Below, in pieces: positions 1 to 40,249 of a stretch of 40,249 bases of DNA. Under the pieces are notes generated by a model, which did no database searches, had not been told where the DNA came from, and worked only from the letters and a program-made list of their open reading frames with translations. This stretch comes from Clostridia bacterium (GTDB lineage: Bacteria; Bacillota; Clostridia; Christensenellales; Borkfalkiaceae). The first letter of the stretch is position 1. Each line of letters opens with the position of its first letter. The DNA lies in contig JAFWBT010000006.1 of NCBI GenBank assembly GCA_017507005.1, positions 1 through 40,249 of the forward strand, written 5' to 3'. Position numbers and translations under genes: made by a program.

Positions 1-1
1 G

Positions 2-403
2 GATACGGATGAATTCCCGTTTGACGTGTACACGGCAACCATGTGTATGTATGAAGTATTAAAAGCGGGCGGACTGACGGGCGGTTTTAACTTTGATGCG
101 AAAAATCGTCGTCCTTCCTATACGGTAGAGGATATGTTTGAGGGGTATATTCTCGGTATGGACACGTTTGCGCTCGGTCTTATCAAAGCTGCGGAAATTA
201 TTGAAGACGGACGTATAGATGAATTTATTACCAAACGTTACGCAAGCTATCGCGAAACGGAAATGGGTAAGAAAATTTTGTCGAATGAAACGAGCTTGGA
301 AGAATTGTCTGCGTATGCGGAAAAGCTTGGCGCGCCTGAGCTGCCTGGTAGCGGAAAACAAGAAAATCTTCAAAATATTGTGAACAGTATATTGTTTGGC
401 TAA
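2..403 (+). CDS. xylA: Xylose isomerase, C-terminal part (5' end outside window)
   Basis: XylA converts D-xylose to D-xylulose in the cytoplasm. The frame is open from base 2, so the gene enters from the left and only about the last 133 residues are visible. The run DTDEFPFDVY, then a GGL stretch and NFDAKNRR, matches the C-terminal part of bacterial xylose isomerases, including the conserved FDAK(V/N)RR segment. A later Met/Val is not a real start because homology continues upstream of it. The stop lies 7 bases before the xylB ATG, which indicates one operon with coupled translation. The tail (ELPGSGKQENL and on) is ordinary for the family. The identification rests on recognisable motifs; the catalytic residues lie outside the window. 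Confidence 0.93.
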   Translation, partial: DTDEFPFDVYTATMCMYEVLKAGGLTGGFNFDAKNRRPSYTVEDMFEGYILGMDTFALGLIKAAEIIEDGRIDEFITKRYASYRETEMGKKILSNETSLEELSAYAEKLGAPELPGSGKQENLQNIVNSILFG

Positions 404-410
404 TAATTTT

Positions 411-1874
411 ATGAATACGTATATTGGAATTGATTTGGGTACTTCGTCGGTGAAATTGCTTTTAGTAGCCGCAGACGGCAGTATTTTAAATAGTGTAACA
501 AAAGAATATCCCATCTATTATCCGCAAAGTGGATGGAGCGAACAAAACCCGGAGGATTGGTTAAAGGCAACCGTTGACGGAATGGAAGAATTGTTGAACG
601 GGCATAGCAGGTATGAGGTGAAGGGGGTTTCCTTCGGCGGACAGATGCACGGACTCGTATTGCTTGACGAGGAAGATAACGTCATTCGTCCTGCTATTTT
701 ATGGAACGACGGCAGAACGCAAAAGCAGACGGATTATCTCAATACGGTCATCGGACGAGAAAAGTTATCGCGATATACCGCAAATATTGCGTTTGCAGGC
801 TTTACGGCTCCTAAAATTCTTTGGGTGAAAGAAAACGAACCTGAAAATTTTGCAAGAATCGCGAAAATTATGTTACCAAAGGATTACCTTGCATACAAGC
901 TGACGGGGGTTCACTCCACTGATTATTCGGACGCAAGCGGGATGCTACTTTTGGACGTGCAAAACAAATGCTGGTCGAAGGAAATGTGCGAGATATGTTC
1001 CGTGGATGAAAAATGGTTGCCGAAACTGTTTGAAAGCTACGAACGGATAGGGCAGGTACGCGATGAATACAATTTGCCGAATGCAATCGTAACGGCTGGC
1101 GCAGGCGATAATGCGGCTGCAGCAATCGGCACAGGAACGATAAAAAACGGCAATTGTAATATTTCGCTTGGTACGAGTGGTACGGTATTTATTGCGCAGG
1201 ATGCTTTTTCTGTAGATAAAAACAACGCATTGCATTCCTTTGCGCATGCAAATGGGAAGTATCATTTAATGGGTTGCATTTTGTCCGCAGCGAGCTGTAA
1301 TAAATGGTGGTCGGAAGAAATTTTAAAAACGACGGACTTTGCCAAAGAACAGGAAGGTTTAGAGGAATATTTAGGCGATAACGACGTGTATTTTTTGCCC
1401 TATTTAATGGGGGAACGAAGTCCGCATAACGACGTTAACGCAAAGGGCTGTTTTATTGGTATGCGAATGGATACGACAAGACAACAAATGACGCTTGCCG
1501 TTATGGAGGGCGTTGCGTTTGCACTTCGTGATTGTGTAGAGGTTGCTAAAGCAAACGGCTTGGAGATAAACAGCACGAAAATTTGCGGCGGCGGAGCGAA
1601 GAGTGACGTTTGGAAAAAGGTAATTTCTAACGTATTAGGCATACCCGTGTACGCGTTGAGCGTAGAAGAAGGTCCTGCTTACGGCGCGGCGATATTGGCT
1701 ATGGTTGGTGCAAACGAATACGCAACGGTGCAGGAAGCGGTGGAAAAATTTGTAACGACAAAAGACGCTGTATTTCCCGATAAAAGTTTAACGAAAAATT
1801 ACGAAGAAAAATACAGACGTTTTCAAAAATTATATCCTGCATTGAAAGAATGGACGCTTTTGAGTGCGCAATAA
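411..1874 (+). CDS. xylB: Xylulokinase (FGGY family)
   Basis: Phosphorylates D-xylulose to D-xylulose 5-phosphate with ATP, feeding the pentose phosphate pathway. At 487 residues it has typical length. Visible motifs: N-terminal phosphate loop DLGTSSVK (about 7-14), GGQMHG, the substrate-side PAILWNDGRTQ, and GAGDNAAAAIGTG whose Asp233 falls at the position of the catalytic base of xylulokinases. Further on are SLGTSGTVF and the C-terminal GGGAKSDVW and EGPAYGAAILA segments of the FGGY_C domain. I chose ATG 411 because the family begins MxxxYIGIDLGT; an upstream TTG at 396 overlaps xylA and adds only five residues. Neither start has a clear Shine-Dalgarno sequence, so initiation probably depends on ribosomes finishing xylA. 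Its neighbours argue for xylose rather than another pentose. Confidence 0.95.
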   Translation: MNTYIGIDLGTSSVKLLLVAADGSILNSVTKEYPIYYPQSGWSEQNPEDWLKATVDGMEELLNGHSRYEVKGVSFGGQMHGLVLLDEEDNVIRPAILWNDGRTQKQTDYLNTVIGREKLSRYTANIAFAGFTAPKILWVKENEPENFARIAKIMLPKDYLAYKLTGVHSTDYSDASGMLLLDVQNKCWSKEMCEICSVDEKWLPKLFESYERIGQVRDEYNLPNAIVTAGAGDNAAAAIGTGTIKNGNCNISLGTSGTVFIAQDAFSVDKNNALHSFAHANGKYHLMGCILSAASCNKWWSEEILKTTDFAKEQEGLEEYLGDNDVYFLPYLMGERSPHNDVNAKGCFIGMRMDTTRQQMTLAVMEGVAFALRDCVEVAKANGLEINSTKICGGGAKSDVWKKVISNVLGIPVYALSVEEGPAYGAAILAMVGANEYATVQEAVEKFVTTKDAVFPDKSLTKNYEEKYRRFQKLYPALKEWTLLSAQ

Positions 1875-1955
1875 ATTTGCACAATAGTTTTAGAGAGCAC
1901 AATAAAGCAGGGTTTTAGAGGGGTTCAGGAAAAAATTGAAATAATTAGTAATAAG

Positions 1956-1972
1956 TTACATTATAAATGTAA
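1956..1972. promoter_or_regulatory. Candidate operator palindrome TTACATT-N3-AATGTAA
   Basis: Two perfect 7-base arms separated by ATA lie 10 bases upstream of the -35 box of the next gene. This is the size and symmetry of a site for a dimeric regulator. The position just upstream of -35 fits an activator better than a repressor. No regulator gene is adjacent, so the binding protein is unknown. Confidence 0.45.
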
Positions 1973-1982
1973 AAATTTTATA

Positions 1983-2011
1983 TTGACAAAACATCGCGTG
2001 TGTGAGAAAAT
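1983..2011 (+). promoter_or_regulatory. Sigma-A promoter for the 626-residue glycosidase-like gene
   Basis: TTGACA at 1983-1988, a 17-base spacer, and GAAAAT at 2006-2011 (four of six matches to TATAAT). The poor -10 with a perfect -35 and an upstream palindrome suggests a regulated promoter. GGAGAG at 2029-2034 is the ribosome site for ATG 2043. Confidence 0.55.
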
Positions 2012-2042
2012 ATTTCTTCAACTTTAATGGAGAGAATAAATT

Positions 2043-3923
2043 ATGAATTATGTAATAAAAACAGGCTCAGCCTTCGGTGAGTGTACATATGAAAACGAGC
2101 AAGTGCATTTTTGTGCGAATATTTGCGCGGAAGAAGCGACTTGGCAACTAACCGTTGATTTTGAGGAATGGGAAGAGGATTGTTACGTATTCGCACCTGC
2201 CTGCGCTTACGATGGGAATCGCATACAGCAGGTGAATAGAATATATCCTCCCATGTATTTGCAGTCGGAAATGGGTGAAAAAGCGCAGCCGATTATGTTG
2301 AAGGGAATCCCTGCACTCAATGTGGACGGTAGCGGAAAAATCGAAGTAACGGCAGGAGATATGTCCGTGCCCTGCGTAGGTATTTTCTTTAAACACAGCA
2401 AACAAGCTTTTTTCCTGTTCACAGAACAAGCAATTAAAGAAAAAAATATTGGTTTTGGTATTGAAAAAGGGAAAATTACGGTGCAATATCCTACCATGAG
2501 AGGTCTGGCGTATCGTTACGTTTTACCGCCTGAACCGAATGCGGATAAAGGGGTAGCGGTGCAATTTGGTGAGGAGCTTTCTTCCAAATTATACGTGCGC
2601 GTATTCCCGTGTGAGGACATTTCCGAATTTTTCGATATTTTTCACGATAACAGAAAGATTTTAATGCGTAGCGAACGTCCTGAAAATGGGTACACGCAAG
2701 AGCTTTGGGACGTTATGGAAGCGCATTTTAACGACCATAATTGGAGCGGAAAATATATTGGTAATAATCCTTTTGAAAAATGGCAATGTGGTTGGTGCGG
2801 CGGCGCAATGTCCACGTATCCCTTATATTTAAAGGGTAACGAACAGACAAAAACGCGCGCGATACAAACGATAGATTGGTTAGTTGCACATGTTGCGCCT
2901 ACGGGTTTTTTCTACGGCCAAATATATAACGGTGAAATAGAAGATGACAGCTATTATCATACCTTGAAAAGAAATGGGATTGAAAAGACGGAATATCTTG
3001 CTATGAAAGATTCTCATCTCGTTCGGAAAAGCGGTGATGTATTGCTGTTCTTATATAAGCATTTCGAATGTATGCCTGTGAAAAAGGAATGGGAAGACGC
3101 GGCGAAAAGCTGTGCTGATGCCTTTGTAACGTTGTTTAAAAAATATGGCACGTTTGGGCAATTTGTTAATATTGAAACGGGAGAAATGCAAGTAGCATTA
3201 TCCTGCGCGGGAGCCTCAGCGGTTGGTGGGCTTGTTCGTTCGTTTGAATATTTCAAGGACGAAAAGTATTTAGACGTAGCCAAACAAGCCTGTGAATATT
3301 ATTATCAAAATTTTGTAGCGCAAGGCGTGACATCGGGCGGTCCTGGGGAGATATTGACGGCGCCTGACAGTGAGAGTTCGTACGCGATGGTAGAAAGCTG
3401 CGTGTTATTATACGAAGCAACGAAAGAGGAAAAATGGTTACAATACGCAAAGGACAGCGCGAACTTGTTTTCCTCTTGGGTAATGACGTACGCTTATCAG
3501 TTTCCGAAAGGTTGCGAATTTGAAATACAAAAAATCAACACGACGGGCAGCGTTTTTGCCAATGTGCAAAATAAACATTCCGCACCGGGGATTTGTACAT
3601 TTTCGGGGGATACGCTGTATCGATTGTATCGCTATACGAAAGACAAGCGTTACCTTGAGCTTATAAAAGATATTGCGTATTTCATTCCGCAGTGTGTATC
3701 TACTCCGCAAAAACCTATCTATGATTGGGATCATAAGCACGGTGACGAGGAGGGTAGATTGCCCGATGGTTATATTTGCGAACGGGTAAATACCAGCGAC
3801 TGGGAAATGCAAGGTTGCATCGGCGGTGTCTTCAAGGTCAGTTGTTGGTGTGAAACTTCATTGGTTCTTAGCTTTGTGGAGCTGATGCATTTACCCGAAA
3901 TGGTGCAAGCAGAAGATAAATAA
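2043..3923 (+). CDS. Putative six-hairpin (alpha/alpha barrel) glycosidase-like protein
   Basis: Encodes 626 residues with no signal peptide, so it is probably cytoplasmic. I do not recognise a named family. The first 200 residues look beta-rich. From about residue 215 the sequence becomes helical, with regularly spaced aromatic and Trp/Cys-rich segments: WDVMEAHFNDHNW, WQCGWCGGAMSTYPLY, GPGEILTAPDSESSYAMVES, and near the end DWEMQGCIGGVFKVSCWCETS. Repeated helix pairs with conserved Asp/Glu-Ser-Tyr clusters are what six-hairpin glycosidases show, and the neighbours are pentose, galactose and rhamnose enzymes. Start ATG 2043 has GGAGAG nine bases upstream and its own promoter. Function is inferred from fold-like pattern and context only; substrate is unknown. 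A lyase or epimerase with the same fold cannot be excluded. Confidence 0.6.
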   Translation: MNYVIKTGSAFGECTYENEQVHFCANICAEEATWQLTVDFEEWEEDCYVFAPACAYDGNRIQQVNRIYPPMYLQSEMGEKAQPIMLKGIPALNVDGSGKIEVTAGDMSVPCVGIFFKHSKQAFFLFTEQAIKEKNIGFGIEKGKITVQYPTMRGLAYRYVLPPEPNADKGVAVQFGEELSSKLYVRVFPCEDISEFFDIFHDNRKILMRSERPENGYTQELWDVMEAHFNDHNWSGKYIGNNPFEKWQCGWCGGAMSTYPLYLKGNEQTKTRAIQTIDWLVAHVAPTGFFYGQIYNGEIEDDSYYHTLKRNGIEKTEYLAMKDSHLVRKSGDVLLFLYKHFECMPVKKEWEDAAKSCADAFVTLFKKYGTFGQFVNIETGEMQVALSCAGASAVGGLVRSFEYFKDEKYLDVAKQACEYYYQNFVAQGVTSGGPGEILTAPDSESSYAMVESCVLLYEATKEEKWLQYAKDSANLFSSWVMTYAYQFPKGCEFEIQKINTTGSVFANVQNKHSAPGICTFSGDTLYRLYRYTKDKRYLELIKDIAYFIPQCVSTPQKPIYDWDHKHGDEEGRLPDGYICERVNTSDWEMQGCIGGVFKVSCWCETSLVLSFVELMHLPEMVQAEDK

Positions 3924-3978
3924 ACAAGGGACGGGTACGTGATGAACCACGCAGTCTTTGTGGATGGTTGTCCTTGTT
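3924..3978 (+). terminator. Weak terminator-like hairpin after the glycosidase-like gene
   Basis: ACAAGGGAC just after the stop can pair imperfectly with GTCCTTGT about 40 bases later, followed by ATAAAAAAC. The loop is long and there is no real U tract, so this is only a weak candidate. Confidence 0.2.
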
Positions 3979-4532
3979 ATAAAAAACAAATATTCGATTT
4001 TACCGATTGTTGCTTGCGGTGATAATGAGGACGGCCTCAAATTGACTCGACAAAAGCGCAGTTACATATTTCTAATTTCAACGGCGGTGTAGGACAAGAT
4101 TGGTTGGACGCACATATTGAACGTTTCCAAAAAGACTATGCGGAAACGGTATTTGTCCCTGGGGCCAAAGGTGTACAGGTATGGGTAACCCCTCATAAGA
4201 GTGGTTTGGTTGAATTGGGTTCCAAGCTTAAAAATGCACAAGAAGATATTTATTTCCTTGAAAAAGTGAATTATCACGACGCAATTGCACAGGGCTACTT
4301 CTTAGATATTACGGACGTTGTTACAGAGCCATTGACAGAATTTGGGGAATCGGGCACAATCGAAGATAAGCTGTACGATTCTCACAAGCAGTACTATAAA
4401 ACGAATGGGAAATATTACGGTTTGCCCCATGCGCAATCTCCTACGTTGCTTACGTATGACGCGGATTTGTTTAATAGACTCAGTTTGTATTTTGGGGAAA
4501 ACGGCAAGCTTGACGAAAGTGGAAATCCCTGA
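3964..4532 (+). pseudogene. Broken sugar ABC-transporter substrate-binding lipoprotein gene
   Basis: From ATG 3964 one frame reads a short, degraded lipoprotein leader ending in the lipobox-like LPIVAC followed by GDNEDGLKL. The homologous reading then continues in a different frame (about 4035 on) with HISNFNGGVGQDW, ERFQKDYAET, NYHDAIAQGYFLDITD and GKYYGLPHAQSPTLLTYD, and stops at 4532. That is the N-terminal third of an extracellular solute-binding protein of a carbohydrate ABC transporter. The gene therefore has a frameshift around 4035-4050, a shortened signal peptide and loses about two thirds of its 3' end. No permease genes follow. It probably once supplied the sugar imported for the enzymes on either side. 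Confidence 0.75.
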
Positions 4533-4635
4533 CAGCGTAACGAGGATTGGTTGGGGCGCGTTCGGCAGTTGCAGTAGCTTGACAAGTGTGATAATCCCCG
4601 ATGGTGCCACTTCTATCGTTGGGTGGATGTTCTAG
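4501..4635 (+). pseudogene. BspA-type leucine-rich-repeat fragment fused to the broken transporter gene
   Basis: In a frame shifted from the transporter remnant the sequence reads SLTKVEIPDSVTRIGWGAF then CSSLTSVIIPDGATSI before a TAG. These are two consecutive LRR_5 repeats of surface proteins (consensus SLxSxxIPxxVTSIGxxAF). There is no start or secretion signal, so it is a fragment. The stretch 4501-4532 reads sensibly in both frames, so the join between the two genes lies somewhere in it. Confidence 0.75.
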
Positions 4636-4754
4636 AATTGCAGCTTTGGACATTTCCATCGATAGCCATTTGATGAGTTTTGCGGCGGAAGAATCGAGAT
4701 TGTCTGGCGCGGTGTGCCCGATTGAGAAATAATAAGACGTATATCTATTCACAT
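4636..4754. other. Degenerate intergenic remnant
   Basis: Contains a short open stretch starting at ATG 4672 and reading MSFAAEESRLSGAVCPIEK, ending in two stops. It may be the tail of another lost gene. Nothing recognisable otherwise. Confidence 0.3.
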
Positions 4755-4785
4755 AAAAGACGTATCAAACGGTACGTCTTTTTTT
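4755..4785 (+). terminator. Intrinsic terminator
   Basis: AAAGACGTA (4756-4764) and TACGTCTTT (4773-4781) form a 9-base-pair stem with an 8-base loop, followed by a T run to 4785. It insulates the decayed region from the GH36 promoter. Confidence 0.8.
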
Positions 4786-4864
4786 ACGCCCAAAAAGCGC
4801 GTTAAAAAGAGCGGCATTTATTCGGCTGGAAACCATTAAAATTAAGAAAAATGCCTCGCGTCCC

Positions 4865-4893
4865 TTGACAAATATTCGGTAAAGTTGTATGAT
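4865..4893 (+). promoter_or_regulatory. Sigma-A promoter of the GH36 gene
   Basis: TTGACA (4865-4870), 17-base spacer, TATGAT (4888-4893). It decides the start of the next gene: a potential ATG at 4889 lies inside the -10 box and cannot be translated from this transcript. The ribosome site GAGGAG at 4932-4937 precedes ATG 4943. Confidence 0.8.
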
Positions 4894-4942
4894 ATATTTA
4901 TTAAAACACATCAACGGTATAGAAAAAACGCGAGGAGACGCT

Positions 4943-7015
4943 ATGGGGCAATTTCAATTTAAGGATTTTCTTTTTGAAGTCCGTGAACAGCAAATATGTC
5001 TTTTGAGCTTTGGCGGTTTTAAGGGCGTGGGAGGACAATTTGCCGAGGTGCAAATTAGCGGCGAAAATAAAGACACCCATATGGGCGTAAAAATGGTAAA
5101 TTCTTCGGAGGGAAACCGTTTAAAATACCTTTCGCACACGCAATCGGACGAACGCTTGGAGATAGTGCAGCGTTCACCGCTCGTGGAGGTGAAAACTACG
5201 TTCGTCGCGTACATGGGTACGTCGTCTGTACGAATTTATACGGAAATAAAGAATATTTCTTCTCAAGAAATCGTGTTGGAAGAGTCGTCGGCGTTCGTTG
5301 GCGCGTGTCTTGGCTCGAACGAAGTGGAAAATTCTAAAAAGTTGCATTTTTATAAGTTTTTACAGAGCCACCACGCAGAGTGTCAGCCTCGTAAGGCGTC
5401 CTTTTACGAATACGGTTTGCATAAAGGCAATATTGAATCGCAAAAGCGTATCGCCTTTGCAAATATCGGTAGTTGGTCGACGAAAGAGGAATTGCCGCAA
5501 GGCATTATAGAGAACGCGCAAACGGGCGCGTGCCTTATGTTTCAAATCGAGAGCAATGCGTCTTGGTATTACGAAATCGCGGATAAAGGCGGCGAATATT
5601 ACGTATATCTTGGCGGCGCGAATTTGCCTTTTGGCGGTTGGAGCAAAGCGTTACAGCCGCAGGAAAGCTACCGTACGCCGTACGTGGCGTTGGCGACGTC
5701 GGATAGCGTTGACGGCGTGATAGGGGAAATGACGAAATTCCGTCGTCAAATATCGGCAAAAAATACGTTCGACGCGTACCTGCCTGCCATCTTTAACGAA
5801 TATATGCACTTGTCGTGGGACAGCCCGACGGCAGAACAAACGGCGAAAATTGCACCTATCGTGGCGCAAACGGGCGTCAAATATTACGTCATTGATTGCG
5901 GCTGGCACAACGAAGAACCGGGCAATATCGTATATCCTTTCGTTGGTCAATGGAAAGAAAGCAAAGCGCGTTTTCCTGAGGGTGTTAGAAAAACGACGGA
6001 TTTTATCCGTTCGCTCGGTATGAAAGCGGGGCTTTGGATAGAGCCGGAAATTATCGGCATACAATGCCAAGAAATGCTCGATTATTACGACGATAGCTGT
6101 TTTTTGCAAAGAAACGGACGTAAGATAGCCGTTATGAACAGATATTTCCTCGATTATCGCAATGGAAAAGTGCGCGCGTATATGAGTGAAACGATTCGTC
6201 GTATGGTGGAGGACTACGGCGCGGATTATATCAAGTGCGATTATAATGAGGACTGCGGCGTGGGTACGGATTACAGAGCTTTTTGCGCGGGTGAGGGCTT
6301 GGAGGCGTGCGCCGATGCGTTCTATTCGTGGATAAAGGAAATGACGGGAAAATATCCGCAGGTCGTCTTTGAGGGCTGCGCTTCGGGCGGTATGCGTATG
6401 GATTATAAAATGCTGTCGGCGTATCCGTTGCTCTCCACGTCCGACCAGACGGATTATTTAAAATATCCCTATATCGCAGGCAATATTTTATCGGCGGTAC
6501 TCCCCGAGCAGGCGGCGGTGTGGAGCTATCCCGTAGGCGTTGGAGAGATAGGTCTGCCGCTCGATAGCAAATACGATAAAAAATGGGTGTTGGAGCATAT
6601 CACGGATGAGAGAATTGCGATGAATATGATTAACGCGTTTTTGGGGCGTATGCACCTTGCCAGCCATTTAGAACTGCTGAGCGAACACCAGCTCGCGCTC
6701 GTGAAAGAAGGGGTGGAATATTACAACTCCCTCACCGCGCCTAAGAAAACGGCATTGCCCTATTTCCCGAACGGCTTTACGAGTTTTGGCGAAGAGCATA
6801 TCGTTGCAGGCTTTAAGACGGCGGAAAAGATATATCTTGCCGTGTGGTGTTTGGGCGGCGATAGTACGGTGACGACGGCTATAAAAGAACCCGTCAAAGG
6901 GGTAAAAATAGCCTATCCGTCCCATACGTCTACGCGCGCAAGCGTGGAAGACGGGGAATTGCAGGTGACGTTTAACGGCGTACAGCAGGCGGCGTTTATC
7001 GAAATACAATTATAA
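4943..7015 (+). CDS. Alpha-galactosidase (GH36 family)
   Basis: Removes terminal alpha-1,6-linked galactose from oligosaccharides such as raffinose, melibiose or galactomannan fragments; no signal peptide, so cytoplasmic. The 690-residue length fits GH36. An N-terminal beta-sandwich (to about 280) is followed by the (beta/alpha)8 barrel with YYVIDCGWHNEEPGN, GLWIEPEIIG, and YIKCDYNED, in which Asp433 is the expected nucleophile. STSDQTDYLKYPYIAG carries Asp501 as the expected acid/base, and a C-terminal beta domain follows. The canonical KWDMN motif is KCDYN here, a modest variation. The start at 4943 is set by GAGGAG at 4932-4937 and by the promoter overlapping any earlier ATG. It is monocistronic or co-transcribed with nothing upstream. 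Alternative activity within GH36 (alpha-N-acetylgalactosaminidase) is possible. Confidence 0.9.
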   Translation: MGQFQFKDFLFEVREQQICLLSFGGFKGVGGQFAEVQISGENKDTHMGVKMVNSSEGNRLKYLSHTQSDERLEIVQRSPLVEVKTTFVAYMGTSSVRIYTEIKNISSQEIVLEESSAFVGACLGSNEVENSKKLHFYKFLQSHHAECQPRKASFYEYGLHKGNIESQKRIAFANIGSWSTKEELPQGIIENAQTGACLMFQIESNASWYYEIADKGGEYYVYLGGANLPFGGWSKALQPQESYRTPYVALATSDSVDGVIGEMTKFRRQISAKNTFDAYLPAIFNEYMHLSWDSPTAEQTAKIAPIVAQTGVKYYVIDCGWHNEEPGNIVYPFVGQWKESKARFPEGVRKTTDFIRSLGMKAGLWIEPEIIGIQCQEMLDYYDDSCFLQRNGRKIAVMNRYFLDYRNGKVRAYMSETIRRMVEDYGADYIKCDYNEDCGVGTDYRAFCAGEGLEACADAFYSWIKEMTGKYPQVVFEGCASGGMRMDYKMLSAYPLLSTSDQTDYLKYPYIAGNILSAVLPEQAAVWSYPVGVGEIGLPLDSKYDKKWVLEHITDERIAMNMINAFLGRMHLASHLELLSEHQLALVKEGVEYYNSLTAPKKTALPYFPNGFTSFGEEHIVAGFKTAEKIYLAVWCLGGDSTVTTAIKEPVKGVKIAYPSHTSTRASVEDGELQVTFNGVQQAAFIEIQL

Positions 7016-7085
7016 AAATACCATTATAAAATAGGCATACTATAAGGCGCGCTATAAGGAATTTTTACCTATTAAATTCCAACCG

Positions 7086-7114
7086 TTGACAAAATTTTGA
7101 CGGTTTGTTATACT
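7086..7114 (+). promoter_or_regulatory. Sigma-A promoter of the GH78 gene
   Basis: TTGACA (7086-7091), 17-base spacer, TATACT (7109-7114). It lies 70 bases after the GH36 stop, so the rhamnosidase can be expressed independently. No convincing terminator lies in the gap 7016-7085. Confidence 0.8.
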
Positions 7115-7164
7115 ATACGTAGTCTTAAAAAACATAAAATATAAAGGAACAAAGAACGAGGGAT

Positions 7165-8562
7165 ATGAAAGAATTTATTTTTCCTAAAAAAATTGTAAAA
7201 CTGCATTGTGCGAACGACACGAAAAAACTTTTAAAGAAGCAGAGCTTGCAAATCGGTTTAAACGAACGCTGCACGACGGTGTTTGAAAAGGACGATTTCA
7301 TCATTTTAGACTACGGGCAGGAATTGTGCGGCAGTGTGCGTATTTTGGCGTTTTTCGGTGAGAATACGAAAATCCGAATCCGCTTTGGCGAGAGCGTTAC
7401 GGAAACGTGTAGCGAGCTGGGAGGCACGCAGAACGCCACGAACGACCACGCTTTGCGGGATTTTACGGCGGAATTGCCCTCGTATTCTGATCAGACCTTT
7501 GCGAATACGGGTTTCCGTTTCGTGCGTATAGATTTTTACGGCAAAGCGGAAATCAAGAGTATCGTTGCGGTAAACAATATTTTGAAAAAGTCCGCGATAT
7601 ACACCTACCAAGGCAAGGACGAGCAAATCAAGCGTATTTTTGCCACGGCGAAACGCACCGTCGATCTTTGCGTGTCGAGCGGCTACGTTTGGGACGGCGT
7701 AAAGCGCGACAGACTCGTTTGGATAGGGGATATGTACCCTGAAATGTTGGCGTTGACGGGTTTGTACGGGCGTTTCCCCATGTTGGAGCGTTCGTTAGAT
7801 TTTGTAAAAGAACAAACGCCGTTGCCCAGTTGGATGAACGGATTTCCCACGTATTCGATGTGGTGGATTATCATCATTGCGGATTATTATCAAAAGACGA
7901 ACGCAAGGGCGTATATCGCAAAACAGATTTCTTATTTAGAAAAACTTATCGAGCAGATGAGCAAATACGTAAAAGAGAACGGCGAGATGTGCTATCCGTT
8001 CTATTTCGTCGATTGGCCCACGCACGACCAGCCCGACGAGCTGCACGGCGTTCGCGCGATACATATTCTCGCTATGAAAAAAGCTATCGAGCTGTTGGAG
8101 GCGTTCAACGGGAATACGGCAACGGCGAAGTCTATTTTAGAGCGTTTGTTGCAGATAGAAATTCAGCCGCAAAACAGCAAGCAGGTGTTGGGTTTGAAAT
8201 ATTTTGCGGTGGGTTTGACTGAGGCGGATAAAAAAGCGTTGGTAAAGGGCGGCGCGAAAGGTATGTCCACGTTCATGAGCTATTATATTCTCAAAGCGGT
8301 GGCTTCGTTTGATAAGGCGGCGGCGATTGCAATGATGAAAGAATATTATGGAGCGATGCTGGATAAAGGCGCAACGACGTTTTGGGAAGATTTCGATATG
8401 TCTTGGATAGAGGGCAGTTGCCGTATAGACGAGTTCCCGAAATCGGGCGAAAAGAATATCCACGGCGATTACGGCGCGTTCTGCTATATAGGCTTCCGCC
8501 ACAGCTTATGTCACGGCTGGTCGGCAGGCGTTATACAGTTCATCAAAGAAGAGTGCGTTTAA
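7165..8562 (+). CDS. Compact alpha-L-rhamnosidase-like enzyme (GH78)
   Basis: Predicted to cleave terminal alpha-L-rhamnose from pectic rhamnogalacturonan or flavonoid glycosides; no signal peptide. The 465 residues are shorter than most GH78 enzymes (about 700-1000) and represent a small N-terminal beta domain plus the (alpha/alpha)6 barrel. YVWDGVKRDRLVWIGD carries Asp177, Asp182 and Asp189. Their spacing (5 and 7) equals that of the active-site acids in the characterised Bacillus enzyme RhaB, although the middle one is Asp where RhaB has Glu. GATTFWEDFD supplies Glu408 at the position of the catalytic Glu. The ending SLCHGWSAG is characteristic. The best ribosome-site match, GAGGG at 7158-7162, sits only two bases from ATG 7165; no better start is visible. 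Confidence 0.85.
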   Translation: MKEFIFPKKIVKLHCANDTKKLLKKQSLQIGLNERCTTVFEKDDFIILDYGQELCGSVRILAFFGENTKIRIRFGESVTETCSELGGTQNATNDHALRDFTAELPSYSDQTFANTGFRFVRIDFYGKAEIKSIVAVNNILKKSAIYTYQGKDEQIKRIFATAKRTVDLCVSSGYVWDGVKRDRLVWIGDMYPEMLALTGLYGRFPMLERSLDFVKEQTPLPSWMNGFPTYSMWWIIIIADYYQKTNARAYIAKQISYLEKLIEQMSKYVKENGEMCYPFYFVDWPTHDQPDELHGVRAIHILAMKKAIELLEAFNGNTATAKSILERLLQIEIQPQNSKQVLGLKYFAVGLTEADKKALVKGGAKGMSTFMSYYILKAVASFDKAAAIAMMKEYYGAMLDKGATTFWEDFDMSWIEGSCRIDEFPKSGEKNIHGDYGAFCYIGFRHSLCHGWSAGVIQFIKEECV

Positions 8563-8604
8563 AGCTAAAACGGATAAAAAAACACAAAAAAATTGAAACT
8601 TGGT

Positions 8605-8642
8605 ACGAAAAACGAGCCATAAACGGCTCGTTTTTCGTTTTT
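8605..8642. terminator. Strong bidirectional terminator
   Basis: ACGAAAAACGAGCC (8605-8618) and GGCTCGTTTTTCGT (8625-8638) form a 14-base-pair perfect stem with a 6-base loop, followed by TTTTTT. It ends the GH78 transcript. Confidence 0.9.
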
Positions 8643-8721
8643 TAGCGCAAAAGCGGCGTTAAAAAAAATAAACACCCTAAAAAGATGAAATTTTAAAGCG
8701 TTTATTTGCAATTTTAAAGTA

Positions 8722-8749
8722 TTGCAAAACAAAAAAAACGTGATATAAT
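8722..8749 (+). promoter_or_regulatory. Candidate promoter for the small ORF and giant surface protein
   Basis: TTGCAA (8722-8727), 16-base spacer, and a perfect TATAAT (8744-8749). It would give a leader of about 230 bases before the small ORF. No better promoter is seen between 8643 and 8987. Confidence 0.5.
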
Positions 8750-8846
8750 GTTGTAAAATAGTTTTATTGTGGTTTTTTGTACCAAAATATAGATTTTTCA
8801 TTGAAAAACATCTATTTTTTCAGAAAAAATCGAATAAAAAGCAAAA

Positions 8847-8885
8847 AAAGGGACGCGTCCCTTTCGTTTGTTACTCACAAACGAA
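8847..8885. promoter_or_regulatory. Tandem hairpins in the leader of the giant-protein transcript
   Basis: A perfect 18-base palindrome AAAGGGACGCGTCCCTTT (8847-8864) is followed immediately by a 9-base-pair hairpin TTCGTTTGT-TACTC-ACAAACGAA (8863-8885), sharing two bases. There is no T run on the plus strand, so this is not a plus-strand terminator. On the minus strand the first palindrome is followed by T7. A smaller hairpin, ATATACG-CTTTT-CGTATAT, lies at 8920-8938. The leader may be structured to protect mRNA or to regulate translation. Confidence 0.45.
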
Positions 8886-8987
8886 AAAACGTTTATTAGG
8901 ATAAAAAACAGAAGAAAATATATACGCTTTTCGTATATTGGATATAGATAAACTAAAAAAATTTTACACATCAACGGAGGTATGATG

Positions 8988-9104
8988 ATGAAAAATTATG
9001 AAACTCTTGAGATGTCGATAATTATGTTTGAAAATGCAGACGTAATTACGACGTCGACTAGTGACAACGTCGAGGGTGCTCCTGACGGTTGGGGAGGTGT
9101 TTAA
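8988..9104 (+). CDS. Small acidic protein of unknown function, coupled to the giant surface protein
   Basis: A 38-residue ORF beginning MKNYETLEMS and containing FENADVITTS, ending APDGWGGV. Three ATGs in a row occur (8982, 8985, 8988). GGAGG at 8976-8980 is best spaced (7 bases) for the third. The protein has no Cys, no signal peptide and no membrane segment, and is acidic after the first lysine. Its last codons (GGWGGV region, 9091-9097) also spell GGGGAGG, the ribosome site of the giant protein that starts four bases after its stop, so the two are translationally coupled. I know of similar short ORFs with an xVITTS motif in Clostridia but no function for them. The strong ribosome site and tight spacing support it as a real gene. 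Confidence 0.7.
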   Translation: MKNYETLEMSIIMFENADVITTSTSDNVEGAPDGWGGV

Positions 9105-9107
9105 GTT

Positions 9108-12100
9108 ATGAAGAAAAACACTAAAAGAAACTTAACAGCGTTATCACTGGTTGCAATGTTGTGTAGCGCTATTTTCGGCGCGGCGACTTTGATTCAGCCG
9201 AGCGTAGCGCGCGCGGAAACGACGCAGATTTATGAAACGCTTGACGGCTTTACGATCGAGTATACTGCATCTGTTCGTTCGACGGAACCGAACGGTATTC
9301 GTTTTGAAACGCAGATTGATTCTGCAACGAAAACGAAGATTGACGGTCTTATTAGCAACGCATCCTACGGTACGTTGCTGATTCCTGCTGACATGTTGGG
9401 TGCGGCTGAATTGACGCACGAAACGTCGATGATTTTGGATATCAAGACGAAGAACTGGCAGGACGACGATATTTCGGACGGCTCGATTTCGTACACCAGC
9501 GTTTTGGCTGGTAAGAAGCACGTAGACGGCACGTTTAGCAATCTGTCCGAATCGTACTACAACCGTCCATTGGTGGCTCGTAGCTACGTAACGGGCAAAG
9601 ACGGCTCGGGGAACACCGTCACCTATTACACCGAAAATACGGCTGTAAGAAGTATCGGTTACGTTGCGTATATGGCAATGATGAACGGTAGTACGAGTGA
9701 CCTGCTTTCCAAGATTGTAAACGGCACGAACGAAACGAACGGTACGGACGTAGAAGTCGTATTCGACACAACGCAGCAGATTGCGTACACGGAAGACGTA
9801 GGTAGCGGCGTTGCAATCGTTTATAATAACGTTAAAAAATCGACGGATAAAGCTATCGCGTTTAAAATCGGTGGCGTTGTCGCTTCTTTGGAAGAAGTTT
9901 CCAAATATTGTAAAAATATTTCCATAGAATATACGACGTCCTCGCCCAACGTTATTTCCGTTGACAACGCAACTTCGACGTTGACGGCAGTATCGAGCGG
10001 TTCGGCGACGATTGGCGCTACGGTTACTTGGGAATTCCAAGGCAAAGAATACGAACAGACCGTGAGCAAAACGATGAGCACGGACGCTGCTGCGCCTGTT
10101 TCGGATTATAAAATCTTAATCAGCGAAGCTGCGGCGGCTGCTAAGCTCAACTCGCAGACGGTTTATAACCCTGCGAAGAGTGCAGACGCATTTAATGCAT
10201 ATTATAACGCGTATGAAAAGACGGCTGCGTACAAATTCCAACAGATGGTAAGAGAGTCGACGGGCATTGAATTGCCTATCGTTACCGAAACGACGGCTGG
10301 TGGCAAGTACGTTTCTATCGGTGCTACGACGCTCGCTGACGGCATTGCGGTAGGTAGCGATAAAGAAACGGCGTCTACGGTGAAGATTGTAGACGGCAAC
10401 GTAATTATCGTTGGTGCGACGCCGGTTGGTACGCTCTTTGGCGTGCAGGAATTGCTGTACGATTTAGTAGGCTACGAATTCTTTATGGAAAACACCTATT
10501 CGGTAAACGAACAGGTGGAAGTTGTTTTGAAAGCGGAAAAATCGTTTATTCCCGATATCGAAGCCAACGTAACGCAGGGCTATGAAGAAACGTACGGCGT
10601 TATGGACGATTATTCGATGCAGCTCTATAATAAAGATATTATTCCCGTTGGTACGACGGATGCAGACGACGAAGGTCCTTACGCATACGCTGGTATTGCG
10701 CACAACTCCACGTGGGTTGTGAACGACGGTACGTATAAGGCGACTGCCGGTTATAGTGGTTCGGCAAGCTATAAAGAGTGGTATGCAACGTATAAGAAGT
10801 ATGGTTTTTTGACTTATTACCATACGATACCTAACGTATATTATGGTGGCGTAAACAGTGGGGAAAATCAGAACGTTCCGGGCTTTGCAAATACAACCGC
10901 AGAAACGGTTGCGGCAGAGCTTTGTTATACGGCGCACGGTAGCACCGACGCAACGACGGGCAGACCTGCTATGATTGAGAAAGTAGCATCGGCTATGTAT
11001 GCCAAGATGCTGAAATTCCCTACGTTGACTCGCATTGGGTTCTCGCAAGCAGACCACCGTATTTGGTGTGAATGTGATTCTTGTAAGGAGCAAGGTAATC
11101 CTTCGGATAACTTGTTGGAATTCTTGCTCGACGTAGCGGCATCGTTGAAAACCAAGCTTACTGATGCAGGGGACGCTCGTAAGGATGCCTTTAAAATCAG
11201 CACGCTGTTCTACCATATGACGCATCAGCCGCCTAAGAATACGGCAAACTACGCGACGAAACTTTCCGCATATATGAAACATATCGAACCGTGGCTTGCT
11301 GAAACGGCGGTAGACTACGTAGATCCTTTGGCTGAAACGTTGAACAATAATAGCCAAAACAACTGGAATACAACTGTTTACGGTTACAATAAGACTTGGG
11401 GTGAGCTTGCTAATAATTATGGTTCGGATGTGCTCCTTTGGGTATATTATGCGAACACGACCAGCTTCTTTATTCCTCTTGACACGTTTGACGCAATCCG
11501 CGGGAACTATGCTGCTGCTGCGGATTGGGGCGTAGATTACGTATTCAACCAAATGATGGGTTCCCGTCAGACGTGGGCTCGTTTCAAGCAGTATTTGATG
11601 TCCAAATTGGCTTGGAACGCAAATCCGACGGATGATGTATGGAACGGTTGGTATGATGAATATTTCGCAGGCGCATACGGTCAAGGCGCAACGCAAATGC
11701 GTAACTATTTCAATGAATGGAACACCTGGACGGATAATAATATCGATAATTATCGTAGAGATGATGATTGGAGTACCACGGCTGAAGGAACTGCATCCAT
11801 TGCCGTCGACGTGAGAGATTGGTCTACCACCACGGATAGCAAAGGTCTTAAAGCAACGACGTTAGAAAGCTGGATTTCTTGTATGGATGCGGCTATTGCG
11901 GCTTTGGATAAGAACGATCCGAAATACGAAACGTATCGTAAAAATATTATGTTGGAAAAGCTGACGCCGATGTATCTTCTTATGTGGATGCATGACGGCT
12001 ATACGCCCGTAATAGATGAGAACTATGATTGGTTGATTGATCCTAATCAAGTTGGTACGTTTGCTTCTACTACGTACGTACAAAAATACGGCGCGGAATT

Positions 12101-15100
12101 CTTGGCTTGGATAGAAAATTGGGGTATTCCCTACGACGGCGAAGGTACTTCGCGTGTTTTGGATCCTTTCTTGAAGGCGATTGACTCGTACGTGGATAAA
12201 GGAACGATTTCTACCAATAAATTGGTTGAAGAAAAACAGAGCTTGAATAAGAGCGCTGCTACTACGCTTTCTAACGTATTATTGGCAGACGGCACGTATA
12301 CGCTGTCGGGCGCGCTGAGCGGCACGGTAACGGCAACGAACGGCGTTGTAACGCTGAATACGAGTACGCTTGCTACCGGTGTAACGCATTCCATTACGTT
12401 CACGAATGATGCAACGGGTTCGACGGTTACGTTCTCGAATGTTGTTGTAAGCGACGTACTTGCAGGCACGGCTGGTCCAGTAGACGGTGAGAACGGCTAT
12501 TATACGATTGATAAGCTGTATTTCGCTGAATACGGCAAGACGGAAGCAACGTTGGCGCACGGCATATTTGAAAAGGGTGCGTACACGGCGACGGCTAATG
12601 GTATTGATACGGCAGCGACGCTCTTCGTGGCTGGTAAGATGGCGGTGAACGTTGGCGCAATGAACGTTGGTGAAACGTGTCAAGTTACCGTTGTTGACGA
12701 AGATAATAATACGTACGTCTTCACCGTAGTTTGTGCGAGATTTATTAGAACGGCGCAAGAGTTGAAAGATCTCGGCGTCGGCGGTAGAGTAGTAGGTGAA
12801 ACGGTATGGGGTAATGGTAACTCTGATACCGTAGGCAACGACGTAACAGGCTACTATGCGCTTGCAAACGATATCGATTGTACGGGCGTAGTATTTGCGG
12901 CTGGTTACAATAGAAGTCAATCCTTCTTCAAGGCAACGATTGACGGTAACGGCTATACGCTGTATAACGTAACCGTAAACGAAGGCGGTCTCTTCGGTGG
13001 TATGAGAGGTGCGACCGTTCAGAATATGAAGTTTGAAGACTTGTCTTACGACGATACCACTGGTCAGACTTATGGTGAAAGCTGGAGTAACTACACGGCA
13101 CTCTTTGCACATCAAGCAATCAATTCGACGTTTAAGAATATCGAAATTAGCGTGAAGAAAGCTATCACGTATACGACGAATTACGAATTGTTAGAAGGTT
13201 TGTTCGTTGCAAGTACAAACCAAAACAACGTATTCGATAATATCGTTGTAAACGCACACGGTCTCGACCTTGTAACGGCGCTTGGTAGCAACCACGTTTC
13301 GCCTATTTATAGAAACGTTATTATTAGAGCAAACAGCGTTGCGGCAATCGGCTATACGAGTAGCGAATACGCGGTGGACGAGAAGAACAGTGCTATTAGA
13401 GATGAAAAAAATCAATGTATTCAGAATACGACGGACTTGATGACGGCATGGCCTGCAGGCGTTACGTATGAACAGACTACGGCTGCTAAGAAGTTCACCA
13501 TCACGAACGAAGTAACGACGGTTGGTGCAGGGGATTCGATTGCGATTACGACGAGCAACGATGCTATGAGCTATACCTACGCTTTGGCGGAATACGTAGG
13601 CGGTGTAACGATTGAAGGCAATAACGTATGTGTTGACGCATCGGTATTGACGGATACGAAGATTACGGTACGCGTTACGGAAAATACGTCTGGTTGGACG
13701 CAAGAAATCGTGCTTACGGTGGTTAAGTCGGCTATCAATTTGAACACCGAGCTTACGATTGAAACGTATAACAATACGACAATCACGTTGCCCGCTGGTT
13801 ATGAAGGTGACGTCAACGCGATTGTGGTAGGCGATTTCTTACTGTATAGCAGAGTGAACAACGTCGGTAGCATTGAAAACGGCGTGCTTACGGTAGACGC
13901 TATGCCTGCAAAACAGGCTGACCTTGGCGAAGGTAAAGATTTCATCATCGATACCACTAAGGGCATCTATAAGGCAACGGCGAACGTTTACACGTTCATC
14001 ATTAACACGGTAGAAGAACTCGATATGTGGCAGAGCGTTGCGGCAGATAACTCTGTAAAGGCAGAGCTTTGTTTAGAAGAACAAAAGAAAGCAGTGCTTT
14101 CGGGCTATATCGTACTCGGTGACGATATCGCGTACAACAAGGCTTGGACGCCTATTCTTAACTTTGGCGGCATCTGGAACGTATTGGATAAGTCTGGCGG
14201 TATCGGCAGCACGGTAGTAGACAATCCTAAGGCAATCTTTGAAGATTGGGGTGCTGGTAAAGCGGCTGGTTTCCAAGGCGTATTCGACGGTAAAGGTCAT
14301 AGCATTGACGGTATGACGATTAACGGTCAGTACAGCGGTTTCATTATTACGATGGGCGTTAACGGTATCGCGAAGAACGTAGCGTTTACGAATTTGACGG
14401 TTGGCTCCGAGGCTGGTTTGTTTGAACGTGGCGGCAACGGCGGTCTTGTTGAAAACGTATATATCGAATTGAAAGCAATGGGCAACGGCGTTTCTAATAA
14501 CGCAACGAAGTTGATTAGTATGCAAGGTCATGGCCATACGAACGTGAAGAACATTATCGTCAACGTAACGAATTGCGATTTCTCGACGTCTGAATATCTC
14601 TATACGATGAACCTTGCTCACGTAAGCGCTGAAAACGTATACGTAATCGATAGAGACGTTCTTGAGTTCCAGAAAGCAAACTTTACAACGAGCACGGCTC
14701 CTTCTGCGTTCTTGAATTTCGACATGAACAACGACAAGGGCGGCAAGTTCGCAACGGTAGGCGATTTGCTTGCAGACGCAACGCACGGCGCAGTCGTATC
14801 TTCGCTCGGCGGCTACTGGAGCGTAGTAGACGGCAGATTGTACTTCGGTGACGTCGAAATCATCGAAGCGGCCGCAAAGGTATTCGATGACACCGAATAC
14901 GTGAACGATGTCAACCACCAGATCACGTTCGAAAACGAAGCGTTCACGGAAGGCAGTGTTTGGACGATGAGCGTAGAAGGCGTTGAATCCGAAGTTACGG
15001 TTCAAGCGGCAGGCGAATTGACGGTTACGCTTGACACGATGGCAATCAATGCTGAGACGACGGTAGTCAACTTCACGTCTGGTACGACGGTGCTCATCTT

Positions 15101-18100
15101 TACCAACGTTCACATCGTTACGTATATCAAGACGATGGCAGACATCAAAGCAATCGCTATGGGTGGAAACAACACCACGGCAACCTCACACCGTTATGGT
15201 AATTACATGCTTGCAAACAACATCACGTTTGAACACGTAGGTGATGGCTCTGATATCATTGCGGCAGGTTATCACGCCGCAGGTTCTGGCGAAAATGCAC
15301 ACAAGTTCTACTTTAAGGGTGTATTCGACGGTAACGGCTTCACGATTGACAATATGCGCGTATCTGACGGCGGTATCTTCGGTTATGCAGACGGCGCAAC
15401 GATTAGAAACGTTATCTTGACGAACGTACACTTACTTGATACGATTCCTGCGGGTATTTCGGCGCAGAACGGTGGCTATGCGGCAATCTTGGCGTATACG
15501 GCTCCCAGATCTACGTTCGAAGATATCCAAATGACCATTGCAAGCTCTCCCGCAAGCGTATGGACGTGGAAGAGAGACGGTTTGTTCGTATGTAGCAACA
15601 GTAGTGCTGGGGCGACCTTCCGTAATATCACGGTAGACGCAAGCTATATCGAATTGAAGACCTTGTTGGGTACCCACTATACTGAAAACAGCGTATATGA
15701 AAACGTTCTTATTAAGGCGGCGAACTACGCGGCAATCGGTTATACGGCTGACTCCTATTTGAACGGCGTTCAGAATACGGAGGCAATGCTGACGGAATTC
15801 CCTGCAGGCGTAACCTTTGAAAAGGTAGTGCACGTAGAAATTCCTAATCAACCTATGAATGCAAGCATGGAAAAACTCTCGGCATATACGGGCGACGAAA
15901 CGGCACTCGGCTTTGCAGAAGGCGCTAACGTATTCGAAGTCGTTAACTCGAATCAATGGAACGATAGAATCGTCTTCCCTGCAGATTCGGATACTTACGA
16001 CTACGTAGAATTCGACGTTGTACCTGGTGCTAAAACGGCTGCGTTTACGGCTTGGCCTTCTAACGGGAACGGCACGCAAGGTAGTATGGGTATCTACGGT
16101 GCGCAGATGAACACAGCTGACGGGTTGGTAAGAACGATTCAGGTATGGGATGCAAACGGCAATACGTTTGCGGCGCAAGACAGGGGTGGTTTTGCAGCAA
16201 ATACGTTCTATACGATTCGTATCTGCTTCGTAGAAGGCGAAACGGTGAAATACGTTCACTTCGGTACGGGTACGCTGCAGACCTACTACGTATCCAATGC
16301 AAGATGGGGTACTGTTGACGTAGAAAACGACGTATACGACAATACGACGGGTACGCTCCTTCCTAAATACGAAGGCGACGTAACGGCGCTTGGCTTTGAC
16401 GCAGGTTCTGTCGTAACGTCGGTAACGATTGATAACGATTGGTCCGACCGCATCGGTATCAACGGCAATATCAAGTACGACTTCGTAGACGTAGAATTTG
16501 CATTTAGCAGTGCAGGCGTTGCACGCAACCTCTGCCTGTGGATGTACGGCACTGACTCAACGATTCTTACTGGTAACTACATTGCAACGACGGCTGGCGG
16601 TACAACCTCCAACGCATCTGAAAGAACGATTCAGGTATTCAACGTAGACGGCAGTGCAGTTACGGAATCGACGTTCGTTACCAATAAAGTATACGTATTG
16701 CGCGTATATCTCAACGGTGACGCGTCCACGTTTGCGGTAAGTACTAGTGGCGCTTCGGAAGCATCTACTTCGGTTCTTTGCATTGGCGATATCACTTTCG
16801 GTAACGAAGTTGCGCTTAGCGACACGGTAGTAATTTCGGTTGAAGACGGCACGTTCACGTTGCCCGACGCAATCGAAGGCACGATTAAATCTATTATGGT
16901 TGACGGTGTTGTTGTCTATGACAGCAATACCGGCAGCCTCAACGGCAAGGACGTTGCAATCGACGTTGCATTGACGGCGGGTGTAGGTAAAGTCCTCACC
17001 GTTATCACGGACAGTGATACCTACGTTATGTCGGCAACTGTTAAAGTTCCCGACGTTACGGGTGTTGCAATTCAAAACACCAGCAAGTTAGATTTGACCG
17101 CATACGACGGTGATACGACGGCGATGGGATTCAAATCTGGCGATAAAGTTTACGAAATCACGTCTGCTGACCTTTGGTCGGATAGAATTCTTATCCCTGC
17201 AGATTCGGATGTTTACGACTACGTAGAATTCGACGTATATCTTAGCACGAGGATACCTTGCTTTACGGCTTGGCCTTCTAACGGGGACGGCACGCAAGGT
17301 AGTATGAGTATCTACGGTGCGCAGATGAACACAGCTGACGGGTTGGTAAGAACGGTTCGGGTATGGGATGCAAACGGCAATGCCTTCGTAGATCAATATA
17401 CTGGTGGTCTTGAAGCGAACACGTTCTATACGATTCGTATCTACTTCGTAGAAGGCGAAACGGTGAAATACGTTCACTTCGCTCCGAACACGGCACAGAC
17501 CTACTATCTCTCCAGCGCAAGATGGGGCAAGGTAGCCGTAGAAAACGACGTATACACGGGGGCAACTGGCGCGCTTCTTCCTAAATACGAAGGCGACGTA
17601 ACGGCGCTTGGCTTCGACGCAGGCTCTGTTGTGACGCAGGCAACGATTACAGATGGTTGGAACAGCCGTGTAAGAGTAAACGCCAACATTAAGTACGACT
17701 ACGTAGACGTTGAATGGTCGTTCACGGGTAACCGTGGAATCGGTTCGCTTTGCGTATGGATTTACGGTACGAATGGCGCCGTTATCACTGGTAACTACAA
17801 CGTTACTGCTAACGGCGGTACGCCTGCAAATAATGCGACAGAAAGAACGATTCAGATTTTCGATACGAATTACAATGCGGTTGGCTCGTTTGAAAAAGAT
17901 ACGGTATACATCTTGCGTGTATATCTCGACGGCAACGCATCTTCGATTGCGGTAAGTACGTTTGATACCAGTGCAGACAACTCGGCAATCTTGAACTTCG
18001 GCGATATCACTTTCGGTAACGCATACGAATCGGATGAATACGTCATCCTTGAAACGAAAACGGCTTCCTATACGTTGCCTGACGTTGTTGAGGGTAATGT

Positions 18101-19451
18101 TAAGAAGATCGTTGTAAACGGCGTTACGATTTACGACGAAAATACCGGCAGCCTTAGCGGCAAGGATGGTACGTACGACGTAGATATCACGGTTGGTACC
18201 GTATACGAAATGGTAATCTATACCGAAGAAAACAACATCTATTTCTTTAACACGATCGCTGCTAACGAGATTATTACGACGGCAGACGAACTCAGAGCGC
18301 TCGGTGTGGGCGGCATGGTGAACACGGATATTACGGCAAATATTACTGGGTACTACGTACTTGGTAACGACATCGAAATTGTGCATCAGGACGATTTTAC
18401 CGACGTATTTGCGGCAGGCTATCCTAAATCGGGTACGTTCTACTTCAGCGGCACGTTCGACGGTCTTGATCATACCATTCACGGTGTTCGCGTAGCCGAC
18501 GGCGGTATCTTCGGTATGATGCGTAATGCTACGGTGAAGAATCTTAACCTCACTGGCGTACAGTATCGTCACGACGCTCCTGCGACGGTTACCAACCAGC
18601 AAGGTGGTTATAGAGCATTGTTCGCGTATGCAGCACCTAGCTCTACTTTCGAAAATATCTACGTTCAAGTTGTATATACGTCTGATACTTGGGATTGGAA
18701 GAGAGACGGTGTGCTGGTCAACACAAGTAGTTGGGGCGCAGCAACCTATCGTAACATTACGGTAGACGCGAGCGGTATTTAACTGAGAACGCTTTTGGGT
18801 ATCGATTATTCGGATAGTAACGTATTCGAAAATGTTGTCTTCAAGGCAACGGGCTACGTGGCAATCGGTTATACGGGCGACTCCTACGGTGCGGGCGGCG
18901 TACAGAATACGGCGGCAATGCTGACGGAATTCCCTGCAGGCGTATCCTTTGAATTTGCAAACGGTTTGGTTGCACAAAACAATGGCTATGCATCGGATTA
19001 CGTGGTTTACCAAGGTGACGTAACGGCGCTTGGTTTTGCTGAGGGTACGCGCGTTATCGAATCTGGTATTGATACGGCGTCTGGTTGGGATCCTGCTTAT
19101 GCGACCCGTGCAAAAGTAGGCTACGTTGATACTAGCTACGACTATATGGATATTCAGTTCTCGGCAACCAAAGCAGGCGCAAGTTTCACGGTTTGGGATG
19201 GCGTTAACGCAAGTTATAGCGTTACGGCGACGACGGTTACTCCGTCTAAGGTAGAGTCGGCAAGAACGATTCAGATTTTTGACGCTAATGGCGATATAGT
19301 TTCGGCCCTTGAAGCAAACAAGATGTATACAATGCGTGTATATATGGTTGCGGCAAACGGCGACGGTATCAACAACTTCCAAATCACGTCTACCAATGCT
19401 GGTAAGCTCTACTTCGGTGACGTAACGTTCGGCAACGACATTACTGCTTGA
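9108..19451 (+). pseudogene. Giant secreted surface protein with DUF4838-like glycosidase module, interrupted by an in-frame TAA
   Basis: The first open part (9108-18779) encodes 3224 residues. A signal peptide is clear: KKNTKR, a hydrophobic core, cleavage after ARA at residue 36. Residues about 40-210 form a domain typical of clostridial surface proteins (GIRFETQID, YGTLLIPADML). About 235-330 look Big_2-like. About 333-870 resemble DUF4838, with GFSQADHRIWCECDSCK and NLLEFLLDVAASL. Then come beta-helix repeats of GLUG style (FDGNGFTIDN, GGIFGYADGATIRNV) at about 1213-1455, 1628-1915, 2000-2241 and from 3055. Two near-duplicate 406-residue carbohydrate-module-like blocks lie between. No LPXTG or S-layer anchor is seen. 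TAA at 18780-18782 replaces a GAA present in the paralogous repeat; reading continues in the same frame for 222 residues to TGA 19451. GGGGAGG at 9091-9097 fixes the start. Confidence 0.8.
15840..18270 (+). repeat. Two tandem copies of a 1218-base coding repeat in the giant gene
   Basis: Blocks beginning near 15840 and 17058 repeat with an offset of 1218 bases (406 codons). DNA is almost identical over the stretch starting at 16044 and 17262 (TTTACGGCTTGGCCTTCTAA and on, about 100 bases with few changes) and again around 16370 and 17585. Other parts of the unit have diverged. This patchwork points to gene conversion or recent duplication. A third, shorter relative lies at 19000-19451. Confidence 0.85.
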
Positions 19452-19506
19452 CGGTATGGCTGAAAACCCTATGACGGTTTACTTCGGTAAGGTCATTTTG
19501 GGGTAA
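19447..19506 (+). pseudogene. Probable out-of-frame C-terminus of the giant gene
   Basis: Immediately overlapping the TGA at 19449, the +1 frame reads LDGMAENPMTVYFGKVILG and ends at TAA 19504. VYFGKVILG echoes LYFGDVTFG, which ends the preceding repeat. A one-base deletion near 19446-19449 would join the two frames. It could equally be fortuitous, since only 19 codons are involved. Confidence 0.4.
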
Positions 19507-19555
19507 CGGACGTATAAAACAAACATAAATCGAATAAAATCGATTGGGTAAAAGC

Positions 19556-19590
19556 ACCCGTCGGCGTAACAGCCGACGGGTTGTTTTTTA
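19556..19590 (+). terminator. Intrinsic terminator of the giant gene
   Basis: ACCCGTCGGC (19556-19565) pairs perfectly with GCCGACGGGT (19572-19581) around a 6-base loop, followed by TGTTTTTTATA. A strong 10-base-pair G/C stem. Confidence 0.9.
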
Positions 19591-19669
19591 TACGCTCGCA
19601 AATGTCGAAAAATGCGTTCGTCGCGTACATGGTAGGGGGATTTTTGCTTTTTTTAAGGATAAATTTCGT

Positions 19670-19697
19670 TTGATTTTTCTTTTTTGCGACATACTGT
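19670..19697 (+). promoter_or_regulatory. Candidate promoter for the M20 amidohydrolase
   Basis: TTGATT (19670-19675), 16-base spacer, TACTGT (19692-19697), in a T-rich stretch. A weak match, but the gene follows a strong terminator and needs its own promoter. Confidence 0.35.
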
Positions 19698-19720
19698 TTG
19701 CAGAAGGAGAAAGATAAATA

Positions 19721-20935
19721 ATGAAAGAACTAATAAAAGAAGCGCAGGCGTTGCAAAAAACCTTGCTGCGGCATAGGCGCACGTTGCACGCGTGTGCGGA
19801 AACGGGCTTTGACCTAAAAAGAACGACAAACTATATCCGCGCGCAGATAGAGGCGATTGGCTGTGAAGCGAAGGATTGCGGCAGGGCAGGGTTGGTGGTG
19901 ACGCTTGGAGGCGCTGAAAAGAGGTCGGAAGCGGACGCGGCGTTAAAAAAGGGTGCGTTTTTGTTGCGCGCGGATATGGACGCATTACCGATTGCCGAAC
20001 GCTCCGACGAGCCGTTTGCGTGCGATAACGGTTGTATGCACGCTTGCGGTCACGATATGCACGCTGCAATGCTACTAGGCGCGGCTTTGCTATTAAAAAG
20101 GCGGGAACGTGACTTGCCGTGTGCGGTAAAGCTTGCTTTTCAGCCTGCGGAAGAACGATTAGAGGGCGCGAAAGATATGATAAAGTCGGGTTTGTTGCGT
20201 TCGCCGAAAGTAATAGGCGCGGTGATGCTACATGTGACGACGGGGGTGGAGCTGCCGACGGGTACGCTCGTGGTGCATAAGGGCGGAGTCAGCGCGCCTG
20301 CCGCCGACTATTTCCAAATCACGATAAAGGGCAAGGGTTGTCACGGCTCGACGCCGCACGAGGGGATAGACGCGCTCAACGTAGCGGCGCACGTGTTGCT
20401 TGCGTTGCAACAAATCCCGTCGAAAGAGCTGTCGTTATCCCAGCCTGCCGTCGTCACGGTGGGGAGATTGACGGGCGGAGAAACGGGCAACGCGATAGCC
20501 GATAGCGCGGTGTTAGAAGGCACGGTGCGTGCCTACGACGAGCCTACGCGCGAGAAAATAAAAAAGCGTATCGCAGAGATAGTCAAGCGGATAAGCGCGG
20601 CATTTAACGCGAGCGCAAAAACGGAATTTCCTACGGGGTGTCCCACTTTTATCAACAATCCCGAGCTTTCCGCGCGGCTCGTGGCAGGGCTAAAAGAAAC
20701 GTTTGGACAAGACCGCGTATTACAAACGAACGCCGTTGGGGGCGGCTCGGAGGATTTTGCATACGTCAGCCACGAAACGCCGACGACGTTGATTGCGTTG
20801 TCGGCAGGGGAAAAGACGAAAGGGTACGTTTACCCTCTGCATCATCCGAAAGCGCGTTTTGACGAAGATGCGCTTTGGGTTGGTTGCGCGGCGTACGCCA
20901 GCGCTGTTTTTAGCCAAGCAATAAAAAATGATTGA
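19721..20935 (+). CDS. M20-family amidohydrolase / aminoacylase-like metallopeptidase
   Basis: A 404-residue cytoplasmic zinc hydrolase that removes acyl groups from N-acyl amino acids or related amides. The family includes N-acetyldiaminopimelate deacetylase, hippurate hydrolase and auxin-conjugate hydrolases. Motifs: HRRTLHACAETGFD at the N-terminus, metal-binding ACGHDMHAAM, QPAEERLEGAKDM with the catalytic/metal Glu pair, a LHVTTG histidine, a lid domain around GKGCHGSTPHEGIDA, GGGSEDFAYV and PLHHPKARFDED with the last metal His. Length is normal. AGAAGGAGA lies about 10 bases before ATG 19721. It stands alone between the giant-protein terminator and the purine promoters. Substrate cannot be told from sequence. 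Confidence 0.88.
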   Translation: MKELIKEAQALQKTLLRHRRTLHACAETGFDLKRTTNYIRAQIEAIGCEAKDCGRAGLVVTLGGAEKRSEADAALKKGAFLLRADMDALPIAERSDEPFACDNGCMHACGHDMHAAMLLGAALLLKRRERDLPCAVKLAFQPAEERLEGAKDMIKSGLLRSPKVIGAVMLHVTTGVELPTGTLVVHKGGVSAPAADYFQITIKGKGCHGSTPHEGIDALNVAAHVLLALQQIPSKELSLSQPAVVTVGRLTGGETGNAIADSAVLEGTVRAYDEPTREKIKKRIAEIVKRISAAFNASAKTEFPTGCPTFINNPELSARLVAGLKETFGQDRVLQTNAVGGGSEDFAYVSHETPTTLIALSAGEKTKGYVYPLHHPKARFDEDALWVGCAAYASAVFSQAIKND

Positions 20936-20977
20936 ATAAGAATATGGTAAGATCGCTGAGTTTTTTTGCCCAAACGC

Positions 20978-21007
20978 TTGACTTATGCTAAAGATTTTTA
21001 GTATAAT
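20978..21007 (+). promoter_or_regulatory. Upstream promoter of the purine operon
   Basis: TTGACT (20978-20983), 18-base spacer, perfect TATAAT (21002-21007). It gives a transcript that crosses the second promoter and the whole leader, about 390 bases before purE. No PurBox-like site is evident nearby. Confidence 0.65.
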
Positions 21008-21122
21008 AAAATAGTGACTGAAGGGGTATGAGTGCTTGGGGAAGAATGAAAAATAATAAAATTTTCACTTATTTGTGAAAACTGTTCAAAGAAAAGAAGA
21101 TGAGAAAACTTTCGCTCGACCA

Positions 21123-21151
21123 TTGCTTTTTTCGTTTTATTTTGGTATAAT
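21123..21151 (+). promoter_or_regulatory. Downstream promoter of the purine operon with extended -10
   Basis: TTGCTT (21123-21128), 17-base spacer, TGGTATAAT with TATAAT at 21146-21151. The TGN extension compensates for the weaker -35. The transcript would begin near 21158 and has a leader of about 245 bases before purE. Confidence 0.65.
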
Positions 21152-21214
21152 AGAAACGATAAGTGATGAGGGATTAGGCGAAAAGGACGAAAGAAAAAAC
21201 GGAGAGGTCGCTGT

Positions 21215-21337
21215 ATGAAACACGTTGCTAGCAGAAAAAGAACCAGCCTGTCGCAGGCGGTTTTGACGCGCAACGCCCTGAACGGGCTGGGTTTTGTCAC
21301 GGAGAAAAACGCGGTTTTTTCCGTTAAAATAGGATAA
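21215..21337 (+). CDS. 40-residue small ORF in the purE leader
   Basis: Reads MKHVASRKRTSLSQ, then LTRNALNGLGF and NAVFSVKIG before TAA. GGAGAGG at 21201-21207 is ideally spaced (7 bases) from the ATG. It lies wholly between the downstream purine promoter and the terminator ahead of purE. The product is basic in its first third, has no Cys, signal peptide or membrane helix, and I recognise no family. Codon use looks coding-like (many GTT, AAC, AAA, CTG). It could be an attenuator leader peptide or an independent small protein made at high level whenever the terminator stops purE transcription. No run of a single amino acid that would suggest classical amino-acid attenuation is present. Confidence 0.6.
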   Translation: MKHVASRKRTSLSQAVLTRNALNGLGFVTEKNAVFSVKIG

Positions 21338-21344
21338 ATACGAG

Positions 21345-21375
21345 GAGTGCAACCTGTCGTTGCACTCTTTTCTTT
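21345..21375 (+). terminator. Intrinsic terminator (attenuator) between the small ORF and purE
   Basis: GAGTGCAAC (21345-21353) pairs perfectly with GTTGCACTC (21359-21367) around CTGTC, followed by TTTTCTTT. Placed 30 bases before the purE ATG and after both promoters, it must be bypassed for operon expression. GTTGC at 21224-21228 could pair either with GCAAC at 21270-21274 or with GCAAC of the terminator arm, a possible antiterminator switch. Confidence 0.8.
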
Positions 21376-21404
21376 ACGGTAAAAATTTTAAGGAGAGTAT
21401 ACAT

Positions 21405-21893
21405 ATGAGCAAAGTCGGTATTTTAATGGGTAGCAAATCGGATTTCGACGTGGTAAAACCCGCCGTGTCCATTTTGAAAAAATTTGGCGTAGAAACGGAG
21501 GTCCGTGTCATTTCCGCGCACCGTACGCCTGACGAGGCACACGAATTTGCGGCGAACGCAAAAAAGAACGGTATGGAAGTTATTATTTGCGCGGCAGGTA
21601 AAGCGGCACATTTGGGCGGCGTGATTGCGGCGCTCACTACGCTTCCCGTAATCGGGTTGCCCGTAAAGACGGATATGATGGGTGGCTTGGATAGTCTGTT
21701 GTCTATCGTGCAAATGCCCTCGGGGATTCCCGTGGCAACGGTGGGCGTGAACGGCGGCGAAAACGCAGGTCTGCTCGCTTTGCAAATTTTGGGTATCAAA
21801 TACCCCGAAATTGCGGCGCAGCTCGACGATTATAAAAAAGCAATGCAAGATAAAATCAACGCAGACGACAAAGCGCTGCAAGAATTGCTCTAA
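21405..21893 (+). CDS. purE: N5-carboxyaminoimidazole ribonucleotide mutase (PurE class I)
   Basis: Converts N5-CAIR to CAIR in de novo purine synthesis. The 162-residue length is typical for class I. Motifs: GILMGSKSDFD at the N-terminus, ISAHRTPDEA with the catalytic His, AAGKAAHLGGVIAALT, and PSGIPVATVGVNGGENAGLLA. ATG 21405 has AAGGAGAG about 7 bases upstream; an upstream TTG near 21360 falls inside the terminator stem and is rejected. It is the first gene of the operon and is followed by purF after 21 bases. PurK, which would make its substrate, is not in the window. Confidence 0.96.
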   Translation: MSKVGILMGSKSDFDVVKPAVSILKKFGVETEVRVISAHRTPDEAHEFAANAKKNGMEVIICAAGKAAHLGGVIAALTTLPVIGLPVKTDMMGGLDSLLSIVQMPSGIPVATVGVNGGENAGLLALQILGIKYPEIAAQLDDYKKAMQDKINADDKALQELL

Positions 21894-21914
21894 GGAGCGG
21901 AGGGTTTTAGTAAA

Positions 21915-23324
21915 ATGGCAGTATTTGGTATTTTCGGAACGGAAACGGCAAACGTTGCGTCCAGCGTTTATTACGGGCTGTATGCCCTGCAACATCGCGG
22001 TCAGGCGTCCACGGGTATCGTGGTGAACGACGACGGCGTATTCCACGCCTATAAAGATTCGGGACTGGTCAACGAAGTATTCACGCCGAACGTTTTAAAG
22101 GGCTTGGGGCTTGGTCAAATTGCTGTGGGGAACGTGCGTTACGGTACGTCCGACACCAAAGACCGTATCAATGCCGAGCCTATTGTCGTCAATCACAGCA
22201 AAGGCAAATTGGCGATTTCGTTGGACGGTAAGCTCGTCAACGCGGCGGACTTGAAACGGGAAATGGAAATGCAAGGCTTGATTTTCCATACGGGCAACGA
22301 CGCTGAAATCATTTCCGCCGTCATCATCAAAGAACGTATTACTTCGTCCTCGATAGAAGAGGCGGTGGGGCGCGCAATGAACAAACTCAAAGGCGCGTAT
22401 TCGATTATAATTATGTCCCCGCAAAAGCTGATTGCCGTGCGAGATCCTCGCGGTATGCATCCGCTTTGCTACGGTCAGCGTGACGACGGCGAATACGTTA
22501 TATCCAGCGAAACGTGCGCGTTGAACTCTGTTGGCGCAACGTATATTCGTGATATTGCGCCAGGGGAAGTAATCGTCTTTACGAAAGAGGGGATTCGTTC
22601 GATTAAAGACCATTGCGATAAAGAGAGCGAACGTCTTTGCGTGTTTGAATATCTGTACACGGCAAGACCGGATTCGGAGATAGCCGGCTGTTCGGTACAT
22701 TTGGCTAGAAAACGTGCAGGCGCGTTCCTTGCCAAGGCGCATCCCGTCGAGGCGGACGTTGTAATCGGCGCGCCCGATTCGGGTATCGACGCGGCAATCG
22801 GGTACGCAGAGGAATCGAAGATTCCCTACGGTTTGGGGCTGATTAAAAATAAATATATCGGCAGAACGTTTATCGATCCCGGTCAAAACGTGCGCGAGGA
22901 TAAGGTGAAGATAAAGCTCAACCCCGTTGTGGAAACGGTGAAAGGTAAACGTGTCGTGCTCGTAGACGACTCGATTGTAAGAGGTACGACGATGGTGCGC
23001 GTGGTAAAGCTGTTGCGCGACGCAGGGGCTACGGAAATACATATCCGCTCGTCCGCGCCCGCTTTCCTCAATCCTTGCTACTATGGCACGGATATCGCGT
23101 CGAGGGACGTTTTGATTGCTTGCAATCACACGACAGAAGAAATGGCGCGTATTTTCGGCGCAGATTCGGTAGGGTTCTTGCCTTTGGAGGACGTGTTCAA
23201 GCTGGGCGCGTCGGGTACTTGTAAAGGCTATTGCGCGGCGTGCTTTAACGGCGATTATCCCACGGAAGAGCCTACGCCTATGGACGATAAGTACGATCAG
23301 AAGATTACAAAAAATAAAAACTAA
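21915..23324 (+). CDS. purF: Amidophosphoribosyltransferase (PurF) with a degenerate glutaminase site
   Basis: Normally makes 5-phosphoribosylamine from PRPP and glutamine, the first step of purine synthesis. The phosphoribosyltransferase half is intact: GLIKNKYIGRTFI, the PRPP loop VVLVDDSIVRGTT, and four Fe-S cysteines at 242, 388, 440 and 443. The 242-388 spacing equals that of the Bacillus subtilis enzyme. The N-terminal nucleophile half keeps YYGLYALQHRGQAS and VRYGTSDT but starts MAVFGIFG where the family has CGVFGI, so the catalytic Cys1 is missing. The oxyanion motif HNGN is replaced by LDGK (103-106). No upstream in-frame start restores a Cys. The enzyme may therefore use free ammonia or a partner glutaminase. 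GGAGCGGAGG precedes ATG 21915. Confidence 0.92.
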   Translation: MAVFGIFGTETANVASSVYYGLYALQHRGQASTGIVVNDDGVFHAYKDSGLVNEVFTPNVLKGLGLGQIAVGNVRYGTSDTKDRINAEPIVVNHSKGKLAISLDGKLVNAADLKREMEMQGLIFHTGNDAEIISAVIIKERITSSSIEEAVGRAMNKLKGAYSIIIMSPQKLIAVRDPRGMHPLCYGQRDDGEYVISSETCALNSVGATYIRDIAPGEVIVFTKEGIRSIKDHCDKESERLCVFEYLYTARPDSEIAGCSVHLARKRAGAFLAKAHPVEADVVIGAPDSGIDAAIGYAEESKIPYGLGLIKNKYIGRTFIDPGQNVREDKVKIKLNPVVETVKGKRVVLVDDSIVRGTTMVRVVKLLRDAGATEIHIRSSAPAFLNPCYYGTDIASRDVLIACNHTTEEMARIFGADSVGFLPLEDVFKLGASGTCKGYCAACFNGDYPTEEPTPMDDKYDQKITKNKN

Positions 23325-23354
23325 AAGAAAAATAAAATTTGGAGAAGATATATT

Positions 23355-24380
23355 ATGGCGATTTCCTACAAAGACAGCGGCGTTGACGTAACGAGAGGTT
23401 ACAAAGCCGTAGACCTTATGAAAAAACACGTAAAATCCACCTATAACGAAAACGTTATCGGGGATTTGGGTTCGTTTGGCGGTTTCTTTTCAATCGCAGG
23501 AGAAAAGATGGAAGAACCCGTTCTCGTTGCGGGTACGGACGGCGTTGGCACGAAGCTGAAATATGCGTTCTTGCTCGAAAAACACGACACGATCGGTATT
23601 GACGCCGTAGCTATGTGCGTAAACGATATCGTATGTCAGGGCGCAAAGCCTTTGTTCTTCCTCGACTATTACGCTTGCGGCAGACTGTATCCCGAATCGG
23701 AAGCGGAAGTGGTAAAAGGTATCGCAGAGGGCTGCCGTCAGGCAGGCTGCGCGCTGATTGGGGGTGAAACGGCGGAAATGCCTGGTTTCTATCCCGACGG
23801 TGAATACGACCTTGCCGGCTTTGCCGTAGGTATCGTAGACAAGAAAAAGGTTATCAACGGCAAAAATATCGTGCCTGGGGACGTGTTGATTGGTTTGAAA
23901 TCGACGGGCGTACACTCCAACGGCTATTCGCTCGTTCGTAAGTTGTTTGGCGACGAGGACAAAGCGGCGCTTAAAAAATACGACGAAGAGCTGGGTGCAA
24001 CGGCGGCGGAAGTGCTGTTAAAGCCCACGAAGATTTACGTAAAGAGTATTCTTTCGCTCATTGAACAGGTGGACGTAAAGGGTATCGCGCATATCACGGG
24101 CGGCGGCTTTATTGAAAATATTCCCAGAATTTTGCCCGAGGGTGTAGCGGCGGAAATCGATAAAAATTCGTACGAAGTACCGCCCGTATTCAAAGTAATG
24201 CAAAAGCGCGCGGAAATCACCGACGAACAGATTTACAATACGTTTAATATGGGTATCGGTATGATCGTATGCGTAGCGCCTGAAAACGTAGACGCGGCAA
24301 TGGCAGCGTTGACGGCGAGCGGTGAAGACGTAGTCGTCGTTGGTAAGACGGTGGCAGGCAAAGGCGTTATTTTGAAATAA
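23355..24380 (+). CDS. purM: Phosphoribosylformylglycinamidine cyclo-ligase (AIR synthetase)
   Basis: Closes the imidazole ring of FGAM with ATP to give AIR. The 341 residues match family length. Motifs: YKDSGVDV at the N-terminus, [48 protein letters not shown] with the PurM signature, and THGVHSNGY-like [14 protein letters not shown], ending with the glycine-rich HITGGGF. GGAGAAG lies about 8 bases before ATG 23355, 30 bases after purF. Nothing unusual. Confidence 0.97.
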
Positions 24381-24422
24381 GAGCGGCGTTAAAAACACAC
24401 GCTTGAAAAGGATATAAGCAAA

Positions 24423-25040
24423 ATGAAAAAAATAGCAGTATTCGCATCGGGCGGCGGCACGGATTTTCAGTCCGTTATCGACGCAAACGAACGGGAAAAC
24501 TTTTGTGAAATCGCGTATTTGGTAGCCTCAAAACCGACTATCGGCGCGATTGCGCGCGCTGAAAAGCACGGCATACAGCCTTTGGTGTACGATAAAACGA
24601 AAGAGACCAAGGACGAATTTTACGCGCGCGTAGCGGCGACGCTGAAAGAGAGCGGCGTGGAATATATCGTTTTGGCAGGTTGGCTTCTCGTCGTGCCTGC
24701 GGCGTTTATTCAACAATTCGAGGGGCGCATTATCAATATTCATCCCTCGCTGATTCCCTCCTTTTGCGGTATGGGTTATTACGGCCTGCACGTACACGAA
24801 AAGGCAATCGAATACGGCGTAAAGCTCAGCGGTGCGACGGTGCATTTCGTTGAGGCGGACGTGGACGGTGGCGCAATCATTATGCAACGCGCCGTACCCG
24901 TAGAGCCAGACGACACCCCCGAAACACTGCAACAGAGAATATTGAAAGAGGAACATCAAATGCTGCCGCAATGCGTACGCCTTTTGTGCGAGGGCAGAGT
25001 GCAAAAAGAGGGCAGAATGGTAAGAATTTTGGCTGAATAA
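24423..25040 (+). CDS. purN: Phosphoribosylglycinamide formyltransferase (formyl-THF dependent)
   Basis: Transfers a formyl group from 10-formyltetrahydrofolate to GAR. The 205 residues are of normal length. It begins KKIAVFASGGGTDFQSVID, the phosphate-binding loop. Catalytic residues are recognisable: Asn105 and His107 in INIHPSLIPSF, and Asp148 in ADVDGGAII. AAAGGATATAAGCAAA upstream gives only a moderate ribosome site. The gene sits 42 bases after purM. It shows that this organism uses the folate route at this step, though a PurT elsewhere cannot be excluded. Confidence 0.96.
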   Translation: MKKIAVFASGGGTDFQSVIDANERENFCEIAYLVASKPTIGAIARAEKHGIQPLVYDKTKETKDEFYARVAATLKESGVEYIVLAGWLLVVPAAFIQQFEGRIINIHPSLIPSFCGMGYYGLHVHEKAIEYGVKLSGATVHFVEADVDGGAIIMQRAVPVEPDDTPETLQQRILKEEHQMLPQCVRLLCEGRVQKEGRMVRILAE

Positions 25041-25044
25041 GCGT

Positions 25045-25323
25045 ATGGATATCCTCATAGAAATTTTTTTGGAGATATACTTAGAGCTGATGTTTCTAAT
25101 CGTACCCGAAGAAAAACGCAAAAGAAAGCACCGAATAATCGTAGGAATCCTTGCTATCGTGGAGTTAATCGGTTTGTTTGCATTGCTCATTTGGGGTTGT
25201 TATCTTATTGAGGATAAGAAAACGCCGTGGGGCTGGTTGCCGCTGATAGGGGTAATCGTTTTGTCGATTGCACAAATAGTGACGGGTATTATCTTGTATT
25301 TTAAGAGAAACAAAAGAGATTAA
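25045..25323 (+). CDS. Small membrane protein of unknown function inside the purine operon
   Basis: 92 residues. An acidic amphipathic N-terminus (residues 1-20) is followed by a KRKRKH loop and two predicted membrane helices, about 30-53 (IIVGILAIVELIGLFALLIW) and 63-85 (LPLIGVIVLSIAQIVTG), with a basic KRNKRD tail. Start ATG 25045 lies only four bases after the purN stop without an obvious Shine-Dalgarno sequence, so translation is probably coupled to purN. I recognise no family and no known purine role. It could be a passenger, or a transporter accessory or envelope protein. The open frame between two purine genes and the coherent transmembrane pattern support its being real. Confidence 0.75.
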   Translation: MDILIEIFLEIYLELMFLIVPEEKRKRKHRIIVGILAIVELIGLFALLIWGCYLIEDKKTPWGWLPLIGVIVLSIAQIVTGIILYFKRNKRD

Positions 25324-25344
25324 GAATAGAACGGAGAACGAAAA

Positions 25345-26619
25345 ATGAACGTTTTAGTAATAGGGAACGGCGGCAGAGAACACGCCGTAATACAGGCACT
25401 GGCAAAGTCGCCAAAAGTAAATAAAATTTACGCTATGAAAGGCAACGCAGGCATTGCGGAGCTTGCCGAGCTTGTCAACGTCGATTATTGCGACGTGAAA
25501 GCGGTGGGCGATTGGGTAGACGCGCATAAAGACGTGGATTTCACCGTCGTCACCCCCGACGATCCGCTCGCGCTTGGGCTTGTGGACGAACTCGAAAGCC
25601 GTGGACATCGCGCTTTCGGACCGCGTAAAAACGCCGCGATTATTGAGGCGAGCAAAGCGTTCTCCAAAGAACTTATGAAAAAATATAATATCCCTACGGC
25701 GAAATACGAAACCTTTTCCGATTACGAAGCGGCAAAGGCGTACGTGGATACCTGCGATATCCCCGTCGTGTTAAAGGCGGACGGGCTTGCGCTGGGCAAA
25801 GGCGTGCTTATCTGCACGACGCGCGAAGAGGCGCAGGACGGCTTGCGGGAAATGATGCTCGATAAGAAATTCGGCTCGGCAGGCAACAAAGTCGTCGTGG
25901 AAGAATTTTTGGTCGGGCCTGAGGTGTCCGCTTTGGCGTTCACGGACGGCAAGACGATAAAGCCTATGATTACGAGCTGCGATCACAAACGTGCACTCGA
26001 TAATGACGAGGGCTTGAATACGGGTGGTATGGGTACGTTTTGTCCCGCTCCGTTCTTTGGCGAAAAATCGGCAAAGGAAGTGATGGAAAAGATAATGCTG
26101 CCTACCATGTACGCGATGAACGCAGAAGGACGTACCTTTAAAGGCGTGTTATACTTCGGGCTGATGAAGACGAAGGACGGGTATAAAGTGATTGAATACA
26201 ACTCCCGTTTTGGCGATCCTGAAACGCAGGTCATCTTGCCTATGCTCAAAACCGACTTGATGGAAATTTTCGAGGCGGTGGTAGACGAACGCTTGGACGA
26301 GGTGAACGTGGAATGGGAAGACGGCGCGTGCGTGTGCTTGGTGCTCGCAAGCGGCGGTTATCCCGAAAAGTATGAAAAAGGCAAAGAAATCACGTTTGGG
26401 GATTTGGATAGCGACGTTGTGTTGTGCCATGCAGGTACGGCGGAAAAGGACGGCAAAATCGTGACGAGCGGCGGCAGAGTGCTCGGCGTGTGCGCGAAAG
26501 GCGCGGATATCGAGGCGGCGCGGCAAAAGGTGTACGCGAACGCGAAGAAGATTAGCTTTGACGGTATGTTCTATCGTAAGGACATCGGCATTAAATATAA
26601 AGACGTAGTAAAAGAGTAA
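25345..26619 (+). CDS. purD: Phosphoribosylamine-glycine ligase
   Basis: ATP-grasp enzyme that joins glycine to phosphoribosylamine, giving GAR. At 424 residues the length is standard. Motifs: VLVIGNGGREHA at the N-terminus, VVTPDDPLALGLVD, the ATP-grasp segment VVLKADGLALGKGV, the DHKRALDNDEG-GLNTGGMGTF signature, and EYNSRFGDPETQ supplying the metal ligands. GGAGAACG precedes ATG 25345 by about 7 bases. It directly consumes the unstable product of PurF, here a PurF with an unusual glutaminase half. Confidence 0.97.
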   Translation: MNVLVIGNGGREHAVIQALAKSPKVNKIYAMKGNAGIAELAELVNVDYCDVKAVGDWVDAHKDVDFTVVTPDDPLALGLVDELESRGHRAFGPRKNAAIIEASKAFSKELMKKYNIPTAKYETFSDYEAAKAYVDTCDIPVVLKADGLALGKGVLICTTREEAQDGLREMMLDKKFGSAGNKVVVEEFLVGPEVSALAFTDGKTIKPMITSCDHKRALDNDEGLNTGGMGTFCPAPFFGEKSAKEVMEKIMLPTMYAMNAEGRTFKGVLYFGLMKTKDGYKVIEYNSRFGDPETQVILPMLKTDLMEIFEAVVDERLDEVNVEWEDGACVCLVLASGGYPEKYEKGKEITFGDLDSDVVLCHAGTAEKDGKIVTSGGRVLGVCAKGADIEAARQKVYANAKKISFDGMFYRKDIGIKYKDVVKE

Positions 26620-26636
26620 GGAAAGCGAGGACGGAT

Positions 26637-29600
26637 ATGATTTACAGAATTTTCGTAGAAAAGAAAGATAACGTACAGGCAAGAAAAGAGGCGGCGGATA
26701 TCAAGACGCTGCTCGGTATTGATACGGAAGATTTTCGTTTGGTGCTCCGTTACGACGTAGAGGGGCTTAACGAGGACGAACTGAACGCAGCGATTCCCTC
26801 GGTGTTTTCCGAACCGCCCGTCGATCACGTGTATTTGGAAACGTTGGAAATCCCTTGCGGCTATAAGGCGTTTGCCGTTAGCTATCTGACGGGACAGTAC
26901 GACCAGCGCGCGGACAGCGCGGCACAATGCGTACAGCTGTTGACGAAAAAATCCCGCCCGCTGATTAAATGCGCGAAAGTGTATATGGCGAAAGGCGTGA
27001 CGGAAGCGCAGCTCGACGCGATTAAAAAACATATCATCAACCCCGTAGAAAGTGAAGAGGTTGGCTTTGAAAAGCCCGAAACCCTCGTTCGTGAAACGGT
27101 GGAAGGCGCGCCGATTGAGGACGTGAAAGGCTTTATCGCTATGTCCGACGAAGAAATCGCGGCGTATCATAAGAATATCGGCTTTGCTATGAGCGTTGCC
27201 GATCTCGCTTTCGTGCGCGATTATTTCAAGAAAGAGGGGCGCGATCCCAAGGAAACGGAGCTGAAAGTAATCGATACGTACTGGTCGGATCACTGCCGTC
27301 ACACGACGTTCGCTACCGAGCTGAAAAACGTAAAGATTACGTCCGAAAACAAGGGCATTGAAAAGGCATATCATCTGTACGAGGAACTGTATAAAGAGCT
27401 GAACGGCCACCGTCCCGATAAATATCCTTGCCTTATGGATTTGGCGACGATTGCGGCGAAAAAGCTGAAAAAGGACGGTAAACTCGACAATCTCGATATT
27501 TCCGACGAAATCAACGCTTGTTCGATTCAAATTGAGGCGGAAATCGACGGCAAGAAAGAACAATATCTCGTTATGTTCAAGAACGAAACGCACAACCACC
27601 CGACGGAAATCGAGCCGTTCGGTGGCGCGGCTACCTGTCTTGGCGGCGCAATCCGCGATCCGCTGTCGGGTAGAACGTACGTATACCAAGCTATGCGTAT
27701 CACGGGCGCGTCCGATCCCAGAGAAAAACTGGAAGACACGTTGGCAGGCAAGCTTCCTCAGCGTGCGATTACGCAGCGTGCGGCGGCAGGGTTCTCCTCG
27801 TACGGCAACCAAATCGGTCTTGCAACGGGTATCGTTGACGAAGTATATCACGAGGGGTATAAGGCAAAGCGTTTGGAAACGGGCTTCGTCGTTGGCGGCG
27901 CACGTAAGGAAATGGTATACCGCGAAGCGCCCAAGGCAGGCGACGTGATTATTCTGCTCGGCGGTGAAACGGGGCGCGACGGCTGTGGCGGCGCAACGGG
28001 TTCGTCCAAGGCGCACGATTCGCACTCGGTAGAGACCTGCGGCGCGGAAGTGCAGAAAGGTAACGCTTTGACGGAAAGAAAATTACAGCGTTTGTTCTTG
28101 AATAAAGAAGCAACGCGTAAAATTAAGAAATGTAACGACTTTGGCGCGGGCGGTGTTTCCGTTGCCATTGGCGAGCTGGCAGACGGCTTGAATATCGATT
28201 TGGACAAAGTGCCTAAAAAATACGAGGGCTTGAACGGTACGGAATTGGCGATTTCTGAATCGCAAGAACGTATGGCAGTCGTTGTAGACGCGAAAGACGT
28301 CGATGCGTTTATCGCGCTTGCGGCGGAAGAAAACCTCGCGGCTACGCCCGTTGCCGTCGTCACCGATACGGGCAGAATGAAGATGTTCCTCAAAGGCGAG
28401 GCAATCGTGGACATTTCCCGTGACTTCCTGAATACCAACGGCGTAAAGCAGGAAACGAACGTAGAAATCGACGATAAAAAGACGACGTGGTTTGATAAAA
28501 AGAGCGGCGTGAAATTTGCCGAAGAAACGAAGAAGATTATTTCCGACCTCAACGTTTGCGCGAAGAAAGGCCTTAGCGAAACGTTCGACTCGACGATTGG
28601 CGCGCGTACGGTGTATATGCCTTGGGGCGGTAAGAAGCAGTTGACTCCGGCAATCGCTATGGCGGCGAAAATTTGTGGCGGTGAAACGGACGTTTGTACG
28701 GTATCCGCGTACGGCTATTCGCCTTATCTTATGGAAACTAGCCCGTTTATCGGCGCTATCTATTCCATCGTGGCGTCAGTGTCCAAGGTCGTCGTGACGG
28801 GAGCGAAATATAGCGACGTGCGTTTGACGTTGCAGGAATTCTTCCAAAGAATGACCAGAGAAGCAAAGGTGTGGGGCGTTCCCACGTCCGCGCTCCTTGG
28901 CGCGGTATACGCGCAGATGGGCTTGGGGCTTGGTGCAATCGGCGGCAAGGACAGCATGAGCGGTACGTTTGAAAATATCCACGTACCTCCTACGCTCATC
29001 TCGTTCGCGCTTGCGCCTGCAAAGGCAAGCGAGCTGATTACAAACGTCTTGAAAGGAGGCGAAAAGCTCTATTATATCCCCGTGCCCAAGGATGAAAATT
29101 CCGTTCCCGATTTCGAGGGTTTGAAGAAAGTTTACGAAGAAGTCTATAAAAACATCAAGAGCGGCAATATTACGTTTGCCACGGTCGTGGAAAACGGCGG
29201 TGTTGGTGCGGCGGTTATCAAATCGGCGCTCGGCAACGGCGTTGGCGTGCAATTTGCAATGAGCGCAGACGAATTGTATACCGAGGGCTACGGCGATCTC
29301 GTCGTTTCGTTGAAGGACGACAGCGCGATTTGCAGCTGTATAAATAAGAAATACGTAGGGCAGGTATGCGGCGAAGCGTTCGTTTGCGGCAACGACAGCG
29401 TTGCTATCGACGGCGTTGAGAGCGCGTATATCGGCGCTTTGTCGAGCGTGTTCGCAGTCACCGCACCCGCGGACGGCGTTGCGGAAAATTGCGATTATAC
29501 GTCGGGCGCGAAGTATACGAATATTGCGACGAAACTCGCAAAGCCGCGCGTGTTTATTCCCGTGTTCCCCGGCACGAATTGCGAGCTGGATACCGCGAGA

Positions 29601-30338
29601 AAGTTTATTCTTGCCGGCGCGGACGTAGAAACGGTAGTCGTACGCAACCGCAGCGCGCAGGATATCGAAGAGAGCGTTGAACGCATCGTTAAGGCGATTA
29701 AGAACGCGAATATTATCGCGTTCCCCGGCGGCTTCTCGGGCGGTGACGAACCAGACGGCAGTGGTAAATTTATCGCAACGACCTTCCGTAATCCGTATAT
29801 TGCTGAGCAGGTGGAAGAATTGTTGAACAATCGCGATGGCTTGGCGCTGGGTATTTGTAACGGCTTCCAGGCGCTTATCAAGCTTGGTCTTGTGCCTTAC
29901 GGCCACGTAACGGAAATGACGGCGAATTCGCCTACGCTTACGTTCAATAACATTTCCCGTCACGTTTCGACGGTGGTGGACGTTCGCGTTGCGTCCAATC
30001 TGTCGCCTTGGCTGTCCGCTTGTAAAGTGGGTGAGGTATACAAAGTGCCTGTATCCCACGGCGAAGGCAAAATCGTTGCGCCGATGGCAGAGCTTGAAAA
30101 AATGAAAGCAAACGGTCAGGTGGCAACGCAGTATGCAGACCTTTCGGGCGCGCCTACCATGACGTCGCCGTTCAATCCCAACGGCTCGATGTGGGCTATC
30201 GAGGGTATCACGTCGCCCGACGGCAGAGTGCTCGGTAAGATGGGACACAGCGAACGTATCGGCGAAAATCTGTATAAGAACGTCGAGGGCAACTTCGATA
30301 TGAAGATTTTTGAAAGCGGCGTTCAGTATTTCAAATAA
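26637..30338 (+). CDS. purL: Phosphoribosylformylglycinamidine synthase, single large polypeptide
   Basis: Converts FGAR to FGAM with ATP and glutamine. The 1233-residue form carries everything in one chain. It has a PurS-like N-terminal domain (about 1-140), a linker with the signature YWSDHCRHTTFATEL, two AIR-synthetase-like ATP domains (FKNETHNHPTEIEPFGGAAT; GGKDSMSGTF) and a C-terminal class I glutaminase. The last has Cys1074 in LGICNGFQ, and His1141 and Glu1143 in VSHGEGK, so the triad is complete. Most Bacillota use separate purS, purQ and short purL; here none of these is needed. GAGGACG precedes ATG 26637, 17 bases after purD. It is the last purine gene of the run. Confidence 0.97.
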   Translation: MIYRIFVEKKDNVQARKEAADIKTLLGIDTEDFRLVLRYDVEGLNEDELNAAIPSVFSEPPVDHVYLETLEIPCGYKAFAVSYLTGQYDQRADSAAQCVQLLTKKSRPLIKCAKVYMAKGVTEAQLDAIKKHIINPVESEEVGFEKPETLVRETVEGAPIEDVKGFIAMSDEEIAAYHKNIGFAMSVADLAFVRDYFKKEGRDPKETELKVIDTYWSDHCRHTTFATELKNVKITSENKGIEKAYHLYEELYKELNGHRPDKYPCLMDLATIAAKKLKKDGKLDNLDISDEINACSIQIEAEIDGKKEQYLVMFKNETHNHPTEIEPFGGAATCLGGAIRDPLSGRTYVYQAMRITGASDPREKLEDTLAGKLPQRAITQRAAAGFSSYGNQIGLATGIVDEVYHEGYKAKRLETGFVVGGARKEMVYREAPKAGDVIILLGGETGRDGCGGATGSSKAHDSHSVETCGAEVQKGNALTERKLQRLFLNKEATRKIKKCNDFGAGGVSVAIGELADGLNIDLDKVPKKYEGLNGTELAISESQERMAVVVDAKDVDAFIALAAEENLAATPVAVVTDTGRMKMFLKGEAIVDISRDFLNTNGVKQETNVEIDDKKTTWFDKKSGVKFAEETKKIISDLNVCAKKGLSETFDSTIGARTVYMPWGGKKQLTPAIAMAAKICGGETDVCTVSAYGYSPYLMETSPFIGAIYSIVASVSKVVVTGAKYSDVRLTLQEFFQRMTREAKVWGVPTSALLGAVYAQMGLGLGAIGGKDSMSGTFENIHVPPTLISFALAPAKASELITNVLKGGEKLYYIPVPKDENSVPDFEGLKKVYEEVYKNIKSGNITFATVVENGGVGAAVIKSALGNGVGVQFAMSADELYTEGYGDLVVSLKDDSAICSCINKKYVGQVCGEAFVCGNDSVAIDGVESAYIGALSSVFAVTAPADGVAENCDYTSGAKYTNIATKLAKPRVFIPVFPGTNCELDTARKFILAGADVETVVVRNRSAQDIEESVERIVKAIKNANIIAFPGGFSGGDEPDGSGKFIATTFRNPYIAEQVEELLNNRDGLALGICNGFQALIKLGLVPYGHVTEMTANSPTLTFNNISRHVSTVVDVRVASNLSPWLSACKVGEVYKVPVSHGEGKIVAPMAELEKMKANGQVATQYADLSGAPTMTSPFNPNGSMWAIEGITSPDGRVLGKMGHSERIGENLYKNVEGNFDMKIFESGVQYFK

Positions 30339-30375
30339 TATCTAAAAAATCGTTAAATTTCAGCGGGAAAATACT

Positions 30376-31131
30376 ATGATTGATATTCATACGCATATTT
30401 TACCACATATCGACGACGGCGCAAAGGACAGCCAAACTTCACTGGAAATTTGCCTCGCTGAGCTAGCACAAGGCGTTGATACCATTGTGCTCACGCCCCA
30501 TTATTACGGTAAAAAGCGCAGTCCGCAGCAGTTTTTGGAAAAGCGAGCTGAATGTTTTGAACGGTTGCGTGAAAAACTGCCCGAGGGGCTTTCCGTACGG
30601 CTGGGCGCAGAGGTGCATTTTACGGGCTTGAATATGCCGAAGGCAGAAGAGCTTTGTCAGCTCGCGATAGAGGACACCAAATATATTTTGTTTGAGTTTC
30701 CTTTTACGACGCTGTGGACGAGGGATTTGTTTGACAAAGTGGGGGATTTTATCTACGATACGGGTTACACGCCCATTATCGCCCACGTCGAACGGTATCA
30801 TGAAGTGCTGAAAAATCCCGCACTTGTATCCGATTTGGTGCATATGGGCTGTCTGATACAAGTGAATACGAGCGCGTTTTTGGAAAAGCCCACTAAAAAG
30901 TTCGCTTTGGCGTTGTTAAAACACAGCCTAGTGCATTGTTTGGGTACGGATACTCATAACGCAGGGGAGCGCGCGCCCGATTATGCGGCGGCGAAAGCGG
31001 TAGTGGAAGAGGCAGGGCTTGGCGAAAGCTGGAACGAAATACAGGAAAATATGCAAAAAATCCTCGTGGACGAATATGTGGAATTGTTTGAAACGAAACC
31101 CGTAAAGAAGATTTTTGGCGTATATATTTAA
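30376..31131 (+). CDS. PHP-domain tyrosine-protein phosphatase, CpsB/YwqE type
   Basis: Manganese-dependent phosphatase of the polymerase-histidinol phosphatase fold. In many Bacillota such proteins dephosphorylate the tyrosine kinase that controls capsular polysaccharide synthesis. The 251 residues match. Metal ligands are visible in order: MIDIHTHILPHIDDGA (His5, His7), VLTPHYYGKK, LGAEVHF, PIIAHVERYH and LGTDTHN. The ribosome site is weak (CAGCGGG). It follows purL by 37 bases with no terminator between, so it may be co-transcribed, though it has no purine link. No cognate kinase or capsule operon is adjacent. Confidence 0.88.
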   Translation: MIDIHTHILPHIDDGAKDSQTSLEICLAELAQGVDTIVLTPHYYGKKRSPQQFLEKRAECFERLREKLPEGLSVRLGAEVHFTGLNMPKAEELCQLAIEDTKYILFEFPFTTLWTRDLFDKVGDFIYDTGYTPIIAHVERYHEVLKNPALVSDLVHMGCLIQVNTSAFLEKPTKKFALALLKHSLVHCLGTDTHNAGERAPDYAAAKAVVEEAGLGESWNEIQENMQKILVDEYVELFETKPVKKIFGVYI

Positions 31132-31151
31132 GAAATAGCAGTTTTTTTTGT

Positions 31152-31178
31152 TTGACAAACAGAAAAAAGTGTTACAAT
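31152..31178 (+). promoter_or_regulatory. Candidate promoter for the DUF1858 gene
   Basis: TTGACA (31152-31157) and TACAAT (31173-31178) with a short 15-base spacer, 37 bases before the ATG. TAATAAT a few bases later could serve as an alternative -10. Confidence 0.5.
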
Positions 31179-31214
31179 AATAATAGAAAAATAAATAAAA
31201 AGGAGAAAATAAAA

Positions 31215-31415
31215 ATGGCTAAAATTACGGCGGATACCTTGATTGCAGATTGCTTGGAAATCAATCCCAACGCAGCGGAAATCTTGATGGGTGCAGGTAT
31301 GCATTGCTTTGGTTGCGCAATGGCGCACGGTGAATCGGTTGCAGAGGCTGTTGCAGTTCACGGTGAAGATTTGGACGCGTTGCTTGCAAAGCTCAACGAA
31401 GGTTTGGAAGACTAA
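31215..31415 (+). CDS. DUF1858 small redox-like protein with CXXC
   Basis: 66 residues: MAKITADTLIADCLEINPNA, then a helix and GAGMHCFGCAMAHGESVAEA. The layout of a short helical domain with a central Cys-Phe-Gly-Cys is that of DUF1858 and the related 'hybrid-cluster-associated redox disulfide' family. These are cytoplasmic proteins thought to have a redox or Fe-S-linked role. AAGGAGAA lies 8 bases before ATG 31215. It is monocistronic between its own promoter and a terminator. Biochemical function is not established. Confidence 0.88.
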   Translation: MAKITADTLIADCLEINPNAAEILMGAGMHCFGCAMAHGESVAEAVAVHGEDLDALLAKLNEGLED

Positions 31416-31425
31416 AAAAGAATAT

Positions 31426-31456
31426 AAAAGGGCAGGGCATTGTTCCTGCCTTTTTT
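31426..31456 (+). terminator. Intrinsic terminator
   Basis: AAAAGGGCAGG (31426-31436) pairs with CCTGCCTTTTT (31445-31455) around an 8-base loop and runs into a T6 tract. It separates the DUF1858 gene from the sirtuin gene; the sirtuin ribosome site lies just after it. Confidence 0.85.
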
Positions 31457-31481
31457 ATCAAACGAAGGGGGCAGGTGTTTG

Positions 31482-32219
31482 ATGAACGAGGAATATGGAC
31501 GAAGAATAGAACGTTTTAGAGAGATTTTAAAAGAGGGAAACGCGGTGTTTTTTGGCGGCGCAGGCGTCAGCACGGAGAGCGGTATTCCCGATTTTCGTTC
31601 GACGGACGGTTTGTATGCGCAAGAATACGATTATCCGCCCGAAACTATGGTATCGCATACCTTTTTTACCTTAAAAACGGCTGAATTTTTTCGTTTTTAT
31701 AAGAATAAAATGCTCTTTCCTAATGCAGAACCCAACGCTTGTCATTTGGCGCTGTCGCAACTGGAGAAAGAGGGGAATTTGTCCGCCGTGCTTACGCAAA
31801 ATATTGACGGTTTGCATCAAAAAGCAGGCAGTAAAAAAGTGTTTGAATTGCACGGTAGCGTATGGCGGAATTATTGTCTGAAATGTAAAAAGCCCCATAC
31901 CATGTACGAGGTTATTGCAAAAAACGGCGTTCCTACGTGCGATTGCGGCGGGGTGATAAAGCCCGACGTCGTGCTGTACGAAGAGCCGTTGGATAATGCC
32001 GTTTGGGCGGGCGCTCTTGGTGCTGTGAGAAAGGCGAATACGTTGATTGTTGGCGGCACTTCGTTGGTGGTGTACCCTGCGGCGAATTTGATAAGAGAAT
32101 TTAACGGGGAGCATATCGTCGTAATCAACCGCACGCCCACGTCGGCGGACGAATTAGCGGAAGTGCTGTTTTCGGAGGATATCGGAAAAGTGTTCACAGA
32201 CGTAATGCAAGGGTGGTAA
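31482..32219 (+). CDS. NAD-dependent protein deacylase (sirtuin)
   Basis: Removes acetyl or other acyl groups from protein lysines using NAD, giving nicotinamide and O-acyl-ADP-ribose. The 245 residues have the full Rossmann fold signature: GAGVSTESGIPDFRS, TQNIDGLHQKAG, the catalytic ELHGS histidine, and GGTSLVVYPAANL. The zinc site is CLKC with a CDC pair, so the second half is C-x-C. The usual Tyr/Arg pair for succinyl-lysine (class III) is not obvious, so the acyl preference is open. ATG 31482 follows a G-rich ribosome site (AAGGGGG). Earlier in-frame codons lie inside the terminator and are rejected. Confidence 0.93.
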   Translation: MNEEYGRRIERFREILKEGNAVFFGGAGVSTESGIPDFRSTDGLYAQEYDYPPETMVSHTFFTLKTAEFFRFYKNKMLFPNAEPNACHLALSQLEKEGNLSAVLTQNIDGLHQKAGSKKVFELHGSVWRNYCLKCKKPHTMYEVIAKNGVPTCDCGGVIKPDVVLYEEPLDNAVWAGALGAVRKANTLIVGGTSLVVYPAANLIREFNGEHIVVINRTPTSADELAEVLFSEDIGKVFTDVMQGW

Positions 32220-32258
32220 AAAAGAATAAAAATTTTTTGCGTTTCACTTAAAAAACAG

Positions 32259-32287
32259 TTGATATTCCTAAAAAAATATGCTATACT
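32259..32287 (+). promoter_or_regulatory. Promoter of the tRNA-Glu locus
   Basis: TTGATA (32259-32264), 17-base spacer, TATACT (32282-32287). The transcript begins just before the interrupted tRNA-Glu copy and continues about 280 bases to the intact tRNA. It seems the only promoter for that tRNA. Confidence 0.7.
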
Positions 32288-32307
32288 ACATAAGCAAAAT
32301 GTGAAAT

Positions 32308-32474
32308 GGCTCGTTGGTCAAGCGGTTAAGCCGAGCTGCCCGTTAAGGAAAGCATTGATAATGCTTTTTAGGGGCGAGTTAAGCGAAGGACGATAGGTAG
32401 CCCTGAGCGCGACTAAGCGCAAAGAACAGCTTTGCGCGCGACCACCATCCTCTCACGGTGGTATTATGGGTTCG
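32308..32474 (+). pseudogene. Interrupted tRNA-Glu copy with a 110-base insertion
   Basis: GGCTCGTTGGTCAAGCGGTT and AAG (32308-32330) match the first 23 bases of the intact tRNA-Glu with one change. The match also includes seven upstream bases. At 32441-32474 the anticodon arm with CTC, the variable region and the start of the T arm reappear with an extra AT. Between them lie 110 unrelated bases (32331-32440) holding two hairpins, AAAGCATT-GAT-AATGCTTT and GCGCAAAG-AACAG-CTTTGCGC. The 3' acceptor strand is absent: after GGGTTCG the repeat element begins. It cannot form a normal tRNA. Confidence 0.75.
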
Positions 32475-32535
32475 CGCGAGCAACGCAGTTGCGACACTTT
32501 CCGAGGGTACCATTTTAAGGGTATCGGAAATTCCC
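32468..32535 (+). repeat. Intergenic repeat, copy 1
   Basis: Starts in the T arm of the broken tRNA and runs through GCAACGCAGTTGCGACACTT to AAATTCCC. The 56 bases from 32480 match 34086-34140 with three substitutions and one indel. It contains the mini-hairpin GCAAC-GCA-GTTGC and GGG...CCC pairing at its end. Confidence 0.8.
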
Positions 32536-32571
32536 GTACGATGCGGGACGAGAAAATAAATATGGTGAAAT

Positions 32572-32646
32572 GGCCCGTTGGTCAAGCGGTTAAGACACCA
32601 CCCTCTCACGGTGGTATCATGGGTTCGAGTCCCGTACGGGTCACCA
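32572..32646 (+). tRNA. tRNA-Glu (anticodon CTC)
   Basis: 75 bases including an encoded CCA. Acceptor GGCCCGT pairs with ACGGGTC (one G-T pair). The anticodon stem CCACC/GGTGG carries the loop CTCTCAC, so the anticodon is CTC, reading GAG. The T arm is GGG-TTCGAGT-CCC. A terminator follows after 12 bases. It is transcribed through the interrupted copy upstream. Confidence 0.93.
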
Positions 32647-32657
32647 AAAACGTATAA

Positions 32658-32690
32658 TCCGAACCACATCTATTGGTTCGGAGTTTTTCT
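32658..32690 (+). terminator. tRNA-Glu terminator
   Basis: TCCGAACCA (32658-32666) and TGGTTCGGA (32674-32682) form a 9-base-pair stem with a 7-base loop, followed by GTTTTTCTTT. Confidence 0.85.
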
Positions 32691-32732
32691 TTATTATACG
32701 AAAAAAAGCAATCAACTGAGTTAAAAAATATA

Positions 32733-32761
32733 TTGACACAATTTTGCTTTTATTATATAAT
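32733..32761 (+). promoter_or_regulatory. Perfect-consensus sigma-A promoter
   Basis: TTGACA (32733-32738), exactly 17 bases, TATAAT (32756-32761). A 12-of-12 match predicts strong constitutive expression of the next gene. Confidence 0.9.
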
Positions 32762-32790
32762 AACGAAGTAAAATAGGAGCATTGAAAACT

Positions 32791-33960
32791 ATGAATATAT
32801 TACTTCGCGGTTCATGGCAGACGGTCAACGTTGGCGATATTGCACACTCCCCTGCTGTTCTTGCCATATTAAAAGAAAAGTTTCCAAGCGCAAAAATAAC
32901 GCTTTGGGCAAGCAGATTAAACGATTCTGTTAGAAATATGCTTAGCTCCCATTTTCCCGACGTTAAAATCGTGGAAGGAACTATTTCAGAAGGCAAAAAA
33001 GAACTCCTTACTGCCGTTGACGAGTGCGATTTTTTGGTGCACGCATCTGCTCCCTATTTCGTTGCGTATGAAGACGTAAAACAGTTTTACGAGAGAACGA
33101 ACAAACCCTTTGGGTTGTTTGGGATTACTTGCGGTCCCGATTTTGCATTTGAGAATTTAGAGGAAGAAAAAAATCTGCTTGAAAAAGCGGCTTTTATCTA
33201 TTACAGAGATTCCAAATCCCTTAAATACGCAAAAGAAAAGGGGATTTGCGCAAAAGTGATGGACTTTGGGTGCGACGGAGTGTTTGCGTATAACTTTACG
33301 GATACGATAAGGGCAGCACAAACCATGCAAAAATACGGATTGGAAACGGATAAGTTCGTTTGCTGTATTCCCCGAAATCGCTATACGCCGTATTGGGAAA
33401 TTAAAGAGAGTGACGCCTACAACGCTGAACGTGACGCGTATAATAAGAAAATGGAAGAAACAGACCTTTTGCCGTTGCGTAAAGCCATTACCGAGATTGT
33501 AGAAAACACTGATCTCAAAGTTTTTATTTGCCCCGAAGATTGTTCGCAAATAGCGCTTGGGAAACGTGCACTTTACGAAAAATTACCACCGCAAATTCAG
33601 AAAAGAACGGTCGTGAAAGAAGAATTTTGGTTGCCCGACGAGGCTCTTGCCGTGTACAAAGAGAGTTGTGGGCTGTTTGGTTGCGAAATGCATTCGCCTA
33701 TTATGTGTATAGGAAACGGAGTGCCTGCAATCGTAGCGCGTTGGCGTGAGCAAACAACGAAAGGGTATATGATCGAAGATATTGGTCTTTCAAATTGGCT
33801 TTTCAATTTTGATATAGAAGAAGAGCGCGAAAAGTTCCCGAAAGTGGTATTAGAAATGGTCACCGACGCGCAGCGTAGCCGTGAATACGTGCAAAGCGGA
33901 CGAAGAAATGCATTGGCGACGTATGACCGTATGTGCGATGAAATAAAGAAATATTTGTAA
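32791..33960 (+). CDS. Polysaccharide pyruvyl transferase family protein
   Basis: Members add ketal pyruvate from phosphoenolpyruvate to sugars of exopolysaccharides or cell-wall glycans. The 389 residues show the GT-B-like layout of the family. An N-terminal NILLRGSWQTVNVGDIAHSP carries the conserved glycine/asparagine nucleotide-like loop, FLVHASAPYF and FGITCGPDF follow, and the C-terminal GLFGCEMHSPIMCIGNGVPAI holds the family's H-(S/A)-x-I-x-(A/C)-x-x-x-G-x-P pattern. AGGAG at 32775-32779 suits ATG 32791 (11 bases) better than an upstream TTG at 32782 (2 bases). It is a single-gene unit with a perfect promoter and a strong terminator, and sits between tRNA-Glu and tRNA remnants, which suggests acquisition as a cassette. 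Acceptor sugar unknown. Confidence 0.85.
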   Translation: MNILLRGSWQTVNVGDIAHSPAVLAILKEKFPSAKITLWASRLNDSVRNMLSSHFPDVKIVEGTISEGKKELLTAVDECDFLVHASAPYFVAYEDVKQFYERTNKPFGLFGITCGPDFAFENLEEEKNLLEKAAFIYYRDSKSLKYAKEKGICAKVMDFGCDGVFAYNFTDTIRAAQTMQKYGLETDKFVCCIPRNRYTPYWEIKESDAYNAERDAYNKKMEETDLLPLRKAITEIVENTDLKVFICPEDCSQIALGKRALYEKLPPQIQKRTVVKEEFWLPDEALAVYKESCGLFGCEMHSPIMCIGNGVPAIVARWREQTTKGYMIEDIGLSNWLFNFDIEEEREKFPKVVLEMVTDAQRSREYVQSGRRNALATYDRMCDEIKKYL

Positions 33961-33973
33961 AACACCCAACAAA

Positions 33974-34003
33974 GGTTCGATTTAGGTTGGTTAAGGGTCA
34001 CCA
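33974..34003 (+). pseudogene. Possible 3' remnant of a tRNA-Glu
   Basis: GGTTCGA (33974-33980) followed by GGGTCACCA (33995-34003) repeats the T loop and the acceptor end plus CCA of the intact tRNA-Glu, in the same orientation. The bases between do not pair properly. A terminator follows directly, as after the real tRNA. Confidence 0.4.
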
Positions 34004-34005
34004 GT

Positions 34006-34035
34006 AAAAAGCACAGGAAATATCCTGTGCTTTTT
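34006..34035 (+). terminator. Strong terminator after the pyruvyl transferase gene
   Basis: AAAAAGCACAGGA (34006-34018) and TCCTGTGCTTTTT (34023-34035) form a 13-base-pair stem with a 4-base loop and a T tract. It is symmetrical and may act in both directions. Confidence 0.9.
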
Positions 34036-34046
34036 TGCTGTATATT

Positions 34047-34067
34047 CCCCGTACGGATTGACTTGAA
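34047..34067 (-). pseudogene. Possible inverted tRNA T-arm/acceptor remnant
   Basis: On the minus strand this reads TTCAAGTC, three bases, then CCGTACGGGG. The intact tRNA-Glu has TTCGAGTC followed directly by CCGTACGGGT. The match is short but two-part, and it sits between the tRNA-like remnant at 33974 and the second repeat copy. Confidence 0.35.
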
Positions 34068-34073
34068 CTCATC

Positions 34074-34140
34074 GGGTTTGCGTGGGCAACGCAGTTGCGA
34101 CACTTTCCGAGGGTTCCATTTTATGGGTATCGAAATTCCC
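34074..34140 (+). repeat. Intergenic repeat, copy 2
   Basis: GGGTTTGCGTG then GCAACGCAGTTGCGACACTT to AAATTCCC, nearly the same as 32468-32535. It continues into TTCCCATATGGGAA (a 14-base palindrome) which copy 1 lacks. Copies 1 and 2 bracket the intact tRNA and the pyruvyl transferase gene. Confidence 0.8.
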
Positions 34141-34182
34141 ATATGGGAACGATTAAAAATACACTTTTTCAATGAATTTAAT

Positions 34183-34234
34183 AAAAAACGGTGGTATTTC
34201 GCAAGCAGATCAGCGCGAAAACCACCGTTTTTTT
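34183..34234. terminator. Bidirectional hairpin terminator
   Basis: AAAAAACGGTGGT (34183-34195) pairs with ACCACCGTTTTTT (34221-34233), with a second inner stem TTTCGC/GCGAAA and a T7 run. No gene ends just before it on the plus strand, so it may belong to lost sequence. Confidence 0.75.
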
Positions 34235-34269
34235 CGGTCTTTAAGTCGGTAAATCTGGTAAATAAAAGC

Positions 34270-34318
34270 GACTACACCAAAACCTAAGCGTCGCAGGCGC
34301 TTAGGTTTTGGTGTAGTC
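34270..34318. terminator. Perfect 21-base inverted repeat, probable araC-gene terminator
   Basis: Arms 34270-34290 and 34298-34318 are perfect 21-base complements beginning GACTACACC, with loop TCGCAGG. On the minus strand it follows the regulator stop by about 30 bases and is followed by GCTTTTATTT, so it fits a minus-strand terminator. The stem is much longer than needed. Confidence 0.65.
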
Positions 34319-34346
34319 TTATGCTCGTGGGGGATAGGTACGCAAA

Positions 34347-35162
34347 TTAAAGCGTTTTTTTGTATTCAGTGGGTGACATGCCTGTAATCGCCTTGAATTT
34401 GCGGCTAAAATAGTTTATATCGTAAAAACCTGTCCGCAAAGCAATTTCGCTGATACTAACGTCTTCTTTTTCTAAGAAAAGTTTCGCGTACATTATGCGG
34501 ATCTCGTTGATATATTCAATAACGCTTTTTTGTGCGTTTTTCTTGAAAAAGTGCGCGAAATAAGAGGGACTCATATTAAAGTGAGCCGCTAAAGAACCAA
34601 CGCTGAAATTTTCCGTATAATGCTCGTTTAGATACTCGATGATATGGTTGAAAGTGTCTAGCTTTTTAAATGTCTTTCGGTATTCTTCTTCTTGTAATAC
34701 CGTTTTCGTGTGCCGTTCAAGTAATAATAAAAACAATTCGGAGGTGAGCCTTATTTGCTCCAAAGAATTGTGCGGGGTGGACTTTCCTGTTGAGACTAAA
34801 TAAAGGCGTTCGAGCAGTTTTATACAATCTTCGTCTTCAATTATATTTTCAAAAACGATATAATCATTACCCATTAAGTTGTGAAAAAAGTTCGGATTAA
34901 ACTGAAAACAGTAGAATCTTGACTCGAATTGCGAAACAATACCAGTGTGCAGTTCGTTGCCGTTTACGAGTATAATAGAGCCTTTTTTTACGGAATAACT
35001 TTGCAGGTTACAGGACGTTACCGCTCTTCCTTGCGTAAAGTATAGAATTTCAATGGCTTCGTGCCAATGAATTCTGCCGTTGGAGGTGTGATTTATAAGC
35101 TCTTTGATTTGTATGGGGTGATTGCCGAGCCGAAGCGACTCGTATTCTTGACGTACGTTCAT
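34347..35162 (-). CDS. AraC-family transcriptional regulator
   Basis: 271 residues: an N-terminal cupin-like ligand domain (about 15-140, with HWHEAIEILYFTQGRA and GSIILVNGNELHTG) and a C-terminal pair of helix-turn-helix motifs (about 165-271, FSVGSLAAHFNMSPSYFAHFFKK and SISEIALRTGFYDINYFSRKFKAITGMSPTEY). AraC proteins of this type sense a sugar or sugar acid and usually activate a neighbouring catabolic gene. It diverges from the oxidoreductase gene across a 110-base gap, the likely target. AAGGAGC precedes the ATG on the minus strand. The ligand is unknown. Confidence 0.93.
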   Translation of the reverse strand: MNVRQEYESLRLGNHPIQIKELINHTSNGRIHWHEAIEILYFTQGRAVTSCNLQSYSVKKGSIILVNGNELHTGIVSQFESRFYCFQFNPNFFHNLMGNDYIVFENIIEDEDCIKLLERLYLVSTGKSTPHNSLEQIRLTSELFLLLLERHTKTVLQEEEYRKTFKKLDTFNHIIEYLNEHYTENFSVGSLAAHFNMSPSYFAHFFKKNAQKSVIEYINEIRIMYAKLFLEKEDVSISEIALRTGFYDINYFSRKFKAITGMSPTEYKKTL

Positions 35163-35205
35163 AGTTGCTCCTTTTAAGAATTTACTAATATTGAGCAGTT
35201 TTGTG

Positions 35206-35241
35206 CTAGCATAGTGATTTTTCTATATGATACAATATAAT
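35206..35241. promoter_or_regulatory. Overlapping divergent promoters between regulator and oxidoreductase
   Basis: Minus strand: TTGTAT (35230-35235), 16 bases, TATGCT (35208-35213) for the regulator. Plus strand: overlapping -10 boxes TACAAT (35231-35236) and TATAAT (35236-35241) with no good -35, as expected of an activator-dependent promoter. An AGCA-N6-TGCT palindrome near 35194-35207 is a possible regulator site. The minus -35 and plus -10 share bases, so the promoters compete. Confidence 0.5.
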
Positions 35242-35272
35242 AGAAGAAATGTCAAGGAGAAGTTAAAAAAAA

Positions 35273-36565
35273 ATGAAAAAAATGATTACGGTTGTGCTAG
35301 TTGGAGCCGGTAATCGAGCCGACGTTTATGCATCTGTTTCTTTGCAATCCCCTGAAAAAATGAAAGTCGTAGGGATCGTGGACCCCGATCCGATACGTAG
35401 GGAATTGATGCGCGAGCGCTATAACGTTCCCGTAGAAAACTGCTTTGAAGACGTATCAGAGTTTGTCAAACGTGAAAAATTTGCAGACGCTGTCATTAAC
35501 GGTACGATGGATCATTTGCACGTTCCCACGTCGATTCCCGTTTTAGAAAAGGGCTATGATTTATTGTTGGAAAAGCCGTTTGCTGTCAACGAAGCGGAAA
35601 TGGAGCGTTTGGTGGAAGTGGCTAGAAAATATAAGAACAAGGTCGTAATAGGGCACGTTCTTCGGTATACAGATTTTTATCGGGCGATTAAGCAACACGT
35701 ATTAAACGGTGACTTGGGTAAGATTATTTCTATTGAAACGTGCGAGCACGTCAGTTATCACCATATGGCGGCGTCTTACGTGCGGGGAAAATGGAGTTCG
35801 GAAAAGATTTGTTTCGCACCGATGCTTTTGGCAAAGTCTTGTCACGACGTAGATATTCTTCTTTGGATGATGAAGGAAACGCAGCCGACGCAGGTTGTCA
35901 GCTTTGGTTCGGATTTTCAATTTGGACCTGAACGAAAGCCCCAAGGAGCAGGAACCCGTTGTATGCAGGATTGTCCTTTCGTTGACGAGTGTATCTATTC
36001 GGCGAAGTCGAATTATCTTGCGCAACCCAGATGGGGACAGTACGTTTGGAAGTGTTTAGAGAAAAATAGAAACTTGACGCAAGAAGAAAAAGCGGAATCT
36101 TTAAGAACGAACAATCGTTACGGAAAATGCGTATGGGATTTTAACCGCGACGGCAACGTTGACCACCAAGCGGTAATGTTTAATTTTGCCAATGGCGCGA
36201 CGGGTACGTTCAGTATGATCGGCGGTTGTGCAAAGCCGGAACGGAATATCCATATTGTAGGTACGTTAGGTGAAATTAAGGGTACGTTTGACGACTCTCG
36301 TTATATTTTAAGAAAGATGGAGCCGAACGGGTCGTATATCGGTTGTTTGGAAACTGTGTACGATCTTAACGTTAGCGGAGATATGATCGGTGCGGCAGGC
36401 GGACACGGCGGCGGAGATCAAAAACTGGTATATGATTTCTTGGATTATCTGAGCGGTTACGAGCCTTCCGTTTCCTGTGCCACTTTGGAAGATTCCGTCA
36501 TCAGCCATAGAGCGGTATTTAAGGCGATGGAATCGAAATACAACAATACGATTATCAAAATATAA
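35273..36565 (+). CDS. Gfo/Idh/MocA-family NAD(P)-dependent oxidoreductase
   Basis: 430 residues. Rossmann domain at the N-terminus (ITVVLVGAGNRADVYA) with EKP in LLLEKPFAVNE, the family's catalytic Lys motif, then GHVLRYTDFYRAIK and the alpha/beta C-terminal domain with KSCHDVDILLWMM, where the HDVD motif supplies the second catalytic residue. A Cys-rich insert (CMQDCPFVDECIYS, about 225-240) is found in a subset of these enzymes and may bind metal. Substrates are probably sugars, inositols or glycosides; several relatives oxidise glycosides for beta-elimination. AAGGAGA lies about 14 bases before ATG 35273. Control by the divergent AraC regulator is likely. Confidence 0.9.
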   Translation: MKKMITVVLVGAGNRADVYASVSLQSPEKMKVVGIVDPDPIRRELMRERYNVPVENCFEDVSEFVKREKFADAVINGTMDHLHVPTSIPVLEKGYDLLLEKPFAVNEAEMERLVEVARKYKNKVVIGHVLRYTDFYRAIKQHVLNGDLGKIISIETCEHVSYHHMAASYVRGKWSSEKICFAPMLLAKSCHDVDILLWMMKETQPTQVVSFGSDFQFGPERKPQGAGTRCMQDCPFVDECIYSAKSNYLAQPRWGQYVWKCLEKNRNLTQEEKAESLRTNNRYGKCVWDFNRDGNVDHQAVMFNFANGATGTFSMIGGCAKPERNIHIVGTLGEIKGTFDDSRYILRKMEPNGSYIGCLETVYDLNVSGDMIGAAGGHGGGDQKLVYDFLDYLSGYEPSVSCATLEDSVISHRAVFKAMESKYNNTIIKI

Positions 36566-36641
36566 GATTGAACAGATTGTATTGTTATATTGTTGCGTGT
36601 GCGCGAGGCTAGTTGCTGTTTTGTGCCGGCAAATAAATATT

Positions 36642-36683
36642 TTGGCAAAAAAACGAAGACAAAAATTGCCAACTCGTTTTTTT
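36642..36683 (+). terminator. Terminator after the oxidoreductase gene
   Basis: AAAAAAACGA (36647-36656) and TCGTTTTTTT (36674-36683) can pair around a long loop. Alternatively TTGGCAA (36642-36648) pairs with TTGCCAA (36666-36672). The two foldings exclude each other. The rest of the gap 36566-36793 shows no clear promoter or gene. Confidence 0.5.
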
Positions 36684-36793
36684 GTGGCGGATATTGATTT
36701 TGATTAAAAATTGGATTATAGTTGTTATGCGGATACTCTCGCGCGGCAACATGATAATAGAGCAAGGTAAACAAATTTTCAAGGAGGAAAAAG

Positions 36794-39700
36794 ATGAAAA
36801 AGAAATTGTTTACAAATATTTTAGCAATTTTATTGCTTGTTGTGCTTTCCGTATTCGGATTTGCAGGATGCGGTGAATCGTTCGAATCAGTTGAATCGTC
36901 CAAATCGGTTGAATCGTCTGAAATGGTCGAATCGTCCGAATCGGTTGAATCGTCTGAATCGTCCGAATCGTCCGACGATCAAGGCGGAAATATACAAAGT
37001 TTTACCGTTGAATTTAAAAACGGCGATAAAGTAATGAAATCGGTAGAAGTGAAAGAAGGTTCGACCGTAGCGTATAGCGGCGTGACGCCTTTTAAAGATT
37101 CGACGGCGCAATACACCTATACGTTTAGCGGTTGGTCGACAAGCGAAAACGGTGACGCCGTAGATCTTTCCACTATTGAAATCAACAAGGATACAACGTT
37201 TTACGCGGTATTTGCGGAAACGCTCCGCAGCTATACCGTAACGTGGAACGTGGATGGCGCAACGACGACGGAATCGGTAGAATACGGCGCAACGCCCGAA
37301 TATAAGGGCACAACGCCTACCAAACCTAGCGTCGGCAATACCAGCTATACCTTTATAGGGTGGGCTGCATCCTTGACGGGGGATACGTTGGAAACGTTGC
37401 CTGCTGTGGAAGGCGACGCAATCTATTACGCCGTATTTAACGAAGTGACGGAGCAGTCGACCTTTACCGTAATTTGGAAGAACGGTGACGCTCTTTTGCT
37501 GGAGGATACCGGCGTAGAATATGAGGCGACGCCCATTTATACGGGCGAAACGCCTACGAAAGACGCGACCGTGGAAATCGAATACGTGTTCGACGGTTGG
37601 GCGACGAGCGTAAACGGCGAAAAGCTGGAAACGTTGCCTGCAGTAACGGCAGACGCGATTTATTATGCCGTATTTAAAGAAACGGCGCGTAAATATACGA
37701 TTACTTGGATGATTGAAGGGGTAGAACATACTTCACAATGCGGTTACGGCAGCGTGCCCACGTATACGGGCGAAACGCCTACGAAAGCAGATTCCGAAGA
37801 ATGTTCGTACAAGTTTAGCGGCTGGGCTTTAAGCGTAGACGGCGAAAAGACGGAACCTCTTCCTACGGTTGATGGCGAAGCTACTTTCTATGCTGTATTT
37901 GAAGTAGATCAGATCTTTGAAGCACCCAAGTTTACGAGCGGACAGATTTTGTATTCTGCAAATTCCAAAGAGATTTTCTTGCCGGAAGGCTTGCTTCCTG
38001 CGGACGTTTTCATCACGTCGGCGGTTGTAAAGACGGAAGGTATGGACGACGTAGTTGCTTATCAAGAAGACGCGTGGGTACATGACGCAATCAACCTTAC
38101 GGAGGAAGAACTCAAAGAAAATATGATTGGTGTGCGTTCCTTGGAGGTAAGACTTTCCAATGGTGCAAGATACGGCGTGGATATGAAAGTTTATTCGGGT
38201 ATCATCGATGAACTTTCCGACTTCCCTGTATTCTTTAATAATACGGCTGTTCCCAGCGAAACGAAGCCTACCGAGTATCCCGCAGTAGCGCCCAACGTAT
38301 ACGGGTACTATATCGTAACGAAAGATCTTGGTACGGGCGTAGAAGAGCTGACGTTTGAACAGACAGCAGATACCGATTTTGAAAAGACTAACGGCTTTAA
38401 CGGCGTCTTGGACGGTCAGGGGCATACCCTTCGCTTTAAGCTGATGAAAGGTGCTTTGGTAGGTAGAGTGCTCGGTAATGCCGTCATCAAAAATCTCGGC
38501 GTTATTTACGAGGACTGCTCGTACGATGCAAATGACAAATTTAATACGGGACACGGCGTGTTCGGTTATCTTACCAACGGTTATCCCGAAATCAGAAACT
38601 GCTATATTGAACGCACCAACGAATTGTATTCGCGTTCTTCGGTGTACGGCATTATGGCGCGTCCTAACAATAAGCTTACGATACATAACTCCGTAATCTT
38701 CGGCTATAACGTAAAAGACGATTGCACTTGGTGGACGGACGAAGCAAACGGCAAATTGAATATTATCAACGAAGCGTCTACGAACGCATATGTAATCCAT
38801 GCGCGTAATGTTGCTCCCTATATGTCCGTAAACTTTACGAAGGTGTTTAACGATGCGATTTGGGAAGGCTCTCGCGAAGTGTTGCTTTCCGAAATTGCGG
38901 ATGCAAGCGGATTTGACAATAACTTCTGGTATAAAGAAAACGGCAAACTCATTTGGAAGGGGTTTGAAACGGCTACGATTACTTGGGTAGATAAAGACGG
39001 AACTAGCTTGGAATCCGCAACGAAAGGCGATTACGTTCCCAACGCAAGAACGTTGCCTGAGGACGTAGTTACGGAAACGCAGGTAACAAAAACGTATTGG
39101 TCGCTCAGCGAAAACGGCGAAGAAATCGCGCTGGGCACGATAATTGAAGTCAAAGACGACGTTACCTATTACTTGGTGGAAAAGACGAGCACCCGTTATT
39201 ACACGGTAACGTGGAATATCGATGGCGAGGAAACGACGGCGGATTATGAATACAACGCAACGGCTGCACATGACGCTCCTGTAAAAGAGGAAGACGATTA
39301 CTACACCTACGAGTTTAAGGGTTGGTCGCTCAGCGAAAACGGCGAAATCGTAGAGCTTGGCGCAGTAACGGCTGATGGTATTACGTATTATGCTGTATTT
39401 GAAAAAACGGCAAAAGTTTCTGTAATCACTGTAAACGAAGCGGTTTTGTATTCTAGTGCAGACAATCAAATTTTCCTTCCGGAAGAATTGACGCTTACCT
39501 TGGACGAAACGGTGACGATTTCGAGCAGGGACGGCGCGATCGTATATTACGAAAACGGTGCGTGGGTAAATAATTTCGATTTGACTGACGCACAAATAAA
39601 AGCCAACGAAATCGGCTCGTTTGAGATAGCGGTTGCAAAAGATACGGATATGTATCTTGCGACGGTAAAATCGTACGCAGGTGTTATCGACGAATTGTCC

Positions 39701-40249
39701 GACTTCCCGAAATTCTTTAATAACGAAGCGGTTGCTAGCGAATTTGACGCAGCTACCTATCCCGCAGTAGCGCCCAACGTATACGGTTATTATATCGTAA
39801 CGAAGAACTTGGGCAGCGGTAGTGAAGAATTGGCGTTTACGCAAACGGAAGCAACCGATTACAACAAGGCAAACGGCTTTAACGGCGTCTTGGACGGTAT
39901 GGGACATACCTTGAAATTCACGCTTAAGAGCGGTGGTTTGGTCGGTATGATTCTCGGTAACGCTACCATTAAAAACCTTGGTGTAATCTATACCGACGCG
40001 ACGAGTAGTTTCTACGGCGTATTCGGTTACAGAGCAGGCGGCGCGACCGTGATTGAAAATTGCTATATCGAAAGAATAGGCAACAATTACAAAGGAACGA
40101 GTATCTTTGGTATCGTAGCTTGTACGAACGCAAATCTCCAATTGCATAACACGGTAGTACACGGAGCGAATTTTACCAACGACGGTAATTATTACAGCAA
40201 GATGTATATCAATGCAGCCTCGACAAATGCGTTTGTCATCTATGCGCGA
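36794..40249 (+). CDS. Large surface lipoprotein with InlB-type B repeats and beta-helix segments (3' end outside window)
   Basis: Open to the window edge: 1152 codons without a stop. AAGGAGG at 36781-36787 fixes ATG 36794. A lipoprotein signal peptide ends in FGFAGC, so Cys26 would be lipidated and the protein anchored outside the membrane. Residues about 27-60 are a Ser/Glu-rich tether built from repeats of ESVESS type. Then follow at least four Listeria-Bacteroides-type repeats of about 75 residues (YTVTWNVDG...YTFIGWA...YYAVF), a beta-helix block (NGFNGVLDGQGHTLRF, GNAVIKNLGVIY), more B repeats, and a second copy of the block starting DELSDFPKFFNN, at an offset of 1482 bases. This is adhesin or glycan-binding architecture. 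No catalytic domain is visible in the part seen. Confidence 0.88.
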   Translation, partial: MKKKLFTNILAILLLVVLSVFGFAGCGESFESVESSKSVESSEMVESSESVESSESSESSDDQGGNIQSFTVEFKNGDKVMKSVEVKEGSTVAYSGVTPFKDSTAQYTYTFSGWSTSENGDAVDLSTIEINKDTTFYAVFAETLRSYTVTWNVDGATTTESVEYGATPEYKGTTPTKPSVGNTSYTFIGWAASLTGDTLETLPAVEGDAIYYAVFNEVTEQSTFTVIWKNGDALLLEDTGVEYEATPIYTGETPTKDATVEIEYVFDGWATSVNGEKLETLPAVTADAIYYAVFKETARKYTITWMIEGVEHTSQCGYGSVPTYTGETPTKADSEECSYKFSGWALSVDGEKTEPLPTVDGEATFYAVFEVDQIFEAPKFTSGQILYSANSKEIFLPEGLLPADVFITSAVVKTEGMDDVVAYQEDAWVHDAINLTEEELKENMIGVRSLEVRLSNGARYGVDMKVYSGIIDELSDFPVFFNNTAVPSETKPTEYPAVAPNVYGYYIVTKDLGTGVEELTFEQTADTDFEKTNGFNGVLDGQGHTLRFKLMKGALVGRVLGNAVIKNLGVIYEDCSYDANDKFNTGHGVFGYLTNGYPEIRNCYIERTNELYSRSSVYGIMARPNNKLTIHNSVIFGYNVKDDCTWWTDEANGKLNIINEASTNAYVIHARNVAPYMSVNFTKVFNDAIWEGSREVLLSEIADASGFDNNFWYKENGKLIWKGFETATITWVDKDGTSLESATKGDYVPNARTLPEDVVTETQVTKTYWSLSENGEEIALGTIIEVKDDVTYYLVEKTSTRYYTVTWNIDGEETTADYEYNATAAHDAPVKEEDDYYTYEFKGWSLSENGEIVELGAVTADGITYYAVFEKTAKVSVITVNEAVLYSSADNQIFLPEELTLTLDETVTISSRDGAIVYYENGAWVNNFDLTDAQIKANEIGSFEIAVAKDTDMYLATVKSYAGVIDELSDFPKFFNNEAVASEFDAATYPAVAPNVYGYYIVTKNLGSGSEELAFTQTEATDYNKANGFNGVLDGMGHTLKFTLKSGGLVGMILGNATIKNLGVIYTDATSSFYGVFGYRAGGATVIENCYIERIGNNYKGTSIFGIVACTNANLQLHNTVVHGANFTNDGNYYSKMYINAASTNAFVIYAR
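36887..36984 (+). repeat. Ser/Glu-coding short tandem repeat in the lipoprotein tether
   Basis: Imperfect 9- and 18-base units of the kind GAATCGTCC/GAATCGGTT repeat about ten times, encoding ESS and ESV. The unit is a multiple of three, so copy changes alter tether length without breaking the frame. Confidence 0.8.

Follow-up and report, generated by a model that had tools for sequence, protein, structure and literature searches.

Results

A purine operon with a PurF homologue that lacks its catalytic cysteine

We analysed a stretch of 40,249 nucleotides from a Clostridia genome, here called the window. A purine operon lies on its + strand in the order purE-purF-purM-purN-(92-aa protein)-purD-purL, with the following features:

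21405..21893, + strand: purE (Pfam AIRC)
21915..23324, + strand: purF, encoding a Cys-less PRPP amidotransferase homologue of 469 aa (TIGR01134, 459.6 bits; Pfam GATase_7, GATase_6, Pribosyltran)
21915..21920, + strand: Met1-Ala2, at the site of the mature Cys1-Gly2 of active PurFs (sequence, alignment)
22221..22232, + strand: LDGK replacing HNGN, residues 103-106 (sequence, alignment)
22638..23243, + strand: span of Cys242, Cys388, Cys440 and Cys443, all kept (sequence, alignment)
22950..23000, + strand: PRPP-binding loop RVVLVDDSIVRGTTMVR, intact (sequence, alignment)
23355..24380, + strand: purM (Pfam AIRS; tree)
24423..25040, + strand: purN (Pfam Formyl_trans_N)
25045..25323, + strand: 92-aa protein without a Pfam match, within the operon
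25345..26619, + strand: purD (Pfam GARS)
26637..30338, + strand: purL, with intact class I glutaminase motifs (Pfam GATase_5; motifs; tree)

The match of the window PurF to TIGR01134 was above the cut-off of 350 bits and covered positions 4-432 of 432, as expected of a full-length PurF. The preliminary description had noted the start MAVFGIFG and the absence of the catalytic Cys. The absence was confirmed, but the alignment corrected one detail: Met1 (ATG-GCA, MA-VFGIFG) stands under the Cys1 column and Ala2 under the old Gly2, so that Cys1 is missing and not swapped for Ala. A C-to-A point substitution was ruled out by the same alignment. The remaining observations of that description held. 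No upstream in-frame start supplies a Cys (the upstream open frame reads GAEGFSK), LDGK stands at residues 103-106, and the phosphoribosyltransferase site and the four Fe-S cysteines are kept.

Compared with class II (Ntn) amidotransferases, the window PurF lacks both the N-terminal catalytic Cys and HNGN, which we take to be the oxyanion motif. It retains Arg75, Tyr76, Thr78 and Asp129; Arg75 and Asp129 are presumably the glutamine-binding residues. The PRPP-binding loop VVLVDDSIVRGTT is intact and carries the VDDSIVRGTT motif of PurF enzymes. Cys242, Cys388, Cys440 and Cys443 are all present, and we take these to be Fe-S ligands of the B. subtilis type. As judged from sequence, the protein has no working glutaminase in cis. 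PurL of the same operon carries GICNGFQ at 29850 and PVSHGEGK at 30048. We looked for a second purF, as the preliminary description had proposed, and the window's own genome (71% complete) gave a single PurF match.

The gene for the 92-aa protein, in the purN/purD gap, was present in only some loci of the genus. Elsewhere in the window, positions 9108-18782 encode a protein of 3224 aa with a signal-like start, whose sole Pfam match was DUF4838. Rfam at gathering threshold detected only a tRNA in the window and no ZMP-ZTP riboswitch. This riboswitch was found 5' of purE in two of seven other loci, both from the second Cys-less group described below (L184, 11028-11108; L186, 1503-1582).

Cys-less PurFs occur in two groups of gut bacteria

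We searched 101 genomes, the window's and relatives, with TIGR01134; 57 of them belong to the window's genus. Cys-less PurF was read in 44 of the 57, and only Cys-containing PurF in six (G001, G002, G007, G010, G029, G046); the PurF type was not readable in the other seven (G005, G009, G021, G022, G032, G041, G043). A second, distant Cys-less group comprised 28 genomes, detected first among the best 80 of 189 in a wider genome scan and then by further reads. Its PurFs start MGVFGIIG, MGIFAIIG, MSVFGIIG and similar, and scored 907-928 bits against a profile of Cys-less PurFs. In a sample of 396 genomes from the window's order, scores above 900 with this profile were reached by just three, all belonging to the window's genus (next score, 826), and none of the 110 listed of 145 relatives of G458 came from the order sample. 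From these two results, the second group seems to belong to an order other than the window's.

We sorted 116 distinct PurFs, counting identical proteins once, into 62 Cys-less and 54 Cys-containing sequences. Rows without a readable start were dropped (L055, a C-terminal fragment; L068, frame-broken), divergent paralogues below 300 bits (L069-L071) were dropped or moved from the comparison rows, and L012, initially labelled 'noC?', was reassigned manually to the Cys-containing set. At the HNGN columns, H was present in 17/62 Cys-less versus 54/54 Cys-containing PurFs, the first N in 7/62 versus 54/54, G in 61/62 versus 54/54 and the last N in 2/62 versus 50/54. Cys242, Cys388 and the PRPP loop DD..VRGT were present in every sequence of both sets (62/62 and 54/54), and alignment A1 (36 rows) showed no variation at any of the four cysteines. 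Glutamine-pocket residues were largely retained in the Cys-less PurFs (Arg75, 60/62; Tyr76, 62/62; Asp129, 54/62). Residue 2 was Ala or Gly in 59/62, Ala in the window. These column counts indicate that the glutamine-splitting chemistry of the Cys-less PurFs is gone, as predicted from sequence, with the pocket partly kept and the transferase site untouched.

The loss of the glutaminase beside an intact transferase, which the preliminary description had reported for one protein, thus extended across a clade, and the suggested alignment of relatives showed it to be lineage-wide (44/57 genus genomes plus 28 in the second group). Only 2/62 Cys-less frames have an in-frame Cys upstream of the start. 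In L118 this Cys immediately precedes Met1 and in L108 it lies 12 residues ahead of Met1; in neither case does Cys-Gly-Val-Phe-Gly result. A sequencing error or an upstream Cys1, raised earlier as what could undo the observation, was excluded by 62 distinct sequences, none of which restores CGVFG.

The bacteria with Cys-less PurF live in the gut and are uncultured; many were recovered from hindgut samples of deer, sheep and goats. Titles naming a gut segment were available for 42/62 Cys-less rows, and all 42 named cecum, colon or rectum (sampling was uneven, and 20 named none). These are ammonia-rich sites.

purF has a different history from purL and purM

In a PurF tree, 30 of 31 sampled Cys-less PurFs formed one clade (SH-aLRT 100); a smaller, more careful tree placed 18 of 18 in one clade (100/100). 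L066 of G097, with Ser at the Cys1 column, fell outside this clade and represents a separate loss. In trees of PurL (11 rows) and PurM (12 rows), the window's group joined the Cys-containing G007, G010 and G046 (and G029) of the same genus (support 100), and the second Cys-less group stood apart from the window's group with a long branch between. Constraining the window-group PurFs to group with those same Cys-containing PurFs, a grouping named after the first tree, was rejected (log-likelihood 297 lower; AU P = 1.9e-6). A single vertical history of the operon was ruled out by this conflict. Because PurL and PurM follow the native grouping and PurF rejects it, the most likely history is that the genus acquired an already Cys-less purF horizontally and that this gene took the place of the native one between purE/purC and purM. 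At L105, a Cys-less locus, purM resembles that of the second group by eye (compare L141), which suggests a longer transferred piece there.

The median pN ratio of the glutaminase half to the transferase half was 1.54 and 1.27 in the two Cys-less groups versus 0.95 in Cys-containing relatives. Median dN/dS was 0.07-0.11 in all groups, a rough estimate with synonymous sites near saturation. A dead gene is not expected to displace a live one.

Other glutamine-dependent enzymes are altered in the same genomes

PurC matches were found in 47/57 genus genomes, 24 of them below the family cut-off, and AICAR transformylase (purH) in 44/57. An incomplete purine pathway was ruled out by the presence of purC and purH in the genus. 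Two kinds of purC were seen: the one next to purF was standard, and the other, at a separate location, was divergent and scored below the family cut-off. In the window's genome, the PurH match (G000:C5:5813-6750) was split over two frames, perhaps by an assembly error.

We surveyed GuaA, PyrG and CarA in 80 chosen genomes: 63 with only Cys-less PurF (38 from the genus and 25 from the second group), five with both PurFs and 12 with only Cys-containing PurF. The 63 are drafts from two gene-sharing lineages and not independent cases, the 12 were hand-chosen and not random, and five Cys-less genus genomes were left out (G015, G042, G045, G049, G051).

By open-frame length, GuaA measured 315-380 aa in 53 of the 63 Cys-less-only genomes, which leaves no room for a glutaminase domain; the type in the other 10 was not assignable (no match or a fragment). 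Only G011 among the 63 had a full-length GuaA besides the short one. GICYGxQ was absent from all 35 short GuaAs read, most of which start 42 residues before SGGVDSSV (45 in the window's genome, whose GuaA has 340 aa). None of the 12 Cys-containing genomes had a short GuaA: 11 encoded proteins of at least 440 aa and G010 gave no match. G490 and G481, with proteins of 633 aa, were scored by length. The glutaminase part was decayed in the 579-aa GuaA of G086 and in one of two copies in G060, both Cys-containing. These proteins (L332 and L241, respectively), with an N-terminal glutaminase remnant, fell just outside the short-GuaA clade, and G060 has an intact GuaA as well. The short GuaAs of both Cys-less groups formed one intermingled clade (support 97), which indicates that the gene moved between the groups.

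The CarA nucleophile was lost in 33/33 readable core copies of the genus, G036's included (Gly in 31, Asp in one, Glu in one; G055 was unreadable and G054 was not fetched), and kept in 6/6 Cys-containing genus genomes. Six extra CarA copies keep the Cys (G011, G013, G060, G097, G472, G489); the second CarA lost it in G060 and is altered in G097. In the second Cys-less group, CarA was found in only 3/28 genomes, with Ser in G468. Given this scarcity, the second group may not make carbamoyl phosphate by CarAB at all.

PyrG (CTP synthase) was not found in 61/63 Cys-less-only genomes, including seven of nine near-complete ones, and was present in G011 and G013; it was found in 12/12 Cys-containing genomes and in 4/5 with both PurFs. 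GlmS exceeded the cut-off in 6/44 Cys-less genus genomes and in 0/9 of those at least 93% complete. It was present in only 4/6 Cys-containing genus genomes, missing in G007 and G029, so GlmS loss does not strictly track PurF. The genomes without GlmS (most of the Cys-less and two of the Cys-containing genus genomes) must obtain glucosamine-6-phosphate by a different route. Among 17 second-group genomes, seven had a GlmS-like match and 10 an AsnB-like match.

Two glutaminases were retained. Among 59 PurL frames from Cys-less loci, 54 kept the Cys and the remaining five were shorter and lacked that stretch; the PurL His was read in 52 frames (duplicates included in both counts). HisH-like proteins retain GICLGMQ in G000, G037 and G458. 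The preliminary description had argued from PurL against a general loss of glutamine use. This stands for PurL and HisH but not for GuaA and the genus CarA, which lost their glutaminases; GlmS is rare in the genus and PyrG mostly gone.

A PF00117 search of four Cys-less-only genomes (G000, G037, G048, G458) returned only HisH-like proteins and the Cys-less CarA. TIGR01134 gave no second match in seven of the nine Cys-less genus genomes that are 93-96% complete; the other two had three matches in all (G011) and two (G048), the weakest of these not being among the matches listed. Class II domain proteins of 371 aa and 399 aa were seen in G011 and G019. They are probably GOGAT glutaminase subunits, by likeness to a 364-aa glutamate synthase neighbour in L068.

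A few genomes carry additional glutamine-type enzymes

A Cys-containing PurF accompanied the Cys-less one in five genomes (G036, G454, G472, G489, G097). In G454, G472 and G489 the Cys-containing purF lies within a run of purB, guaA, pyrG and purF; purC, purA and carA were also read in this run in G472 and G489, and asnB in G489. The Cys-containing PurFs of these three genomes formed their own clade (support 99). Contamination as the whole cause of the two-PurF genomes was rejected, as three of the five share gene order and PurF clade. The two-PurF state of G036 could be a binning error, its second copy lying on a 4.4-kb contig.

In G097, the operon purF (L066) has Ser, and the Cys-containing purF (L068) is broken over two frames within a nitrogen-assimilation cluster. 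The neighbours of L068 are carA, pyrG, AsnB, an ammonium transporter-P-II fusion, a type III glutamine synthetase and a glutamate synthase. G011, which has no second PurF, carries glutamine synthetase, glutamate synthase and an ANTAR regulator on one stretch with asnB, guaA and pyrG. The location of remaining glutamine-dependent enzymes beside nitrogen-assimilation genes in some genomes supports two isozyme sets, a putative ammonia type in the core and a glutamine type as accessory. In AsnA/AsnB pairs elsewhere, the glutamine-type enzyme is the one used at low ammonium. Genomes with an extra glutamine-type PurF, GuaA, PyrG or CarA would likewise use those under scarce ammonium.

Discussion

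We consider it very likely that the PurF of the window is functional and forms phosphoribosylamine from PRPP with free ammonia, the Ntn glutaminase domain serving as a catalytically dead scaffold. Ammonia would be the in vivo donor for Cys-less PurFs and would be supplied by the gut; the enzymes would work like Cys1 mutants of E. coli PurF, the ammonia entering from outside. The PurF change is best read as part of a wider switch from glutamine to ammonia. Some findings point the other way. Arg75, Tyr76 and Asp129 are largely kept, which simple decay would not require; GlmS-like, AsnB-like and other class II enzymes persist in part of the Cys-less genomes; and a decayed GuaA glutaminase occurs already in G086 and G060, which have Cys-containing PurF.

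The preliminary description had offered two options, free ammonia or a separate glutaminase. In the second case a glutaminase subunit would feed PurF, or another protein, for example PurL, would pass ammonia to it. The retention of both domains and of several glutamine-pocket residues speaks for this arrangement. Two-subunit amidotransferases are known, archaeal GuaA among them (PMC10526850), and G011 and G019 have class II proteins, probably GOGAT subunits. Yet the near-complete genus genomes mostly lack a second PurF-model match, the PF00117 search of four genomes yielded only HisH-like proteins and the Cys-less CarA, and no extra gene was common to the operons of both groups by eye. We regard this arrangement as unlikely. 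Because second PurF matches are few and the PF00117 results are as described, ammonia supply would fit better than a separate glutaminase.

The faster change of the glutaminase half could instead mark a decaying or regulatory remnant, with purines salvaged or PRA coming from another route. This is very unlikely, given the universal PRPP loop and Cys242/Cys388, a dN/dS near 0.1, the adjoining purE, M, N, D and L together with purC and purH in the genus, and the apparent displacement of the native copy by the Cys-less gene. It is more doubtful still that another residue, an N-terminal Ser or an internal Cys, stands in for Cys1 and lets some members hydrolyse glutamine. Ser does occupy residue 2 in 3/62 Cys-less PurFs and four further loci, L066 has Ser at the Cys1 column itself, and L192 has Cys at residue 5, but Ala or Gly prevails at residue 2 and HNGN is broken in most Cys-less PurFs. 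An assembly error or a wrong start codon would have been conceivable in a draft genome that is 71% complete. The clade-wide pattern already refutes it: the feature recurs in 62 distinct sequences, and the two upstream in-frame Cys residues are not in a CGVFG context. We give this possibility next to no weight.

Beyond PurF itself, a broader shift is reasonably probable: in both of these distantly related groups of gut Clostridia, free ammonia would have taken the place of glutamine in much of the amide chemistry of nucleotides. Dead-glutaminase PurF and glutaminase-less GuaA would have been shared by horizontal transfer, the genus CarA inactivated as in CPS I, GlmS mostly dropped in the genus and PyrG lost from nearly all genomes. 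Glutamine isozymes would persist only as accessories in a few genomes, some in a nitrogen-assimilation cluster, the two interchangeable sets being chosen by ammonium supply.

One lineage appears to have exchanged its PurF for a version with a dead glutaminase, while GuaA and CarA underwent parallel losses. Routine annotation hides this loss, since family models still call the proteins amidophosphoribosyltransferases with glutamine amidotransferase domains. The system makes it testable how far channelled ammonia is needed when outside ammonia is abundant, and why PurL and HisH retain glutaminases. Our data suggest that de novo purine synthesis in Cys-less bacteria would depend directly on local ammonia. 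We infer that DON, acivicin and like glutamine analogues should miss Cys-less PurF.

Within the open-licence literature, judged by title and the start of the abstract, we found neither a bacterial clade of Cys-less PurFs nor the combination of losses described; the nearest case was an archaeal paralogue, Mlab_0150 of Methanocorpusculum labreanum (PMC3261824). Mlab_0150 lacks the Cys and has Ser instead, as L066 of G097 does. It is a duplicate beside an intact PurF, and the authors doubt that this duplicate is a PurF enzyme, whereas Cys-less PurF is mostly the only PurF found. The window PurF is a full-length two-domain homologue of B. subtilis PurF (1AO0/1GPH; 421 bits to 1ao0) and shares its PRPP loop and Fe-S cysteines, but Cys1 and HNGN are missing and its glutaminase is predicted to be dead. 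In E. coli PurF, replacement of Cys1 by Ala or Ser is reported to abolish activity with glutamine but not with ammonia (PMC3261824, citing earlier work). The absence of Cys1 is common to these mutants and the window PurF, and ammonia use was seen in the mutant. Those mutants are laboratory-made, whereas the Cys-less PurF is natural, clade-wide and apparently transferred, and has lost the oxyanion loop too.

Vertebrate CPS I (PMC7657897) keeps a glutaminase domain without the catalytic Cys and is ammonia-dependent, as we propose for Cys-less PurF. It is a different enzyme, and its direct parallel is the CarA of the window's genus. For single-domain NAD synthetase, ammonia has been argued to be the physiological donor, and one of two forms is reported to have been lost in lineages and transferred (PMC3376133). 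There the single-domain form is held to be ancestral, whereas the dead domain of Cys-less PurF is derived. Cys-less PurF most likely works like CPS I or single-domain NAD synthetase.
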